This document shows positions 1 through 64,000 of a stretch of 64,000 bases of DNA, piece after piece. The notes under the pieces were generated by a model. The model did no database searches. It was not told where the DNA came from and saw only the letters and a list, made by a program, of their open reading frames with translations. Made by a program: the position numbers and the translations under genes. Positions within the stretch are counted from its first letter, which is position 1; every line of letters begins with the position of its first letter. Origin of the DNA: Pseudoflavonifractor sp. Marseille-P3106 (GTDB lineage: Bacteria > Bacillota > Clostridia > Oscillospirales > Oscillospiraceae); the NCBI GenBank assembly GCA_900169975.1, contig LT827126.1:124001-188000 (forward strand), in the 5' to 3' direction.

Positions 1-1186
1 CGGCCAGACACCCGTATGCCTTCTCGTACAGCTTCCTGGCATCGTTGTCAGCCACGTCCACCGGGAACACGCCGATGTGGTTGTCACTGGCCGTCACCCC
101 GGAAACCGTCACGGTCTGTGTCCACGGGCCAGACCCGGCCCACGACGCCACCGCCAGCGTCACGGTCACAGGAGCCACCAGAGCACACGCCCCCAGATTT
201 TTCCTCGCCCCTTCCGCCGTCGAGGCCCCCGTGCCGCCCTTGGCTACCGGGACCGCAGTGGTGAGGTCGGACGCCGGGTGGGTGTGGCTGGAGGGGGCGG
301 CTCCGACCTCCGAAGCGGAAGGCATCCATGTGCTGGGCCTGCTGGCGGCCTTCGCCGCGGCCTCCGCCGCATCCGCGTATGCAAACACGTCCTGTGCCCT
401 CCCAGCCGGATCATATGTGGCGGAAAGCATGTCGCCCACACCCTGTCCGTCCTGCCCTTTGGCGGCAATTAAAGTCCAATATGCGGTGTCCGCGGGTGCA
501 TTTCCCGCAGTGGGCGCGGTGCAGACGTAGGACGAGCCGCCGTAGGCAACCTTGTTCCCGGGGACATATCTCTTGGAGTTGGAGTAGTTCTCCCATACAT
601 TCCGGGCGGCCTCAGCCGAGACCCGCCCCTGCTCTGCTGTCACCCGGCCCTGCTCCGCAGACTCCAGAGCGGATTCGACCTGCTGCATGGAACTCTCTCG
701 GGCGGTTTCCGCCAAAACTCTGGCGCTCTCGGCGCTCATCCGGGCCTGCTCTGCTGAGACTCGCGCAACTTCCGTCTGCTCCCGTGCCGTCTCAGCAGAT
801 GCGCGGGCCTGCTCCGCCGTGCCCCTGGCCGACTCCTGGGCCTGCCGGACGCCCTCTGCCGAAACCCGGCTTTGTTCCGCAGAGGCCCGACCGCTCTCCG
901 CTGTCTGGCGGGCCGTCTCCTGGGTCTGTCTGGTGGTCTCTGCTTCCGCCCGGACTGCCTCCTCCGCCACCGTGTCGCTGATGGCGGGGAGAAGGGTGTT
1001 GTTGATATAATTTTTGATGGCGTTTCCGCTCTGGTCGAATTTGCCCTTCAGCTCGGCGGCGGTCAGCCCGCCCACGTCATTGGGCTCGTCGTCCAGAGAC
1101 TGGATCACATCCAGGTCAGTGTCCAGCCCCGGGATGACCAGGTCCTGGATGATATTCAGATTTTCACTCAGTCCTTCCACAGACAT
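1..1186 (-). CDS. Phage tail fibre / receptor-binding protein, N-terminal part (partial)
   Basis: The gene starts at ATG 1186 after a strong ribosome site (AAGGAGG, within 1187-1200) that overlaps the stop of the upstream gene. About 395 codons are visible and the frame is still open at the left edge. Residues about 70-192 are a run of heptads of the form R-x-S-A-E-x-A, which should form a long trimeric coiled-coil shaft. Residues about 192-250 resemble a CBM5/12-type sugar-binding module (YVPGNKVAYGGSSYVC ... YWTLIAAKGQDG). Around residues 285-335 come the collar motifs SSHTHPASDLT, VAKGGTGAST and GARKNLGA, typical of tail-fibre repeats. It is the last visible gene of the prophage structural cluster, so it probably makes the host-contacting fibre. 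The receptor is unknown. Confidence 0.85.
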   Translation of the reverse strand, partial: MSVEGLSENLNIIQDLVIPGLDTDLDVIQSLDDEPNDVGGLTAAELKGKFDQSGNAIKNYINNTLLPAISDTVAEEAVRAEAETTRQTQETARQTAESGRASAEQSRVSAEGVRQAQESARGTAEQARASAETAREQTEVARVSAEQARMSAESARVLAETARESSMQQVESALESAEQGRVTAEQGRVSAEAARNVWENYSNSKRYVPGNKVAYGGSSYVCTAPTAGNAPADTAYWTLIAAKGQDGQGVGDMLSATYDPAGRAQDVFAYADAAEAAAKAASRPSTWMPSASEVGAAPSSHTHPASDLTTAVPVAKGGTGASTAEGARKNLGACALVAPVTVTLAVASWAGSGPWTQTVTVSGVTASDNHIGVFPVDVADNDARKLYEKAYGCLA

Positions 1187-1198
1187 GGTAATTCCTCC

Positions 1199-2977
1199 TT
1201 ATTTCACGTTTCCGGTGTACCGCACCTGCACGTCCACGCTCAAAATGGTTGCGGTGGCGGAGGCCGAATTGGAATACAGGATCAGTTTGTAGTAGGTCGC
1301 CTTCTTCACCTTCAGCTTTGCCCGGATGACCTGGGGCTTCCGGTTGGTACCGAAGCTCCAGTGGGCGAAGCTGGCATGGGTGAAGTTGGACAGGCCGGAG
1401 GCGATGATTTTCTCCGGGTAGTCCGATTTGATGTTGGACTGGGCCGTCATGGTCAAAATGGCCTGGGTCTCCGGCTTGATGCCGACCCAGATCAGGGCGC
1501 TGTATTTGCGCATCCACTCCCGGTCAAAGTCCATGGAGCCGGATTCCCAGTAGGCGTCGATGGGGGAGAGGGCGTCGTTGCGGTACTTCCGGGAGAAGGC
1601 CATAATGCGCCCGTCCGGCGTCCCGAAATGAAGTGTCCCGCCAACCTTCGCCACGCCGCGCATGGGCACGTCGTTGTAATAGTACCAGGAATTGTTCGTG
1701 TAGTTGTGGACCAGCGCCTCACTGCCGCAGAGAATGTAAAACTCCTGTTCCTCGTCGTCGTCGAAGGTCCTGATCTGATCGGGCGCAAACGAGCGCAGGG
1801 TGGAGGTGACCGCGTTGGAAAGGCGCTTGGCGTTCCGCTCGTCCCGGGTGGAGCTGATGGGGAGGGTCCACTCGTAGCAGGCCCCGCCGAACAGCGTCCG
1901 CGGATTGTTGTCCACAAGCCTCACCTGCCCTGGGGCGGAGCAGCCGATCTCCCGGTTCAGGGCCGAAGCGTAGAAGGCTGCGGAGGAAGAGTTGTCCGCC
2001 AGCGTCAGCGTCCCGTACTGGGCGGAATAGGCGGAATCGCTCTTGAACACCAACAGCCGGTCATAGTGCCGGATCATGCCGGTGATGGGCGTATTGGCGC
2101 TGTCAACCGCCATTACGTTCAGGTCCGGGAAATACTCCGCCGTGGCCTGCCCGTTTTCATCCAGCCCGGAATAGACAGCCTCGTTGCTGCCGTCGCCGTA
2201 GAGAAAGACACGGCTGTCCGAAGCGCCGTTAAACAGCTCCGCAAACCGCATTTTGGTGATCTTCTCCCGGTTCCCCGTCCCCTTCCTCCACGTGATGGTG
2301 ACGGTGTTGGTCCCCTTGGCAGGGGCGGAGGCAAAAGTCACCTTCCCGGCGGCTTTGTCCACGGTGTAGGTGATGTCGGTCCCCTCCACGGATACCACCT
2401 CATCGATGGCGGTCTCCACCAGCATGAACGCCGTGGAAGTCCCGTCCGGGGAGAACTGCTGCCGCTTCTTCCCCGTGAGCTTGTTTGCCCCTTCCAGCAG
2501 GGTGCCGCCGCCGGAGGGCACGGTGGCGGTGGCGACGATGGGGATATACCCCTCCACCGCCTTCACCTGTCCGGAGCCGTCCCAGCTGTAATATTCTTTT
2601 CCGGTGAGCAGATACACCTTCTTGGCAAACCCGAAAAAGGCAGTCTCCGCGTCATCTACGGCCCCCAGATCTGTCTTGCCCCAGGTCTCCGGGTCCACGT
2701 CCCACAGGTGCCCGTTACAGCAGGCCAGCAGGTGCCGCACTCCGTTCACATACCCCCACCACAGGCCGCGCACCGGGTGCGTCCCATCCGCTAGGGAGCA
2801 GACGGCGGCATAGCCGGGACGGATCTGCAAATGGCCCTCCCGGGTAACCCGGAAATTCCGCATCTTGGCCGCTTCGCCGTTTTTCAGGCCGGTGTCCCCG
2901 TCCGGGGACTCGTTGAGGCCCAGCCATTTCTTGATCTGGAAAATGCGCTTTTCCGCGCCTGCGCCGATGCTTGCCAT
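1199..2977 (-). CDS. Phage structural protein, probably neck/tail hub (592 aa)
   Basis: This 592-residue protein starts at ATG 2977 with an AGGTGA ribosome site. I do not recognise a named family with certainty. The opening (KMRNFRVTREGHLQIRPGYA) and later runs of W/Y/G-rich strands (HLWDVDPETW, VYLLTGKEYYSWDG, RVFLYGDG, RLLVFKSD) suggest a beta-propeller-like fold, as in phage proteins that cap the portal and stabilise packaged DNA (P22 gp10-like). It lies between the small connector gene and the tail-fibre gene, and no tape-measure gene is seen between head and fibre genes. That order favours a short-tailed podovirus, though the genes beyond the left edge are unseen. The open frame on the opposite strand (872-2794) is a shadow of this gene. 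Confidence 0.65.
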   Translation of the reverse strand: MASIGAGAEKRIFQIKKWLGLNESPDGDTGLKNGEAAKMRNFRVTREGHLQIRPGYAAVCSLADGTHPVRGLWWGYVNGVRHLLACCNGHLWDVDPETWGKTDLGAVDDAETAFFGFAKKVYLLTGKEYYSWDGSGQVKAVEGYIPIVATATVPSGGGTLLEGANKLTGKKRQQFSPDGTSTAFMLVETAIDEVVSVEGTDITYTVDKAAGKVTFASAPAKGTNTVTITWRKGTGNREKITKMRFAELFNGASDSRVFLYGDGSNEAVYSGLDENGQATAEYFPDLNVMAVDSANTPITGMIRHYDRLLVFKSDSAYSAQYGTLTLADNSSSAAFYASALNREIGCSAPGQVRLVDNNPRTLFGGACYEWTLPISSTRDERNAKRLSNAVTSTLRSFAPDQIRTFDDDEEQEFYILCGSEALVHNYTNNSWYYYNDVPMRGVAKVGGTLHFGTPDGRIMAFSRKYRNDALSPIDAYWESGSMDFDREWMRKYSALIWVGIKPETQAILTMTAQSNIKSDYPEKIIASGLSNFTHASFAHWSFGTNRKPQVIRAKLKVKKATYYKLILYSNSASATATILSVDVQVRYTGNVK

Positions 2978-2988
2978 GTTCCATCACC

Positions 2989-3423
2989 TCACCACCGGGC
3001 AAACTGCCCGAACTCGATCCCGCCGAAGGGCAGGACGATCTCATCTCCCTCGGTGGGCACACCGGCGGCCAGCTGCTTCATCTTTTCCTCATAGCGCTGC
3101 TGAAAATACTGTGCCTTCTCGTCGTCCTCCCCCAGCAGCAGGTGGGCCGCCAGACCGTAGGGGAGAAGCCCCTGGCATATCCCGTCATCCAGACCGATGG
3201 CGCTCACAAAGTCCTCGATCAACGGGCAGACCGGCCGCTTCCCGGCTTCCGAGACGACATAGGTGTCCGAATAGGGGAAGCACTCCACCCGCAGGATGTT
3301 CAAGATGGCGAGGGACCTGTTCTTATATTCCTTGGTGTCTGCTGTGTCTGCCTTCCCGGTGGACTCGTTTACCTCGTCCATCAGATTCATGGCCAGCTCA
3401 AATACCGTCTGTGCAGTCGTCAT
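2989..3423 (-). CDS. Putative phage head-tail connector protein (144 aa)
   Basis: A mostly helical protein, MTTAQTVFELAMNLMDEV at its start, with no membrane segment. I chose ATG 3423, which has a GAGGA ribosome site a few bases upstream; the longer frame to 3471 has no such site. Small helical proteins at this position, between the capsid gene and the first tail gene, are usually connector or adaptor subunits that bind the portal. The C-terminal half carries an acidic patch (GEDDEKAQYFQQRYEEK). The function rests on gene order rather than on a motif. A 12-bp gap separates it from the next gene. Confidence 0.55.
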   Translation of the reverse strand: MTTAQTVFELAMNLMDEVNESTGKADTADTKEYKNRSLAILNILRVECFPYSDTYVVSEAGKRPVCPLIEDFVSAIGLDDGICQGLLPYGLAAHLLLGEDDEKAQYFQQRYEEKMKQLAAGVPTEGDEIVLPFGGIEFGQFARW

Positions 3424-3505
3424 GTCGTCCTCATTTCTGACTTGCGGGGTCACGCCCCCGCAGAAGTCCATATGGGCCCCGGGGCGTGCCCCCGGGGCAT
3501 TTGGT

Positions 3506-4558
3506 TTATACGGTGAACTCGGAAACGCCGGAGTTCAGCACACCGGACTTGGCCGCGTAGGCCTTGATGACAGTGCCGGAGGATAGGTCGGTCAGGGGGC
3601 TGGAGTAGGTCTGCGCTGTAGGGGAGGTCTTGGGGTCGGTGCCGTCTGTGGTGTACTTGATGGTGGTGGCGCTGGCGGAGGTGATGGTCCAGTTTCCGGA
3701 GCCCTTCGCAATGACGGGGTTGGCCTGGACATTGGCGGAGGCCGCGTTCACATACAGGCCGTTGACCTTGGTGCCCAGCACAAAGGCGTCATGCATGAAC
3801 CGGCACTCGGCCACGTCGCCGTCGATGCCCATGGGGTTCTTCTGCACACGCAGGGTCTTGAGCTTCATGGGGTCCACGGTGGCGTTCTTGTACTTGATGA
3901 AGAAATTGACGCCGGCAGGGAAGTAGCTGTCGGGGACCCGGACGATCTTCATGCCGTCCAGCTCGCCCACCACGCCGGAAGCCACGCTCTTCTCGCCCAG
4001 CTTGTCGATGCCCGTCACCTCGGAGGCCAGCTTGACCTTGATGTACACGCTCTCCCGGATGAACAGGGTGCGGTTGGTCAGAGGGACCAGCCGGTTGCTC
4101 ATGGCGGCGGTGCCCTCCATGATCTTCTCCACGATGTTGGTCTTGGTGAGGTCACTGCCCTCGGCGGTCACCAGACCGGCCCCGTTCATCCACTTGGAGA
4201 AGCGGTACATGTCGATGAGGGGGGTGGCCCGCTCATCCCAGTTGCGCTTCAGGCGCTTGGCTACCTGCTTGATGTTCATCTGCTCGGCGTTGTTGCCCGC
4301 ATCCACGGAGAAAGTGAAGCCCTTGTCCTGGCTCATGGACATCTCCTGCACGGTGTCCCCAAGCTCGGTCAGGGAGCCGAAGCGGCTGGTGCCGCTGCGG
4401 GTGTAGTCGCCCACGGGGACGGAGTCCACAGAGTAGATCTTGATGCTCTTCACGCCGGAGAAGTCGTAATCCTTCCCGGCATAAGCGTCGGTGAGGGAGC
4501 GGAGCGTGAAGCGCTCGGCTACCTTGTCAGAAAACTGTGTAGTCAGATTGATCGCCAT
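3506..4558 (-). CDS. Phage major capsid protein with C-terminal chitobiase-like domain (350 aa)
   Basis: The gene follows the scaffold gene and begins MAINLTTQFSDKVAERF. Residues 1 to about 270 have the look of a coat protein: an N-terminal amphipathic stretch, a dense charged middle (KRLKRNWDERATPLIDMYRF), and RTLFIRESVYIKVKLASEV. The last 75 residues, about 275-350, are different. They carry IKYTTDGTDPKTSP and the strand-rich ending VIKAYAAKSGVLNSGVSEF, the signature of chitobiase/hexosaminidase C-terminal domains (CHB_HEX_C, Ig-like fold). In a coat protein such a domain probably decorates the outer surface. The capsid call is from gene order and appearance; the extra domain is seen directly in the sequence. 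Confidence 0.8.
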   Translation of the reverse strand: MAINLTTQFSDKVAERFTLRSLTDAYAGKDYDFSGVKSIKIYSVDSVPVGDYTRSGTSRFGSLTELGDTVQEMSMSQDKGFTFSVDAGNNAEQMNIKQVAKRLKRNWDERATPLIDMYRFSKWMNGAGLVTAEGSDLTKTNIVEKIMEGTAAMSNRLVPLTNRTLFIRESVYIKVKLASEVTGIDKLGEKSVASGVVGELDGMKIVRVPDSYFPAGVNFFIKYKNATVDPMKLKTLRVQKNPMGIDGDVAECRFMHDAFVLGTKVNGLYVNAASANVQANPVIAKGSGNWTITSASATTIKYTTDGTDPKTSPTAQTYSSPLTDLSSGTVIKAYAAKSGVLNSGVSEFTV

Positions 4559-4643
4559 AATTTTTCCCTTTCCGCCTGCGCGACCCGGCGGAGAGGGCGG
4601 AGCCGTCCCCTTCGGGTCGGCTCTCAGGCTCTCAAATCAGTGT

Positions 4644-5474
4644 TTAGTCATCGTCGGAATACCAGATCTCGTCCAGCTCGCTCCGGGTGTCCTCCCCTTG
4701 GGGATTGGTCAGACTGCCGGGCGAGCGCTGGGCGTTGGCCTTGTTCTGCCGCTCGGCGGCCAGCTCGGCCTTGAGCTGCTTGTTCTCATACTCGGTATAG
4801 GCGGTTGTCATGCTCTTCCCGGCGGCCACCTGTGCCCACACCTCGTTCGGAATGTCCGCGCCCTTCACGCCGGGATGGGCGGCCATGAAGTCCTCCATGT
4901 CCTTCCGGCGGGCGGCCTGCGCTTCCTGTGCTTTCTGCGCCTCCGCCTCCTGGCGCTGGCGGGCCTCCTGTGCGGCCCTGGTCTGGGCCTCCAGGATGGT
5001 CTGCTGCTTCTCCAGACGGATCTGCGCATCGGCGGTCTGCTCGTTGACGCCCTGGCTCAAAAGCTCCTGGCGGCGGCAGAGGTCCAGGTACTGCTCCACG
5101 GTCATGCCGCTGCGCTCTGCGTAGCCCCTCACCATCAGCAGGGCGGGGTCTGCCTCCTCCCGGTACTGCCGGAGCTGGTCTCGCTCCTGGCGCACCGTGT
5201 CGTAATCCCAGCCCTTTTGGGCCATGGATACGAGCTCCTCTCGGGTGACCTGCCGCGTCTCGTCCCGGTTTTTCAGGGTGAACAGCTCGGGCTGGTCTGC
5301 CTCTGCCGGTTTCTCTTCCTGCTCTTCCGGGGCTGCGGGCGGCTCTGCCGCCTGAGGAGCTTCTGGGGCCGGATGGGCCTGGGGCGGTTCCGGCTCCTGC
5401 GCCTCGGGGGTCTCGTCAGCCCATGCCGCGTCCAGGTCGTCGTCCAAAATGGGGGTCTCGTTGGTTTCGTTCAT
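4644..5474 (-). CDS. Phage scaffolding protein (276 aa)
   Basis: An acidic, low-complexity protein placed between portal and capsid genes. Residues about 5-75 are rich in Glu, Pro and Ala (DETPEAQEPEPPQ and similar). The middle and later part, about residues 120-220, is a long charged helix rich in Q, R, E and A, probably a coiled coil (RLEKQQTILEAQTRAAQEAR). The end, SDDD, is acidic. Scaffold proteins direct capsid assembly and are then lost, and they typically look like this. There are no catalytic motifs. About 85 bases of non-coding DNA lie between this gene and the capsid gene and hold a GC-rich inverted repeat. Confidence 0.75.
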   Translation of the reverse strand: MNETNETPILDDDLDAAWADETPEAQEPEPPQAHPAPEAPQAAEPPAAPEEQEEKPAEADQPELFTLKNRDETRQVTREELVSMAQKGWDYDTVRQERDQLRQYREEADPALLMVRGYAERSGMTVEQYLDLCRRQELLSQGVNEQTADAQIRLEKQQTILEAQTRAAQEARQRQEAEAQKAQEAQAARRKDMEDFMAAHPGVKGADIPNEVWAQVAAGKSMTTAYTEYENKQLKAELAAERQNKANAQRSPGSLTNPQGEDTRSELDEIWYSDDD

Positions 5475-5534
5475 ATCGGTTTCCTCCTCCGCCTATGGTC
5501 GGGCGGTTTTTATCGCTTCCGGCTGGTCTGCCGG

Positions 5535-7226
5535 TCAGCTTTTCATGAGTTTCAGCCCTTCGGCCCCGGTGGTGTTGAGCTTGCGCTGAAGCACTCCGTA
5601 GCCGCTGCCGCCGGTCACCTCGTCGGGCTGGTTCAGATCGGACACAGGCCCCGCCGGTCCGCCGACCGGTGTTTCGGGCGGAAGGGTCTGACGGGTTTTC
5701 AGGGCTTGAATGAGTTCCTGCTGGTTGGAGATGTAGCCGCTGGGTACCCGCTCCAGATAGTCGATGACAGAGATCTTGTCCTGCATCAACAAATTGTCCA
5801 GCGTGTTCATCTGGGCGATCTCGCTCCAGTAGGCAGACCCGCCAACATCCAGCTTGAGACTGAGGGGCACCCGGTTCAGGATGGAGAAATCAAAGGGCCT
5901 CGGGAGGGCGGAGCTCTCCGCGCCGGGGATGTCCCGCTGGTCCTCGCGGGGGCGGACCTCCACATAGCGCTCCCCGTAGTACGCCCGCATCAGGTCCAGC
6001 CAGATGTTGCCCAGGTCCTCAATGGACTGGAACAGGTTTTGCTTGGTCAGCTCCTGTGGCACGGAGGACGCCTTTTGCAGGGCGATGATGGCGGATGTAT
6101 TGTCCGGCCTGGTGTCGCCCAGGGCGGCGTCTGTGGCCCCCATGAACTCCTTGGTAAGGTCAATGGCCAGTTGGATGAACTGGCTCACCTGAGGGGAGAT
6201 GGCGGGCGGGTCAATGGTCTTTGCCACCGTTGAAACGTCTCCGCCGTTGATCCCGATGGCCCGTCCCACGCCAGCGTCCCAGCGGGAGAGCCGGGTCTTG
6301 TCAAACACCACCTTCGGGTAGGCGGTGGTCATGAGAGAGATCATGGTCATGGCGAACATCTTGTTCACAAAGACCTGGTTGGGGATCAGCCCGGTTACGG
6401 CCGCCTGCCCGTGGTAGCAGCTTGGCACATAGTCCCAGCTCATCCACACGATTGGGTAGAGCTTCTGCCCGGTGTCCCATTCCGGGCGGATGACGGCGTC
6501 CTTGCAGGTCTTTTTGCACCAGATCGTGCCGCTCTTCCGGTCCCGCCACAGGCGGGTGAGCGTGGTCACTTTTCCGTCCGTCAGGGCGTCAAAGCGGTCG
6601 TTCACTTCGTCTGTGTCCGACCGAATGGCCTCCGGGTCCGCACCGTTCTGCTCGGCCTGATGCCGGACGTCCTCCACCAGCTCCCGCCGGGTCACCAGGA
6701 TGTGGGGCTGGCTTTGAATCTCCCGGCTGTTTGGGTTTCCGAAGAGAACGCGGGTATTCTCCAGAAGCTCGGTCCGAATGGCCCCCTTGGCGGTCTGCCC
6801 CGTCTCAACGTCGGGATCGAACCAACTGTACAGGCATGCGTCCCCATCCACGGCGGCGTTCCGCATGAAGTCCCGGGTGAGCTTGCCCACCTTGTTCTGC
6901 TCAAACAGGGCCTCGAACTGGGCGTTCACAATGTCGCACAGCGACTCCACCTCGTCGGAGTCGTAAAGCCCGGTGGAGGACAGGGGAGAGGCGGACATCT
7001 TGATGTTGTCCGTGGCGGTGGAGGCCACCAGGAAGAGAATGATGCGCTTGATGAAGTTGAACACAGGGGTGGGCAGGCCGTTGGACTGGACACCTTCCCA
7101 CTGCTTTCCGATGAAGAAGTCCTCGTTGCGCTTCACAGTGTCATACAGATTGATCTGGGTATTGAAGTCGATCCCCGTCTGAAATTCCTGCCAGATGTGC
7201 TCCGGGCTCAATTTGTCTTTCCTCAC
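5535..7226 (-). CDS. Phage portal protein (563 aa)
   Basis: The portal is the dodecameric ring through which DNA enters and leaves the capsid. The start is GTG 7226, which overlaps the TGA of the upstream small gene and has a GGGGGA ribosome site. The N-terminal region (NEDFFIGKQWEGVQ, PVFNFIKRIILFLVAS) and the central region (TRLWRDRKSGTIWCKKTC, FGNPNSREIQSQPHILVTR) match what is known of portal proteins of Bacillota phages. A Q-rich helical end (NQQELIQALKTRQTL) follows. It sits directly after the terminase genes and before the scaffold, the standard order. No truncation is seen. Confidence 0.85.
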   Translation of the reverse strand: MRKDKLSPEHIWQEFQTGIDFNTQINLYDTVKRNEDFFIGKQWEGVQSNGLPTPVFNFIKRIILFLVASTATDNIKMSASPLSSTGLYDSDEVESLCDIVNAQFEALFEQNKVGKLTRDFMRNAAVDGDACLYSWFDPDVETGQTAKGAIRTELLENTRVLFGNPNSREIQSQPHILVTRRELVEDVRHQAEQNGADPEAIRSDTDEVNDRFDALTDGKVTTLTRLWRDRKSGTIWCKKTCKDAVIRPEWDTGQKLYPIVWMSWDYVPSCYHGQAAVTGLIPNQVFVNKMFAMTMISLMTTAYPKVVFDKTRLSRWDAGVGRAIGINGGDVSTVAKTIDPPAISPQVSQFIQLAIDLTKEFMGATDAALGDTRPDNTSAIIALQKASSVPQELTKQNLFQSIEDLGNIWLDLMRAYYGERYVEVRPREDQRDIPGAESSALPRPFDFSILNRVPLSLKLDVGGSAYWSEIAQMNTLDNLLMQDKISVIDYLERVPSGYISNQQELIQALKTRQTLPPETPVGGPAGPVSDLNQPDEVTGGSGYGVLQRKLNTTGAEGLKLMKS

Positions 7227-7447
7227 AGGTCATCCCCCTTTCGGAAGGGGTCAAAGTCCATCATGTTGGCAAGGCCCTCCTTCATGCGCCGGTCGGCCCG
7301 TTCGGCCCGGGCCCGCTCTTCCTCCGATTCGGCCTCATGGGCGGGCTTCGGCGCTTCCCTCCGTTGGGTCCCGGCCAGCGCGAGGGCCAGCGCCGCACCG
7401 GACAGCGCCATGGAAAGGGCGCTTAAAATGACAGCCGCGATCAGCAT
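7223..7447 (-). CDS. Small phage membrane protein (74 aa)
   Basis: A short gene between large terminase and portal. The start ATG 7447 has the ribosome site AAGGAGA just upstream; the frame could extend to 7531 but that would overlap the terminase gene. Residues 2-25 (MLIAAVILSALSMALSGAA) form one hydrophobic segment. The rest is a charged tail rich in E, R and A, ending DFDPFRKGDDL. Its stop overlaps the portal start, so the two are probably co-translated. I do not recognise the family; the position inside the packaging module is all the context there is. Confidence 0.6.
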   Translation of the reverse strand: MLIAAVILSALSMALSGAALALALAGTQRREAPKPAHEAESEEERARAERADRRMKEGLANMMDFDPFRKGDDL

Positions 7448-7460
7448 TTGTTGTCTCCTT

Positions 7461-8888
7461 TCAGCCGCACAGCACATAGCTGGCGTCCGGCTCTCCGCCG
7501 CACATGGCCTCGTCGTAATCCTCCAGCTCATCGTCCTCGTCGTCCTCGTCCCGGGCCTCCGCCAGTTGAGCGCCCATCGTGCGATAGATTAGCCCGTAGC
7601 GAAGGGCATCCGGGGCGTGTGTGATGTCATGGGGTTCCGTGGCGCAGTCTGACGGGTTCTTTTCATTATGCTGAAGGGCGGGAAGGTCCCGGATCAGGCG
7701 GGCGCAGCTGTCAAAAATCTGCAACCCCGGTTTTCCGTCCCGCCTGGTTTTCATATATTCCTTCACCACAAGCCAGCCCTGCACCCGCTGGTTTGAGGCC
7801 TTTACCAGGCCGATCCCGTTTTGCGTGAAGATCTCCGCCATGGTCTTGCCGGTGTCCTTCATGGTGGACCACATATCCGGAGGGGCAACGGTGAACTGAA
7901 CGTATTCATCCGCCGGTGTCAGGGTTCGCATGGCCGCCGCCGCGTCTGAAACGATGAGTCCGGACTCGCAATACTCCCGATACACCCAGACCCTCCCGTC
8001 AAAATCCACGGCAAACCAGTAGCAGGCAAACATATCAAGGCCGTAGTCGAAGGCCCGGTATCTGGGCCATTCCCTCGGGATGATAAAGGGCTTCACCACA
8101 TGGGTCTCGCGCCTGAACTCGCTGAAATACTGTCCCGCCATGGCGTCCCAGTCGCCGTAGCGCCACGCCTGCCGCACGTCGTCCGGCAGCACGTCCAGGG
8201 AGGCGATGTAGTCCCGCTTCTGCTCTGGGGTCAGCGCCGTGTTGTCGTCTACCGTGGCGGCGATGAAGAAGTATTCCTTTGGATTCTCCTTCTCCAGGTC
8301 GTATTCCCTGGTCACGAACAGCCGCTTGACCCATTGGTGCCCCACGCCGCCGGGGTTGCAGGTGAGATAGAACCGCTTCGGGATTTTGTTCACGCCGCGC
8401 AGACAGGCGCCCAGCGTCCGGAATTCATACTCTGTGAAGTGGGTGGCCTCGTCCATGAAAATCCAGTCGTATTCCTGGCCCTGATACTCCGTGATGGCGT
8501 TTGCGCTCTGTAAGTGCCCAAACCGGATGAGGGAGCCGTTGGAAAAGACGATGGTCCGCATCGTGCTGTTGTAGGTCGCCACATACTGCCCGGCGGGCCT
8601 CCCGTCCAGCGTGGCAGAGTTGATGAGAGCTAAAATCGGCTGGATGATGGTGGATTCCATCTCCGGGTAGGTCCGCCGCATGATCAGGATTTTGATGCCT
8701 GAATAGGTCATGGCCCCATGTACCGCCTTGACCCGGACGGCCCAGCTCTTTCCGCCAGCGCGCGCGCCGCCGTATGCGATGTACTTCTGCCTCGCCAGAA
8801 GGAATTGACGCTGCTTCTGATTCGGCGTCCCCATATCCCATTGCACAATACCCTTCGCTGCCTTTGCCGGCCGCCCTCTCTGTGCCAT
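7461..8888 (-). CDS. terL: Phage terminase large subunit (475 aa)
   Basis: This is the ATPase/nuclease motor that packages phage DNA. The Walker A motif is YGGARAGGKSWA at about residues 39-50, and the Walker B is WIFMDEATHF near residue 142. A coupling-type motif, FYLTCNPGGVGHQWVKRLF, follows near residue 182. The C-terminal half has acidic residues suited to the RNase H-like nuclease (FDYGLDMFACYWFAVDFDG; DAPDALRYG near the end). Length is normal for the family. It is followed by the small membrane gene and the portal gene, the standard packaging module. Confidence 0.95.
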   Translation of the reverse strand: MAQRGRPAKAAKGIVQWDMGTPNQKQRQFLLARQKYIAYGGARAGGKSWAVRVKAVHGAMTYSGIKILIMRRTYPEMESTIIQPILALINSATLDGRPAGQYVATYNSTMRTIVFSNGSLIRFGHLQSANAITEYQGQEYDWIFMDEATHFTEYEFRTLGACLRGVNKIPKRFYLTCNPGGVGHQWVKRLFVTREYDLEKENPKEYFFIAATVDDNTALTPEQKRDYIASLDVLPDDVRQAWRYGDWDAMAGQYFSEFRRETHVVKPFIIPREWPRYRAFDYGLDMFACYWFAVDFDGRVWVYREYCESGLIVSDAAAAMRTLTPADEYVQFTVAPPDMWSTMKDTGKTMAEIFTQNGIGLVKASNQRVQGWLVVKEYMKTRRDGKPGLQIFDSCARLIRDLPALQHNEKNPSDCATEPHDITHAPDALRYGLIYRTMGAQLAEARDEDDEDDELEDYDEAMCGGEPDASYVLCG

Positions 8889-8945
8889 GTCATCACTCCA
8901 AAAAGAAAAGCCGACCCGACATCGGAATCCCGATATCGGACCGGC

Positions 8946-9122
8946 TCAATGGCTCTTTTCGTCCTTCTCGATCAAATGCTCTTTCTTGCAGGTCTTACAC
9001 CAGACCCACACACGGCCCGTTTCGTCCACCCGGAACAGCTTGTTCCAGTGGTCGGGGCACAGCCCGTACCCGTCCTTGACGACGGCGGACGCATTTTTCA
9101 AATTTTCCAATCCGCCCTCCAT
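8946..9122 (-). CDS. Small cysteine-rich (KTR/Com-like) phage zinc-ribbon protein (58 aa)
   Basis: A 58-residue protein starting MEGGLENLKNASAVV at ATG 9122, with a GGGTGA ribosome site. The core is GLCPDHWNKLFRVDETGRVW followed by VWCKTCKKEHLIEK, which fits the small zinc-ribbon (Com, cysteine-rich KTR) proteins of phages, where two CxxC pairs bind zinc. Here the first knuckle is CPDH rather than CPxC, so one cysteine is replaced by Asp-His; His may serve as a ligand. A longer in-frame reading to 9482 exists, but it would run through the tRNA-like element and has no ribosome site. The role is unknown; such proteins are common near terminase genes. Confidence 0.6.
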   Translation of the reverse strand: MEGGLENLKNASAVVKDGYGLCPDHWNKLFRVDETGRVWVWCKTCKKEHLIEKDEKSH

Positions 9123-9174
9123 TTCACCCGCCCCCCTCTTTTTCCGGCAGGGGGCCGTCAGAATGTTTATTTGT

Positions 9175-9245
9175 CGCCCCCGACCGGCTTCGAACCGGTA
9201 TCTATACCCTTGTTCGGGCTGCTCTGCCCATTGAGCTACGGGGAC
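9175..9245 (-). tRNA. Degenerate tRNA-like element inside the prophage
   Basis: Read on the minus strand, this 71-base stretch has a 7-bp acceptor stem (GTCCCCG with CGGGGGC, one T-G pair), a D arm (GCTC AATGGGCA GAGC) and a perfect T arm (ACCGG TTCGAAG CCGGT). The anticodon arm does not fit. Only a 4-bp stem (GCCC with GGGT) closes a 6-base loop GAACAA, with no U at position 33 and two to three bases missing overall. So it folds like a tRNA except where it should decode. It may be a decayed phage tRNA or a tRNA mimic. No encoded CCA is seen. Confidence 0.5.
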
Positions 9246-9723
9246 AGTCTGCGGGCCTCCATGCCCTCGAACCAAGTACCTTGCCGCTCTGTGCGCCCTG
9301 CGATGTCCAGCGGAACCAGAGGCAGGGGAGAGACACCGGGAATTCCAAGAGTGACGAAATGGGGGCGCGCATACAGGGCTATACCCGTCCTTTGACCCCA
9401 CCCCCATTTTTCCGCTACCCCCCTGGGGGAGGGGGTACATCCTGTACCCTACTTGGATGCTCCGCCCTGGCACCCAACGCAAGCAGCGCCCAGCCTGCCT
9501 TACTGACAGCCAACCGGCCCTCCGGGCGTCGTTTCTGCTTCATTGTCACATTGCACAACGATTGCCCGAAACGCCCGCTTTTGCCGCCTCTAAAAATCTA
9601 AAAACAGCGAATCGACTGCGCCGCAACGGTTACGCCGTTTTTGCCAAGTAAACAAAATACATATTTTGCACACTTCTCTCACAGAACACCGCTTTTTTTC
9701 TCCTTTGGAGAGGGAAGGACGGC
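9246..9723. other. Gene-free stretch between tRNA-like element and small terminase
   Basis: I see no credible gene in this stretch of about 480 bases. It has C- and G-rich runs near 9395-9435. An inverted repeat at 9433-9449 has arms GGGTACA and TGTACCC and a 3-base spacer. It then becomes AT-rich towards the small terminase gene. The repeat could be an operator or a small hairpin; nothing ties it to a known regulator. Confidence 0.4.
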
Positions 9724-10128
9724 TCATTTCCCAAAGTTCCCGCTATCCCCGCCGCCGAACGTGATATTGACATTGAGCTGCCCGGAATCGTTGCTCGGCT
9801 TGTCCGTATACCCTCCATAGCATGGCTGTTTGAGCCGGAAGAGCGACATTGTGTCCGTCCTCTGCTCCAGATCGTCCTGTATCCTCTGCATCGCCTTTTT
9901 TATAGGAGGAGAAAGCCTCTTGTATCCGCCCTCGCCCCTCTCATAATTTTTAAACGTGTCCTCGCTGATGTCGAGCCAAAGACAAAGGCCTGGTCTGGTT
10001 GGTTTGCGGTCTCTCTCGGTGCAGTCGGCGAAATAGCTGTTGCACCGCTCCTCCAGTCTCTCTGGCGTATAGAGGTGGACGCTCTCGCCGTTGACTCGTC
10101 CGCCCGTCCCTCTGCTCCCTTGTGCCAT
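9724..10128 (-). CDS. terS: Phage terminase small subunit-like DNA-packaging protein (134 aa)
   Basis: The protein recognises phage DNA for packaging. It starts at ATG 10128 after AGGAGGTGAGC. The body YTPERLEERCNSYFADCTER, then LCLWLDISEDTFKNYERGEG, then KKAMQRIQDDLEQR is a helix-turn-helix followed by a helix, the usual pattern of Bacillota small terminases. A Gly- and Asn-rich tail follows (LNVNITFGGGDSGNFGK). It is the first gene of the visible phage transcription unit. About 480 bases and a tRNA-like element separate it from the KTR protein and the large terminase gene, an unusually loose arrangement. Confidence 0.75.
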   Translation of the reverse strand: MAQGSRGTGGRVNGESVHLYTPERLEERCNSYFADCTERDRKPTRPGLCLWLDISEDTFKNYERGEGGYKRLSPPIKKAMQRIQDDLEQRTDTMSLFRLKQPCYGGYTDKPSNDSGQLNVNITFGGGDSGNFGK

Positions 10129-10686
10129 ATGCGCTCACCTCCTGACGTTGTAATGGGCTGTACCACGTATACTGTCGAACCCTCTGCGTTTGTGCTCCCA
10201 CGTAGGTAGATGCGAAGGGACAACGCCAATTCCACCAGTCGTTTTGCACAAACTTTTAGCTTGTTTTTGTGCATATTGTTTAATACCATTGCGGCGCAAT
10301 GGGTTCGCGGCCCAGCGTTTGCAAAAAAATAAGCCGGGAAACGTCTGTTGCGACGCCTCTCGGCCTGCTGAAGGGATATTTAGTTGTATCCGCCCTCAAA
10401 AAGGAGCGTTCCGGCATAGCGCTGTGCCAGGACACAGAAGAGATCGTGGGAGAAATAAAGCAGAAGAAGCGCTCCGATGGAATGGAATCCAAAGGGACGT
10501 TTCTTGTGTTTTGCAAATTTATTCAATTAAAGGTGATATGTAAAGTAAAAATGCTTTTCCACCACAATTTCCACCACCAAAACAGTTAAAATGGGCCAAA
10601 AACCATCATGACAACACTTGAAAACGGGAAATAAAAAATCCATGAAACCGTTGCAATTACAGCGATTTCATGGACTTTTTAACTGG
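10129..10686. other. Prophage right flank without a convincing gene
   Basis: No credible gene is seen in this stretch. Open frames on both strands lack ribosome sites and recognisable protein patterns. The prophage boundary probably lies here, because the host tRNA-Arg that follows has its 3' end facing the phage, a usual integration target. I could not identify the att core, since its partner would lie beyond the left edge. The stretch ends with the terminator at 10639-10674. Confidence 0.35.
10636..10676 (-). terminator. Terminator of tRNA-Arg(CCG)
   Basis: Arms TCCATGAAA (10639-10647) and TTTCATGGA (10666-10674) enclose an 18-base loop. Read on the minus strand the hairpin is followed by a run of T, so it terminates the tRNA transcript that comes from the right. 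Confidence 0.75.
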
Positions 10687-10760
10687 TACGCCCGGAGGGA
10701 CTCGAACCCCCAACATTCAGAACCGGAATCTGACGCTCTATCCAATTGAACTACGGACGC
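10687..10760 (-). tRNA. tRNA-Arg (anticodon CCG)
   Basis: Complete 74-base cloverleaf on the minus strand: acceptor GCGTCCG with CGGGCGT (G-U in the stem), D arm GTTC/GAGC, anticodon stem TCAGA/TCTGA with loop TTCCGGT giving anticodon CCG, T stem GGGGG/CCCTC, discriminator A. CCA is not encoded. Its 3' end faces the prophage. Confidence 0.95.
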
Positions 10761-10791
10761 ATTTTGTGGTGGAACCCTAAACACGAGGTAC

Positions 10792-10820
10792 ATTATAACA
10801 CGGTGCTTTGCGTTTTGCAA
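10792..10820 (-). promoter_or_regulatory. Sigma-A promoter for tRNA-Arg(CCG)
   Basis: On the minus strand TTGCAA (10820-10815) and TATAAT (10797-10792) are separated by exactly 17 bases, about 30 bases upstream of the tRNA. Confidence 0.8.
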
Positions 10821-10959
10821 GCATTTTTTATCCAAAGAAAGCTGTTTTGCGGGAATGTACCGAAGCAACAAAAAACGAGATGGGAGGTATCTGAGCCATA
10901 AACGTGCCAGGCCTTTTTGGAGCACGACTGCCAAAGAAGGCGGAGCCCTTTTCAATCAG

Positions 10960-11001
10960 CGTTCGGAGGGCGGGCAGCCGTGTCTGCCCGCCCTCCGAAC
11001 G
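10960..11001. terminator. Long perfect hairpin downstream of 4hbD
   Basis: Eighteen-base arms CGTTCGGAGGGCGGGCAG and its complement pair perfectly around a 6-base loop. It lies 54 bases past the stop of the minus-strand dehydrogenase gene and is probably its terminator. There is no clear T run on either side, so the mechanism is uncertain. The rest of 10821-11054 holds no gene. Confidence 0.55.
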
Positions 11002-11054
11002 TTTGCCCCTGTGGGAGACAGGGGGTGACATGGAGAAAGGTTGGAAGGCAAAGA

Positions 11055-12173
11055 TCAAAACAGGGCCTGGTAGATCCGGTAGATCCGGTCCCGGTCCAGA
11101 GGAGCAAAGTTGTTGGCCATCAAACGGCTTTGATTGAGCAAAACGGAATCGGTGAACTCGGTTAGATCTTCTTCCGTTACCCCGTATTCCCGAAGCGCCT
11201 TTTTCTGCATCAGAGTACTCAGCAGGCTGTCCAGGGCGGCAAAGACTGCTTCAGGCTCGGGAGAACACTCCAGGGGACCGGCCAGGTGGGCGCTTAGAGC
11301 AGCCATCTCACCACCACGGTCCAATTCCAGGTAGCTGCGCATCACGCCATCGAACAAAGCATAGTTGGATTCTCCGTGAGCGACGTGGTACTTGGCGCCC
11401 AGGGGATAGGACAGGGCATGGACTGCCGCGCAGCCGGCGTTTCCAAAGGCGATTCCGGCGTAAGTGGAGGCCAGCAGAAAATCACCCAACAGGGGGATGC
11501 GGGCATTTGGGCCGTTGGCGGCAATTTTTTGGTAGCCCCGCAGAATCATCTCGGCAGCTCGGTAGCCAAAGAGGCGGGTCGTTTCATTTCCGTTGGGAGA
11601 GAGGCTGGATTCCACGGCGTGAATCAGAGCGTCAATGGAGCTGGTGGCGAAAAAGCGAAATGGGAGGCCGGAGAGCAGCTCAGGCACAAGTACCGCGGAG
11701 TCAGCGTACATTGCGTCGGCAGCCAGGCCTTTTTTGGTTCCGCGGCTGTTCAGGGCGAGAATGGCGATGTTGGTGACCTCGCTGCCGGTGCCGCAGGTGG
11801 TGGGAACCAAGACCAGCTCTTTCTCCTTGACTGCCGGACGGACTCCATCGTAGAGCTCCAAAATGGGGGAGGGGTCCTTCAGGGCAAACAGCTTGGAAAT
11901 GTCTATCACTGTGCCGCCGCCCACGGCAATGATCCGCCGGTGGTGATCCTTGATGTCGCGGTACATGGCCTCTGCCATGTCATCGGAGGGTTCGCCCTGT
12001 CCGTATTTCTCTTGAAAGAGTACGTCGCATTTCAAGTCCAGGGCACCGAAATAAGGCTTATAGATGTACTCGTTGGTGATGACCAGGTCGCCGGGACCGA
12101 GGCCGAAAGCCTCGGCAAACGCAGCGGCGGTGTCGTAGCGGTAGAGCGTGGGTTTGATCATCAGTTGTCTCAT
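11055..12173 (-). CDS. 4hbD: 4-hydroxybutyrate dehydrogenase, iron-type alcohol dehydrogenase (372 aa)
   Basis: The enzyme interconverts 4-hydroxybutyrate and succinate semialdehyde with NAD, a step in fermentation of succinate or GABA to butyrate. The sequence closely follows the clostridial 4HbD pattern: FQEKYGQGEPSD near residue 54, the nucleotide loop AVGGGTVIDISK near 83, VPTTCGTGSEVTN near 122, and LREYGVTEEDL near the end. The expected metal ligands are present: Asp and His in SSIDALIHAVE, and two His in AVHALSYPLGAKYHVAHGE. The start ATG 12173 has a GAGGTGA site. It is the second gene of an operon behind a membrane transporter and a sigma-54 promoter, so substrate uptake and oxidation are probably induced together. 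Confidence 0.92.
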   Translation of the reverse strand: MRQLMIKPTLYRYDTAAAFAEAFGLGPGDLVITNEYIYKPYFGALDLKCDVLFQEKYGQGEPSDDMAEAMYRDIKDHHRRIIAVGGGTVIDISKLFALKDPSPILELYDGVRPAVKEKELVLVPTTCGTGSEVTNIAILALNSRGTKKGLAADAMYADSAVLVPELLSGLPFRFFATSSIDALIHAVESSLSPNGNETTRLFGYRAAEMILRGYQKIAANGPNARIPLLGDFLLASTYAGIAFGNAGCAAVHALSYPLGAKYHVAHGESNYALFDGVMRSYLELDRGGEMAALSAHLAGPLECSPEPEAVFAALDSLLSTLMQKKALREYGVTEEDLTEFTDSVLLNQSRLMANNFAPLDRDRIYRIYQALF

Positions 12174-12218
12174 GGTTCACCTCTGCTTTCTGTGTGTCCG
12201 CCCCGCATGGGCGGAGGA

Positions 12219-13694
12219 TCAGGCCTGCTCGGGCTGTCTTTTTTTGCGAAAGACTTCCGTGGCGTCCACAACCAGCCATACAATGACGCCCACCAGCAGA
12301 GCCTGGGCGGGAGTGTAGTAGGCCAGGGCGGCGGCAATGATACACGCGATGCCCCGGTCGTTGGCGGTGGAGCACATGCGCATCCCGATGTTGCCGCAGG
12401 CGAATGCCTGCACGCCCATGGTGATGCCGAAGAAGATGGCAAAGGCAGGCTTGATCAGGGTGACAAGGGGAAGGATCAGCACGGCGATGACGGTGGCCGC
12501 GCGGAAGGTGCAGACGCCGTCCCAGTAGGTGTGCAGGGTATTATAACCGCGCTTGTAGCGCTCGGTGATGGTCAGGAGGCCGGAGGCCCACAGTGGGCCG
12601 CACATGGGCACCCAAGGGGCAAAGAGGGACATGATGGCGTTGCGCAGGAAGCTCACCAGGTTGGAGCGGCCAGCGTCAAAAATGACAGTTTCATCGCTGC
12701 GGTGGGCGGTGGCCTCGGTAACGACCTCTTTGGCCAGCACGAAATCGGAGAAGGCGATGATATAGGTGGTCAGGGCGCTGGGAATGGCGGCCAGGAAGAA
12801 AGAGGCTGCCGGGAACCCGATTCCAAAGATGGTAAAGTGCTCCAGCACAAAGCCAAAGCTCAGAGGCGTCAGCCCCCATTGGATTACGGGCAGAGGGATC
12901 TCCTTCAGCAGGACGGGCGCGAGGATAATGGCAAAGAGCTGTGCCGGGACGACACCTTGGTTTCGTATGACACGCCAGAAATTGCTGGTTTGGGCCTTAC
13001 GGGCAAACCAAGGGTTGAACAGGAAGAAATAGGACATCAAAACAGCGATGGCGACCGTCCAGGGAGCCTTGGGCATCCGGGCGGAGAACACATTGATGCC
13101 GGCTGTGATTCCGGCGCCCAGGACAATCCCGGCCTTGATGCCCATAGGGACCGCGTCTACCAGCATCCGGCCCAAACCGGTGGCACCCATAATAAGGAAG
13201 CACAGGGCTACCAGCATTTGCAGGGCGATCATGGCATAGATTCGGTCTACCTGGCCTGTGGCATAGTTGGGAAGATCCCACTGCTGCAGGAATTTCAGCG
13301 TCAGGGGCAGGGCGGGAGTGATCCAGCCGGGGACGACCGGGTCACCCATCAGAGAGGGCAGATAGTAGCAAATCGCATTTAGAACGCCGAAGGTCAGGGC
13401 CATGAGAAACACGCTGTTTTCATCAAAGCCGAGTGCGGCAATGTTGGCGGGGTCATCCAGGCCGAAAGTGGTCATGGTGGTGGTGACGCCGGCGCCCAGA
13501 CAAGCCACGCCCAAAAACAGGGCGGCAGCCATCTCGGTCCAGGACCACTCGTGGTGGATGAGGGGTATGCGGATCATGAACGGTCCAATTTTGATACCGG
13601 GCTGTTCGGCACCGTAGGCACGCTTTTTCAGAGGAAAGGTGCCGGACAGGAAGCCCTCGGGTGTGACGACTTTTTTCTCGGTGGTTTCGCTCAT
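12219..13694 (-). CDS. Polytopic membrane transporter, NCS2-like, probable 4-hydroxybutyrate/related acid uptake (491 aa)
   Basis: About 12 hydrophobic segments are visible, with loops such as VPMGIKAGIVLGAGITAGIN and WITPALPLTLKFLQQW that recall the NCS2 (uracil/xanthine permease-like) fold. I chose ATG 13694, which has the site GAGGAGG nine bases upstream; the frame is open to 13886, but that extra part covers the sigma-54 promoter and has no ribosome site. It is the first gene of the transporter-4hbD pair. The substrate is not visible in the sequence; from its partner I infer 4-hydroxybutyrate, GABA or a related short acid. The protein ends RKKRQPEQA, a positively charged tail suited to the cytoplasmic face. 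Confidence 0.7.
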   Translation of the reverse strand: MSETTEKKVVTPEGFLSGTFPLKKRAYGAEQPGIKIGPFMIRIPLIHHEWSWTEMAAALFLGVACLGAGVTTTMTTFGLDDPANIAALGFDENSVFLMALTFGVLNAICYYLPSLMGDPVVPGWITPALPLTLKFLQQWDLPNYATGQVDRIYAMIALQMLVALCFLIMGATGLGRMLVDAVPMGIKAGIVLGAGITAGINVFSARMPKAPWTVAIAVLMSYFFLFNPWFARKAQTSNFWRVIRNQGVVPAQLFAIILAPVLLKEIPLPVIQWGLTPLSFGFVLEHFTIFGIGFPAASFFLAAIPSALTTYIIAFSDFVLAKEVVTEATAHRSDETVIFDAGRSNLVSFLRNAIMSLFAPWVPMCGPLWASGLLTITERYKRGYNTLHTYWDGVCTFRAATVIAVLILPLVTLIKPAFAIFFGITMGVQAFACGNIGMRMCSTANDRGIACIIAAALAYYTPAQALLVGVIVWLVVDATEVFRKKRQPEQA

Positions 13695-13822
13695 TTTTAC
13701 GCCTCCTCTTTGTCGTGTCAAGACTTGCAGGTACATACGCCGCTCTTTCTCCCTCGCTGTGCCGACCTCCTTTCCGTACTCTGCGGCGGCGGGATGTACG
13801 CTTGGTGTGCACTTAAATATCT

Positions 13823-13838
13823 TGCAAGACGCATGCCA
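13823..13838 (-). promoter_or_regulatory. Sigma-54 (-24/-12) promoter of transporter-4hbD
   Basis: On the minus strand the 16 bases TGGCATGCGTCTTGCA match the sigma-54 consensus TGGCAYRNNNNTTGCW at every fixed position. It lies about 130 bases upstream of the transporter ATG, so the leader is about 115 bases long. Confidence 0.88.
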
Positions 13839-13949
13839 ACTTTGCACCGTGCTGAGAAAAGCGGCCCGTGACTTCCACACAGACAAGACTGCGTATCATA
13901 AAACGGAGAATAGGGCGTCGCAAGTGTGACATGGAGTGTGACAAAAAAG

Positions 13950-13986
13950 TGTGACACAATAACACATAATGTGCTATTGTGTCACA
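13950..13986. promoter_or_regulatory. 37-bp palindrome, probable upstream activating site
   Basis: Bases 13950-13986 form an almost perfect palindrome with outer arms TGTGACACAATA and TATTGTGTCACA; 17 of 18 pairs match around a central A. It is centred about 130 bases upstream of the -24 element of the transporter promoter, the usual distance for sigma-54 activator sites. Two more TGTGAC half-sites lie at 13925-13930 and 13937-13942. The adjacent AcoR-like protein is the obvious candidate to bind it. It also lies about 155 bases upstream of the activator gene, so autoregulation is possible. The rest of 13695-14141 is AT-rich and holds no gene. Confidence 0.75.
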
Positions 13987-14141
13987 TAGTAGATAAAAAT
14001 AGAATTCATAGTTTAAATAAATTTGTGTAATAAAGCAAAAAAATTTAAAACAAAACCAATAAACTGCGCGGTTTCCCTTGACGGGAATGGAGAGGGCCTG
14101 GATAATAGAGGAAAGAGCAAGAGCAGAGAGGAGGTCCCTTT

Positions 14142-16148
14142 ATGTGGGTGGACCAGGAAAAGGTCCTGGCGGCAAAGCGCGCCTTTCAGAGGGGGGAGCC
14201 CTTTGACCCATCAGTCGTCCGTCCCGTTATTCTGGAGTCGTGGAAGCGTTCCCGGGCATTTGGCGTTCGAATGGATACCCGGCTGCCCCGTATCCTGACC
14301 GGGGAGGAACTGGCGGAGCGGTGCCGGCAGCGGCGGGAGTTCTGTGATGTGGCACTGCCCTTTGTGGAGAGCCTGCGGGAGTTTGCCACCGGAGCCGGAT
14401 TCGTGATGACGGTCTGCGACGAGGAGGTGTATGTCCTTCAGGTAACCGGGGACGAGGATCTGCAGCAGGTCATCCGGGCTGGAGGAATGGTGGAGGGGTG
14501 CAACCGCAACGAGCGGAGGATCGGCACAAACGGCGTGGGCACACCGGTGGAGACAGGGCAGCCGGTCCAGGTGTTCAGCGAGGAGCACTATTTTGGCCCC
14601 AGCCGCAAATGGGGCTGTACCGGCGCACCCATCTTTCGTCCGGATGGCTCCGTGGCGGGAGGGATCTGCCTCATCAGCCCCTATGAGAAGGTGGGGGCAC
14701 AGACGCTGGCTCTTGCGGTTTCGGTGGCGGAGAATATCCGTCGGCAGATGAAGATGCGGGAGACCTTTGAGACGCTGGATCACCTGCGGCGCAATCTGAG
14801 TATCATCATAGAGACCTGGCCGTCCGGGATTCTGCTGCTGAACCAGGATCTGACTGTTGTGCAGGCCAATGCCGGCGCGGCGCGGCTTTTGATGCTGCCC
14901 CGGGAGGCCTTGGAGGGAGCTGCCTTCTTTGAGCTGATCGGGAGACGGGCCCTGAGGGAGTCGGAGGTTCGCCGCGGGGTGACGGACCGCCTGGTCACCA
15001 TTGAACGGGGGACCCAGACGATGTCGCTGTCCTTTTCCATTCAGCGGGCCGATGCGGGCTCCTGCGTGGTCATGTTTGAGACGGCGGAGACCCTGCATCG
15101 AAAGGTCAGCCGGATCGTTGGGTCGGATGCCCGGTTTCGCTTTGACGACATCATCGGCGGTTCCCCGGCCCTGCGGGATGCGGTGGAGCTGGCAAGGGTT
15201 GCGGCCGGAAACAACTCCAATGTCCTTCTCAGCGGGGAGAGCGGCACAGGAAAAGAGCTTTTTGCCCAGGCGATCCACAATGCCAGCGCCCGTCGGCGGG
15301 AGCCCTTTGTGGCCATCAACTGCGGGGCTTTGCCCAAAAGCCTGATCGAGAGTGAACTTTTCGGCTATGAGGGTGGCAGCTTCACAGGGGCCAACCGGGA
15401 TGGGCGGGCCGGAAAGTTTGAGCTGGCCAATGGAGGGACCATCTTTCTGGATGAGATCGGCGACATGCCGTTCGACGTGCAGGTGAGCCTGCTGCGGGTG
15501 CTTCAAACCCGGGAGGTCAGCCGGATCGGCTCCAGCAAGACGGTCAAGGTGGATGTGCGGGTGATCTCGGCAACCAACCAGAACCTCATTAAGGCCATCG
15601 AGCGGAATGAATTCCGCAGCGACCTCTATTACCGGCTCAACGTTTTTGACATCCGCATTCCGCCTCTGCGGGATCGACAGGGCGACATCGTGTCTCTGGC
15701 GGACTATTTCTTTCGGAAATACGCCTCGGATCTGCCTCACTGCCGGATGACGGGGCTCTCGCCGGAGGCATATGCTCTTTTGTGCCGCTATCAATGGCCG
15801 GGAAATGTCCGGGAGTTGGAAAATGCCGTGGAGCGGGCGATCTATTTGGCCAAGTCCGATCAAATCGGCCCAGAGTGCTTTCCGGAGCATATTCGTGCCG
15901 CCGCTTTGGGTGAGACGGCCGAAGAGATGGGAAAGGAACCCATGCAGCCGGAGGCCGGCAGCGGGGCGGCGGGGCGAAGCGGCTGCTCTCTGCGGGAGAT
16001 TGAGCTGCGGCAGATCCGCAGAGCCCTGTCTCTCAGCGGAGGAAACGTGAGCCGGGCAGGGGAGCTCCTGGGGCTTTCCCGCAGAACCGTCTACCGAAAG
16101 ATGGAGCGATACGGCCTGGATATTTCCAACTTCCGGACGGAGGGCTGA
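14142..16148 (+). CDS. Sigma-54-dependent activator, AcoR type (GAF-PAS-AAA+-Fis HTH; 668 aa)
   Basis: An enhancer-binding protein that activates sigma-54 RNA polymerase. Domains in order: an AcoR-type N-terminal region and GAF sensor (about 10-215, with NERRIGTNGVGTPVETGQP), a PAS-like domain (about 225-325), the AAA+ domain (about 340-570) and a Fis-type helix-turn-helix at the end (GGNVSRAGELLGLSRRTVYR). Walker A is GESGTGKE near 364, Walker B GGTIFLDEIGD near 430, and the sigma-54 contact loop reads GSFTGA near 411 instead of GAFTGA. The start ATG has AGGAGG upstream. It is divergent from the transporter-4hbD operon with the palindrome between them, so it probably senses 4-hydroxybutyrate or a related compound. 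Confidence 0.93.
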   Translation: MWVDQEKVLAAKRAFQRGEPFDPSVVRPVILESWKRSRAFGVRMDTRLPRILTGEELAERCRQRREFCDVALPFVESLREFATGAGFVMTVCDEEVYVLQVTGDEDLQQVIRAGGMVEGCNRNERRIGTNGVGTPVETGQPVQVFSEEHYFGPSRKWGCTGAPIFRPDGSVAGGICLISPYEKVGAQTLALAVSVAENIRRQMKMRETFETLDHLRRNLSIIIETWPSGILLLNQDLTVVQANAGAARLLMLPREALEGAAFFELIGRRALRESEVRRGVTDRLVTIERGTQTMSLSFSIQRADAGSCVVMFETAETLHRKVSRIVGSDARFRFDDIIGGSPALRDAVELARVAAGNNSNVLLSGESGTGKELFAQAIHNASARRREPFVAINCGALPKSLIESELFGYEGGSFTGANRDGRAGKFELANGGTIFLDEIGDMPFDVQVSLLRVLQTREVSRIGSSKTVKVDVRVISATNQNLIKAIERNEFRSDLYYRLNVFDIRIPPLRDRQGDIVSLADYFFRKYASDLPHCRMTGLSPEAYALLCRYQWPGNVRELENAVERAIYLAKSDQIGPECFPEHIRAAALGETAEEMGKEPMQPEAGSGAAGRSGCSLREIELRQIRRALSLSGGNVSRAGELLGLSRRTVYRKMERYGLDISNFRTEG

Positions 16149-16164
16149 GCCCGGATCGGAAACT

Positions 16165-16180
16165 TGGCATGGCACTTGCA
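16165..16180 (+). promoter_or_regulatory. Second sigma-54 (-24/-12) promoter
   Basis: TGGCATGGCACTTGCA matches the consensus TGGCAYRNNNNTTGCW at all fixed positions. It lies in the 87-base gap between the activator gene and the first of three membrane-protein genes, 55 bases before that start codon. No palindrome like the one at 13950 is visible nearby. Confidence 0.85.
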
Positions 16181-16235
16181 ATGTATTTAGGATAGACGGA
16201 ACCGGAAGTTACGACTTTGGAGAGGAGAAGGCACA

Positions 16236-16973
16236 ATGGACAACACTATGCGGTCGCGGCCCATCGTATCCACCGCCGCGTTCCTTCTGGCCGTGGGCGG
16301 GGAGCTCTATCTTTTGCGCGGGCATCTTGCGGGGCTGCCCGCAGAAGCACCGATCCCACTTTTGATGGAGCTCTTCCTGTGCGGGGTGATCCTGATCGGG
16401 GCAATCTGCAGCGCCACTCCCAAGGGATGGCGGGGGAAGGCGGGCTGTCGGGCGGCTTACCTTCTTTTAGCGGGCTACCTGGCGTTTAATATTGCCCACT
16501 TTTCCTTTTTCAGCAGGCTTTACTTAGAGGGCATCACCACTGAGTATCCCAGCTACGCTCCGGCGCTGGCCGCTTTGAAACTGGTTCTGGTGTCGGTGGG
16601 AGTTGTGGCAGCGACCCCGGTGGCCTCGGGGCCGGACCGCAGGGAGTACGCCGACAGACTTTGGAGCGCCGCACGCCGCCAGCAGAAAACATGGGCGGAT
16701 GGGGCGGCGGTGCGTGGGTCCGACGCCGACAAAGACCCGGCGGCCCAGGCGGCCCAGAGACTGCGCCGGGAACTGACCGCTGATGAGCTGGAGAGGCTGA
16801 AGCGCACACTGTTGGCTGAGCCGTCGCCGGAGGCGGAGGGAAATTCACCGGAGGCGGCCGATCCCTCAGACCCAGAGGCGCCGGAGGAGGCGGGAAAAGA
16901 GTCTCCGGGATCTCACGAGGAGACGGGGAAATGGGCCGGTTTTGAGGGGTGGAAGGGCTGGGGCTGCTACTGA
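16236..16973 (+). CDS. Unrecognised membrane protein with charged C-terminal tail, first gene of a sigma-54 trio (245 aa)
   Basis: Four hydrophobic segments are seen (about residues 9-27, 42-60, 72-90 and 107-128), followed by a cytoplasmic tail of about 115 residues. The tail is rich in Ala, Glu and Arg with a helix (RRELTADELERLKRTLLAE) and an acidic linker. The ribosome site AGGAGAAGG precedes ATG 16236. I do not recognise the family. The gene follows a perfect sigma-54 promoter and is followed by two more membrane-protein genes with overlapping or tight spacing, so the three probably form one complex or pathway. Involvement in 4-hydroxybutyrate metabolism is inference from position. Confidence 0.7.
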   Translation: MDNTMRSRPIVSTAAFLLAVGGELYLLRGHLAGLPAEAPIPLLMELFLCGVILIGAICSATPKGWRGKAGCRAAYLLLAGYLAFNIAHFSFFSRLYLEGITTEYPSYAPALAALKLVLVSVGVVAATPVASGPDRREYADRLWSAARRQQKTWADGAAVRGSDADKDPAAQAAQRLRRELTADELERLKRTLLAEPSPEAEGNSPEAADPSDPEAPEEAGKESPGSHEETGKWAGFEGWKGWGCY

Positions 16974-16996
16974 CAGCCCGGAAAGGAGGAGAAGCT

Positions 16997-17635
16997 ATGG
17001 GCGCGGTGGCGATTCGAATCGGTTACGCGGCGATGGTTGCGGCCATCATCCTGGCATTTCTATTTTCCCGGCGGGGAGAGAAAGAACTCCGCTTCGCGGT
17101 GGATCGGTTTGCCGAGGCATTTCTCGGCCTTTCCAACCTGGTCAGTCCCTGTCCGCCCACGCGGCGGCTGGCGGTGCGGCGAGTTGGCGGCGGCGTCCAT
17201 CCCTTTCCGCCGGAACAACAGCCGGAAGAACTTCGGGCGATCCTGCGCGTGGGAGCGGAGGAGGAGGCTGCCGGCCTTTATCAGAGGGCTGAGGCCGCCG
17301 CGGTGGAGGTCCGCCGCCGCAGCCGCAGGAGCCGCCGCCTGCGGGAGCAATTTGGGCAGCCAATCACCGACCTGTGCTTCCTGGCCTGCGTTTTTATCGA
17401 GGGGTGCCAAGACCTTTCCACGGTTGACAGCGTCAACCGGGAAAATGCATTTACACGCTTTCTGACTGGTCAGGAGGAGCATCGGATGGCTTTGCTCAAG
17501 CGGATCTCCAGGGAGTTCAACGACGCATTTTTAGAACTGAATCAAAACTATGATCTTGCCGCCCTGAGCGAAAAGGAGCAGGCGCAGAGCACTGGGCGGG
17601 CAAAGACGGGACGCAGAGGAGGAGAGGCAATATGA
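16997..17635 (+). CDS. Unrecognised single-span membrane protein, second gene of a sigma-54 trio (212 aa)
   Basis: The start ATG 16997 has the ribosome site AAGGAGGAG; the frame is open from 16949 but without a site. One hydrophobic segment occupies residues about 5-25 (IGYAAMVAAIILAFLFS). The rest is cytoplasmic, basic and helical, with an Arg-rich stretch (VEVRRRSRRSRRLREQFG) and a C-terminal helix region (RISREFNDAFLELNQNYDL). I do not recognise it. The stop TGA overlaps the ATG of the next gene, so translation is coupled. Confidence 0.65.
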   Translation: MGAVAIRIGYAAMVAAIILAFLFSRRGEKELRFAVDRFAEAFLGLSNLVSPCPPTRRLAVRRVGGGVHPFPPEQQPEELRAILRVGAEEEAAGLYQRAEAAAVEVRRRSRRSRRLREQFGQPITDLCFLACVFIEGCQDLSTVDSVNRENAFTRFLTGQEEHRMALLKRISREFNDAFLELNQNYDLAALSEKEQAQSTGRAKTGRRGGEAI

Positions 17636-17916
17636 GCTGGCTGGAGGTATTTCAATACGCGATCTATGGCCTGGGAGGAGCGGTGGTGCTCCTGTGGCTG
17701 TTCAATTTGAGCCTGGCCATCCGTGGGCGTCGGGAGAGCGTGGCCGCCAGACGGATGATGTTTATTCTGGCCTTCGTCCTGCTCGGACTGAGCATTGCTC
17801 GGAGCTCTCAGCTCTATGGCTCTACCGTGGTATTTGCAAACATCCTGGTGTTAGGATGTATTACGGTGGCCTTTGTGCGCTCGGAACGGGAGAAGAACGA
17901 CGCAGCCCCGGAATGA
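17632..17916 (+). CDS. Unrecognised small membrane protein, third gene of a sigma-54 trio (94 aa)
   Basis: Three hydrophobic segments are seen (about residues 7-28, 42-58 and 63-82) with short charged loops, one being AIRGRRESVAARR, and an acidic tail. The start overlaps the stop of the preceding gene (ATGA). It could be a small subunit of a membrane complex with its two neighbours. No family is recognised. A strong hairpin follows at 17951. Confidence 0.65.
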   Translation: MSWLEVFQYAIYGLGGAVVLLWLFNLSLAIRGRRESVAARRMMFILAFVLLGLSIARSSQLYGSTVVFANILVLGCITVAFVRSEREKNDAAPE

Positions 17917-17950
17917 GGAGACATACCGGAGCTGGGGAACAAACAAAGAG

Positions 17951-17987
17951 GACGCCCCGCGGAAGATTTCATCTTCCGCGGGGCGTC
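17951..17987. terminator. Strong hairpin after the membrane-protein trio
   Basis: Perfect 17-base arms starting GACGCCCCGCGGAAG enclose a 3-base loop. It lies about 35 bases after the stop codon. No T run follows on the plus strand; a T-rich stretch flanks it on the minus strand. It probably ends the trio transcript. Confidence 0.6.
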
Positions 17988-18070
17988 GCGGCGTGTCGGA
18001 GCGCAGACAGAAAAAAGAGATGAAAATGGTTCCGCATTGGATAAAACCAGCCATGTAGATAGACATATGC

Positions 18071-18099
18071 TTGCCTTTTTTTTTAAAGAAAGGTATAAT
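18071..18099 (+). promoter_or_regulatory. Sigma-A promoter
   Basis: TTGCCT (18071-18076) and TATAAT (18094-18099) are 17 bases apart, about 38 bases before the next gene. Confidence 0.7.
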
Positions 18100-18136
18100 A
18101 TAATTTCACATAGAAATCGAGTGAGGTGTCTCTGAT

Positions 18137-18793
18137 ATGCCCGAAATTATTATGATACTGATCCTGCTGGCGATTGTCTATTTTCTCACCAAACGAAAGA
18201 AAGCCAAGGAAGAAGAGAAGAAACCGGAGCGCCCCAAATTTTCACCCATCCCGGTGGAGGTGGAGGACGGCTGCTGGTCCTGCACGCCGGAGGAGCTGCT
18301 GGACAATGTGAGCCTCTCTGTCTACCAGACTAAGACTATGGCCATGCCGGTCTATATCTATGGGCCGGGGTATGCTCCCCAGGATAAGCGCCACTGGGTG
18401 ACGCTCACCGCCAGCGAAGCTGGAAAGCTCACCGAGGCGGTCATCACCTGGTGCCTGGATGACGACAAGGAGATCCGCGGCGGCGCCTCCAACTATTCCG
18501 GCACCTTCCTGGCGGTTTTGGCCAACGAGGAGTGCGACCAGATCATCTGGGAGATCAACCGCCTTACCAGCCAGCATGAAGAGGGTGTGGCGGACGAGCT
18601 GACCCGGTACAGCCCCAAAAGCCGTGTTTACGTCTCTGTGGGGGCGGACAGCAAGCGGATCATCACCATCGTCATCACGCCCATCACCCCGGGTGAGCTG
18701 GCCAACTATCAGGCGGAGAAAGAGGCCCAGGCCGCCGTCAAGGCCGCGCGGGAGGAAGAGCAGCGGAGGGCCGTGGAACAGGGGAAGGAGTAA
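18137..18793 (+). CDS. Hypothetical membrane-anchored protein (218 aa)
   Basis: An N-terminal membrane anchor (residues about 4-17, IIMILILLAIVYFL) is followed by a lysine-rich stretch, then a soluble domain of about 130 residues and a helical, charged C-terminal tail (KEAQAAVKAAREEEQRRAVEQ). I do not recognise the domain. It heads a three-gene unit with a DUF4364 protein and a CmpB-like permease and has its own promoter at 18071. The gap to the next gene is six bases. Confidence 0.65.
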   Translation: MPEIIMILILLAIVYFLTKRKKAKEEEKKPERPKFSPIPVEVEDGCWSCTPEELLDNVSLSVYQTKTMAMPVYIYGPGYAPQDKRHWVTLTASEAGKLTEAVITWCLDDDKEIRGGASNYSGTFLAVLANEECDQIIWEINRLTSQHEEGVADELTRYSPKSRVYVSVGADSKRIITIVITPITPGELANYQAEKEAQAAVKAAREEEQRRAVEQGKE

Positions 18794-18799
18794 TCTGCT

Positions 18800-19336
18800 A
18801 TGGCCCGATACGGATTTATTCACGACAAACTGGACATTAAGATGCTGGAACTCTATTTGATGTCCCACGCAGCCGGGCCTATCGATTTCGACACCCTCTC
18901 CGACTTGTCCATGCGTCATGAGGGCGTAGACTACTTTGACTTTGCGGAGGCCACGGCGGAACTGGTGGAGAGCGGCCACCTGACATACGACGGGGACTGC
19001 TATCTCATCACGGAGAAGGGGCGGACCAATTCAGCCGCCTGTGAGAGCAGCCTGCCATACTCTGTCCGCCGCCGGTGCAATCAGGACCTGGCTCCGGTCA
19101 ACGCGGCCCTCCGGCGGAATGCGCAGATCCGGGGGGAGAAGCGGAAAAACGGAGATGGATCCATTGTCGCCCGCATGACCCTGGATGACGACGGCGGCAA
19201 TCTGCTGACCATCGAACTGCTGTGTCCCTCCGACGCTCAGGCGGACCGGCTGATCGAGAATTTCCGCGCCCAGCCGGAGCGGATCTATAACGAGGTGTTG
19301 GAGGCGCTGACCGCGCCGGGTGAACCCGAGGAGTGA
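18800..19336 (+). CDS. DUF4364 family protein (178 aa)
   Basis: The N-terminal half reads as a winged-helix-like fold (HDKLDIKMLELYLMSHAAGP, DFAEATAELVESGHL, YLITEKGR), the pattern of DUF4364 proteins found across Clostridia. The C-terminal half is mixed alpha-beta. The family's function is not known; the N-terminus suggests DNA binding. It is tightly spaced with both neighbours, suggesting co-expression. Confidence 0.75.
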   Translation: MARYGFIHDKLDIKMLELYLMSHAAGPIDFDTLSDLSMRHEGVDYFDFAEATAELVESGHLTYDGDCYLITEKGRTNSAACESSLPYSVRRRCNQDLAPVNAALRRNAQIRGEKRKNGDGSIVARMTLDDDGGNLLTIELLCPSDAQADRLIENFRAQPERIYNEVLEALTAPGEPEE

Positions 19337-19340
19337 GTCC

Positions 19341-20207
19341 ATGACCGAGCCTGTTTTATTTGGCCTTCCCATCAGCATCGCATTTTTATATTTTATCGTC
19401 TATTCCGTTTTGGGCTGGTGCATGGAGACTGTTTACTGTTCCGTGCTGGAGCATCGCTTTGTGCCCCGCGGCTTTCTTTACGGGCCGCTGTGTCCCATTT
19501 ACGGGGTGGGCGTACTGATGATGATCTGCTGGTTTCAGCCCCTCATGGGCAATCCGGTGCTGTTTTATATCACAGCTACGGTGGGCATGTCCGTCTGGGA
19601 GTATTTTGTAGGCTGGTTTTTAGAGACCACGACCCACATCAAATATTGGGATTACAGCATGTACAAGTTCAATATCAAAGGTCGTATCTGCCTGTGGGTC
19701 TGCCTGATGTGGGGTGTGCTCTCCTTTGTGGTCCTCTATTTTATCCATCCCGCGGTAGCCGGTCAGTTGGATCGGATCTCCCCCATTCCCCGCTATGTGC
19801 TGGACGGGGTCTTTTTGGGGATCCTGATCGCGGATACCGCAGCTACCATCTATCAGCTGGTTCGGACCTCTCAGCTGCTGGATAAGCTCCAGCAGGCAGG
19901 GGACGAGCTGCGGCTTCAGGCTCACCTGGGGCGGGCGGAGCTCTCCGACCGGCTGGTGGAGGCCAGAGAGTGGCTGGATGATCTAATCCCGGACGAGCTG
20001 GACGAGACTGGACGGGCGCTCAAGGATCGGTACGACGAGCTGGCTGCGCATGCCGAGCGGCTCAGCCGCCGTTTCCGTGACCGGTACAGCCACATGAGTG
20101 TAACGACACGGGATCGGGAGGCTCTGGAGAGCGTCAAGCGTCGGGGTGAGAAGCTCAAGGCCCGGTTGAAGGAGACCAAGATTGCCCAGGAAAGGGAGCA
20201 GGAGTAA
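19341..20207 (+). CDS. CmpB-like putative ABC-transporter permease (DUF1113 family, 288 aa)
   Basis: I chose ATG 19341, which follows GAGGAG, over an in-frame GTG at 19320. About six membrane segments fill residues 5-180, with the family hallmark YFIVYSVLGWCMETVYCSVL and RGFLYGPLCPIYGVGVL. A soluble, charged helical tail of about 95 residues follows and looks like a coiled coil. The family (PF06541) is called a type IV ABC-transporter permease from domain databases, but the real role is unsettled. It is the last gene before a strong terminator. Confidence 0.8.
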   Translation: MTEPVLFGLPISIAFLYFIVYSVLGWCMETVYCSVLEHRFVPRGFLYGPLCPIYGVGVLMMICWFQPLMGNPVLFYITATVGMSVWEYFVGWFLETTTHIKYWDYSMYKFNIKGRICLWVCLMWGVLSFVVLYFIHPAVAGQLDRISPIPRYVLDGVFLGILIADTAATIYQLVRTSQLLDKLQQAGDELRLQAHLGRAELSDRLVEAREWLDDLIPDELDETGRALKDRYDELAAHAERLSRRFRDRYSHMSVTTRDREALESVKRRGEKLKARLKETKIAQEREQE

Positions 20208-20222
20208 AAAGATCTTTCGTGG

Positions 20223-20257
20223 ATGGGCCGCAGAGAAATCTGCGGCCCATTTTTTTA
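20223..20257 (+). terminator. Terminator after the CmpB-like gene
   Basis: Arms ATGGGCCGCAGA and TCTGCGGCCCAT form a hairpin with a short loop, followed by seven T, 15 bases after the stop codon. Confidence 0.9.
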
Positions 20258-20330
20258 GCCAGAAGGGAATATTAAGATTATGTTGACTGGATTTGAAATT
20301 GGAGAAGAGGTGAAACCGGCGATAGAGCCT

Positions 20331-20416
20331 TGTGGACAAAACGGTGGAAAATGTGGAAAACTCTTTTGGCAGAAGGGAAAAACGCTTGTGGAAACTTCGG
20401 TGGAAAATGTGCATAA
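20331..20416 (+). repeat. Cluster of four DnaA-box-like sequences
   Basis: Four near copies of TGTGNNNAA occur: TGTGGACAA (20331-20339), TGTGGAAAA (20352-20360), TGTGGAAAC (20387-20395) and TGTGCATAA (20408-20416). The last is a perfect DnaA box on the reverse strand (TTATGCACA). Spacings are 21, 35 and 21 bases. The second and fourth lie in a repeated 20-base unit starting CGGTGGAAAATGTG at 20342 and 20398. An AT-rich stretch follows (20416-20460). No dnaA or dnaN gene is near, so it is not shown to be an origin. The rest of 20258-20636 holds no gene. Confidence 0.45.
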
Positions 20417-20636
20417 CTATTTGTAGACGCAATTATAGAATTAAATTATGTAAACAAAAAGGACGCGTGAAAAGTCTGCGAAAGGAAGACGTTTGAAGAG
20501 AAAAGACCGCTTTTTACCAGACTTGAGACGAAGATTTTTTGTGATCAAAAGGAAGGAAAACGGTGGGTTATACAAGAAGTATTGATGGGTAGAAACGACC
20601 CTGACCGCACATACTGAGCGGGAAAGGAGGGTGAGT

Positions 20637-21335
20637 ATGGAAGAGGAGATGCGCAAAGAGGAACGGCGGGAAATTGAAGAACTGGGCTCGACCCGAATCT
20701 GTACGCCGCGTGGAACCATCCACACGCTGGCCGTTGTGGGGCAGATCGAGGGCCACCAGATTTTGCCGCCGTCCATTAAGACAACGAAGTATGAACATGT
20801 TTTGCCGCTTTTGGCCATGGTGGAGGAGAGCGACGAGGTGGACGGCCTGCTGGTGCTGCTCAATACGGCGGGGGGCGACATAGAGGCCGGACTGGGGATT
20901 GCGGAAATGATCGCCGGGATGAAAAAGCCGACGGTGTCTCTGGTTCTGGGCGGCGGCCACTCCATAGGAGTGCCCATGGCCGTGGCGGCGAAAACGTCCT
21001 TCATTGCCCCGTCCGCGGCCATGACCATCCATCCGGTGCGCCTGTCGGGGACTGTAATCGGCGTCAGCCAGATGTTTTACTATTTTCAGAGGACGCAGGA
21101 GCGGATTGTCCAGTTCGTCACTCGAAACAGTCGAATCTCCCGGGAGGCGTTTTTAAAGCTGATGCTGGAGACGGGGGAACTGACCGGGGATGTGGGCAGC
21201 GTGATCTATGGGGAAGAGGCAGCCTCGCTGGGACTGATCGACCGAGTGGGCGGACTTTCTGACGCGCTGGAGAGCCTTCACGGACAGATCGAAGCCCGCA
21301 AGAAAGAGAATGAGACAGAGCAGAGCGGGGGGTGA
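20637..21335 (+). CDS. tepA: ClpP-like membrane-associated serine protease, TepA family (232 aa)
   Basis: A SppA/ClpP-fold protease; in Bacillus, TepA helps secretion of certain proteins. The ribosome site AAAGGAGG is six bases before ATG 20637, which I prefer to an in-frame GTG at 20631. The oxyanion loop NTAGGDIEAGLGI is near residue 77. The nucleophile Ser is in LGGGHSIGVPMAVAA near residue 107. No signal peptide is visible, which fits a cytoplasmic or peripheral protein. A terminator overlaps the stop codon, so it is transcribed alone or with genes upstream. Confidence 0.8.
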   Translation: MEEEMRKEERREIEELGSTRICTPRGTIHTLAVVGQIEGHQILPPSIKTTKYEHVLPLLAMVEESDEVDGLLVLLNTAGGDIEAGLGIAEMIAGMKKPTVSLVLGGGHSIGVPMAVAAKTSFIAPSAAMTIHPVRLSGTVIGVSQMFYYFQRTQERIVQFVTRNSRISREAFLKLMLETGELTGDVGSVIYGEEAASLGLIDRVGGLSDALESLHGQIEARKKENETEQSGG

Positions 21336-21350
21336 CCTCCGCTCTTTTTT
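21322..21350 (+). terminator. Terminator overlapping the tepA stop
   Basis: Arms AGAGCGG (21322-21328) and CCGCTCT (21339-21345) are followed by a T run. The hairpin overlaps the last codons of tepA. Confidence 0.75.
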
Positions 21351-21447
21351 CAGCCGGAAAAAGATTCTGGAAATACTGGAGCAACTGTGGTAATATAAAT
21401 ATGTATGCTCCACTCCGGGGCAATCTGATTTTTTGGAGGGAAATAGA

Positions 21448-22293
21448 TTGACATATCTCTCGTCCGTCCTCATGGGCGTTTTACAAGGCATTACCGAATT
21501 CCTGCCTGTTTCCAGTTCCGGTCATCTGGCGCTGTTTCAGCACTTTTTCGGGATGGAGGACATTGAATCCAAGCAGATGTTTTTTTCCGTCATGCTCCAC
21601 TTCGGAACGCTGATCTCCATTTTTATCTATTACTGGCATGACATCGTAGATATGATTCGGGAGTTTTTCCGGGCCATTGGGGATCTCTTTTCCCGCCGCG
21701 GCGGCCGCCAGCAGGTCCAGACGCCTCCTGCCCGGCGGCTGGTGCTTCTCATCATCGTGGCGACTCTGCCTTTGTTTGTGATCCTGCCTGTGAAAGATGT
21801 GGTTGAATCGGCCACCGGAAACGTCACGTTCGTCTCCCTGGCCCTCCTAGCTACCGGATTCCTGCTGTTTTTCTCCGACCGGCTGGCGAAGGGCCGAAAA
21901 ACGGCCAAGACCGCCACTCTGGTGGACGCGCTGGCGGTGGGCTGCGCCCAGGCCGTGGGGACGCTCCCCGGAATCTCCCGCTCCGGCATCACGATTTCCA
22001 CCGGAATGCTCCGGGGCTATGACCGTTCCTTTGCCGTCCGGTTCTCTTTCCTCATGTCTCTGCCTGCTGTGCTGGGGGCTACGATTCTGGAATTGAAGGA
22101 TGCGCTGGAGGCCGGGCTTGACCCGGCCATTCTGCCCCACTGCCTGGTGGGGATGGGGATCGCCGCCGTGGTGGGCTATTTTGCCATTCGACTGGTGAAC
22201 CTGTTGGCCAGCAAGGGGAAATTCGGGGCCTTTGCCTACTACTGCTGGGCGGTGGGCGCGGTGTCCCTGGTCGCGGGATTCGTGGTCGGATAA
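21448..22293 (+). CDS. uppP: Undecaprenyl-diphosphatase (281 aa)
   Basis: The enzyme regenerates undecaprenyl phosphate, the lipid carrier for cell-wall building, and its loss or overproduction changes bacitracin resistance. The start is TTG 21448, placed by the site GGAGGG ending eight bases upstream; a longer frame from TTG 21433 would include the ribosome site. The catalytic motifs are GITEFLPVSSSGHL near residue 15 and PGISRSG near residue 172, both intact. About eight membrane segments are visible. A terminator follows at 22313. Confidence 0.92.
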   Translation: MTYLSSVLMGVLQGITEFLPVSSSGHLALFQHFFGMEDIESKQMFFSVMLHFGTLISIFIYYWHDIVDMIREFFRAIGDLFSRRGGRQQVQTPPARRLVLLIIVATLPLFVILPVKDVVESATGNVTFVSLALLATGFLLFFSDRLAKGRKTAKTATLVDALAVGCAQAVGTLPGISRSGITISTGMLRGYDRSFAVRFSFLMSLPAVLGATILELKDALEAGLDPAILPHCLVGMGIAAVVGYFAIRLVNLLASKGKFGAFAYYCWAVGAVSLVAGFVVG

Positions 22294-22312
22294 AGGATGC
22301 AGTGGAAAAAGA

Positions 22313-22348
22313 AAGGGCTTTCGGTCCGTTTGGATCGAAGGCCCTTTT
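22313..22348 (+). terminator. Terminator after uppP
   Basis: Arms AAGGGCTTTCGGTCC and GGATCGAAGGCCCTT pair with one mismatch and are followed by T-rich sequence. Confidence 0.7.
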
Positions 22349-22457
22349 CCGTGCCGTTCTCCGCTTTTCCCTTGAAAAGAAAAGAAAATTGCGGTATGAT
22401 TTAACTTGAAAGTTTATTGCCGCCTCTGCTGGGCGAGGTTCCTGAAAGGATGATCCC

Positions 22458-25184
22458 ATGGCCACCACACAAAAGAAAACCAACACTGCCCGGAAAACAG
22501 GAGGAACGTCGGGGCGCTCCGGCGGCTCTTCGGGCCGGACTTCCGGCGGAAGTCGGAACTCCAGCCGCCAGAAGGCGCCGGCGCCCAAGCCCTTTCGCCG
22601 GGAGATCGGGGCGCTGATCTGTCTGCTGCTGGCCATTTTTTCCGCCCTTGGCTATTTCCGGGTGGATGCCCTTTTCATCATTTTTTTCTGCGGGACGGTG
22701 AAAGGGCTGATCGGCTATGGCTACTGGCTGCTGCCCCCGGCCCTGCTGATCGCCAGTGCGATCCTGGCGTTCCACCGGGGCCGCCCCGTGCGGCTGCGGG
22801 TGTGGTGTGCCATGTTGATGCCCGTACTGGCCGGCGGTTTTCTCCACCTTCTGCTCTCTAAAGGGGAATATCCCTGGACGGCGGCGCTGCCGGGGGTGCT
22901 GTGGCAGAGCGGCAGAGAGCTCGCTTCAGGCGGGGTGCTGTCCGGAATTCTGTCCCAGGGCCTCATTGCGGTGTTCAGCAAGATCGGTGCGGGAATCATT
23001 TTCTTTCTGGTTGCGGTGGGGATGCTCATGGCGGCCTGTAACGTGACTGCGGTTGATATCCTGGACTGGTTCAAAAACCGGCCCCATCCCGAGTATGCGG
23101 AAGAGGAACTGCCGGAGCCCGCGCCGAAGCCCGCCCGTGCTGTGGCCCCGCCACGGGAGAAGCGCCGCCCCGTCATTGATATCCCGGTAGATGACGGCCC
23201 GCTGCCGCAGGAAAAACCGGAGGAACCAGCCCCTTCCAAGCGAGGCTTTTTTGACCGCAAGGCCAGAGTGCCCGCCCCCGATCAGATCCTGGGCGGGACA
23301 GACCCGGCGCCGGCGCCGGAGCCGTCCGCCCCGGTTACGGAAGAGATTCCTTCCACGCCTCCTGTGGTCCCGCCGGAGCCTTTCCCGCTTCCCAAGGAGG
23401 AGATCCTGGAGCAGGCCGTACCGTCCGTTCCGGCCGCTGTCCCGCTTTCAGGGGGAGAGATCATCCCCACCATGCCGGAAATCGTCCGGGAGCCCGCGGT
23501 GGCCAAGGTAAGGCGGGGAGACGCCGAGAAGGCGGCTGCCCAGGTGAGCCGGGAGGTGGAGCAGACCCTGAGTCAGGCTACCCCCGTGTATCAATATCCG
23601 CCGGTCTCTCTGCTCACCGCGGGGGAGGAGGGGGACTCCGCCGGTGTGGCAGGAGAGCTGCGGTCCAACCAGGCCCGCCTCACCGACACCATCCACTCCT
23701 TCGGCATCGACGCCAACATTGTCAACGTCACCCGCGGCCCCTCGGTCACCAGATATGAGCTGGAGTTGGACCAGGGCGTCCGACTCAACAAGCTCACCAA
23801 CCTGGCCGACGACATCGCTCTGGCCCTGGGAGCTTCCGGGGTGCGTATCGCACCCATCCCCAACAAGATCTCCATGGTGGGCATCGAGGTGCCCAACAAG
23901 CTGGTCACTCCCGTGTGTATCCACGATGTGATCGATTCCCGTGAGTTCCGAAATCATGCCTCCAAGGTGGCGTTTGCCGTGGGCAAGGACATCGGAGGCA
24001 ACTGCATTGTGGGCAACATTGCCAAGCTGCCCCACATGCTCATCGCCGGTACCACCGGCTCGGGCAAATCGGTGTGCACCAACTCCCTCATTGTGTCTCT
24101 TCTCTATAAGGCCACTCCCGAGGAGGTGCGCCTGATCATGGTGGATCCTAAAATGGTGGAGCTCGGCATCTATAACGGCATTCCTCATCTGCTGATCCCC
24201 GTTGTCACAGACCCCAAGAAGGCCGCCGGTGCGCTGCAGTGGGCGGTGACGGAGATGATGAAACGTTACCGGATGTTCTCCGAGGTGGGCGTGCGGGATC
24301 TGGCTTCCTACAACGCCCATGCGTCCCGCTCCGGAGAGATGTCCAAGCTGCCTCAGGTGGTGGTGGTCATCGACGAGTTGGCTGATCTGATGCTGGTGGC
24401 CGCCAAGGAGGTGGAGGAATCCATCTGCCGGGTGGCCCAGATGGGGCGTGCTGCCGGAATGCACCTGGTCATCGCCACTCAGCGGCCTTCCGCAGACGTC
24501 ATCACCGGCCTCATGAAGGCCAACATTCCCTCCCGCATCGCCTTCGCCGTGGCTTCCTCTCTGGAGTCCCGCATCATCCTGGATCAAACCGGTGCGGAAA
24601 AGTTGGTGGGCCGGGGCGATATGCTCTATTTCCCGCTGGGGTCCGGCAAACCCACCCGGGTCCAGGGCTGTCTCATCTCCGATGAAGAGGTGGCCCGCGT
24701 GGTGGAGTTTGTCAAGCAGGAGGGCTCTGCCCAGTATGATGAAGCGGTGCTCCATGAGATCGAGCAGAACGTGGCGGGCAACGAGAAGGGGAGCAAAGGC
24801 GTGGGCGGCTCCGCTCCCGAGGATGTGGACAACAGCTACGACGAGCTGCTGCCCTCTGCCATCGAGGTGGTGGTGGATACCGGCATGGCCTCGGTCTCCA
24901 TGCTCCAGCGGCGGCTCAAACTGGGATATTCACGGGCTGCGCGCCTGGTGGACCAGATGGAGGAAAAGGGGGTCGTAGGCCCCTTTGAGGGCTCGAAGCC
25001 CCGCCAGGTGCTCATTACCAAGGAGCAGTGGCAGGAGATGCAGTACAAGCAGGGAATGGTGGATCTGGCCCCTGACGCGGCTGCCATTTCTGAGCCGGTG
25101 CCCGAGGAGGTGGACTACGAGGGGGACGCAGTGGTCCAGCCTCGGGATCTGCCTCCCTTTGACCTGGATGGGGAGGATTTTTAA
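22458..25184 (+). CDS. ftsK: DNA translocase FtsK/SpoIIIE (908 aa)
   Basis: This motor pumps chromosomal DNA through the division or sporulation septum. Layout: a Gly/Ser/Thr-rich N-terminus (1-50), about four membrane segments (50-190), a Pro/Glu-rich linker (200-400) and the motor (about 400-800). Walker A is GTTGSGKS near 531. Walker B is VVVVIDELADLM near 635. The winged-helix gamma domain sits at about 830-900 (VDTGMASVSMLQRRLKLGYS), used in SpoIIIE/FtsK to read polarity sequences. The protein is the usual length. The stop TAA overlaps the ATG of the following acetyltransferase gene. Confidence 0.95.
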   Translation: MATTQKKTNTARKTGGTSGRSGGSSGRTSGGSRNSSRQKAPAPKPFRREIGALICLLLAIFSALGYFRVDALFIIFFCGTVKGLIGYGYWLLPPALLIASAILAFHRGRPVRLRVWCAMLMPVLAGGFLHLLLSKGEYPWTAALPGVLWQSGRELASGGVLSGILSQGLIAVFSKIGAGIIFFLVAVGMLMAACNVTAVDILDWFKNRPHPEYAEEELPEPAPKPARAVAPPREKRRPVIDIPVDDGPLPQEKPEEPAPSKRGFFDRKARVPAPDQILGGTDPAPAPEPSAPVTEEIPSTPPVVPPEPFPLPKEEILEQAVPSVPAAVPLSGGEIIPTMPEIVREPAVAKVRRGDAEKAAAQVSREVEQTLSQATPVYQYPPVSLLTAGEEGDSAGVAGELRSNQARLTDTIHSFGIDANIVNVTRGPSVTRYELELDQGVRLNKLTNLADDIALALGASGVRIAPIPNKISMVGIEVPNKLVTPVCIHDVIDSREFRNHASKVAFAVGKDIGGNCIVGNIAKLPHMLIAGTTGSGKSVCTNSLIVSLLYKATPEEVRLIMVDPKMVELGIYNGIPHLLIPVVTDPKKAAGALQWAVTEMMKRYRMFSEVGVRDLASYNAHASRSGEMSKLPQVVVVIDELADLMLVAAKEVEESICRVAQMGRAAGMHLVIATQRPSADVITGLMKANIPSRIAFAVASSLESRIILDQTGAEKLVGRGDMLYFPLGSGKPTRVQGCLISDEEVARVVEFVKQEGSAQYDEAVLHEIEQNVAGNEKGSKGVGGSAPEDVDNSYDELLPSAIEVVVDTGMASVSMLQRRLKLGYSRAARLVDQMEEKGVVGPFEGSKPRQVLITKEQWQEMQYKQGMVDLAPDAAAISEPVPEEVDYEGDAVVQPRDLPPFDLDGEDF

Positions 25185-25580
25185 TGGAACGATTGGTGGT
25201 CTTTGCGCCAGAGGAGGTCCAGTCTTGTTTGGGCCTGGGGGAGTATAACCACCGCTTTTTTTCAGGAGACGGCCGATCTTTCCTGCCGCGTGGAAGGGGA
25301 CGGTGTCTGTCTGGGCGGGATCACCGCATGGCGGGCCGATGAAGTGGTGGTGGTGGATCTTCTCTGGGCGGCTGATGATTGCCATGGGAGAGGACTGGGC
25401 CGCCGTCTTCTGGGAGCTGTGGGGGAGGAAGGACGCCGTCTGGGCGCATGCCGGGTGGAGGTGAACACCTTCGGTTTTCAGGCCCCGGGCTTCTATGAGA
25501 AGCTGGGTTATCGGTGCTTCGCCGCCGTGGAGCCGGCGGTGGGTGTCTGGGGGCATTATTTCTACCTCAAGGAGTTCTGA
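25184..25580 (+). pseudogene. Frameshifted GNAT acetyltransferase
   Basis: ATG 25184 overlaps the ftsK stop. The first frame gives MERLVVFAPEEVQSCLGLGE and then YNHRFF, a normal GNAT opening. A run of seven T at 25256-25262 then pushes the frame off. The next frame continues with QETADLSCRVEGDGVCLGGI, a clear acetyl-CoA fold (GRGLGRRLLGAVGEEGRRLG, GACRVEVNTFGFQAPGFYEKLGYR), to the stop at 25580. Removing one T would restore a single frame of about 131 residues. It may be a real mutation, slippage that lets some full product be made, or a sequencing error in the homopolymer. Confidence 0.8.
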
Positions 25581-25609
25581 AAAAGTTTTCGACTTTTGGG
25601 AAAAAAAGC

Positions 25610-25638
25610 TTGCATTTTGCCGTCGACTGTGATAATAT
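25610..25638 (+). promoter_or_regulatory. Promoter of tRNA-Arg(ACG)
   Basis: TTGCAT (25610-25615) and TAATAT (25633-25638) are 17 bases apart, about 30 bases before the tRNA. Confidence 0.6.
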
Positions 25639-25669
25639 AATTAAGCTGTCAGTGAGCAGTTGACGGTAT

Positions 25670-25746
25670 GCGGCTGTAGCTCAGCTGGATAGAGTGACTG
25701 GCTACGAACCAGTAGGTCGGGGGTTCGAGTCCCTCCAGCCGTACCA
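25670..25746 (+). tRNA. tRNA-Arg (anticodon ACG)
   Basis: Complete cloverleaf with encoded CCA (77 bases): acceptor GCGGCTG with CAGCCGT, D arm GCTC/GAGT, anticodon stem ACTGG/CCAGT with loop CTACGAA giving anticodon ACG, T stem GGGGG/CCCTC, discriminator A. A terminator follows immediately. Confidence 0.95.
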
Positions 25747-25750
25747 AAAA

Positions 25751-25784
25751 AGCCCTGAAATCGAAAGGTTTCAGGGCTTTTTTG
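25751..25784 (+). terminator. Terminator of tRNA-Arg(ACG)
   Basis: Arms AGCCCTGAAA (25751-25760) and TTTCAGGGCT (25769-25778) are followed by a T run. Confidence 0.9.
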
Positions 25785-25856
25785 TAGCTGTTTTTAACAG
25801 GTTTGTTAGCCGCTGAAAATTTCGGGGGAGCATTTTGGGTACGTGGTAAAAAATAA

Positions 25857-25889
25857 AGCGGGTGTCCAGATAGTGGACACCCGCTTTTA
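25857..25889 (-). terminator. Terminator of the degenerate diguanylate cyclase gene
   Basis: Arms AGCGGGTGTCC and GGACACCCGCT enclose a 7-base loop. Read on the minus strand the hairpin is followed by T-rich sequence. It lies next to the stop of the broken cyclase gene. Confidence 0.75.
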
Positions 25890-25890
25890 T

Positions 25891-26999
25891 TTATACAAAT
25901 ATTGGGGGAATTTGATACTTCTTTTCTTTGTTAAAGTACAAGCGTTTGTCAACAGACACAAAAAATGTGTGAAAATCTTCTGCTTTCGGGTCAAAAATTC
26001 CTTTCCCATAGGGGATGCCGAAGTCATAGGAAATCTTTTCCTGTTTTTGACGTACAAGCTCATCCAGCTTTTTCAAGCATATATCCACGGCTTCTTCGGA
26101 AGGGGATCGAACAATGCACGCAAATTCATCGCCACCAATGCGATAGCAGATACCGGTTTTGGTGAATGCTTCAGTTAGGCATTGATAAGCTTGCCGGATG
26201 GCTTCATCGCCTGTTTGGTGGCCGATTGTGTCGTTAATAATTTTTAGGTGGTCAAGCTCAAACAGCACCAGCCAGTTTCCAGGCGTTCCACCGGGAACAA
26301 ATACCGTCTCAGCATCTCTTTCGAATGCCATGCGGTTGTTACCTGCCGGAATCACATCAGTAAAGGCCAGGCGCTGAAAATGCTCTGCATCCCTGCTTTC
26401 CCGGGCCAGTGTGAGCAGCCGTTGAAGCGCTGCAACACCCATATAGGCCACATACAGCAGAATCCTAACACGGAAGAATTTGGAAATAAGACTATACGAG
26501 CTTGACTACATAGTAATTAGTTCAAGCCCTCCGGACAGGCCAAGAATGAAAAGCCCGATTAGCTGAATACAGGCGTCACGGTTATGGTATTTGATCGTTT
26601 CAAACAAAAGTGCGGTAATTGTGACAATGATCAGGGCCAACAGCATCAGATGCACAGATATCAACGTTCGAAAGAAGTATATCATTCCTGTGAGTTCCAA
26701 TGCGACAGAAATCACAAGGTTTGCGGTAAAAAGCCAAAAGAAAAATGTGGGGTAAGCTGGCGTGTGGCGCTGATAGTCATTATCAAGATACAGCGTAAAC
26801 GGCAGAGGCATGGTCAGCAGAGCATAATATGAGAGCTTTGTGACAAGGTATTCACTGCCTATAAAAACTGCATTGTTTTGGATTCTCCGAGTATCCATAG
26901 CCCAACCACTACGGAAAACAGTGCAAGATACAGTAGCGTTGGATTTCTGAGACCAGAGACGGCCATAGATAAGAACATAGTCGTCTCATAAGAACCTGC
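25891..26999 (-). pseudogene. Broken diguanylate cyclase with N-terminal membrane region (GGDEF)
   Basis: The remains of a sensor of the 7TM-GGDEF type that makes cyclic di-GMP. Reading from about 26999 downwards, one frame gives membrane-protein sequence (MFLSMAVSGLRNPTLLYLAL, then LGESKTMQFL). A shift at a run of five T near 26870 passes to a second frame (IGSEYLVTKLSYYALLTMPL). A lone in-frame TAG at 26506-26508 then breaks the membrane part from the GGDEF part (26451-25891). The GGDEF motif is intact (YRIGGDEFACIVR, with ELDHLKIINDTIGH), but the usual LTGLxNR is degraded to VIPAGNNR. The 5' end is lost. A full protein cannot be made. Confidence 0.8.
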
Positions 27000-27011
27000 A
27001 AAACTTGCGGG

Positions 27012-27058
27012 GGTAAGAAAAAATCCCAAAACGCTGGTTACTCAACGCTTTGGGATTT
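27012..27058 (-). terminator. Terminator of the toxin-immunity pair
   Basis: Arms AAATCCCAAA (27021-27030) and TTTGGGATTT (27049-27058) enclose an 18-base loop. Minus-strand reading ends in a run of seven T. It lies downstream of the immunity gene. The gap 27059-27143 holds nothing else. Confidence 0.8.
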
Positions 27059-27143
27059 GGTCGGAGTGTCATTAAAGGATCTGTGAAAACCCAGTAATAT
27101 CAATGGTTTGTAAGCAGCAAGCAAGGTGCTTTATCCAATCAAA

Positions 27144-27440
27144 TCATATCATATAATCGGAAACATCCTCCGCCTTTTGTCCTTTTTCTAATGCATCAAA
27201 CTGAGCCTTGATTTGCTCATTCCGTTTAACATTCATGCCATTAGGAAGATATTTAAGGTCATCTTCCTTGATGTCGATCTCTGCAATATTGTTTTTCTCG
27301 CCGTATTGCGGGAAATTGACCAGCCAATAACCGTCTACTTTTTGTTCATAACAGATCCAACCCTGCATTCCTTTGTGTACGCCTTCCCGGGCATATTTTT
27401 CTTTTTCCACGATCACTTCAACACAATCCATCATCTGCAT
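27144..27440 (-). CDS. Probable immunity protein partner of the MuF-type toxin (98 aa)
   Basis: The start ATG 27440 has the site GGAGG eight bases upstream, inside the last codons of the toxin gene; an in-frame GTG at 27449 lies too close to it. The sequence MQMMDCVEVIVEKEKYAREG, then VHKGMQGWICYEQKVDGYWL, then EIDIKEDDLKYLP has the small beta-barrel look of immunity proteins found beside DUF6883-like toxins. It should bind and block that toxin in the producing cell. I recall the pairing but cannot name the family. The gene is intact. Confidence 0.6.
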   Translation of the reverse strand: MQMMDCVEVIVEKEKYAREGVHKGMQGWICYEQKVDGYWLVNFPQYGEKNNIAEIDIKEDDLKYLPNGMNVKRNEQIKAQFDALEKGQKAEDVSDYMI

Positions 27441-27441
27441 T

Positions 27442-27921
27442 TTATTCACCTCCGTACGGTGTTGTCAGTCGTATCCCGCCATCAGGCTCAACCATCCAAC
27501 CTGATATAAACGATACTGTTCCATCGCCGTTTCTTCTCGGAATTTTGATTCTGATGCTTATTCTTTGACCTGCGAAATTTAACCTTCCCAATTTATAATT
27601 TCCAGATACATACTTTTCTCTTGCCTGTCGTTCTATTCCTTTTTGCAGCCATAGCGCATCCTCAACTGTATAGCCCCATTCATGAAACAGTTTATCTTTC
27701 CCGCGTGGATGTTTACCTCTGGTATTAAACAAATGTGGGTCAAATTTGCTGTATGCACTATGTGTTGAAGCGTTGCTGACAACGATGGTATAAGGAATCG
27801 GGTCTAATGTACAGTGACAATAAGGATGATGTGGACAAGGTGGAGCTTTTTCTTTCTGAAACCAACAGCCATCCAACCTCAAGCATTCCTCGCAGTGCGT
27901 TTTGCCTTCTGAATGATGTGT
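27442..27921 (-). pseudogene. 5'-truncated MuF-type polymorphic toxin fragment
   Basis: The frame is open from just below an in-frame TAG at 27922-27924 to TAA at 27442. It begins HSEGKTHCEECLRLDGC, then PPCPHHPYCHCTLDPI, the Cys/His ending of a MuF (phage minor head) domain. After that comes a toxin domain with FHEWGYTVEDALWLQKGIE, KLGRLNFAGQRISIRIKI, and WMVEPDGGIRLTTPY, which recalls DUF6883-type toxins. Only the C-terminal end of a larger MuF protein remains; there is no start codon with a ribosome site other than TTG 27882. The immunity gene follows after one base. It is a relic of a mobile toxin cassette; activity is unknown. Confidence 0.65.
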
Positions 27922-28087
27922 CTATTTGACCTAGCTTGGTAGTCCGGCACCCTTTTGTATTGTACCGAAACATTGCTTATAGTACAACAGTTGTTCCCCC
28001 TTGAAAGTATAAGAAAATCATTTTTCACAAATAGGGGGAAATAGGCAAAAAGTTGCACGTTTCCGTACAACTATCACAGAACAATTT

Positions 28088-28124
28088 TAAAATAAAAAAT
28101 CGGAGTACCCCGAAGGATACTCCG
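28088..28124 (-). terminator. Terminator of tRNA-Leu(GAG)
   Basis: Arms CGGAGTA (28101-28107) and TACTCCG (28118-28124) form a hairpin, followed on the minus strand by ATTTTTTATTTT. Confidence 0.85.
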
Positions 28125-28128
28125 ATGG

Positions 28129-28212
28129 TGCGGATGGCGGGACTTGAACCCGCACGTCCATAGGGACACCAGCACCTCAAGCTGGCCAGTCTACCAATTC
28201 CAGCACATCCGC
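28129..28212 (-). tRNA. tRNA-Leu (anticodon GAG)
   Basis: An 84-base class II tRNA on the minus strand with a long variable arm. Acceptor GCGGATG pairs with CATCCGC, the anticodon loop TTGAGGT gives anticodon GAG, the T stem is CGGG/CCCG, and the discriminator is A. CCA is not encoded. Confidence 0.92.
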
Positions 28213-28271
28213 ATCTGTGCCCATCGACTGAACACTATGATAGTATAGCGTCTGAAGGGAAGATTGTCAAG

Positions 28272-29397
28272 TCATTTCTTTGGAAGAATCACGGTAAATG
28301 TGGTCCCTGCCTCCGGGGTGCTGACCACCGTGATGCGGCCCCCGTGCGTTTCCGCAATGCTTCTGGCAATGGCCAGACACAGACCGTAGCCGCCCTGATC
28401 CCGGTCCCGGGCGGCATCGGCCCGATAGAAGCGTTCGAAGAGGTTGGGGAGATGCCCGGCAGGGACAGCCGGACCAGTGTTGTGGACGGAAAGGCGCAGC
28501 TTCTCCCCCTGACGGTCCAGGGTGACAGTGACGGCACCCCGTTCCCCGGCATACTTGATGGCGTTGTCCAGGAGGATGGCCATCAGCCGTCGGAGCTGTC
28601 CATCATCCCCCAGAAGCGTGAGTCCGGAGGTCACATGTTCGGAGAGAGACTCCCTTTTCAAAGGCAACCGACTCCAGTAGGTGATCCACTTGGCCTGACC
28701 CTCCACCGAGTCCGGCCGGTGTGCCAGAACAATGCCCGTATTGGCCCAAATGACAGCGATGGGGGGTCTTGAGTTCGTGGGAGGCGTCGGCCACGAACTG
28801 CCGCTGCTGCCAGGCCTTTTCCGCCGGGCGCAGGGAGAGGTTGGCCGGGAAGAGAGATCAGGAAAAAGCCCGCCAGTTCCAGCAGTCCAACCACCAGGCA
28901 GATGAGGATCAGCTGACCGATGGAACCGCTCTCCCACCTCCGGTCGGCAAAGGCGATGCGGATGATACCCGCACTGTCGGTCTCCCGGAGATAGCGCAGA
29001 TCATAGCTGCTCAGACCCCCGGCGTCCCCTGCCAGGGTCAGCACCTCGGCCACCACACTGTCCAGGGTGGATTCATCCACTGAAACGTTGTTGCCCTGAT
29101 TGAGGGAGCGGATGGAACCGTCTTCCGCCGGCGTGACGGAGAAGACGGGCACCATAGTGTAGTCCCGTTTCCCATCCCCCGGGGAGGGGGCCTGAGGCAT
29201 CTCCTCCCGGGAACCGATCTCCAAGCGGGGCAGGGTGTAGCCTTTGCTCCACTTGAGGGCCATCTGCATGGCCCACATGTTCAGGCCGGCGGGCTGGCGG
29301 GAGTGGGTGCCACCAACACGGCGAACACAATGAGCAGTACCAGCGTCACCAGCAGCATGTTGGCGGCAATGAATTTTCGCCGAAGTTTCCGGATCAT
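28272..29397 (-). pseudogene. Sensor histidine kinase, multiply frameshifted and with a deletion
   Basis: The natural start is ATG 29397 (MIRKLRRKFIAANM), overlapping the end of the response-regulator relic. Within 60 codons the frame breaks (about 29310); the sensor domain resumes in another frame (AMQMALKWSKGYTLPRLEIG). The phosphorylation site FVADASHELKTP is in yet another frame near 28790. There an extra C in a run of six (ACCCCCC) breaks it, and the frame becomes IAVIWANTGIVLAHRPDSV. After KWITY the usual helical section is lost and the ATPase part continues (LLDNAIKYAGE, ATP-lid GGYGLCLAIARSIAE). Several lesions show long decay; no active kinase can result. Confidence 0.85.
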
Positions 29398-29831
29398 ACC
29401 GTCGGCACCTCCAGGAAGTAGTCCACTTTCCGAGCTGTCCCGATGGTGACCGCAGAATCCAGGAAAGCCAATTTTTTTCGCAGAAAGGAAATATAGACTT
29501 CCACGTTGTTGTCCTCGGCCTCGGATTCCAGCCCCCAGACCTTGGCGATGATATCGTCTTTGGGCACCACTGCATGGCAGTTGGCCATGAGAAGGCGCAG
29601 GACCTCAAATTCCTTGAAGCCCAGCCGGTCCGAGTCGTCGCCCCGGATGAGGCACCGCGCGTCCAGCCGGAGCATCACATCCGGGATAACGGCGTCGTAC
29701 TGCTCGGTGAGGGCGTAGCCCAGGCCGTCCGCCCCGTCGTAGACCACATCAGCCTGGTAGCGCTGCTCGGTCATGATCTGGCACAGAGCCTCCGCCAGGT
29801 GCTTTTCATCTTCGACGATCAGGGTCCGCAT
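29394..29831 (-). pseudogene. OmpR-type response regulator with internal deletion of its receiver
   Basis: The frame is open from ATG 29831 (MRTLIVEDEKHLAEALCQIM) but the receiver domain stops after YDAVIPDVMLRLDA, about residue 62, and joins directly to the winged-helix DNA-binding domain (EFEVLRLLMANCHAVVPKDD, VEVYISFLRKKLAF). About 70-80 residues, including the conserved switch Lys and Thr, are missing compared with the usual length of about 225. The phospho-Asp itself (PDVM) remains. Without the rest of the receiver it cannot be phosphorylated normally. The kinase partner is also dead. Confidence 0.8.
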
Positions 29832-30097
29832 GACAGGCTCTGCCTTTCTCGCGTGTTTTCCCATTGTATTCCGGAAAGCTGAAATTTGTCGGAACAGTTT
29901 TTCTTTTCAGTATAACAGATTTCCCGGGTGATTTTTACGCTGAGTTCACAAAAGTTTTCCAAAGCTTTCAGGGCAATTTCAGCTTGTCTGACTATACTGG
30001 GCGGGAAACCCAACGTGGGAGTGCAAAGAAGTATGAGCTTGTAGCAGAAAAAACGACAGCGGAGACTGAGGCATCCGCTCCGGCTCCAAAACGGAAG

Positions 30098-30356
30098 ATG
30101 ACCCGGAAGCGCACGGTGGCGCTGGCAGCGGCGGCAGCCCTGCTGTGCGGTGTGCGCCGACTTTGACGGGGAGGACGCCGTAGCGGCAGACGGCGTGCGG
30201 GTTCCCATAGCCTTCAGGCTGCAAGTCTACAATGACGACAGCAATCGCTGGATCACCCTGGCCGAGGCCGAGGGGTACAGCGATACAATGACTGTTTATT
30301 ACAGCGGCACATTGGGCAAAGACGCCAAGGTCCGGCTCATCGCGGTCGGAGGCTGA
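30098..30356 (+). pseudogene. Frameshifted small secreted protein
   Basis: A signal peptide begins at ATG 30098 (MTRKRTVALAAAAALLCG) and the frame ends soon after in TGA. Moving one base at about 30150 gives CADFDGEDAVAADGVRVPIA and then VYNDDSNRWITLAEAEGYSD to the stop at 30356. So an exported protein of about 86 residues has been split by a frameshift. There is no recognised domain. It lies next to the dead two-component genes. The gap 29832-30097 holds nothing convincing. Confidence 0.55.
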
Positions 30357-30371
30357 ACAAATTTGCGCAAA

Positions 30372-30413
30372 AAAGATCCCGCACGGCCCGATAACCGGGG
30401 GTGTGGGATCTTT
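30372..30413. terminator. Bidirectional terminator between the secreted relic and the SOD gene
   Basis: Arms AAAGATCCCGCAC and GTGTGGGATCTTT (one mismatch) enclose a GC-rich loop. A-rich and T-rich flanks suit both strands. Confidence 0.7.
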
Positions 30414-30421
30414 TGCGCCGC

Positions 30422-30877
30422 TTAAACCGCTTCGATGACTCCGCAGGCCAGACGGGAGCCGCTGTCCCCGGAGGGCTGGGTGCGAAAATCATCCGGCCGT
30501 TCGTGGATCACCACCGAGCGTCCCACCACTTCTTCCGGGCGGAACCGGTCAGTGTACACCTGCATCAAAGCGGCGCCCTGACCGGAGGAGAGCAGCGGGG
30601 GCAGATCGCCGCTGTGCCAGGGATGGGGGACGTTGTGGGGATCGTAATGTCCGCCTGCGGACGCAAAGGACACGTCGCCCCCCGCCGCGCAGCTTCCGTT
30701 GGTATGGATATGAAAGCCCAGAAAGCCGGGAATGGGCAGTCCTACCGCCCGGGCAATGATCAGCGTCCCGCGCCCGTAGGGGCAGAACAGGACCTCGCCC
30801 CGCAGGTTTGGATGGGTCTCGTCGCCCCGGAGCTGAGCCCGGGCGGCGGGGCGGGGCAGGGAAACAGAATGGTTCAT
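30422..30877 (-). CDS. Cu/Zn superoxide dismutase family protein, cytoplasmic form (151 aa)
   Basis: The family converts superoxide to oxygen and hydrogen peroxide. The start ATG 30877 has AAGGAGG. Metal-site motifs are visible: GFHIHTNGSC near residue 52, GGHYDPHNVPHPWHSGDLPP near 75, and VVIHERPDDF near 122. Cys residues in NGSCAAGG and LACGVI could make the family's disulfide. No signal peptide is present. The zinc site is partly in HYDPH and HPWH. Such proteins occur in anaerobic Clostridia where they may protect against brief oxygen exposure. It is convergent with the decayed region. Confidence 0.82.
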   Translation of the reverse strand: MNHSVSLPRPAARAQLRGDETHPNLRGEVLFCPYGRGTLIIARAVGLPIPGFLGFHIHTNGSCAAGGDVSFASAGGHYDPHNVPHPWHSGDLPPLLSSGQGAALMQVYTDRFRPEEVVGRSVVIHERPDDFRTQPSGDSGSRLACGVIEAV

Positions 30878-31036
30878 GGCGCAGACCTCCTTTCCCATGC
30901 CTATGCCCGACAGTGATGCAAGGTGACGATGGACGAAAGCGGGAAAAAGTGGTACAATGGCCCAAAGGCAGCCGCGGAAGCAGGGCTGCGGGGCAGCGGG
31001 ACCAAGATGCTCCCCAGATTTCAGCGGGGTGAGAAA

Positions 31037-31831
31037 ATGAAAAAAGCGGCATTTATCGGAACGGGAAATATGGGCTCTGCCCTGGTCAGAGCGGCCTGCC
31101 GGGCGCTGGGCGCGGAGAATGTGGCGGTGTCCAACCGCACACCCTCTAAGGCGGAAGAACTGGCAAGGGAAACCGGCTGTCAGGCATTCGGTTCTAACCG
31201 GGCGGCGGCGGAGTCTGCCGAGTATGTCTTTTTGTGCGTGAAGCCCAAGCTGATCCGGGGGGTAGCGGAGGAGCTGGCCGACCTGCTGCCTGGCCGGGCG
31301 GTGGTGTCGGTGGCCGCCGGCGTTCTGCTGAACGATTTGCAGGGCTGGGTGGGGGAGGACGTTCCCGTTCTGCGCATCATGCCCAACACCCCCTGCGCCA
31401 TCGGAGTGGGTATGACGGCCCTGTCCGGCGGGAAAACCGCAAGGGAAAAACACTTTACAGATGTTGAAATGATCCTCTCGGCCACCGGACGGGTGGAACG
31501 GCTGGAGGAGGGGCTGATAGACGCATTCAGCGCCGTGGCCGGTTGCGGCCCGGCATTCCTCTACCCCTATATTGAGGCGTTGGCCGACGGCGGCGTGGCT
31601 GCCGGTCTGCCCCGGAACAAGGCCCTGCGCTACGCGGCCCAGACCACTTTGGGGGCGGCCTCCATGGTGCTGGAGACCGGTGCTCATCCCGGCAAGCTCA
31701 AGGACGACGTATGCTCGCCCGGCGGCTCCACCATCGCCGGTGTGGCAGAGCTGGAGCGCCACGGCCTGCGGGCTGCGGCCATCGACGCGGTGCTGGCGGC
31801 CTGGAAAAAGAATGGGCAGCTTGGCAAGTAG
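31037..31831 (+). CDS. proC: Pyrroline-5-carboxylate reductase (264 aa)
   Basis: The last enzyme of proline synthesis, reducing pyrroline-5-carboxylate with NAD(P)H. The Rossmann start AAFIGTGNMGSALVR and the C-terminal signature (KDDVCSPGGSTIAGVAELER) are both intact, and the catalytic part GCGPAFLYPYIEALADGG is near residue 160. I placed the start at ATG 31037 after GGGTGAG; longer frames lack a ribosome site and homology. Length fits the family. Confidence 0.95.
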   Translation: MKKAAFIGTGNMGSALVRAACRALGAENVAVSNRTPSKAEELARETGCQAFGSNRAAAESAEYVFLCVKPKLIRGVAEELADLLPGRAVVSVAAGVLLNDLQGWVGEDVPVLRIMPNTPCAIGVGMTALSGGKTAREKHFTDVEMILSATGRVERLEEGLIDAFSAVAGCGPAFLYPYIEALADGGVAAGLPRNKALRYAAQTTLGAASMVLETGAHPGKLKDDVCSPGGSTIAGVAELERHGLRAAAIDAVLAAWKKNGQLGK

Positions 31832-31917
31832 AAGCACATGACAATCGAGTCTGCGGAAAAATTTGGTGAACTTGCATAATTTCTTTTAGGAAAGCTGATT
31901 CTTTTCGAGTATTTTTC

Positions 31918-31946
31918 TTGCAAAACCCATTTTTGGGCGCTATAAT
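31918..31946 (+). promoter_or_regulatory. Sigma-A promoter of the nucleoside-type ABC transporter
   Basis: TTGCAA (31918-31923) and TATAAT (31941-31946) are 17 bases apart, 55 bases before the ATPase gene. Confidence 0.8.
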
Positions 31947-32001
31947 AGTACAGCATTGATTCCCCTGCGGGGAGACTGTTAGAGAAGGGAAGTGGCGCTG
32001 G

Positions 32002-33531
32002 ATGAGTGAGTACATCATCGAGATGTGCAATATCACGAAAGAGTTCCCCGGTATCATTGCCAATGATGACATCACCTTACAGCTCAAAAGGGGCGAGATC
32101 CACGCTTTGCTGGGCGAGAACGGAGCGGGAAAATCCACGCTGATGAGCGTTCTGTTCGGCCTTTATCAGCCGGAGAAGGGCGTGATCCGGAAAAACGGCG
32201 AGGAGGTCCGGATCAAGGACCCCAACGACGCCAACGCGCTGGGGATCGGCATGGTGCATCAGCATTTCAAGCTGGTGCATAATTTCACCGTCCTCCAGAA
32301 CATCGTTCTGGGTATGGAGACTACCCAAAACGGCTTTTTGAAGATGGACGAGGCCCAGAAAAAGGTCATGGCCCTCTCCGAGCAGTACGGCCTGCGGGTG
32401 GACCCGGACGCCCTCATCGAGGATATCACCGTGGGCATGCAGCAGCGGGTGGAGATTTTGAAGATGCTCTACCGGGACAATGAGATTCTCATCTTTGACG
32501 AGCCCACCGCCGTCCTCACTCCCCAGGAGATCGAAGAGCTGATGAAGATCATGAAGGATCTGGCCGCCGAGGGCAAGAGCATCCTCTTCATCACCCACAA
32601 GCTCAATGAGATCAAGGAGGTGGCCGACCGCTGCACCGTGCTGCGCAAGGGCAAGTACATCGGCACCATCTCGGTCTCCGGTGTGACCAAGGAAGAGATG
32701 AGCGAGATGATGGTGGGCCGGAAGGTGGAGCTCAAGGTAGACAAGGGTCCCGCCCATCCCACCGACGTGGTCTTTGAGACCGAGGGCCTCACCGTGGTCA
32801 ACAAGGAGCACGGGAAAAAAGTGGTCAACAATGTCTCCCTGAAGGTGCGCCGGGGGGAGATCGTCTGTGTGGCGGGCATCGACGGCAACGGCCAGACCGA
32901 ACTGGTCCAGGCCATCACAGGGCTTATGAAGCCGGACTCCGGCAGTGTGAAGCTCAAGGGGGAGGACGTGACCCGCGCCTCCATCCGCTACAAGAACACC
33001 CACGGCCTGGGCCATATCCCCGAGGATCGGCACAAGCACGGTCTGGTGCTGGACTACCCCCTGGCCTACAATCTGGTGCTCCAGAGCTATTTTGAGCCGG
33101 CGTACTGCTCCGGCGGCTTTTTGCGCTACGACAAGATCTTTCAGTACGGAGACAAGCTCATCGAGAAGTACGACATTCGCTCCGGGCAGGGGGGCAGGAC
33201 CATCGCCCGCTCCATGTCCGGCGGCAACCAGCAGAAGGCCATTGTGGCCCGGGAGATCGACCGGGACCCCGACCTGCTCATCGCCGTGCAGCCCACCCGG
33301 GGCCTGGACGTGGGCGCCATCGAGTACATCCACCACCAGCTGGTGGCGGAGCGGGACAACGGCAAGGGCATCCTGCTGGTCTCTCTGGAGCTGGACGAGG
33401 TGATGAACCTGGCCGACCGCATTCTGGTCATCTACGAGGGCGAGATCGTGGCCGAGCTGGACCCCCGGGCGGTCACGGTGCAGGAGCTGGGACTTTACAT
33501 GGCGGGCTCCAAGAGAAAGGCGGTGGGCTGA
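32002..33531 (+). CDS. nupO: Nucleoside-type ABC transporter ATPase with two nucleotide-binding domains (509 aa)
   Basis: The protein is a fused double ATPase as in NupO/YufO systems. First domain: Walker A GENGAGKSTL near residue 40; the signature is altered (ITVGMQQRVEIL near 150) and Walker B is ILIFDEPTAVL near 163. Second domain: VCVAGIDGNGQTEL near 292, signature SMSGGNQQKAIVARE near 408. The second Walker A is altered (GIDGNGQTE), as is usual in this family. The second Walker B reads LLIAVQPTRGLD, also normal there. Two permease genes follow. A substrate-binding lipoprotein gene is not found near. Confidence 0.88.
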   Translation: MSEYIIEMCNITKEFPGIIANDDITLQLKRGEIHALLGENGAGKSTLMSVLFGLYQPEKGVIRKNGEEVRIKDPNDANALGIGMVHQHFKLVHNFTVLQNIVLGMETTQNGFLKMDEAQKKVMALSEQYGLRVDPDALIEDITVGMQQRVEILKMLYRDNEILIFDEPTAVLTPQEIEELMKIMKDLAAEGKSILFITHKLNEIKEVADRCTVLRKGKYIGTISVSGVTKEEMSEMMVGRKVELKVDKGPAHPTDVVFETEGLTVVNKEHGKKVVNNVSLKVRRGEIVCVAGIDGNGQTELVQAITGLMKPDSGSVKLKGEDVTRASIRYKNTHGLGHIPEDRHKHGLVLDYPLAYNLVLQSYFEPAYCSGGFLRYDKIFQYGDKLIEKYDIRSGQGGRTIARSMSGGNQQKAIVAREIDRDPDLLIAVQPTRGLDVGAIEYIHHQLVAERDNGKGILLVSLELDEVMNLADRILVIYEGEIVAELDPRAVTVQELGLYMAGSKRKAVG

Positions 33532-33592
33532 ACGTGAGAAAGCGGTTTGCAAACATGCTCCAGTCCCACGGCGGGAAGGGCGGTGACGCGGC

Positions 33593-34729
33593 GTGAAAAC
33601 CAACGGAAATCTGCTGGACCGGCAGGGCTTCCGCAACGCCCTGGCCTCTGTGCTCGCCATCCTCATCGGTATGCTGGTGGGGCTGATCATTCTGCTCATC
33701 TCCAATCCCGCCAAGGCGCTGCCCGGCTTCTGGGCCATCGCCACCGGCGGCGTGGCCAACCGGAAGAACATGGGGCAGGTGCTCTACTACGCCACCCCCA
33801 TCGTCATGACCGGCCTGTCCGTGGGCTTTGCCAAAAAGACCGGACTCTTTAATATCGGGGCCTCCGGCCAGTATATCATGGGAGCTTTCGCGGCGGTCCT
33901 GGTGGGGGTGAAGTGCACCTTCCTGCCCGCCGGGCTCCAGTGCCTGGCCGCCATTCTGGCCGCCGCCCTGACGGGCGCGCTGTGGGGCTGCGTGCCCGGC
34001 CTTTTGAAGGCTTACTGCAATATCAACGAGGTCATCGCCTGCATCATGATGAACTACATCGGCATGTCTACGGCAAACCTCCTGGTGCGCAAATTCATTT
34101 TTGACCGGGCCAAGAACCAGTCCCTCCAGCCCGCCGCCTCCGCCGTACTGCCCAAGCTGGGCTTTGACAAGCTCTTCGTGGACGGAGGCGCGCCCTCCAG
34201 CGCCAACGCGGGCTTCCTGGTGGCCGTGGTGCTGGGCGTGGCGGTGTGGGTCATCCTGGAAAAGACCAGACTGGGCTTTGAGCTGAAAGCCTGCGGCTAC
34301 AACCGGGACGCGGCCAAGTACGCCGGCATCAGCGACAAGAAGAATATCCTGCTGGCCATGGTTTTTGCCGGCGGACTGGCCGGGATCGGCGGCGCCCTCT
34401 ACTATCTCTCGGGCGCGGGTTCCGGCATCCCCGTGCTGGACGTGCTGGCCGCCGAGGGCTTCAACGGCATCCCCGTGGCCCTGCTGGGTATGTCCAACCC
34501 CATTGCCATCATTTTTACCGGTACTTTCATGGCCTATCTGACGCAGGGCGGCCTGTCCATGCAGACGTTCGGCTTCCCCACACAGATCGTGGACATCATC
34601 TCCTCCGTCATCATCTACTTTGCCGCCTTCGCCCTCTTCTTCAGCCAGACCATTGAGAAGTTCCGCCACCGCCAGGTGGAGAAGCGGCGGGCCGCGGCGC
34701 AGACCGAGAAAGGAGGCGAGGCGCAGTGA
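33593..34729 (+). CDS. nupP: ABC transporter permease, NupP/YufP type (378 aa)
   Basis: About ten membrane segments. Characteristic motifs are GQVLYYATPIVMTGLSVGFA and GLFNIGASGQYIMGAFAA, which match the first permease of nucleoside (BMP-type) importers. The start is GTG 33593, with GGTGA upstream. The stop codon overlaps the start of the next permease gene. The N-terminal extension before the first segment is short. Confidence 0.85.
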   Translation: MKTNGNLLDRQGFRNALASVLAILIGMLVGLIILLISNPAKALPGFWAIATGGVANRKNMGQVLYYATPIVMTGLSVGFAKKTGLFNIGASGQYIMGAFAAVLVGVKCTFLPAGLQCLAAILAAALTGALWGCVPGLLKAYCNINEVIACIMMNYIGMSTANLLVRKFIFDRAKNQSLQPAASAVLPKLGFDKLFVDGGAPSSANAGFLVAVVLGVAVWVILEKTRLGFELKACGYNRDAAKYAGISDKKNILLAMVFAGGLAGIGGALYYLSGAGSGIPVLDVLAAEGFNGIPVALLGMSNPIAIIFTGTFMAYLTQGGLSMQTFGFPTQIVDIISSVIIYFAAFALFFSQTIEKFRHRQVEKRRAAAQTEKGGEAQ

Positions 34730-35694
34730 GCGGACTGAACCTTGTGATCTTTATCGTCCAGCAGATGATGAGCTTTTCCGTGCCTCTGCTCATTGTGGCC
34801 CTGGGCGGCCTGTTCGCAGAGCGCTCCGGCATCGTCAACATCGCTCTGGACGGCACCATGATCATCGGCGCGTTCACCGGGATCATGTTCCTCCACCTCT
34901 TCCAGAACCCGGAGGCCGCTTCGGAGCAGGGAATGCTGCTGCTGGCTCTTCTGGTCTCGGCGGTCACCGGCGTGATGGTCAGCCTGGTCCACGCCTATGC
35001 CTCCATCAACATGAAGGCCGACCAGACCATTTCCGGCACCGCCATCAACGTCTTTGCCCCCGCCATCTCCATCTTCGTGGCTCGGCTGGTGCTGGGGGTG
35101 CAGCAGGTGCCCTTCGCCAACCACTTTGCCATCGACAAGGTGCCCGTGCTGGGGGACATCCCCGTCATCGGCCCCATGTTCTTCCAGAAGTGCTACCTCA
35201 CCACCTACATCGGCTTCCTCATTCTGGCGGTCGCCGCCGTGGTCCTCTACAAGACCCGCTTCGGCCTGCGGCTGCGGGCCTGCGGTGAGCACCCCCAGGC
35301 GGCCGACTCGGTGGGCATCAACGTCTACCGGATGCGTTATGCCGGAACCCTGATCTCGGGCGCGCTGGCGGGCATCGGCGGACTGGTGTTCGTCATCCCC
35401 ACCTCCACCAACTTCAACGCCACCGTCTCCGGTTACGGCTTCCTGGCCCTGGCGGTGCTCATCTTCGGCCAGTGGAAACCGGGACGCATCCTCTTTGCGG
35501 CGCTGTTCTTCGGCCTGATGAAAACCATCGCCGCCACCTATTCCGTGATCCCCGGGCTGGTGGCCCTGAATATCCCCAGCGACATCTACAAGATGATCCC
35601 CTATATCGCCACGCTGGTGGTGCTGGCCTTCACGGCCCGCAACTCCCAGGCTCCCCGGGCGGAGGGCATCCCCTACGACAAGGGCGAGCGCTGA
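34726..35694 (+). CDS. nupQ: ABC transporter permease, NupQ/YufQ type (322 aa)
   Basis: The second permease, with about nine membrane segments. The opening (FAERSGIVNIALDGTMIIGA) and the loop FGLRLRACGEHPQAADSVGI are hallmarks of this family. The GTG start overlaps the stop of the first permease. Together with the ATPase it should form the membrane part of a purine nucleoside or related importer. The expected binding lipoprotein is not in this window. A terminator follows. Confidence 0.85.
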   Translation: MSGLNLVIFIVQQMMSFSVPLLIVALGGLFAERSGIVNIALDGTMIIGAFTGIMFLHLFQNPEAASEQGMLLLALLVSAVTGVMVSLVHAYASINMKADQTISGTAINVFAPAISIFVARLVLGVQQVPFANHFAIDKVPVLGDIPVIGPMFFQKCYLTTYIGFLILAVAAVVLYKTRFGLRLRACGEHPQAADSVGINVYRMRYAGTLISGALAGIGGLVFVIPTSTNFNATVSGYGFLALAVLIFGQWKPGRILFAALFFGLMKTIAATYSVIPGLVALNIPSDIYKMIPYIATLVVLAFTARNSQAPRAEGIPYDKGER

Positions 35695-35707
35695 ATATCG
35701 ATCTTCA

Positions 35708-35742
35708 ACGGCGGACAGCAAAAAGCTGTCCGTCGTTTTTTT
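35708..35742 (+). terminator. Terminator after the ABC transporter
   Basis: Arms ACGGCGGACAGC (35708-35719) and GCTGTCCGTCGT pair around AAAAA, followed by seven T. Confidence 0.9.
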
Positions 35743-35763
35743 CGCGGGTTTTCGGAAAACCGC

Positions 35764-35814
35764 TTGACAAAAGCCTATTAACATACTATGATAACACTAC
35801 ACCCCAGGGGGGTA
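35764..35814 (+). promoter_or_regulatory. Promoter and CsoR-type operator of csoR-copA
   Basis: TTGACA (35764-35769) and TATGAT (35787-35792) are 17 bases apart. Immediately downstream, around the start of transcription, 35798-35814 reads TACACCCCAGGGGGGTA, a C-run/G-run dyad like known CsoR operators (TACCC...GGGTA). CsoR bound here would block RNA polymerase until copper releases it. Confidence 0.75.
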
Positions 35815-35850
35815 TTTATTGTGATTTGGAAAGGGGAGTGCGCGGCTTTG

Positions 35851-36111
35851 ATGGCAGACAGGACCAAGGTGCTCCGGCTGCTCAAGACCGCCCGGGGCCA
35901 ACTGGACGGAATCTTGAAAATGGTGGAGGAGGACCGCTACTGCATCGACATCTCCCAGCAGGTGATGGCGGCCGAGGCCATGCTCAACCGGGTGAACCGG
36001 GAGATTTTGGCCGCCCATCTCCGGGGGTGCGTCCAACAGGCCGCTACCGCCGAGGACCGGGAGGAAAAGGTGGAGGAATTGGTGTCCACTTTGGACAAGA
36101 TATTGAAGTGA
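35851..36111 (+). CDS. csoR: Copper-sensing repressor, CsoR family (86 aa)
   Basis: A four-helix repressor that leaves DNA on binding copper(I). I chose ATG 35851, where the family normally begins. The Cu ligands of the family are all present: Cys31 (RYCIDI), His56 and Cys60 (AAHLRGC). In-frame upstream GTG codons exist but would add an unusual extension. The operator at 35798 lies before it and copA follows 26 bases downstream, the expected pair. Confidence 0.88.
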   Translation: MADRTKVLRLLKTARGQLDGILKMVEEDRYCIDISQQVMAAEAMLNRVNREILAAHLRGCVQQAATAEDREEKVEELVSTLDKILK

Positions 36112-36137
36112 TTTCAAAGAGAGCGTGAGGAAATTCC

Positions 36138-38657
36138 ATGAGACAAAAATTTACGGTGACCGGAATGACCTGTTCCGCCTGTTCCGCCCATGTGGAGAAG
36201 GCAGTGTCCGCGCTGGAAGGGGTCTCCGGCGTGAATGTGAATCTGCTGGGGGGCTCCATGCAGGTGGATTACGATCCCGCCGCCCAGAATCCGGACTCCA
36301 TTATTGCCGCGGTGACCCGTTCCGGCTACGGCGCGCTCCTCCCGGGCAAGGCAGGGAAGGAGCAGTCCGGGGCGGAGGCGCCCTCCATGGAGGAGGAGCT
36401 CCGGGGGATGAAGCGGCGGCTGGCGGTCTCCTTCGGGTTTTTGATCCCCCTCTTTTATCTCTCCATGGGCCATATGATGGGCTGGCCCATCCCCGGCTTT
36501 CTTCACGGGCAGGGAAACGCCCTCGCCTTCGCCCTGACCCAGTTCCTGCTCCTGCTGCCCATCCTGTACGTCAACGACAAATATTATAAGGTGGGTTTCA
36601 AGACTTTAGCCCACCGCGCCCCCAACATGGATTCCCTTATCGCCCTGGGCTCGGCGGCCGCCGTCATTTACGGCGCGGCGGCCCTCTACCAGATCGGCTG
36701 GGGACTGGGCCACGGGGACGCGGCCCGGGTGGAGCGGTGGTCTATGGACCTCTACTTTGAATCCGCCGGAATGATCCTGACCCTCATCACCCTGGGCAAA
36801 TTTCTGGAGACCCGCTCCAAGGGCAAGACGGGGGAGGCCATCTCCCGGCTCATGGATCTGGCTCCCAAGACGGCCTCCGTCCTCCGGGACGGAAAAGAGA
36901 CCGTGATCCCGGTGGAGGAGGTGGCGGTGGGCGACCTTCTGGTGGTGCGCCCCGGACAGGCCATCCCGGTGGACGGGGAGATCGTGGAGGGCAGCACCTC
37001 GGTGGACGAGTCCGCCCTCACCGGGGAGTCCATCCCCGTGGACAAGGGCCCCGGGGACCGGGTGACGGCGGCGGCCATCAATCAGTTGGGCTCCGTTACC
37101 TTCCGGGCCACCCGGGTGGGGGACGACACCACCCTGGCCCAGATGATCGCCCTGGTGGACGAGGCGGCCTCCTCCAAAGCGCCCATTGCCAAGCTGGCCG
37201 ACAAGGTGGCCGGAATCTTTGTGCCGGTGGTCATCGCTATCGCCCTGCTCACCGCCGCAGTCTGGTTTTTCGCCGCCCGGGATCTGAGCCGGGCGCTCAC
37301 CGCCGGCGTGGCCGTGCTGGTGATCTCCTGCCCCTGCGCCCTGGGTCTGGCCACGCCGGTGGCCATCATGGTGGGCACTGGAAAAGGCGCGGAGAACGGA
37401 ATCCTCTTCAAGTCCGCCGAGGCGTTGGAGGGCCTGCGGGCCATCCAGACCGTGGTGCTGGACAAGACGGGCACCGTCACCCAGGGCAAGCCCGTGGTCA
37501 CTGACCTGCGCCCGGTGGGGGAGACCACCGAGGAGGAACTTCTCTGCGTGGCCGCCTCCCTGGAAAAGCCCTCGGAGCATCCCCTGGCCCAGGCGGTGGT
37601 GGCCGAGGCGGAGGCGCGGGGCATCCCGCTGGTCCCCGCCGAGCGCTTCCGGGCTGTCCATGGCCGGGGCGTGTCGGCGACCATTCAGGGGGCCGATTTC
37701 CTGGCAGGCAACCGGGCCATGATGGAGGAGCACGGGGTGGATCTGACCGCCGCCGGGCGCGCCCCCGAGGATCTGGCGGGCGCGGGCAAGACGCCGCTCT
37801 ACTTTGCCGAGGACGGCAGGCTGATGGGGCTGGTGGCGGTGGCCGATACGGTGAAGCCCACCAGCGCCGCCGCCATTGCCGCCCTGCGAAGGCTGGGTCT
37901 GGACGTGGTGCTGCTCACCGGGGACAATCGCCGCACCGCACAGGCCATTGCAAAGGAACTTGACTTGACAGATGTCGTGGCGGAAGTGCTGCCCCAGGAC
38001 AAGGAGAAGATCATCGCGGAGCTCCAGGCCGAGGGGCGGAAGGTGGCCATGATCGGCGACGGCATCAACGACGCCCCCGCCTTGGCACGGTCCGATGTGG
38101 GGCTGGCCATCGGCGCGGGCACCGACGTGGCCATCGAGTCGGCCGACGTGGTGCTCATGAAGAGCGACCTCATGGACGCGGTCACCGCCATCGAGCTCTC
38201 CCGGGCCACCCTGCGCAACATCAAAGAAAACCTCTTCTGGGCATTTTTCTACAATGCCGTCTGCATCCCTCTGGCCGCCGGGGTGTTTTACCCGATTTTC
38301 CACCTCCAGCTCTCGCCCATGATCGCCGCGGCGGCCATGTCCCTGAGCTCGGTGTGCGTGGTGTCCAACGCCCTGCGGCTGAAGCTATTCAAGCCCCGGC
38401 ATGCGGAATCTGCGGCGCCGGAAGATCCAAATAAAAAAGAAGGAGCGAATCATACCATGGAAAAGAAACTCATCATCGAGGGCATGATGTGCCAGCACTG
38501 CGTGGCCCACGTCACCGAGGCCCTCACCAAGCTGGACGGAGTCACCGCCACAGTGGATCTGGAGACCAAGACCGCCACCGTCACCGGGGACGCCACCGAC
38601 GAGGCGCTCAAGCAGGCTGTGGCCAACGCGGGGTATACGGTCACCGATATTCGATAA
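36138..38657 (+). CDS. copA: Copper-exporting P-type ATPase with N- and C-terminal metal-binding domains (839 aa)
   Basis: Exports Cu(I) from the cell. Residues 1-70 are a heavy-metal domain ([14 protein letters not shown]). Membrane segments lie from about 95. The actuator motif is TGES near 293, the CPC metal site is [11 protein letters not shown] near 398, the phosphorylation site is DKTGTVT near 441, and the hinge is [10 protein letters not shown] near 640. After the last membrane segments a linker leads to a second metal-binding domain at about 773-839 ([11 protein letters not shown]). This extra C-terminal domain looks like a CopZ chaperone. The gene is downstream of csoR. Confidence 0.93.
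38457..38657 (+). CDS. Possible internal start giving a free CopZ-like chaperone (66 aa)
   Basis: Inside copA, in the same frame, ATG 38457 is preceded by AAGGAG about 11 bases upstream. Translation from here would give a 66-residue protein starting [19 protein letters not shown], complete as a free copper chaperone. The copA frame reads straight through, so both a fusion and a free form could be made. It may instead be the trace of an ancient fusion of two genes. No independent promoter is seen. Confidence 0.4.
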
Positions 38658-38667
38658 GACGCACTGG

Positions 38668-38699
38668 AGGGGACCGGGCAATTTTGCCCGGCCCCCTCG
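38668..38699. terminator. Hairpin after copA
   Basis: Arms GAGGGGACCGGGCA and TGCCCGGCCCCCTC (near perfect) form a stem just past the stop. There is no T run, so its role as terminator is uncertain. Confidence 0.5.
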
Positions 38700-38765
38700 C
38701 CGTCCCCGTTGTATTTTTCCTTCGGTTATGGTAGACTGGAGCCAAACAGGGAGGGAGGCCTCGAC

Positions 38766-40118
38766 ATGTCCACGCTGCTGATTAAAAACGCCCGCTACAT
38801 CGTCTCCTGCGACGACAGGGACACCCTCTATGAGCGGTGCAATCTGTTCATCCGGGACAACGCCGTGGAGTATATCGGCCCCGAGGCCCGACAGGCCGAG
38901 CAGGTGATCGACGCTTCGGATATGGCGGTCTACCCGGGGCTCATCAACACCCACCACCACCTTTATCAGATTTTCTCCCGCAACCTCCCGGAGGTCCAGC
39001 GGATGGAGCTGTTTCCCTGGCTGGTGACCCTCTATGAGGTCTGGAAGAACCTGGACGAGGAAGTGGAGACCTGCGCTGCGCTCTCCGGGCTGGCGGAGCT
39101 TGCCAAAACGGGCACTACCACCTGTTTTGACCACCACTATGTCTTTCCCAAGTACGGCGGGGATCTGATCGCCGCCGAGTTCCGGGCCGCGGAGCAGGTG
39201 GGGATGCGGTTTGTGGCCTCCCGGGGGTCCATGGATCTGTCCAAAAAGGACGGAGGCCTGCCCCCTGACAGCGTGGTGCAGACCATCGACGCGATCATGG
39301 CCGATTCCGAGCGGCTGGTCCGGGTGTGGCATGACGACAGCCGGTTCTCCATGCACCAGGTGGCGCTGGCCCCCTGCTCGCCCTTCTCGGTGTCCACTGA
39401 CCTCCTGCGGGAGAGCGCCAAGCTGGCCCGGTCCCTGGGTGTGCGGCTGCACACCCATGTGGCCGAGACCCGGGACGAGGAGGATTTCACCCTGCAAAAA
39501 TTCGGCCTGCGGCCGCTGGAGTACATGCATTCGGTGGGCTGGACCGGCCCGGACGTGTGGTATGCCCACGGCATCTGGTTCAACGACGACGAGTTGCGCC
39601 TGCTGGCCGAGACCGGCACAGGCGTAGCTCACTGCCCCATCTCCAACATGAAGCTGGCCTCCGGCGTGTGCCGTCTGCCCGAGATGCTGCGGCTGGGGGT
39701 CAACGTGGGCCTGGCGGTGGACGGCGCGGCCTCCAACGACGGCTCCAACCTGCTGGAGGAGCTGCGGGTATGCTATCTGCTCCACCGGCTCCATGCCAGC
39801 GCCGCCGCCCCTACGGGTTACGACATTCTGAAGCTGGCCACCCGGGGCTCTGCCCGGCTGCTGGGACGCATCGACATCGGCGCGCTGGCCCCCGGAATGG
39901 CCGCCGACCTGTTCCTCATCCGCCTGACCCGCCCCGAGCTGGCGGGGGCCCAGTTCGACCCCATGTCCCTGCTGGGCACCGTGGGCTTCAAAGGACCGGT
40001 GGATTACACCATCATCAACGGCGTCCCCGTGGTGCAGAACGGGGAGCTGGTGACTCTGGACGAGAGGGAGACGGCGGCCCGGGCCAACCAGGTTTGCCGG
40101 AAATACCTGCGCCGGTAA
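38766..40118 (+). CDS. Amidohydrolase, 8-oxoguanine/guanine deaminase-like (450 aa)
   Basis: A metal-dependent deaminase of the TrzN/AtzB/8-oxoguanine deaminase group. Metal ligands are visible: NTHHHLYQ near residue 61, HTHVAET near 227, HGIW near 262, and the Asp in VDGAASNDGSN near 319. Family markers include SRGSMDLSKKDGGLPPDSVV and LAPCSPFSVS. I chose ATG 38766, after GGGAGG. Its substrate could be 8-oxoguanine, guanine or a triazine-like compound. It may use purines brought in by the ABC transporter at 32002-35694, which is three kilobases upstream. Confidence 0.8.
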   Translation: MSTLLIKNARYIVSCDDRDTLYERCNLFIRDNAVEYIGPEARQAEQVIDASDMAVYPGLINTHHHLYQIFSRNLPEVQRMELFPWLVTLYEVWKNLDEEVETCAALSGLAELAKTGTTTCFDHHYVFPKYGGDLIAAEFRAAEQVGMRFVASRGSMDLSKKDGGLPPDSVVQTIDAIMADSERLVRVWHDDSRFSMHQVALAPCSPFSVSTDLLRESAKLARSLGVRLHTHVAETRDEEDFTLQKFGLRPLEYMHSVGWTGPDVWYAHGIWFNDDELRLLAETGTGVAHCPISNMKLASGVCRLPEMLRLGVNVGLAVDGAASNDGSNLLEELRVCYLLHRLHASAAAPTGYDILKLATRGSARLLGRIDIGALAPGMAADLFLIRLTRPELAGAQFDPMSLLGTVGFKGPVDYTIINGVPVVQNGELVTLDERETAARANQVCRKYLRR

Positions 40119-40142
40119 AGTATTCGTTCTTTTAAAAAAGTC

Positions 40143-40171
40143 TTGACAGGGACCGGAAAGACTGGTATAAT
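40143..40171 (+). promoter_or_regulatory. Promoter of the infC operon
   Basis: TTGACA (40143-40148) and TATAAT (40166-40171) are 17 bases apart, a near-consensus promoter. Confidence 0.88.
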
Positions 40172-40320
40172 ATCAGAGCACAATAAAGAAGGAACGGTTT
40201 CGTCCTCACCTCTCGGCCAGAGTCGAAGGGGTCAACATGGTATCTCTCGCCGGAATATCCGGCGATGGTTTGTCTTGTTGCACGGAGCCGCTCAGGCTCC
40301 GTGTTTTTTGTGCGTGTTGA
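40172..40320 (+). promoter_or_regulatory. L20-type autoregulatory leader with attenuator before infC
   Basis: About 150 bases of untranslated leader end in a terminator hairpin (CACGGAGCC at 40281-40289 with GGCTCCGTG at 40295-40303, then TTTTTT). In Bacillota the infC-rpmI-rplT operon is repressed by L20 binding such a leader and causing early termination. The order here and the attenuator fit that. I did not fold the L20 binding sites in detail. Confidence 0.7.
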
Positions 40321-40337
40321 ATGGAGGTGCTTTTACT

Positions 40338-40871
40338 ATCAGCAGTAACAAAGGTCATCAGATCAATGAAGAGATCCGGGATAAGGAAGTGCGCCTGGTT
40401 TCCGCCGACGGCGAGCAGCTGGGTATCCTGTCTGCCCGGGAGGCCCTGGAGAAAGCCGAAGAGGCCGGAATGGACCTGGTGAAGATTTCACCGAACGCCG
40501 TACCGCCGGTCTGCAAGCTCATGGACTACGGAAAGTTTAAGTTTGAGCAGACAAAGCGGGAAAAAGAGGCAAAGAAGAACCAGCATGTGGTGGAGGTCAA
40601 AGAAGTCCGGATGTCTCCCAGCATCGACGTCAACGACTTCAATGTCAAACTGCGCAACGCCCAGAAGTTCCTCGCCGAGGGGGACCGGGTGAAGGTCACC
40701 GTGCGCTTCCGGGGCCGTGAGATGGCCCATACTGAGATCGGCCGTGACCTGCTGCTGAAGTTTGCCGAGCAGTGTGCCGAAGTGGCCAACATGGACAAGG
40801 AGCCCAAGCTGGACGGACGGCATATGTCCATCTTTCTGTCCGCCAAGGTCTCCAAGGAGTCCAAAAAGTAA
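40338..40871 (+). CDS. infC: Translation initiation factor IF-3, starting at ATC (177 aa)
   Basis: IF-3 keeps ribosomal subunits apart and checks the start codon. The ribosome site GGAGGT (40323-40328) points to ATC at 40338; no in-frame ATG lies close. Rare start codons (ATT, ATC, ATA) are a known mark of infC and let IF-3 limit its own synthesis. The protein reads HQINEEIRDKEVRLVSADGE, then VCKLMDYGKFKFEQ, then VRFRGREMAHTEIGRDLL, all typical. Two ribosomal genes follow. Confidence 0.93.
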   Translation: MSSNKGHQINEEIRDKEVRLVSADGEQLGILSAREALEKAEEAGMDLVKISPNAVPPVCKLMDYGKFKFEQTKREKEAKKNQHVVEVKEVRMSPSIDVNDFNVKLRNAQKFLAEGDRVKVTVRFRGREMAHTEIGRDLLLKFAEQCAEVANMDKEPKLDGRHMSIFLSAKVSKESKK

Positions 40872-40904
40872 GCAAGTCGATTTTACGATAAAGGAGAATT
40901 CACC

Positions 40905-41108
40905 ATGCCTAAACTGAAGACCCACACCGGGGCGAAGAAGAGATTTAACCTGACCAAGACCGGCAAGGTCAAGCGGGCCCACGCCTATAAGTCCCATCTG
41001 CTCAATGGACACGGCAAGGACACCAAGCGGAAGAGAGGCCTCCGCAAGGGCGCTTACGCTGACGTGACCAACGCGGCCACCGTCAAGCGTATGATCCCTT
41101 ACAAATAA
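40905..41108 (+). CDS. rpmI: 50S ribosomal protein L35 (67 aa)
   Basis: A basic protein of normal length, [20 protein letters not shown] at its start. The ribosome site AAGGAG precedes ATG. It lies between infC and rplT, the standard Bacillota order. Confidence 0.97.
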
Positions 41109-41146
41109 TTTGACTTTTTACTCAAATATAGGAGGTTTCAAATACC

Positions 41147-41503
41147 ATGGCTAGAGTTAAAGGCGCAATGATGACGCGCAAGAGAAGAAATAAGGTCCTG
41201 AAGCTGGCGAAGGGCTACTGGGGCGCCAAGTCCAAGCACTTCAAGATGGCCAACGAGCAGGTCATGAAGTCCCTGAAGTATGCCTACATCGGCCGTCGGC
41301 TGAAGAAGCGCGACTTCCGCTCCCTGTGGATCACCCGGATCTCCGCCGCCTGCAAGATGAACGGCATGAATTACTCCACCTTCGTCAACGGCCTGAAGAA
41401 GGCCAATGTGACCATTAACCGCAAGATGCTGGCTGAGATGGCCGTCAACGACAAGGCCGCCTTTACCCAGCTCACCGAGCTGGCCAAGCAGGCCCGGGCC
41501 TGA
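41147..41503 (+). CDS. rplT: 50S ribosomal protein L20 (118 aa)
   Basis: An rRNA-binding assembly protein that in Bacillota also represses its own operon through the leader at 40172. The opening [20 protein letters not shown] and the segment [20 protein letters not shown] are typical. Length is normal. The site AGGAGG precedes ATG. A terminator follows. Confidence 0.97.
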
Positions 41504-41516
41504 GTCCTTCCACCCA

Positions 41517-41555
41517 AGCGGTGAGATATGATTTCATATCTCACCGCTTTTTATT
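41517..41555 (+). terminator. Terminator after rplT
   Basis: Arms AGCGGTGAGATATGA and TCATATCTCACCGCT form a hairpin with a very short loop and a T run follows. Confidence 0.92.
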
Positions 41556-41578
41556 TTCTGGGAAAGCTTCAAAAGTCC

Positions 41579-41609
41579 TTGACCTTGCCGCAGCGTCAGG
41601 GAGTATGCT
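41579..41609 (+). promoter_or_regulatory. MerR-type promoter with 19-bp spacer and dyad
   Basis: TTGACC (41579-41584) and TATGCT (41604-41609) are 19 bases apart, the long spacer that MerR proteins activate by DNA twisting. Between and over them lies an inverted repeat, CCTTGAC and GTCAGGG (6 of 7 pairs), spaced by 11 bases. It is 24 bases before the regulator gene, so the gene probably controls itself. Confidence 0.7.
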
Positions 41610-41632
41610 CAATCTGTCAGGAGGGATGCACC

Positions 41633-42394
41633 ATGGAATACACGGTAAAAGCACTGGCTGAGCTGTCCGGGGTGACCCCACGCACCCTGCGGTGGTACGA
41701 CCGGCTGGGCCTTTTGAAGCCGGGCCGCCTCACCCAGGCGGGGTATCGGCTCTACGGTCCGGCGGAGGTGGATCGGCTGCAGCAGATCCTCTTCTACCGG
41801 GAACTGGAGGTGCCGCTGGCCGAGATCGGCGCCATTCTGGATGACCCAAATTTTGACCGACAGGCGGCGCTGGAGGAGCACCTGAGGGCGTTGAGTGACC
41901 GCAGATCCAGGCTGGACGATCTTATCCTGACGGTGCAGCAGACGTTGCAGGAAGCGAAAGGAGAGATCATGATGCAAGACAAAGAGAAGTTCCGGGCCTT
42001 TCAAAAAAAAGCCGTGGAGGCTAATGAGATCCGCTACGGCAAAGAAGCGCGGGGGTGCTATGGAGACGCCGCGGTCAATGCCTCCAACTCGGCGTTCCTG
42101 TCCATGGATCAGGAGGAGCACCGCGCCTGGGAGGCACTGGGGGCGGAGATCAACGATGCCCTTACTGACGCCGTTCGGTCGGGGGAGGATCCTGCCGGGG
42201 CGGAGGGACAGCGAATTGCCGCCCTTCATGCCCGGTGGCTGTGCTTCGGCGGACAGAAGTACGACCCTGCCCGCCACGCCGGAATCGCGGAGCTCTATCC
42301 CGCGGACCAGCGCTTCACTGACTACTACGACGGAGAAGTCCCAGGCTGCGCCGTGTTCCTTCGGGACGCAGTGAAAATCTATACCGGACGCTAG
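41633..42394 (+). CDS. MerR family regulator with TipAS-like C-terminal domain (253 aa)
   Basis: The N-terminal winged helix is typical (YTVKALAELSGVTPRTLRWY, YDRLGLLKPGRLTQAGYRLY). A coiled-coil dimer helix follows (about 80-118). From about residue 120 a TipAS-type ligand-binding domain follows (FRAFQKKAVEANEIRYGKEA), known from TipA proteins that bind thiopeptide-like drugs. ATG 41633 has GGAGGG upstream. The MerR-type promoter precedes it. The target beyond its own gene is not evident; the MATE pump at 43726 is one possibility. Confidence 0.85.
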   Translation: MEYTVKALAELSGVTPRTLRWYDRLGLLKPGRLTQAGYRLYGPAEVDRLQQILFYRELEVPLAEIGAILDDPNFDRQAALEEHLRALSDRRSRLDDLILTVQQTLQEAKGEIMMQDKEKFRAFQKKAVEANEIRYGKEARGCYGDAAVNASNSAFLSMDQEEHRAWEALGAEINDALTDAVRSGEDPAGAEGQRIAALHARWLCFGGQKYDPARHAGIAELYPADQRFTDYYDGEVPGCAVFLRDAVKIYTGR

Positions 42395-42401
42395 GCGAAA
42401 A

Positions 42402-42438
42402 AGAGATGGACTGCCGCATGGCAGTCCATCTCTTTTCT
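42402..42438. terminator. Bidirectional terminator between the MerR and M20 genes
   Basis: Arms AGAGATGGACTGCC (42402-42415) and GGCAGTCCATCTCT (42420-42433) are flanked by A and T runs, so it serves both convergent genes. Confidence 0.9.
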
Positions 42439-42460
42439 GTAAAGTAAAATTGATTTATAG

Positions 42461-43633
42461 TTATTCGAGACCTTCCAGTGCCGATTGAGCGAGCAGAGCG
42501 GCGGCGATAGGGAGGGCGTCGTCGTCGGTGGTGAACTGGCTGCTGTGCCAGCAGGGCATTTCCCGTCCGGGGTAGCCGGAGCCAAGCCAGTAGAAGAAGG
42601 CGGGCACGTCCCGGCCGAACACGGCGAAGTCCTCGGAGCCCATGGCAGGCTTGGGCTGCACGATGTTCTCCGGCCCCACCACGGCCTCCGCCGCCCTGCG
42701 GGCAAGAGCAGTCATCTCCGGGCCGTTCCAGGTCACGGGGACTTCGGGGATCAGGGTAAAATCGGCGGTGCAGCCGTAGGCGGCGGCGATCTGCCGGGCC
42801 AGCTCCTCCACCCGGCGCTCCGCCATGGCCTTGACCTCCTCGGACAGGGCGCGGATGCTTCCGGTCATGGTGACCTCATCGGGGGCAAAATTCTCGGGAG
42901 ACCCGCCGTGGATGGAGCAGACGGCGCACACCAGACCCTCCAGAGGGTCGGCGTTGCGGCTGACCACGGACTGAACCCCCTGGATGAAGGCCGCGGCCGG
43001 AACCAGCACGTCAATGCATTTGTGGGGAGAGCCGCCGTGGCCCGTCCTGCCATGGAAAACCACAATATAGTTGGATTTGCCTGCCATAATGGGGCCGGGG
43101 AGAAGGGCGATCTGCCCGCAGGGAACCTCCGGACGATTGTGCAGGCCGAACAGGCAATCCGGTTTACAGGGCAGCTTTTCCCAGAGCCCGTGGCGGATCA
43201 TGGCGGCTGCCCCCTGGGTGAACTCCTCAGCCGGCTGGAAGAGAAAAACCACGTTTCCGGCCAGCTCGGCGCGGTGTGCGGAGAGAAGTGCGGCGGCGCC
43301 ATAGAGAGCGGCGGTATGGAAGTCGTGGCCGCAGCCGTGCATCCGGTTGGGAATCTCCGAGACCACGGCCCCGCCCCCCGGCTCCTGCTGTTCCAGTGCA
43401 TCGATGTCTGCCCGGAGCGCCACCGTCCGCCCCGGCTTCCCACCCCGGAGGAGGCCAACTACGCCAGTCTCCATCCCCAGATCAATAAACTCCACACCCA
43501 GAGGGGCCAGCAGCTCCTTCAGACGGGCTGTGGTGCGGACCTCCTGAAAACTGGACTCCGGGTGGCGGTGGAGATCATCTTTCAGGGTTTTCATGTCACT
43601 GTAAAGCGTTTTTGCCTCCGCAAGAAAAGACAT
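42461..43633 (-). CDS. M20 family amidohydrolase (390 aa)
   Basis: A di-zinc hydrolase of the hippurate/N-acyl amino acid hydrolase group. Metal-site motifs are LHRHPESSFQE near residue 20, MHGCGHDFHTAALYGAA near 98, FLFQPAEEFTQGA near 132, and a His near the end in GSEDFAVFGRD. The start ATG 43633 has AAGGAAG upstream. The dimerisation domain in the middle is intact (FHGRTGHGGSPHKCID). The natural substrate cannot be told from the sequence. It is divergent from the MATE pump gene. Confidence 0.87.
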   Translation of the reverse strand: MSFLAEAKTLYSDMKTLKDDLHRHPESSFQEVRTTARLKELLAPLGVEFIDLGMETGVVGLLRGGKPGRTVALRADIDALEQQEPGGGAVVSEIPNRMHGCGHDFHTAALYGAAALLSAHRAELAGNVVFLFQPAEEFTQGAAAMIRHGLWEKLPCKPDCLFGLHNRPEVPCGQIALLPGPIMAGKSNYIVVFHGRTGHGGSPHKCIDVLVPAAAFIQGVQSVVSRNADPLEGLVCAVCSIHGGSPENFAPDEVTMTGSIRALSEEVKAMAERRVEELARQIAAAYGCTADFTLIPEVPVTWNGPEMTALARRAAEAVVGPENIVQPKPAMGSEDFAVFGRDVPAFFYWLGSGYPGREMPCWHSSQFTTDDDALPIAAALLAQSALEGLE

Positions 43634-43725
43634 GGTTACTTCCTTTCCGGGGCTTGTCCCCTTGCCCAAAATCATATATAATATCATAATACTTTGACGA
43701 AAAAAATACAAGAGGGGGCAAGGAT

Positions 43726-45084
43726 GTGGCGCAAAACGACTTTTCCCGGGGAACCATGTCCCGGAACATTTTGACCATGGCCCTGCCCATGACGGCGGCC
43801 CAACTCATCAACATCCTCTACAATATCGTGGACCGGGTCTACCTGGGGCATCTGGAAGGGGTAGGCCGTCTGTCCATCACCGGACTGGGGCTCTGCCTGC
43901 CCGTCATCTCCATTCTCATCGGGTTTGCCAACCTGTGCGGGATGGGAGGTGCGCCCCTGTGTTCCATCTGCCGGGGGAAGGGAGAGAATGAGGAAGCGGA
44001 GAGTGTAATGGGAAATTCCTTTACACTTTTGATCCTGTTTGGAGTCGGACTGACTGCGATCTGCCTTCTGCTGAAACGGCCCATTCTCTACCTCTTCGGC
44101 GCCAGCGACGCCACATTTCCCTATGCGGACGACTATCTCACCATTTACCTCTGCGGCACGCTTTTCGTCATGATCGGACTGGGGATGAACCCCTTTGTCA
44201 ACGCCCAGGGCTTCGGTCGGACGGGGATGATGACAGTGGCGCTGGGTGCGGCGGTGAATTTGGTGCTGGATCCTATTTTTATCTTCGGCTTTGGGATGGG
44301 GGTCCGGGGGGCCGCTCTGGCCACTGTGATCTCCCAGGCCTGCTCGGCGGTGTGGGTGCTGGGGTTCCTCACCGGTCCCAAGGCCATCCTCCGGCTGCGC
44401 CGGACGGCTTTGAAGCTCCGATGGGAGCGGGTGCGCCGCATTCTGGGTCTGGGCTCCTCCGGCTTTGTGATGGCCCTTACCAACTCCCTGGTGCAGATCC
44501 TGTGCAACGCCACCCTCCAACGGGTGGGGGGAGACCTCTATGTGGGCGTGATGACGGTGGTGAACTCGGTGCGGGAGGTGGCCACCATGCCGGCCGCCGG
44601 AATCACCAACGGCTGCCAGCCTGTGCTGGGCTATAACTACGGCGCGGGGCAGTACCGGCGGGTGCGGGAGGGCATCCGCTTCACCACCGCCGCCACCATG
44701 GGTTATACCGCGGCGATCTGGGTGGTGATCATGGCGTTTCCGGCGATGTTCATCCATATCTTCAACAGCGAAGCGGAACTGCTCTCCGCGGGTGTGCCTG
44801 CCTTCCGCATTTACTTTGCCGCCTTTTTCTGCATGGCCTTCCAGTTCATCGGCCAGTCGGTTTCGGTGGCGCTGAACCGGTCGAAGAGCGCGGTGTTTTT
44901 CTCCCTCTTCCGCAAGGCGTTTATCGTGGCGCCCCTGACGCTGCTGCTGCCTGCCCTGGGCTGGGGCGTGGACGGGGTGTTCTGGGCCGAACCCATCTCC
45001 AACGTGGTGGGCGGCCTGGCCTGCTTTATCACCATGTGGCTGACGGTCTATCTGCCTCTGGGGCACAAACCGGACGGCACGTGA
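43726..45084 (+). CDS. MATE family efflux transporter (452 aa)
   Basis: A 12-segment multidrug/sodium antiporter. Motifs of the family are visible, such as LPMTAAQLINILYNIVDRVY near the start and GAAVNLVLDPIFIFGFGMG near residue 165. The GTG start at 43726 has GAGGGG upstream. Intergenic DNA with the M20 gene holds AT-rich sequence that could carry divergent promoters. Substrate is unknown. Confidence 0.9.
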   Translation: MAQNDFSRGTMSRNILTMALPMTAAQLINILYNIVDRVYLGHLEGVGRLSITGLGLCLPVISILIGFANLCGMGGAPLCSICRGKGENEEAESVMGNSFTLLILFGVGLTAICLLLKRPILYLFGASDATFPYADDYLTIYLCGTLFVMIGLGMNPFVNAQGFGRTGMMTVALGAAVNLVLDPIFIFGFGMGVRGAALATVISQACSAVWVLGFLTGPKAILRLRRTALKLRWERVRRILGLGSSGFVMALTNSLVQILCNATLQRVGGDLYVGVMTVVNSVREVATMPAAGITNGCQPVLGYNYGAGQYRRVREGIRFTTAATMGYTAAIWVVIMAFPAMFIHIFNSEAELLSAGVPAFRIYFAAFFCMAFQFIGQSVSVALNRSKSAVFFSLFRKAFIVAPLTLLLPALGWGVDGVFWAEPISNVVGGLACFITMWLTVYLPLGHKPDGT

Positions 45085-45174
45085 CAGTGTGTGGTTTGAC
45101 CTTGCCCGGGGAGGGGAAAACTGGTATACTGTAAGTTACGGCTTTTCACCCAAACAGTCAGGAGGCACTTGGCA

Positions 45175-47907
45175 ATGAAGCTCATGGTCATCGACGGCAA
45201 TTCCATCATCAACCGCGCCTTCTACGGTGTGCGGCCCCTTTCCACCCGGGACGGGCTCCCCACCAACGCCGTATACGGCTTTCTCAATATTTTGCTCAAG
45301 CTGCTGGATGAGGAGGGACCGGACGCCCTGTGCGTCGCCTTCGACCTGAGGGCTCCCACCTTCCGGCATCTGGCCTACGAGGGCTACAAGGCCCAGCGCA
45401 AGCCCATGCCGGAGGATCTGGTAAAGCAGGTGCCCCTCCTGAAAGAGGTGCTGGACGCGCTGAACATCCCCCGCTATGAGCTGGAGGGGTGGGAGGCCGA
45501 CGACCTCATCGGCACCATCGCCGAAAAGGACACGGCGGCGGGCTGGGACACGGTGGTGGTGACGGGAGACAAGGATTCCCTTCAGCTCATCACCGACCGT
45601 GTCACCGTCAAGCTGGTGACCACCCGCATGGGGCAGACCACCACCAAAAACATGACGCCCGACGCGTTCCGGGCCGAGTACGGCTTTGATCCCATCCATA
45701 TCATCGACCTCAAGGCCCTCATGGGGGATGCCTCGGACAACATTCCCGGGGTGAGGGGCATCGGGGAAAAGACCGCCATGGATCTCATCCAGCGCTTCAA
45801 CACGGTGGCGTGCATCTATGAAAAGCTCCCCGATCTGGAGGGGGTCAAGCCCGGTGCGCTGAAAAGGCTGGACGAGGGCCGGGAGCAGGCGGAATTGTCC
45901 TACGATCTGGCCACCATCCGCCGGGATGCGCCGCTGGCCTTTGCCCCGGAGAATGCCCTCCGGCGGGAACCCGACCGCTCCGCCGCCTATGAGCTGTTTC
46001 TCCGGCTGGAGTTTGCCAAGCTCATCGAAAAACTGGGGCTGACTTCCGGCTCAGCGGGAGAAGCGGGGGAGGGCCAGACGCAGACGGGCGCCTGCGAGAG
46101 CGAGGTGGTCTCCGACCGGGCGCGGATGGAGGAGCTGCTGGCGCTGTGGCGACAGCGGGATCACGTTTCCCTGCTGACCCTCCCGGAGTTGTCGGGCGTG
46201 TGCGTGGAGTGGGGGGATGCGCACTGCGGCAGAGCCGCGCTCTGCTTTCCTGACCGTCTGGACTGCTACAACGACTTTCTCCGGGGGATCTTTGCCCCGG
46301 ATATCCGCAAGGTCACCCACAGGGCAAAGGATCTGATGGGAGAGCTGCTGGCCGAGGGGCTGTCCCTTGAGGGATTTGTCTTCGACACCGAGCTGGCGGC
46401 CTATCTGCTGGCGCCCACCGACGGCAGCTATGAGCTGGATAAGCTGAGCGTATCCTACTTCAATTTCGAGACCGCCAAACCCCAGGTCTACCGCGCCCCC
46501 GGGGCCTTCAGCCCACTGCTGGCGCCGGAGGACGCACAGACGGCGGGGAAGGATCCCTATGCCGGGACGGAGGACCGGGAGGCGACCGCCGCTGCCGTGT
46601 CCGGGCCCATGGGGGCCTTTCTGAGCCACACCGCTTTGGTGGAGGCCCTGTATGGAGAACTCTCCCGGCGGCTGGAGGAGCTGGGGCTCCATCAGGTCTA
46701 TTATGACATCGAGCTGCCCCTCTGCCCGGTGCTGGCCGAGATGGAGCGCACCGGTGTCCTGGTGGACCGGAAGGCCCTGGCCCGGTTTGGGGAGATGCTG
46801 GAGACCCGGCTGAGGGAGGACGAGACCGCCATCTACGACCTGGCGGGGGAGACCTTCAACATCAATTCGACCCAGCAGATGGGACACATCCTCTTTGACA
46901 AGCTGGGCCTGCCCCCGGTGAAAAAGACCAAGACGGGCTATTCCACCAACGCAGAGGTGCTGGAGAAGCTCCGGGGAAAGCACCCCGTCATCGACGCCAT
47001 TCTGGAATACCGGCAGTACGCCAAGCTCAAATCCACCTATGTGGACGGGCTGACCAAGGTTATCGCCCCCGACGGGCGCATCCACACCTCTTTCCAGAAT
47101 ACGGTCACCGCCACCGGGCGGCTTTCCTCCACCGAACCCAACCTTCAAAACATCCCCGTCCGCACCGAACTGGGGGCCCAGCTGCGGAACATGTTCGTAT
47201 CCGCCCCCGGCTGTATGCTGGTGGACGCAGACTACTCCCAGATCGAGCTGCGGCTGCTGGCTCATATCGCGGGCGACAAGGCCATGCAGGAGGCTTTCCG
47301 CAGCGGTGCGGACATCCACACCGCCACCGCCGCCCAGGTCTTCGGCGTGCCGCCGGAGGAGGTCTCCCACGAGATGCGCCGCCGGGCCAAGGCCGTCAAC
47401 TTCGGCATCGTCTACGGCATCTCCGATTTCTCCCTGGCCCAGGACATCGGCGTGAGCCGGGCCGAGGCCCGGGAGTATATGGACCGTTACTTCGCCACCT
47501 TCCGGGGAGTGCGGGCCTATATGGACCGGGTGGTGGCCGAGGCCAAGGAGCAGGGTTGGGTGGCCACCCTCATGGGCCGCCGCCGGTGGCTGCCTGAACT
47601 GAAGTCGGCCAACTTCAACCTGCGCTCCTTCGGCGAGCGGGTGGCCCTCAATATGCCTATCCAGGGCACCGCCGCCGACGTCATCAAGCTGGCCATGATC
47701 CGGGTCTGGAAGGCCCTCAAGGCCGAGGGCCTGAAGGCCAAACTTATCCTCCAGGTCCACGATGAGCTGATCGTGGAGTGCCCGGAGGAGGAGACGGAAC
47801 AAGTCAAAGAAGTGCTCACTCGGGAGATGGAGGATGCGGTGGACTACGCCGTCCCCATGCGGGCGGATTCCGCCGCCGGGAAGAGCTGGGGAGAGGCGAA
47901 GGAATGA
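45175..47907 (+). CDS. polA: DNA polymerase I (910 aa)
   Basis: Repair and primer-removal polymerase. Residues 1 to about 290 are the 5'-3' exonuclease (MVIDGNSIINRAFYGVRPLS, then DGLPTNAVYGFLNIL). The middle domain lacks the Asp-x-Glu that an active 3'-5' proofreading site needs, as in many Bacillota. The polymerase domain (about 520-910) is complete: DADYSQIELRLLAHI, RRRAKAVNFGIVYG, and QVHDELIVE. I chose ATG 45175, nine bases after GGAGG; an in-frame TTG at 45169 is too close. The stop overlaps the rimI start (ATGA). Confidence 0.94.
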   Translation: MKLMVIDGNSIINRAFYGVRPLSTRDGLPTNAVYGFLNILLKLLDEEGPDALCVAFDLRAPTFRHLAYEGYKAQRKPMPEDLVKQVPLLKEVLDALNIPRYELEGWEADDLIGTIAEKDTAAGWDTVVVTGDKDSLQLITDRVTVKLVTTRMGQTTTKNMTPDAFRAEYGFDPIHIIDLKALMGDASDNIPGVRGIGEKTAMDLIQRFNTVACIYEKLPDLEGVKPGALKRLDEGREQAELSYDLATIRRDAPLAFAPENALRREPDRSAAYELFLRLEFAKLIEKLGLTSGSAGEAGEGQTQTGACESEVVSDRARMEELLALWRQRDHVSLLTLPELSGVCVEWGDAHCGRAALCFPDRLDCYNDFLRGIFAPDIRKVTHRAKDLMGELLAEGLSLEGFVFDTELAAYLLAPTDGSYELDKLSVSYFNFETAKPQVYRAPGAFSPLLAPEDAQTAGKDPYAGTEDREATAAAVSGPMGAFLSHTALVEALYGELSRRLEELGLHQVYYDIELPLCPVLAEMERTGVLVDRKALARFGEMLETRLREDETAIYDLAGETFNINSTQQMGHILFDKLGLPPVKKTKTGYSTNAEVLEKLRGKHPVIDAILEYRQYAKLKSTYVDGLTKVIAPDGRIHTSFQNTVTATGRLSSTEPNLQNIPVRTELGAQLRNMFVSAPGCMLVDADYSQIELRLLAHIAGDKAMQEAFRSGADIHTATAAQVFGVPPEEVSHEMRRRAKAVNFGIVYGISDFSLAQDIGVSRAEAREYMDRYFATFRGVRAYMDRVVAEAKEQGWVATLMGRRRWLPELKSANFNLRSFGERVALNMPIQGTAADVIKLAMIRVWKALKAEGLKAKLILQVHDELIVECPEEETEQVKEVLTREMEDAVDYAVPMRADSAAGKSWGEAKE

Positions 47908-48371
47908 AAAATTATAAACTGGTCCCCATGGACCGCTCTCATATCAAAGAGATCGCCAGCGTGGAGAGGGAATGCTTCTCTACCCCCTGGACTGAGGCCA
48001 TGCTGGAGGAGGAGCTCTTCAACCCCATGGCCTCCTTCATCGTGGCCCAGCGGGCCGACGGGGCGGTGCTGGGCTACGCCGGGCTCCATGTGGTGCTGGA
48101 CGAGGGCTATATCGACAACATCGCCGTCCGGCCCGACTACCGGGGGCAGGGGATCGCGGACGCCCTACTGGATGTGTTCGTCCGTTTCGGCCGGGCCAAG
48201 CTGGCCCTGCTCACCCTGGAGGTGCGCCTGACCAACGAGCCGGCCATCCAGCTATACTACAAGCACGGCTTCGCCCAGGTGGGCCGCCGGAAGGACTACT
48301 ACGAAAACCCCAAAGAGGACGCCATCATCATGACGCTGGAGTTTGGGGAGCAGGAGGAAGCAAATGTCTGA
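47904..48371 (+). CDS. rimI: Ribosomal protein S18-alanine N-acetyltransferase (155 aa)
   Basis: A GNAT enzyme that acetylates an N-terminal alanine. The acetyl-CoA motif is DNIAVRPDYRGQGIADALLD near residue 72, with family features SVERECFSTPWTEAMLEEEL. The ATG overlaps the polA stop. A second GNAT gene overlaps its end, and tsaD follows. RimI and TsaD often sit together, which supports the call. Confidence 0.88.
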   Translation: MKNYKLVPMDRSHIKEIASVERECFSTPWTEAMLEEELFNPMASFIVAQRADGAVLGYAGLHVVLDEGYIDNIAVRPDYRGQGIADALLDVFVRFGRAKLALLTLEVRLTNEPAIQLYYKHGFAQVGRRKDYYENPKEDAIIMTLEFGEQEEANV

Positions 48372-48951
48372 CACGCAGTTTCGGCCCCTCACTGAGGAGG
48401 AGCTGAAGGAGCTATACAAGACCCATATGAAACGGGATTTTCCCCCCGACGAGCTCAAGCCCCTGTCCCGGCTGCTGACGCTCATGGGACAGGGCGACTA
48501 CGAGCCCTACGGCCTCTTTCAGGAGGGAGAGCTGCTGGCCTATGCCCTCTACTGGAAGGCAGGGGAGGATCCCTATGTGATGCTGGACTACTTCGCCGTC
48601 CTGCCCGAGGGGCGCAATCAGGGCACAGGCAGCGCCCTGCTGCGGCAGATGCTGGACCGGTTCTGCCAAGGCGGCCGGGGCGTGTTCGGCGAGGTGGAGA
48701 TCCCCAATACCGGCGACGAGGAAGTGGACGCCTTGCGCCGCAGACGGCTGGGCTTCTATGATCGGGCGGGGTTTCGGAAGATCAACTATTACACAAAGGT
48801 ATTCGGCGTCCCTTACATCGTCCTGGCCTACGGCCCGGACATCTCCAACGACGCGCTGCTGGACACTCACCGGAAGCTCTACCACAGCGCCTTCCCCGAC
48901 CCCCAAATTTACGAGAACAACGTGTTTATCCCGGAGGCGATGGAGAAATGA
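48364..48951 (+). CDS. GNAT family acetyltransferase (195 aa)
   Basis: A second acetyltransferase in the operon. Acetyl-CoA motif: YFAVLPEGRNQGTGSALLRQ near residue 77. The C-terminal part continues with YDRAGFRKINYYTKVFGVPY. The start lies eight bases inside the end of rimI and the stop overlaps the tsaD start. The substrate is unknown; the family is broad. Confidence 0.8.
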   Translation: MSDTQFRPLTEEELKELYKTHMKRDFPPDELKPLSRLLTLMGQGDYEPYGLFQEGELLAYALYWKAGEDPYVMLDYFAVLPEGRNQGTGSALLRQMLDRFCQGGRGVFGEVEIPNTGDEEVDALRRRRLGFYDRAGFRKINYYTKVFGVPYIVLAYGPDISNDALLDTHRKLYHSAFPDPQIYENNVFIPEAMEK

Positions 48952-49958
48952 ATATCCTGGCCTTTGAGTCCACCTGCGACGAGACGGCGGCGGCAGTGGT
49001 GCGGGATGGACGGACCATCCTCTCCGACGCCATTGCCTCTCAGGTGGACATGCACGCCCTGTACGGCGGCGTGGTGCCAGAGATCGCCTCCCGCAAACAC
49101 GTGGAGGCCATTGTCGGCCTGGCGGACCGGGCGCTGTCCGACGCGGGACTGACCCGCGCCGGCATCGACGCCATCGCGGTGAGCTACGCGCCCGGACTCA
49201 TTGGGGCGGTGCTGGTGGGGGTCAACTTCGCCAAGTCGGCCGCCCTGGCGCTGGAGGTGCCGCTCATCCCCGTCCATCACATCCGGGGCCATATCGCCGC
49301 CAACTATCTGGCCCACCCGGATCTGGAGCCGCCCTTTGTCTGTCTCTGTGTCTCGGGGGGCAACACCCTCATCGCCGACGTGCGGGATTACACCGACATG
49401 GAGGTCATGGGAGCCACCCGGGACGACGCGGCGGGGGAGTGCTTCGACAAGGCCGCCCGGGTGCTGGGCATCGGTTATCCCGGCGGCGGCCCCATGGACC
49501 GTCTGGCCCGGGGGGGGGACGACAAGCGCTACCCGCTGCCCCGCTCCCACGTGGAGGGCCATCTCCTGGACATGTCCTTCTCAGGGCTGAAAACGGCGGT
49601 ACTCAACCTGGCCCACAACGCCCGGCAGAAGGGGGAGGAACTGGATTACCCCGGTCTGGCCGCCTCTTTTTCCGCCGCCGTCAGCGACATCCTGGTGCCC
49701 CGGGTCATGGAGGCCGCCCGTCAGAAGGGCTACGGCAAGGTGGCCGTGGCGGGGGGCGTGGGGGCCAATTCCCGCATCCGGGGCGACCTGGAAAAGGCCT
49801 GCCGGAAGTCGGGGGACAAGCTGTTTTTGCCCCCCCTGTCCCTCTGCGGGGACAACGGGGCCATGATCGGAAGCCAGGGCTACTATGAATATCTGGCGGG
49901 CCGCAGGGCAGGCAGCGATCTGAATGCCTACGCCACCCGGGATCTTGGGCTGGGCTGA
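48948..49958 (+). CDS. tsaD: tRNA N6-adenosine threonylcarbamoyltransferase (336 aa)
   Basis: The catalytic protein of t6A synthesis at tRNA position 37. The ATPase fold start is NILAFESTCDETAAAVV, the metal site is VHHIRGHIAAN near residue 110, and the nucleotide loops are CVSGGNTLIA and VAGGVGANSR. It overlaps the preceding GNAT stop. Length is normal. A terminator follows. Confidence 0.95.
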   Translation: MNILAFESTCDETAAAVVRDGRTILSDAIASQVDMHALYGGVVPEIASRKHVEAIVGLADRALSDAGLTRAGIDAIAVSYAPGLIGAVLVGVNFAKSAALALEVPLIPVHHIRGHIAANYLAHPDLEPPFVCLCVSGGNTLIADVRDYTDMEVMGATRDDAAGECFDKAARVLGIGYPGGGPMDRLARGGDDKRYPLPRSHVEGHLLDMSFSGLKTAVLNLAHNARQKGEELDYPGLAASFSAAVSDILVPRVMEAARQKGYGKVAVAGGVGANSRIRGDLEKACRKSGDKLFLPPLSLCGDNGAMIGSQGYYEYLAGRRAGSDLNAYATRDLGLG

Positions 49959-49965
49959 GAGAAAA

Positions 49966-50012
49966 AGCAGGCTGCGCAGGCGCTTTAAGCGTCTGTGCGG
50001 CTTGCTTTTTTG
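49966..50012 (+). terminator. Terminator after tsaD
   Basis: A long, imperfect hairpin (AAGCAGGCTGCGCAGGCG with GCGTCTGTGCGGCTTGCTT) is followed by a T run. Confidence 0.85.
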
Positions 50013-50070
50013 TATTTTAGGAAGGGAAACTCAGAAGTTTAAATTTTATGTATAAAAAACTTTTTTCTCA

Positions 50071-50099
50071 TTGACTAAAAATTAGTTTGGTGCTATATT
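50071..50099 (+). promoter_or_regulatory. Promoter of the hydrogenase operon
   Basis: TTGACT (50071-50076) and TATATT (50094-50099) are 17 bases apart. The leader to the first start codon is about 115 bases and holds no gene; it has an inverted repeat (TTTTGGTGGC with GCCAAA) of unknown meaning. Confidence 0.7.
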
Positions 50100-50220
50100 G
50101 GAAACCATATTTGGGGGAGTTCATTGCTCCGGGGTGGGAGTCACAGAGTTTTGGTGGCTTTCATCGCCAAATCGCGCCGCGGAGCGACGCGGCAGCTTGA
50201 CAAAAAAGGAGTGCCCTGAA

Positions 50221-52059
50221 ATGAGTCGGTTGGACATCAAGACCCCAAGTCAGGCGCAGGCTGTGGTGGATCAGCTCTACCGCAACATGGAGCGCCGCAT
50301 TGCCGCCAGCCCTCCGGGATTGTGTCCGGTGGATCTGGCGCTGAACTTTCTCAATCTCTGTCAGGCCCAGACCTGCGGAAAATGTGTGCCCTGCCGGGTG
50401 GGGCTCAGCCAGCTCTCCGCACTGCTTCGGGAGGTGTTGGAGGGGGAGCCGGAGCTCAGGATCCTCCATCGGATCGAGGAGACCGCCCGGGTCATCTCGG
50501 ACACGGCGGACTGCGCCATCGGCATCGACGCGGCCAACCTGGTGCTGATGGGCCTCAAGGGCTTCCGGGACGACTACGAGGAGCACATCCTCCATCACCG
50601 CTGCCTAGGCTCTCTGAGCAACCCGGTGCCCTGTGTGGCCCTATGCCCCGCGGGAGTCGACATCCCCGGCTACATCGCCCTGGTGAACGCGGGACGCTGC
50701 GGCGACGCCGTGCGCCTCATCCGCAAGGACAATCCCCTCCCGCTGGCCTGCGCCTACATCTGCGAGCACCCCTGCGAGGCCCGCTGCCGTCGGAGCATGG
50801 TGGACGACGCACTGAACATCCGGGGACTGAAGCGCTATGCTGTGGATACCGCCGGAGACGTGCCTCAGCCCCCCTGCGCGGAGGCCACCGGCAAGACGGT
50901 GGCGGTGGTGGGCGGCGGCCCGGGCGGGCTGTCCGCGGCCTACTACCTGGCGCTCATGGGCCACAAGGTCACCATTTATGAAAAGCGCCGCCAGCTGGGC
51001 GGCATGATGCGCTACGGCATCCCCAGCTACCGCCTGCCCCGGGAGCGGATGGACCGGGAGATCGCCTCTATCCTGTCTCTGGGCATCGAGGTACATACCG
51101 GGGTGGATGTGGGCAGGGACGTTGCCTTCGACACGCTCAAGGAACGCTATGACTGCCTGTACCTCTCCATCGGCGCGCAAACCGATAAAAAGACCGGCAT
51201 CCCCGGCGAGGACAGCAAGGGCGTGGTTTCGGCCGTGGAACTGCTGCGCAGCATCGGGGACGACGATCTGCCCGACTTCACCGGGAAGCGGGTGGTAGTC
51301 ATCGGCGGCGGCAACGTGGCCATGGATGTGACCCGCTCCGCCATCCGCCTGGGGGCTTCTGCCGTGACCTGCGTCTACCGCCGCCGCCAGGAGGACATGA
51401 CTGCCCAGGCCGAGGAGGTGGAGGGTGCCGTGGCCGAGGGCGCCGAGCTGCTGACCCTCCATGCCCCCGTGCGCATCGAAGCCGACGGGGACGGAAACGC
51501 AGTGGCCCTGTGGGCCCAGCCCCAGATCATCGGGGAGATGGACCGGGCGGGCCGGCCCGCTCCGGTCACGGCGCAGGCCGGAGAGGTGCGCATCCCTGCC
51601 GACGTCATCATTGTGGCCATCGGCCAGGGCATCGAGACCCGCGGCTTTGAACAGAGCGGTATCCAGATCCAGCGGGGCGGCACAATGCTGGCCGACTCCA
51701 GCACCCAGCTGCCCCGGATGAAGGGTGTCTTTGCGGGTGGAGACTGCGTCACCGGTCCGGCCACCGTTATCCGCGCCATTGCCGCCGGAAAAGTTGCCGC
51801 GGCCAACATTGACGAGTACCTGGGTTATCGTCACGAGATCAAGACGGACGTGGAGGTGCCCACGCCCCGCTGCACCGATCTCCGGCCCCGCGGCCGGGTC
51901 AATCCCTCTGAGCGGGAGGCAGGGGAGCGCAAGCAGGACTTCCAGTGCATTGAGTGCGGCATGAGCGGGGAAGAGGCCGGTCAGGAATCCTCCCGCTGCC
52001 TGCGCTGCGACCACTTCGGCTACGGGATCTTTAAGGGAGGACGTGTGGAGAAATGGTAA
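50221..52059 (+). CDS. Fe-S/GltD-type flavoprotein, probable electron-input subunit of the hydrogenase (612 aa)
   Basis: ATG 50221 follows AAGGAG. Residues 1-130 resemble the NuoF C-terminal iron-sulfur domain (QTCGKCVPCRVG near 46). A GltD-like domain follows: CPAGVDIPGYI, CEHPCEARCRR, then a FAD loop VAVVGGGPGGLSAAYYLALM near 227. The NAD(P) loop is VVVIGGGNVAMDVTRSAI near 362. The C-terminal end (about 575-600) has CIECGMSGEEAGQ and CLRCDHFGYG, another Fe-S or zinc knuckle. Its stop overlaps the hydrogenase start, so the two should form one enzyme that links NAD(P)H and hydrogen. Whether it bifurcates electrons is inference. Confidence 0.82.
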   Translation: MSRLDIKTPSQAQAVVDQLYRNMERRIAASPPGLCPVDLALNFLNLCQAQTCGKCVPCRVGLSQLSALLREVLEGEPELRILHRIEETARVISDTADCAIGIDAANLVLMGLKGFRDDYEEHILHHRCLGSLSNPVPCVALCPAGVDIPGYIALVNAGRCGDAVRLIRKDNPLPLACAYICEHPCEARCRRSMVDDALNIRGLKRYAVDTAGDVPQPPCAEATGKTVAVVGGGPGGLSAAYYLALMGHKVTIYEKRRQLGGMMRYGIPSYRLPRERMDREIASILSLGIEVHTGVDVGRDVAFDTLKERYDCLYLSIGAQTDKKTGIPGEDSKGVVSAVELLRSIGDDDLPDFTGKRVVVIGGGNVAMDVTRSAIRLGASAVTCVYRRRQEDMTAQAEEVEGAVAEGAELLTLHAPVRIEADGDGNAVALWAQPQIIGEMDRAGRPAPVTAQAGEVRIPADVIIVAIGQGIETRGFEQSGIQIQRGGTMLADSSTQLPRMKGVFAGGDCVTGPATVIRAIAAGKVAAANIDEYLGYRHEIKTDVEVPTPRCTDLRPRGRVNPSEREAGERKQDFQCIECGMSGEEAGQESSRCLRCDHFGYGIFKGGRVEKW

Positions 52060-53813
52060 CGATCAAGATCAACGGCCGGGCCCTGTCGGTTCAGCCCGGC
52101 ACCACTATCCTGGCGGCCGCCCAGCAGGCGGGCATTCCCATCCCACACCTGTGCTACCTCAAGGAGATCAACGAGATCGCCGCCTGCCGCATGTGCATCG
52201 TGGAGGTGGCGGGTACCGACCGGCTGGTCCCGGCCTGCAACACCGCCGTCGAGGAGGGCATGGACATCCAGACCAACTCCCCCCGGGTCCGCAAGGCCAG
52301 AAAGACAAACCTCCGGCTCATCCTCTCCCAGCACAACTCCAACTGTACCGTCTGTGTCCGCAGCGGAAACTGCGAGCTCCAGAGGCTGTCCCACGACCTG
52401 AACATCCACTACCAGCCCTATTCTCCCCAGGTGGAGCGCTCCCGGGTGGATCTGAGTGTGCCCGTGGTGCGGGAGGCGGGGAAGTGCATCAAGTGTATGC
52501 GCTGCGTGCAGATCTGCGACAAGGTGCAGGGCATGCACATCTGGGACGTGCTGGGCACCGGCTCCCGCACCACTGTGGGCGTGGGCCCTGCCCGGGATCT
52601 GAGGGACACCGACTGCACCTTCTGTGGGCAGTGTGTCACCCACTGCCCCACGGGGGCCCTCACCGTCCGGGACGAGACCAACCGGGTATTGAACGCCCTG
52701 GCCGATCCGGAAACCGTCACCGTGGTTCAGGTGGCCCCCGCCGTCCGGGCCGCCTGGGCGGAGAGCTTTGATCTGCCCGCCGGGCAGGCCAGCATCGGAA
52801 AGATGGTGGCCGCCCTCAAGGAGATGGGCTTTGATTACGTCTTTGACACCAATTTTTCCGCCGACCTCACCATTATGGAGGAGGGCAGCGAGTTTCTCCA
52901 GCGCTTTACGCACCGGGCCGATTACAACTGGCCCATGTTTACCTCCTGCTGCCCCGGCTGGGTACGGTTCCTCAAATCCCAGTACCCCGGCTACACCGCG
53001 TGCCTCTCCACCGCCAAATCCCCCCAGCAGATGTTCGGCGCGGTGGCCAAGAGCTACTTTGCCGAACGCATCGGGGCGGACCCCCACAAGATTTTTGTGG
53101 TGTCCATCATGCCCTGCTCGGCCAAGAAGATGGAGTGCGAACTGCCCACCATGAAGGACGCCTGCGGCGATCCAGACGTGGATGTGGTGCTCACCACCCG
53201 GGAAATGGACCGGCTGCTGCGCAGCGACGGGATCCGCCCCGAGGAGCTGGAGGACGAGAACTTCGATTCTCCCCTGGGCACAGGCACCGGCGCGGCGGTG
53301 ATCTTCGGCGCCACCGGCGGCGTGATGGATGCGGCCCTCCGCAGCGCCTACTACCTGGTCACCGGCAGCAATCCGGATGCCGACGCCTTTTCTCGGGTCC
53401 GGGGCGACCAGCCCTGGAAGGAGGCCGTGTTCACCATCCCCGGCGCAGGCGCGGTTCGGGTGGCGGTGGTCAGCGGCCTGGCCAATACCCGCAGGCTGAT
53501 GGAAGCCGTGGACAAGGGCGAGGCGGAGTACGACTTTGTGGAGGTCATGGCCTGTCCCGGCGGCTGCGCCGGCGGCGGCGGACAGCCCATCCACGAGGGG
53601 GAGGAGCTGGCCTCCTCCCGGGGAAGCCTCCTGTGGGAGCTGGACGCCCAGGCCCAGGTCCGCTTCTCCCATGAGAATCCGGATGTGGCGGAGCTCTACC
53701 GCTCCTATCTGGATGCCCCTCTGGGTGAGCGGTCCCACCATCTGCTCCACACCGACCACTTTGATTGGCAGATGCCCAGTCAGCGCGCCAAGGCCGGAGA
53801 GACAGAGAAGTAA
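52053..53813 (+). CDS. hydA: [FeFe]-hydrogenase catalytic subunit (586 aa)
   Basis: It makes or uses hydrogen. The N-terminal part has a [2Fe-2S] domain (HLCYLKEINEIAACRMC) and a His-Cys3 cluster (HNSNCTVCVRSGNC). Two [4Fe-4S] ferredoxin motifs follow (CIKCMRCVQICD, CTFCGQCVTHCP). The H-cluster motifs are complete: TSCCPGW near residue 297, MPCSAKK near 352, and MACPGGCAGGGGQP near 499. Length is like the soluble clostridial type. It overlaps the flavoprotein gene by seven bases. The maturation genes (hydE, F, G) are not in this window. Confidence 0.95.
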   Translation: MVTIKINGRALSVQPGTTILAAAQQAGIPIPHLCYLKEINEIAACRMCIVEVAGTDRLVPACNTAVEEGMDIQTNSPRVRKARKTNLRLILSQHNSNCTVCVRSGNCELQRLSHDLNIHYQPYSPQVERSRVDLSVPVVREAGKCIKCMRCVQICDKVQGMHIWDVLGTGSRTTVGVGPARDLRDTDCTFCGQCVTHCPTGALTVRDETNRVLNALADPETVTVVQVAPAVRAAWAESFDLPAGQASIGKMVAALKEMGFDYVFDTNFSADLTIMEEGSEFLQRFTHRADYNWPMFTSCCPGWVRFLKSQYPGYTACLSTAKSPQQMFGAVAKSYFAERIGADPHKIFVVSIMPCSAKKMECELPTMKDACGDPDVDVVLTTREMDRLLRSDGIRPEELEDENFDSPLGTGTGAAVIFGATGGVMDAALRSAYYLVTGSNPDADAFSRVRGDQPWKEAVFTIPGAGAVRVAVVSGLANTRRLMEAVDKGEAEYDFVEVMACPGGCAGGGGQPIHEGEELASSRGSLLWELDAQAQVRFSHENPDVAELYRSYLDAPLGERSHHLLHTDHFDWQMPSQRAKAGETEK

Positions 53814-53830
53814 TTCCAAAATAAAGCGTG

Positions 53831-53860
53831 TCCGGGAGGGGGAAACCCCTCCCGGATTTT
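53831..53860 (+). terminator. Terminator after the hydrogenase operon
   Basis: Arms TCCGGGAGGGG and CCCTCCCGGA with a GAAA loop are followed by TTTT, 17 bases after the stop. Confidence 0.85.
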
Positions 53861-53983
53861 GTCGTCTCCGGAAAAAAGATCGCCTGTTTCGGCGACTGAA
53901 AATTGTTCAAAATCGCCTTTACGCAGAAAAAATTTTTTCGTTATACTAAGGCTTATTTAAAATAAAAGACCAATTCCTTTCTA

Positions 53984-54397
53984 GAGACCAAAAAGACCGG
54001 CACCCTGATGGCAAAGTACGCGGTACCCTGTGTGATCTCACTGCTGACGGCCGCCTTCTACAACATCGTGGATCAGATCTTCATCGCCAACGCCGCCTAC
54101 CTGGGCTCCTGCGGCAACGCGGCCAATACGGTGGTGTTTCCGCTGACGGTAGTGGCTCTGGACGTGGCGGTGATGATCTGAGACGGCTGCTGTGCCTTTG
54201 TCAGCATCAGCCTGGGCGCGGGCCGGCGGGAGGACGCGGGGCGGAGCATCGGCAGCGCCATAGTCCTGTGCATGGGGTGCAGCGTGGTTTTGACGGCGTT
54301 TTATCTGATTTTTCGGGACCCGATTCTCACCCCGTTCGGCGGGCGAGCCGACGAAAAGACCTTCCGGCAGTCCCGAGAGTATTTCTTTTACATTGAT
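53984..54397 (+). pseudogene. Fragment of a MATE transporter gene with an in-frame TGA
   Basis: From 53984 the frame reads ETKKTGTLMAKYAVPCVISL, then VDQIFIANAAYLG and PLTVVALDVAVMI, a normal MATE start, until TGA at 54179-54181. It continues DGCCAFVSISLGAGRREDAG and ends near REYFFYI; the rest is gone. The usual MATE residue at the stop position is Gly, so GGA became TGA. There is no start codon with a ribosome site. It is a dead remnant about a third of the normal length. Confidence 0.85.
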
Positions 54398-54439
54398 TCG
54401 CTACACCTGCCGTACACTGCGGGGGTGACCGGAACAGCG

Positions 54440-54481
54440 AAAACGAGCTCCCGTCTGCACAGCGGACGGGAGCTCGTTTTG
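54440..54481. terminator. Terminator of the minus-strand alaS-downstream genes
   Basis: Arms AAACGAGCTCCCGTC and GACGGGAGCTCGTTT enclose a 9-base loop and T runs flank both sides. It is seven bases past the stop of the membrane protein gene at 54486. Confidence 0.85.
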
Positions 54482-54485
54482 TTTC

Positions 54486-56501
54486 TCAGGGCACGATCCA
54501 GGCCGGAACCGCATAGAGTCCGGCATAGTCGGGGTAGAGGGCGGTGAGCCGGTCGGAGATGGAGCAATAATCCTCCGCCGTCCAGGCCCGGGTGCGGCGG
54601 TAGAGCCGGACGGTGACGCCGTTTTCCAGGGAGAAGGTCTCGGGGAGGGCCTCGTAGGCCGTCCCGGGGCCGATGCCCTCCAACACGTCGTGGGCCAGCA
54701 GCGCCATGACCTGCTGGTTTTCCTCGCCCAGATGGGTCTGCACCGGGTCGCCCACGATGAGGTAGTCGGCCTGAGCGGTGTTCCAGTTGAAGGCGTCCCG
54801 CTTGTCCACGGTGCCGTGATACTGCACCACTGTGCCGGTCTCCGGCTCGGGCAGGCTCAGGGAGGCGCGGAGACTGGTGAGCGTCTCACTGTTGAAGGTG
54901 AAGGAGGAGGCCAGCACCGCGGCGGTGTGGGGCTCCTCCGCCGAGAGACCGTCCACCGCGTCGGCCAGCGCCAGAAGCTGGTCGATGTCGCTCCGGCGGG
55001 GGCCGTAAAACTGGAAGGAGGGCAGCGGGTCTGGGGATGCGATCTCGCAGATGGAGGCGGGCTGGGCCTTGGGCACGAAGCAGAAGCCGAAGGCGGCCGC
55101 CGCCAGAAGGGCAGGCAGCGGCCCGGGGCGGGAGAGCAGGGAGGAGGAGGCCAGAAGGGCCAGCGCCGGGAGGTAGAGCAGCAGGTGCTGCTGCCCGTGA
55201 GACTGGATGGAGACAAAGGCCAGGAAGCAGACCGCAAGCTGCACCAGGGAAAAGGCCACGGCGGGCCGTGTCTCCTTCCGAGTCAGACCGGCGGCGGCGA
55301 GGAGAGCCAGCACCGCCAGAAGCACCCAGCCGAAGTACCGGCAAAAGAGGAGCAGATCGCTCCTCAAACCCAGATCATAGGCGGAGTAGAGGTCGGAGTA
55401 ATTGGTGCCCAGCACCTTGTCCAGCAGAAACCGGTAGGTACAGAAGAGGGCGCAGAAGGCACTGGATGCAAAGAGCGCTCCAAAATCCGCCCACCGCTTC
55501 CGCTGGAAGAGGAGCTTGCAGACCAGGGCTGCCACCCCGAAGGAGGCGGCAAAGAAAAAGAAGTACCGCCGCAGGAGAAAGGTACCCACCAGCAGCGCCC
55601 CGGAGACCAGCCCCCGGCTGACGGCGGGTCGCTCGCTGCGGTAGACCGCAACGGCCCAGATCCCGAGAGCGGCGGAGGCCACGTCCACATAGCCCACCAG
55701 GCCCACGTAGGTCAGCATGGGGAAGAGTCCCGCCAGCAGCAGTCCGCCCCAGGGCTTTTCCGGGGCGAGGGCCGCCAGTCCCCAAAGGCCGGGGAGGATG
55801 TACAGATTGGCCACGGAGAAAAGGAACACCGCCCGGCTGCCCCCCAGCAGGCGCATCACCCAGGAGACGGGGAGGGCCAGCAGGTAGTTGTAGTCCAGAC
55901 TGATGGTGCTCTCCAAAATCCCCCGGAGCTGGGCAGGGCCGAAGGGCTGGTCGGCCAGCGTCCGGGCGACGGCCCAGTATCCGGCGTTGTCCCAGACATA
56001 GACCGTACGGGAGGAGAGGACGTAGACGGCGGTGACGGCATTGAGCGCCAAAAAGAGGAGCAGCATCTGCCGGACGTTTACCCGGCCCAGGCCCGCCAGA
56101 TCCCGCCCGGCCCGGAGCAGGGCCAGGACCAGCGCGGCAAACAGCAGGCCGTTCCCCAGATGACAGAGAAAGCGGAAGGGGAGGGCGTCGATCAAAAGCC
56201 CTGCCGGGTCCAGCATGGCGTAGCTGAGGTCGAAGGCCGCCCCCGCCCAAAACGCAATGGCCCCCGCCAGCGCATTTTTCCAGCCTGCGTCCCAGGGGCG
56301 GAGAAGTCGTTCGGCCAGGCGGAATCGGACGGCGAGGCCGAGAAAGAGCCCGGAGAGCGCCAGGGCCGCTCCGCCCAGAAGCTTGCCGGGCAGGACGCCG
56401 CCCAGGGCGATCCAGAGCCGCGCCAAAAGCCAGCTTCCCAGACAGGGAAAGACCGCCGCCCGGGCAAGCCAGCGGGCGGCGGAGGTTTTTCGTTGGGTCA
56501 T
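54486..56501 (-). CDS. Polytopic membrane protein, probable glycosyltransferase of the PMT/ArnT type (671 aa)
   Basis: Ten or more hydrophobic segments occupy residues about 12-480, then a soluble C-terminal domain of about 190 residues. The stretch VYVWDNAGYWAVARTLADQ near residue 168 resembles the acidic loop motif of PMT/ArnT-like glycosyltransferases that use lipid-linked sugars. I cannot name the sugar or acceptor. It is the last gene of the alaS-cupin-HIT cluster, seven bases from HIT. An alternative is an uncharacterised membrane transferase. Confidence 0.6.
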   Translation of the reverse strand: MTQRKTSAARWLARAAVFPCLGSWLLARLWIALGGVLPGKLLGGAALALSGLFLGLAVRFRLAERLLRPWDAGWKNALAGAIAFWAGAAFDLSYAMLDPAGLLIDALPFRFLCHLGNGLLFAALVLALLRAGRDLAGLGRVNVRQMLLLFLALNAVTAVYVLSSRTVYVWDNAGYWAVARTLADQPFGPAQLRGILESTISLDYNYLLALPVSWVMRLLGGSRAVFLFSVANLYILPGLWGLAALAPEKPWGGLLLAGLFPMLTYVGLVGYVDVASAALGIWAVAVYRSERPAVSRGLVSGALLVGTFLLRRYFFFFAASFGVAALVCKLLFQRKRWADFGALFASSAFCALFCTYRFLLDKVLGTNYSDLYSAYDLGLRSDLLLFCRYFGWVLLAVLALLAAAGLTRKETRPAVAFSLVQLAVCFLAFVSIQSHGQQHLLLYLPALALLASSSLLSRPGPLPALLAAAAFGFCFVPKAQPASICEIASPDPLPSFQFYGPRRSDIDQLLALADAVDGLSAEEPHTAAVLASSFTFNSETLTSLRASLSLPEPETGTVVQYHGTVDKRDAFNWNTAQADYLIVGDPVQTHLGEENQQVMALLAHDVLEGIGPGTAYEALPETFSLENGVTVRLYRRTRAWTAEDYCSISDRLTALYPDYAGLYAVPAWIVP

Positions 56502-56508
56502 GGCGGAA

Positions 56509-56847
56509 TCAGCCCGGAGGCCAGGTCATGTCCCGGCCGGAGAGGACGTGAAAATGGAGATGGTGGACGCTTTGCCCGGCCTGATCCCCGATGTTGGAGA
56601 CCACCCGGTAGCTCTCCAGTCCCAGCTCTTTGGAAAGCCGGGCGATGACGGCAAAGATATGCCCCACAGTGGCCTGATTGGCCCCGTCCACCTGGGACAC
56701 CGACTGGATATGCTCCTTGGGGATGACCAGGAAGTGGGTGGGGGCCTGGGGGTCGATGTCGTAGAAGGCGCAGCAGAGGTCGTCCTCATAGACCTTTTTG
56801 GACGGGATCTCGCCGGCGGCGATCTTACAGAACAGACAATCGCTCAT
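56509..56847 (-). CDS. HIT family nucleotide hydrolase (112 aa)
   Basis: A small Hint-like hydrolase acting on purine nucleoside phosphoramidates or similar. The start is MSDCLFCKIAAGEIPSKKVY at ATG 56847, with AAAGGAGC upstream. The zinc Cys pair is CLFC, and the catalytic triad is HHLHFHVL near residue 98. Length is normal. It lies between cupin and membrane-transferase genes. Confidence 0.93.
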   Translation of the reverse strand: MSDCLFCKIAAGEIPSKKVYEDDLCCAFYDIDPQAPTHFLVIPKEHIQSVSQVDGANQATVGHIFAVIARLSKELGLESYRVVSNIGDQAGQSVHHLHFHVLSGRDMTWPPG

Positions 56848-56869
56848 AGCTTGCTCCTTTCTCTGTGTT

Positions 56870-57199
56870 TCACTGCTCCGGAACAACGGCGAAGAACTCC
56901 ACGTCCTCAGCACCGTCGTTGACAAAGCTGTGGGAATGACCTTTGGGACAGTAGTGGCAGGCACCGGGGCCGAAGGGCTCCCAGGAGCCGTCGAAGAGGA
57001 ATTTGCCCGTGCCGCTGAGGATATAGATGATCTCGCTGCCGGTCTCGTGGGTGTGGAGGCCGATGGACGCGCCGGGGATCAGGCGGTCCCGCATGATCTT
57101 TCCCAGCTCATCGGTGCGCATCCGAAGGCGGACCTCTTTTTCTCCGCCCCGCATGTGGGGGATGACGGTCTCCTCCAGGGCGGTAAAATCCAGGATCAT
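56870..57199 (-). CDS. Cupin domain protein (109 aa)
   Basis: A single cupin barrel. The metal-binding His/Glu set is partly visible: GLHTHETGSEIIYILSGTG near residue 47 and CHYCPKGHSHSFVN near 82. ATG 57199 has GGGGGTG upstream. It sits 13 bases after the alaS stop, so it is probably co-expressed. The substrate is unknown. Confidence 0.82.
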   Translation of the reverse strand: MILDFTALEETVIPHMRGGEKEVRLRMRTDELGKIMRDRLIPGASIGLHTHETGSEIIYILSGTGKFLFDGSWEPFGPGACHYCPKGHSHSFVNDGAEDVEFFAVVPEQ

Positions 57200-57212
57200 G
57201 GCGCACCCCCGG

Positions 57213-59891
<2,679 letters not shown>

Positions 59892-59930
59892 GGGAATTAC
59901 CTCCTTGATTTTGGGGTGAGCAAATGAAAA

Positions 59931-60160
59931 ACGCTTCGCCCCTGTTGGATTTCAGGGGCGAAGCGTGTCACTCCGCGGTACCACCCTGATTTGCCCCGCA
60001 AAAGGGCATCTCATTGGCATCTTGTAACGGGGATGGACCGTCCCGGTTTTCCGGGCCGCTCGGAAGTGGCGCTGACAGATGGGCCGAGGGGCTCGCACTG
60101 TCCCCCTCTCGCTTGGGGCTTCTCCTGTCATTGGCTTCGTCTCAGCGATTTTGCGTCCAT
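59931..60160 (-). promoter_or_regulatory. T-box riboswitch before alaS
   Basis: On the minus strand 59987-59973 is AGGGTGGTACCGCGG, the conserved T-box sequence, followed by a terminator (arms ACGCTTCGCCCCTG and its complement, 59931-59944 and 59953-59966, then a T run). Upstream are paired stretches (CGCTGA with TCAGCG) and an AGACGA-like stem I motif. Uncharged tRNA-Ala should prevent termination. I did not assign the specifier codon with certainty. Confidence 0.9.
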
Positions 60161-60161
60161 A

Positions 60162-60189
60162 ATTTTATCACAAATTTCAGATCTGTCAA
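60162..60189 (-). promoter_or_regulatory. Promoter of T-box-alaS
   Basis: TTGACA (60189-60184) and TAAAAT (60167-60162) are 16 bases apart on the minus strand. The -35 element overlaps the last bases of the acyltransferase gene. Confidence 0.65.
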
Positions 60190-61301
60190 GGGTTGGGGCG
60201 CTTTTTCGGACGAAACAGGGCGAAGAGATTGGCGCTTTTGCAGGCGGCGGCGTAGCGCTGGCCGGTAAAGGCGTAGCACACCCCCGGGATGGAGGACAGA
60301 ATCACCGACACCCCAATACAGAAGAGGACCACCAGGACATAGAACAGCACCTGCTGCGGGATGGTGCCGGGGGCGGGAAGGCCGATCACCCGTCCCCAAA
60401 CGCGCTCGCCCAGGCCAAGGGCCAAAGGATGGAGCAGATAGACCGGGAAGGAGACCCCGGCCAGCAGGGAAAGAAGTTTTCCTTTCTCCTCTTTTCCGCG
60501 CAGACAGGATTTTGCCAGGAGAAAGATGGCGGCGGAGAGGAGCATGGTGAAAAGAGTCAGGTAGTTGGTGAACCGGTCGGAATAAGCAGAGTGGGCATAG
60601 GTGTCCCATCGTGTGCCAAAAATGCTGAGGGCGATCATTCCCGCGGCGATCCCCGCCAGGACCCCTTTGGGCGGGATGCGCTCCCACCGTTCCAGCCAGG
60701 CCCCCAGGAGAAAGTAGCCCAGGTAGCCCCCCACGAAGTTCACATTGAGCGTCCAGTGCTCAGTAAAGGTGAGCTCCCAAGCGTCCGGGACAAAGGACCG
60801 CACCGTGTAAAGCCCCAGGGTGAGCAGGATCCACAGTCCCATCATGTAGTTCCAGTGGGCCCGGGTCATTCGGGAGGTCATCTGCCGGAGCAGGGGGGAG
60901 AGCAGGTACATGGGGACCAGGGCGTAGAGGAACCAATAGGGGATGACCACCGGTGTGTTCAGAAGGCGGTGGGCGCTCTCCCGGGCGCCGGCGGCATCCC
61001 CCTGAAGGACGGTGTACAGCAGCACCAGGGTGCTCCAGACAACCAGGGGGACCAACACCTTGGGCAGGCGGCGCCGAAACAGGAAGGTGAGATCGGAAGT
61101 CTTGTCCTCATCCAGAAGCAGGGCCCCCGACATCATGAAAAAGAGGGGGACCGCCGGAGTGGCGAATGCCACTCCGATATTGGAGAAATTCCAGAGCACG
61201 GTGTTGTCCAGCTCCCGTAATGCCCCCGCCACCGTGTGAAGGTAAATGACGCCCAGCATGGAGAGGACCCGGAGCACATCGTAGTCATAGCGGCGCTTCA
61301 A
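60186..61301 (-). CDS. Membrane acyltransferase, acyltransferase-3 family (371 aa)
   Basis: A ten-segment membrane protein that transfers acyl groups to sugars or cell-wall polymers. The start TTG 61301 overlaps the TGA of the U32 peptidase gene. The catalytic His is in RVLSMLGVIYLHTVAGAL near residue 22. Further family features are NIGVAFATPAVPLFFMMSGA near 50. The specific substrate is not evident. It is the third gene after mltG, in one tightly packed group. Confidence 0.85.
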   Translation of the reverse strand: MKRRYDYDVLRVLSMLGVIYLHTVAGALRELDNTVLWNFSNIGVAFATPAVPLFFMMSGALLLDEDKTSDLTFLFRRRLPKVLVPLVVWSTLVLLYTVLQGDAAGARESAHRLLNTPVVIPYWFLYALVPMYLLSPLLRQMTSRMTRAHWNYMMGLWILLTLGLYTVRSFVPDAWELTFTEHWTLNVNFVGGYLGYFLLGAWLERWERIPPKGVLAGIAAGMIALSIFGTRWDTYAHSAYSDRFTNYLTLFTMLLSAAIFLLAKSCLRGKEEKGKLLSLLAGVSFPVYLLHPLALGLGERVWGRVIGLPAPGTIPQQVLFYVLVVLFCIGVSVILSSIPGVCYAFTGQRYAAACKSANLFALFRPKKRPNP

Positions 61302-62512
61302 GCTTGCCGGGCCTCCCTTCGAAGGATGGAAAGGGGAGGGACTTGACAGGGAAGGGTGAGCCGCAGCGGCATCTGAGGGATGCGGGCCTCCTCCAGCGGG
61401 GAGCCGCTCTCGTCGGCCAGGTCGTCTGCTGAAAAGGAGATCGGCCTTACACCAGGCCCCACCAGTTCCAGCGTCTCCCCCCGGCGGAATTTGTTCCGCA
61501 GGGAGAGGAGGGCCCGGCCGTCAGGGGCGCAGGAGGTGACGATGGCGCTGACCTGCCAGTCCCGGAGATAGCGGGCGTCCCCGGTGTACTGCTCGGGGTG
61601 GTTGTAATAGAAGCCCTCGGAGTAGGGGCGGTGGCTCACCTTGTCCAGCTCGGCGCGCCAGGCGGGGTCCAGCGGCTCCCCGGCCAGGGCGGCGTCCACC
61701 GCGTGGCGGTACGCTCCCGTGACCACGGCGGCGTAGTAGGCGCTTTTGGCCCGGCCCTCGATCTTCAGGCTGTCCAGTCCGGCGGCGAGGAGCTCCGGGA
61801 CGTGGTCGATCATGCACATATCCTTGGAGTTGAAGAGATAGGTGCCCCGGTCGTCCTCCTCCACGGGGAAGAACTCCCCGGGGCGCTTTTCCTCCACGAC
61901 AGCGTATTTGTAGCGGCAGGGCTGGGCGCAGGCCCCCCGGCCGGCGTCCCGTCCCGTCATATAGTTGGACAGGACGCACCGGCCGGAATAGCTGACGCAC
62001 ATGGCCCCGTGGACAAAGGCCTCCAGCTCGAGCGTGGACGGGGTTTTGGCCCGGATCTCCGCCACCTCGTCCAATGTGAGCTCCCGGGCTAAAATGACCC
62101 GGCCGGCCCCCAAATCGTGCCAGGCCCGGGCGGCCTGATAGTTGGTGACGCTGGCCTGGGTGCTGATGTGGAGCTTGAGCCTGGGCGCATGGCGTTTGGC
62201 CAGGGCCAGCACGCCGATGTCCCCGATGATGACGGCGGTGACGCCGATGTCCTGGAGGTATTCCAGATATTCCGGCAGTCCCTCCAGTTCCCCGCTGCGG
62301 GGCATGGTGTTGCAGGTGACGTGAACGGCCACGCCGTGGGCGCGGCAGAGCGCCACCGCCTCCCGCAGCTCCTCCCGGGAGAAGTTCCCGGCGAAGGAGC
62401 GCATCCCATACTGCTGACCGGCCAGATATACGGCGTCGGCCCCGTAGGCTACCGACATCCGCAGCCGTTCCATGTCCCCGGCGGGAGAGAGAAGTTCCAG
62501 TTTCTTATCCAT
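61298..62512 (-). CDS. U32 family peptidase / RNA-modification-type protein (404 aa)
   Basis: The U32 signature is intact: EAFVHGAMCVSYSGRCVLS near residue 165, followed by GACAQPCRYKY with two more Cys. Members of the family help hydroxylate tRNA or 23S rRNA uridine or cytidine (TrhP, RlhA) and are called peptidases for historical reasons. ATG 62512 overlaps the last codons of mltG. The four Cys could hold an Fe-S cluster. The exact RNA target is not known. Confidence 0.88.
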   Translation of the reverse strand: MDKKLELLSPAGDMERLRMSVAYGADAVYLAGQQYGMRSFAGNFSREELREAVALCRAHGVAVHVTCNTMPRSGELEGLPEYLEYLQDIGVTAVIIGDIGVLALAKRHAPRLKLHISTQASVTNYQAARAWHDLGAGRVILARELTLDEVAEIRAKTPSTLELEAFVHGAMCVSYSGRCVLSNYMTGRDAGRGACAQPCRYKYAVVEEKRPGEFFPVEEDDRGTYLFNSKDMCMIDHVPELLAAGLDSLKIEGRAKSAYYAAVVTGAYRHAVDAALAGEPLDPAWRAELDKVSHRPYSEGFYYNHPEQYTGDARYLRDWQVSAIVTSCAPDGRALLSLRNKFRRGETLELVGPGVRPISFSADDLADESGSPLEEARIPQMPLRLTLPCQVPPLSILRREARQA

Positions 62513-63650
62513 TGCGGTTCCCCAATGCGGCCTTGTAGGCTTCAAATTCTGCGCTGGTGCGGAAGAAGTGGTGGAGGTGATCGTCGCCCACCACATAGTA
62601 ATAGTACTTGGTACTCTCCGGTTTCAGCGCCGCGTTAAGAGAGGTCATGCCGGGGCTGGCGATGGGACCGGGGGGCAGGCCCTTGTTGCGGTAGGTGTTG
62701 TAGGGGCTGTCCACGCTCTGGTAGTCGGACTGGGTGACGGGCCGGCCGGTGACATAGGCGATGGCGGCGTCGATTTGAAGCAGGCCAACCGTCTCATAGC
62801 CGGGATTGTTCAGGCGATTGTAGACGACCGAGGCGATCCTGGCCTGATCGGTCCCGTCGGTCTCCTTTTCGATGAGGGAGGCGATCGTGACCATTTCATG
62901 GACGGAGTAGCCCATGTCGGCGGCCTTCTGGCGCAGCTCGTCGGTAAACTGCTGGTCAAAGCGCAGGATCATCTTGTTGAGGATCTGGACCACTTCGTCC
63001 TCACCGCCTCCCATGTAGAACTCATAGGTGTCGGGAAAGAGGTAACCCTCCAGCCGGTGGTAGTCGCCCAGAGGGAGGACTCCCTTGAGGAAGCTATAGT
63101 TGAAATCATAGCTGGCGGCCACGCTCTGGAGCTGATCCACCGTAGCCACGCCCTTGTCGTCCAGCAGATGGAAGATCTGATCCAGAGTGTAGCCCTCGGG
63201 GATGGTCACCGAGGCGGTCATCCGGCTGCCGGAGCGGGAACTCATGGCGTTGACCAGCGCGTTGTAGTCCATATCAGTGTTCAGCTCATAGGTGCCCGGG
63301 GTGATCTTTTCCTTTTTCTCCACGCCGGTGACCGAGCAGAAGAGCTTGAACAGGGGCTTGTAGTCAATGAGCCCGTTTTCTTTCAGCGCAGAGGCCACGT
63401 CGTTCAGGGAATCCCCGTTCTCCACGGTGATGACCGCCGTGGCAGGCTGTTTGTTCAGGGCCAGCACATCACCGGCCCACATCCAGCCTAGTCCGGCCAG
63501 CAGGGCGGAGGAGGCCACCACAAGGAGAATGTAGAGGACGGGATTCATCCGTTTCCTGCGGCGGCGGGTATGCCCGCCGGACCGGGGACGGCTCTCCCCG
63601 GACTCGAGGCGGCTGGGATGTGATCTGGGCTGCTTGGATTCCTGAGACAT
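62505..63650 (-). CDS. mltG: Endolytic murein transglycosylase MltG (381 aa)
   Basis: Cuts nascent peptidoglycan strands. I chose ATG 63650 (MSQESKQPRSHP), with AGGAG eight bases upstream. A basic N-terminal segment is followed by one membrane span (about 41-60, VLYILLVVASSALLAGLGWM). The YceG/MltG domain follows, with the catalytic Glu in TIASLIEKETDG near 260 and YNTYRNKGLPPGPIASPG near 330. It is the first gene of the minus-strand group and overlaps the U32 gene. Confidence 0.94.
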   Translation of the reverse strand: MSQESKQPRSHPSRLESGESRPRSGGHTRRRRKRMNPVLYILLVVASSALLAGLGWMWAGDVLALNKQPATAVITVENGDSLNDVASALKENGLIDYKPLFKLFCSVTGVEKKEKITPGTYELNTDMDYNALVNAMSSRSGSRMTASVTIPEGYTLDQIFHLLDDKGVATVDQLQSVAASYDFNYSFLKGVLPLGDYHRLEGYLFPDTYEFYMGGGEDEVVQILNKMILRFDQQFTDELRQKAADMGYSVHEMVTIASLIEKETDGTDQARIASVVYNRLNNPGYETVGLLQIDAAIAYVTGRPVTQSDYQSVDSPYNTYRNKGLPPGPIASPGMTSLNAALKPESTKYYYYVVGDDHLHHFFRTSAEFEAYKAALGNRNG

Positions 63651-63776
63651 AAGGTCAACTCCTAACATTTGGGGTTGCCCCCGGAACCAGAATCACGGGG
63701 GACGCATAGTATGTTTCGGATGGCGGCGGAGGGGAAAACCCGCCGGCCGCCAAATAAACAACGAGGTGAAATCTTT

Positions 63777-63941
63777 ATGTGCTGTGGTAACAACGGTTGG
63801 GGCGGCGGCAGCTGCTGCTGGATCATCCTCATCATCATTCTCCTGTGCTGCTGCTGCGGAGGCGGGAACTGGGGCGGCTGCGGCGGTGGCTGTGGCTGCG
63901 GCGGTGGATGCGGCTGCGGCGGCAACGACGGCTGCTGCTAA
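63777..63941 (+). CDS. Cys/Gly-rich membrane miniprotein (54 aa)
   Basis: ATG 63777 has GAGGTGA upstream. It has 15 Cys and 21 Gly in 54 residues. One hydrophobic span WIILIIILL (15-23) is flanked by Cys pairs (SCC, CCCC), then a Gly/Cys tail in CGGGCGC-type repeats to NDGCC. It resembles the small Gly-rich YjcZ-like membrane proteins but is far richer in Cys. The paired cysteines could bind metal or cross-link. It is divergent from mltG and a terminator follows. Function unknown. Confidence 0.65.
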   Translation: MCCGNNGWGGGSCCWIILIIILLCCCCGGGNWGGCGGGCGCGGGCGCGGNDGCC

Positions 63942-63953
63942 GACCCTACATGA

Positions 63954-63982
63954 AGAGGCGGGGCTCAGCCCCGCTTCTTTTT
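63954..63982 (+). terminator. Terminator after the Cys/Gly-rich gene
   Basis: Arms GAGGCGGGGCT and AGCCCCGCTTC form a hairpin followed by TTTTT. Confidence 0.8.
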
Positions 63983-64000
63983 GATGAAAAACGGGACAGG

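Follow-up and report, generated by a model that had tools for sequence, protein, structure and literature searches.

Three small membrane proteins (P1, P2, and P3), encoded side by side in the analyzed DNA, a 64-kb stretch of contig C20 (the window), form one module with a PurT-type transporter and, as a rule, an iron-containing dehydrogenase, and P2 is co-inherited with that transporter across phyla. All three are real genes, undescribed in the libraries searched; they make up three new protein families without a relative in those libraries, now with a concrete partner. The co-inheritance with the transporter, usually beside the dehydrogenase, suggests a helper complex for the uptake or processing of a short hydroxy acid. 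Its relevance lies in the handling of 4-hydroxybutyrate en route to butyrate in gut anaerobes and oral treponemes.

The trio is encoded on the plus strand, downstream of a predicted sigma-54 -24/-12 promoter (16165..16180, TGGCATGGCACTTGCA) located 56 bp 5′ of the P1 start codon. The initial annotation had described a perfect -24/-12 site ahead of three linked membrane-protein genes, and both elements were recovered: the site is present at 16165-16180 (+), and the three linked open reading frames exist, with four, one, and three spans that fit the sequence and, for P1 and P2, the AlphaFold helices as well. P1 (16236..16973, 245 aa) is separated from P2 (16997..17635) by 23 bp, and the start of P3 (17632..17916, 94 aa) overlaps the P2 stop by 4 bp (ATGA, stop/start). 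The ATG at 16997 (212 aa) is the likelier P2 start, rather than the listed GTG at 16949, because the homolog alignments begin there. Directly 3′ of P3 lies a 17-pair hairpin (17951..17987), a possible transcript end whose T-rich tail is found on the minus strand only. Perfect matches to TGGCAYN5TTGCW number nine on both strands of the 3.12-Mb genome, compared with three for a reversed control pattern; from this density, the probability that any one gene has such a site, correctly oriented, in the 100 bp preceding it was calculated to be about 1.4e-4. Two of these nine sites flank a single sigma-54 activator gene (14142-16148), one on the minus-strand transporter side and one on the trio side, the latter beginning 16 bp past the end of the activator gene.

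The AlphaFold model of P2 (mean pLDDT 86, pTM 0.77) revealed a 48-residue N-terminal helix that contains the single transmembrane span, followed by a β-hairpin and a helical domain assigned to the cytosol. In the P1 model (pLDDT 75, pTM 0.52), four spans are accompanied by cytosolic helices and a charged tail that is disordered from residue 201 onward. P3 packs three spans into about 90 residues, as judged by eye from hydropathy. Charge distributions predict N-in/C-in topology for P1, and N-out/C-in for both P2 and P3. The invariant residues include Glu45, Tyr81, and Lys115 in a seven-sequence alignment of P1, Cys137, His162, and Arg163 in seven P2 sequences, and Arg41, Arg57, Arg83, and Glu85 in eight P3 sequences.

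The trio had been called unfamiliar, an assessment borne out by the profile searches (Pfam, NCBIfam, and PADLOC, where scanned) and by fold searches with P1 and P2, which gave no known family. The Pfam cut-off was reached by none of the window proteins, nor by seven P2, seven P1, and eight P3 sequences, and the P2 set was without any match. NCBIfam yielded no match above cut-off for the trio proteins of the window and of a second locus (L093), and PADLOC yielded none up to E 0.1 for the same six proteins. Sub-cut-off Pfam scores were obtained for some P3 proteins with 7TMR-DISM (3 of 8 members at E ≤0.1, best 3e-4, 21.2 of 29 bits), and for one P1 with PriC (E 0.005, 17.1 of 23.3 bits); five further Pfam families matched P1 with a best E of 0.0098, judged by E-value. 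The sole PHROG match was a weak one to P2 (E 0.005), annotated there as of unknown function. Foldseek searches of the PDB returned no match at E 0.001 for the P2 model (194 up to E 10) or the P1 model, and at the same threshold the P2 model matched none of the viral models in BFVD. Literature on PurT/7TAK, the C. viride hydroxybutyrate dehydrogenase, 4-hydroxybutyrate together with sigma-54 or transport, and WGWG C-termini describes such a trio in no title or abstract opening.

Several specific identities were considered and rejected. P3 has the size and three-span layout of a SemiSWEET; however, the profile similarity (E 0.084) is not significant, and the PQ motif, a SemiSWEET feature, is missing from all eight P3 sequences. 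Assignment of P3 to 7TMR-DISM was dismissed with a best score of 21.2 bits against a cut-off of 29, and assignment of P1 as a TRAP small subunit was dismissed because no such family occurred among the Pfam matches of seven members. An energizer of the ExbB-ExbD/MotA-MotB kind found no family match; moreover, the P2 domain would lie inside by the charge rule, whereas the single-span partner of such an energizer has its domain outside the cytosol. Phage or defense genes were rejected on empty searches of PADLOC (the six proteins above) and of viral models (P2), the lone weak PHROG match to P2 notwithstanding.

That the trio represents real genes, and not chance reading frames, follows from the pN/pS ratios of its homologs, which indicate purifying selection (0.19-0.63 overall: 0.19-0.22 for the Treponema pairs, and 0.22-0.63 for the L093-L096 and L089-L090 pairs). 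Synonymous sites approach saturation in the more distant pairs, including those with the window genes, for which the ratios are 0.62-0.74. Divergence is nonetheless rapid. The homologs are 22-44% identical to the window proteins, compared with 73-82% for the transporter, and the transporter ratios in the L093-L096 and L089-L090 pairs (0.06-0.12) are far below the 0.22-0.63 of the trio.

A short C-terminal motif, W-x-G-W-G, marks most P1 and a few P2 proteins. In the window it forms the tip of P1 (WKGWGCY, codons 16950..16970, plus strand). A survey of 12,995 stop-ended frames of at least 40 residues, drawn from 1.03 Mb of partly overlapping DNA, identified 11 distinct tails of this type, every one of them belonging to P1 or P2. 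The motif ends 9 of 11 P1 and 2 of 12 P2 proteins; it is missing from the P1 of two loci (L092 and L095) and from the other ten P2. Because the tip is conserved while its tether is disordered, it reads as a probable docking peptide, and provides a ready handle for identifying what the complex binds.

The transporter partner (12219..13694, minus strand) aligns over almost its full length with the ‘Putative membrane protein PurT’ (PDB 7tak, E 9e-90), which we take to be a nucleobase transporter of the NAT/NCS2 type. PurT is the counterpart of the trio's partner, not of the trio. The window transporter differs from it in being located with hydroxy-acid genes, and in belonging to a subfamily with an additional conserved N-terminus, P(E/D)-x-F...FPLKK, which is present in 9 of 9 close members and missing from all 14 paralogs compared. 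The neighboring dehydrogenase (11055..12173, minus strand) resembles Fe-dependent 4-hydroxybutyrate dehydrogenases, with Cvir-Hbd2 as the best solved relative (PDB 30sm, E 7e-148), which is an enzyme and includes no membrane trio. The window enzyme scored below every NCBIfam cut-off, and far below that of the 4-hydroxybutyrate dehydrogenase model; 4-hydroxybutyrate is its likely substrate.

When 400 genomes of the family were searched with P1, only G382 (E 5e-36) matched strongly besides the window's own genome. Weak matches were dropped, for P1 in 28 of the 30 genomes at E ≤0.05 (best 4.6e-5, with two internal stops, the others ≥0.007), and for P2 in 21 of 22 genomes (best 0.002). The G382 locus (L089, also L091) encodes P3, P1, P2, a regulator, the transporter (80% identical), the dehydrogenase (57%), and 4-hydroxybutyryl-CoA dehydratase (AbfD), in an order that differs from that of the window and with the orientation of P1 reversed. 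Scanning genome contigs with two 7-residue patterns from the transporter alignment identified eight loci, one of them G382 again, from an uncultured Oscillospiraceae bacterium, Faecalibacterium sp. UBA7177, two uncultured Lachnospiraceae, Candidatus Alectryocaccobium, a Clostridiales MAG, a MAG filed as Planctomycetaceae, and Treponema vincentii. Seven of the eight have trio genes close to the transporter, P3 in every case, and all three are present in L090, L091, L092, L093, L095, and L096, where gene order and strand vary. L097 carries P3 and a P2 split into two frames, and P1 was not found there; this is the locus (L097/L108) of the MAG filed as Planctomycetaceae, in which the binning or a gene transfer is questionable.

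In T. vincentii (L094) the transporter, dehydrogenase, and AbfD are clustered, with a P1-P2 pair at a distance of about 383 kb. In three further Treponema genomes, P1 and P2 are adjacent and divergent, and about 124-142 kb separate them from the transporter. No P3 was seen around P1-P2 in any of the four Treponema stretches (18 kb each for the three further genomes). With P3 unseen in these stretches and P1 unfound in L097, the full trio may not be required in every case. The P1 of T. vincentii OMZ 806 (L107, 9413-10112) occupies two frames, and a single frame in three related genomes.

A dehydrogenase relative was found near the transporter in seven of nine loci (the window, L089, L090, L093, L094, L095, and L096), and was not seen in the DNA examined of L092 and L097. 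AbfD occurs in three of the nine: that of L095 matches 4-hydroxybutyryl-CoA dehydratase 1u8v (E 1e-236), and those of L089 and L094 are 77-78% identical to it. In the window's own genome, an AbfD (78% identical) adjoins a paralogous transporter on another contig with a perfect sigma-54 promoter site. This locus (L030 10232-13443, contig C18 about 390-393 kb) combines the paralog (42%) with a GAFTGA activator, the sigma-54 site, and AbfD, and holds no trio. No trio gene was detected near paralogous transporters of 33-42% identity (17 loci, 3163 frames; best trio-profile E 0.12), indicating that the PurT-type fold itself needs no trio helper.

Profile searches of 15 genomes placed P2 and the close transporter together in the same 12, and both were absent from the other three. 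Where measured, the transporters of the 12 P2 genomes are 73-82% identical to that of the window. The transporter is in two pieces in G1375; none was found in G1372, and only distant relatives were found in G1373 and G1376. The P2 profile matched 8 of 8 genomes of the transporter-scan loci, 1 of 398 genomes of the window's phylum (its own), and 2 of 299 genomes of the family of G677 (G677 itself and G680, both of which carry the transporter). Among seven genomes of the genus Treponema, P2 is present in exactly the four with the transporter (chance 1 in 35), even though P1-P2 and the transporter are about 124-383 kb apart. Nine loci are a small set. Since it was the transporter or P2 that led to most of the 12 positive genomes, the fair tests are the Treponema genus and G382; the latter was found through P1 rather than the transporter and still has the entire cluster. 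Single-sequence P2 searches of 59 other relatives and of 294 other genomes of the order returned no strong match, and a single-sequence P2 scan of genome contigs and a P2 tblastn search of plasmids produced no lead.

Distance matrices of the transporter, P1, and P2 from nine taxa are correlated (Mantel r 0.88-0.93, reached by 0 of 5000 permutations), a correlation that shared ancestry could also give. In the trees of P1 and P2, branches are long and few forks have support, and co-occurrence was therefore relied on instead of tree shape. A link of the trio to the transporter, and usually to a 4hbD-like dehydrogenase, is supported: all 12 P2 genomes have the transporter, and the dehydrogenase is near it in seven of nine loci. 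The initial annotation had suggested examining Oscillospiraceae genomes for co-occurrence with 4hbD; the association of the trio with the transporter, and usually the dehydrogenase, stood, and the system proved wider, extending to Lachnospiraceae and Treponema.

The regulatory region of the window is organized around the activator (14142..16148, plus strand), in which domain matches identified GAF/PAS, AAA+, and Fis helix-turn-helix segments and whose loop motif is GSFTGA (GAFTGA-type). The genome also encodes RpoN. On the transporter side, a predicted -24/-12 promoter (13823..13838, minus strand, TGGCATGCGTCTTGCA) lies near a likely activator binding region (13925..13986), comprising a 37-bp near-perfect palindrome (13950-13986) with two more TGTGACA half-sites just upstream. 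Six of the 11 half-site matches of the whole window fall in this region, with no other between 11000 and 18400. They lie near the transporter promoter and about 2.2 kb from that of the trio, and it is plausible that the activator of the transporter operon also controls the trio. A 656-codon open frame antisense to the activator (14211-16181, minus strand) is probably a by-product of GC-rich coding.

The initial annotation had treated sigma-54 control as a defining feature of the system, which was not supported. Only three of nine loci, some of which are cut by contig ends, have a linked activator-like gene, and GAFTGA is missing in two of these three: the AAA+ regulators directly after P2 in L089 (11286-12710) and L090 (8141-9583) are of the sigma-54 activator kind and lack this loop. 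RpoN scored above cut-off in seven of nine genomes, G675 and G680 being the exceptions. Outside the window, no site with 0-1 mismatches was found within 500 bp before the trio or the close-subfamily transporter, the upstream DNA being short for the L095 and L092 transporters. No such site occurs anywhere in L089, L090, L092, L093, L095, L096, L097, L146, L147, L126-L128, or L134; L107 and L145 have one 1-mismatch site each, more than 4 kb from P1/P2, and a looser pattern gave one match, before P2 of L090. Sigma-54 control as a general rule was thus ruled out, since the window alone among trio loci has a perfect or one-mismatch site before the transporter or trio, and it looks like a local arrangement. 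In T. vincentii (L094 7651-8260), divergent perfect sigma-54 sites precede a second transporter and AbfD, and none precedes the trio-type transporter. For Clostridiales, an abfD operon under sigma-54 control (XanR-abfD) has been described before (PMC6615313), and the paralogous transporter beside AbfD in the window genome likewise has a sigma-54 promoter. Three passages of that report name no such membrane trio, and the other trio loci are without such a promoter.

We tentatively favor, with somewhat less than even confidence, a reading in which the trio consists of dedicated accessory membrane proteins that dock to a partner and belong to one PurT-type subfamily serving a short hydroxy-acid pathway, most likely that of 4-hydroxybutyrate. 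P1, P2, and P3 would form a membrane assembly with the P2 domain and P1 helices facing the cytosol, and the W-x-G-W-G tips at the ends of flexible tails would bind a partner in the cytosol, either the dehydrogenase or the transporter's conserved N-terminal extension. Such docking may link uptake with the first enzyme reaction, or may gate the transporter. For the organism of the window, the trio would be switched on together with the transporter through sigma-54, with regulation differing elsewhere. The initial proposal of a membrane complex for short-chain hydroxy-acid metabolism survives as to the module with the transporter and the usual 4hbD-like dehydrogenase, and fails as to sigma-54 as its hallmark. 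We know of no accessory subunits of PurT-like transporters, and transporters of this fold are not known to require partner proteins; an obligatory accessory complex, if true, would therefore be new. A bolder and rather doubtful extension is that the PurT-type transporter works as a multi-protein machine, in which P1-P2(-P3) with W-x-G-W-G tails holds the dehydrogenase or gates the transporter via its N-terminal extension, and that this transport metabolon was transferred as a whole from one phylum to another.

Three other explanations were ranked below the accessory docking complex, in the order independent channel, sensor, and passenger. The seven spans of P1 and P3, the invariant charged residues in or at these spans (P1 Glu45 and Lys115; P3 Arg57), and the separation of P1-P2 from the transporter in Treponema would all suit a complex that belongs to the same pathway but performs transport or forms a channel in its own right, exporting for example the product acid or protons, co-regulated with the PurT-type transporter and not attached to it. 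We consider this unlikely, as there is no significant profile or fold similarity to a transporter or channel, P3 was not found beside P1-P2 in Treponema, and the strict co-inheritance needs a reason when the pathway has its own transporter. Less probable again is a role in sensing or regulation, with the trio signaling the state of the substrate or the transporter from the membrane to the cytosol. No signaling domain scores above cut-off, despite the weak similarity of some P3 to the 7TM signaling family 7TMR-DISM, and the PAS-AAA+ regulators without GAFTGA that directly follow P2 in L089 and L090 have no linked equivalent in L092, L093, L095, or L096, barring a weak AAA match in L096 (E 0.008); the cytosolic helical domains and flexible tails would be compatible with such a role.

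The least probable explanation, already disfavored, is an unrelated envelope function for a trio that merely travels with the transporter genes. Variable gene order and strand would fit such a passenger, as would the far faster evolution of the trio than of the transporter (pN/pS 0.22-0.63 versus 0.06-0.12 in the same two species pairs). However, co-occurrence is kept at a separation of about 124-383 kb, in a different phylum, and P2 was not found outside carriers of the transporter. An open reading frame at 7461-8888 (minus strand) resembles, by eye, a phage terminase large subunit, which suggests prophage DNA in the first 10 kb.
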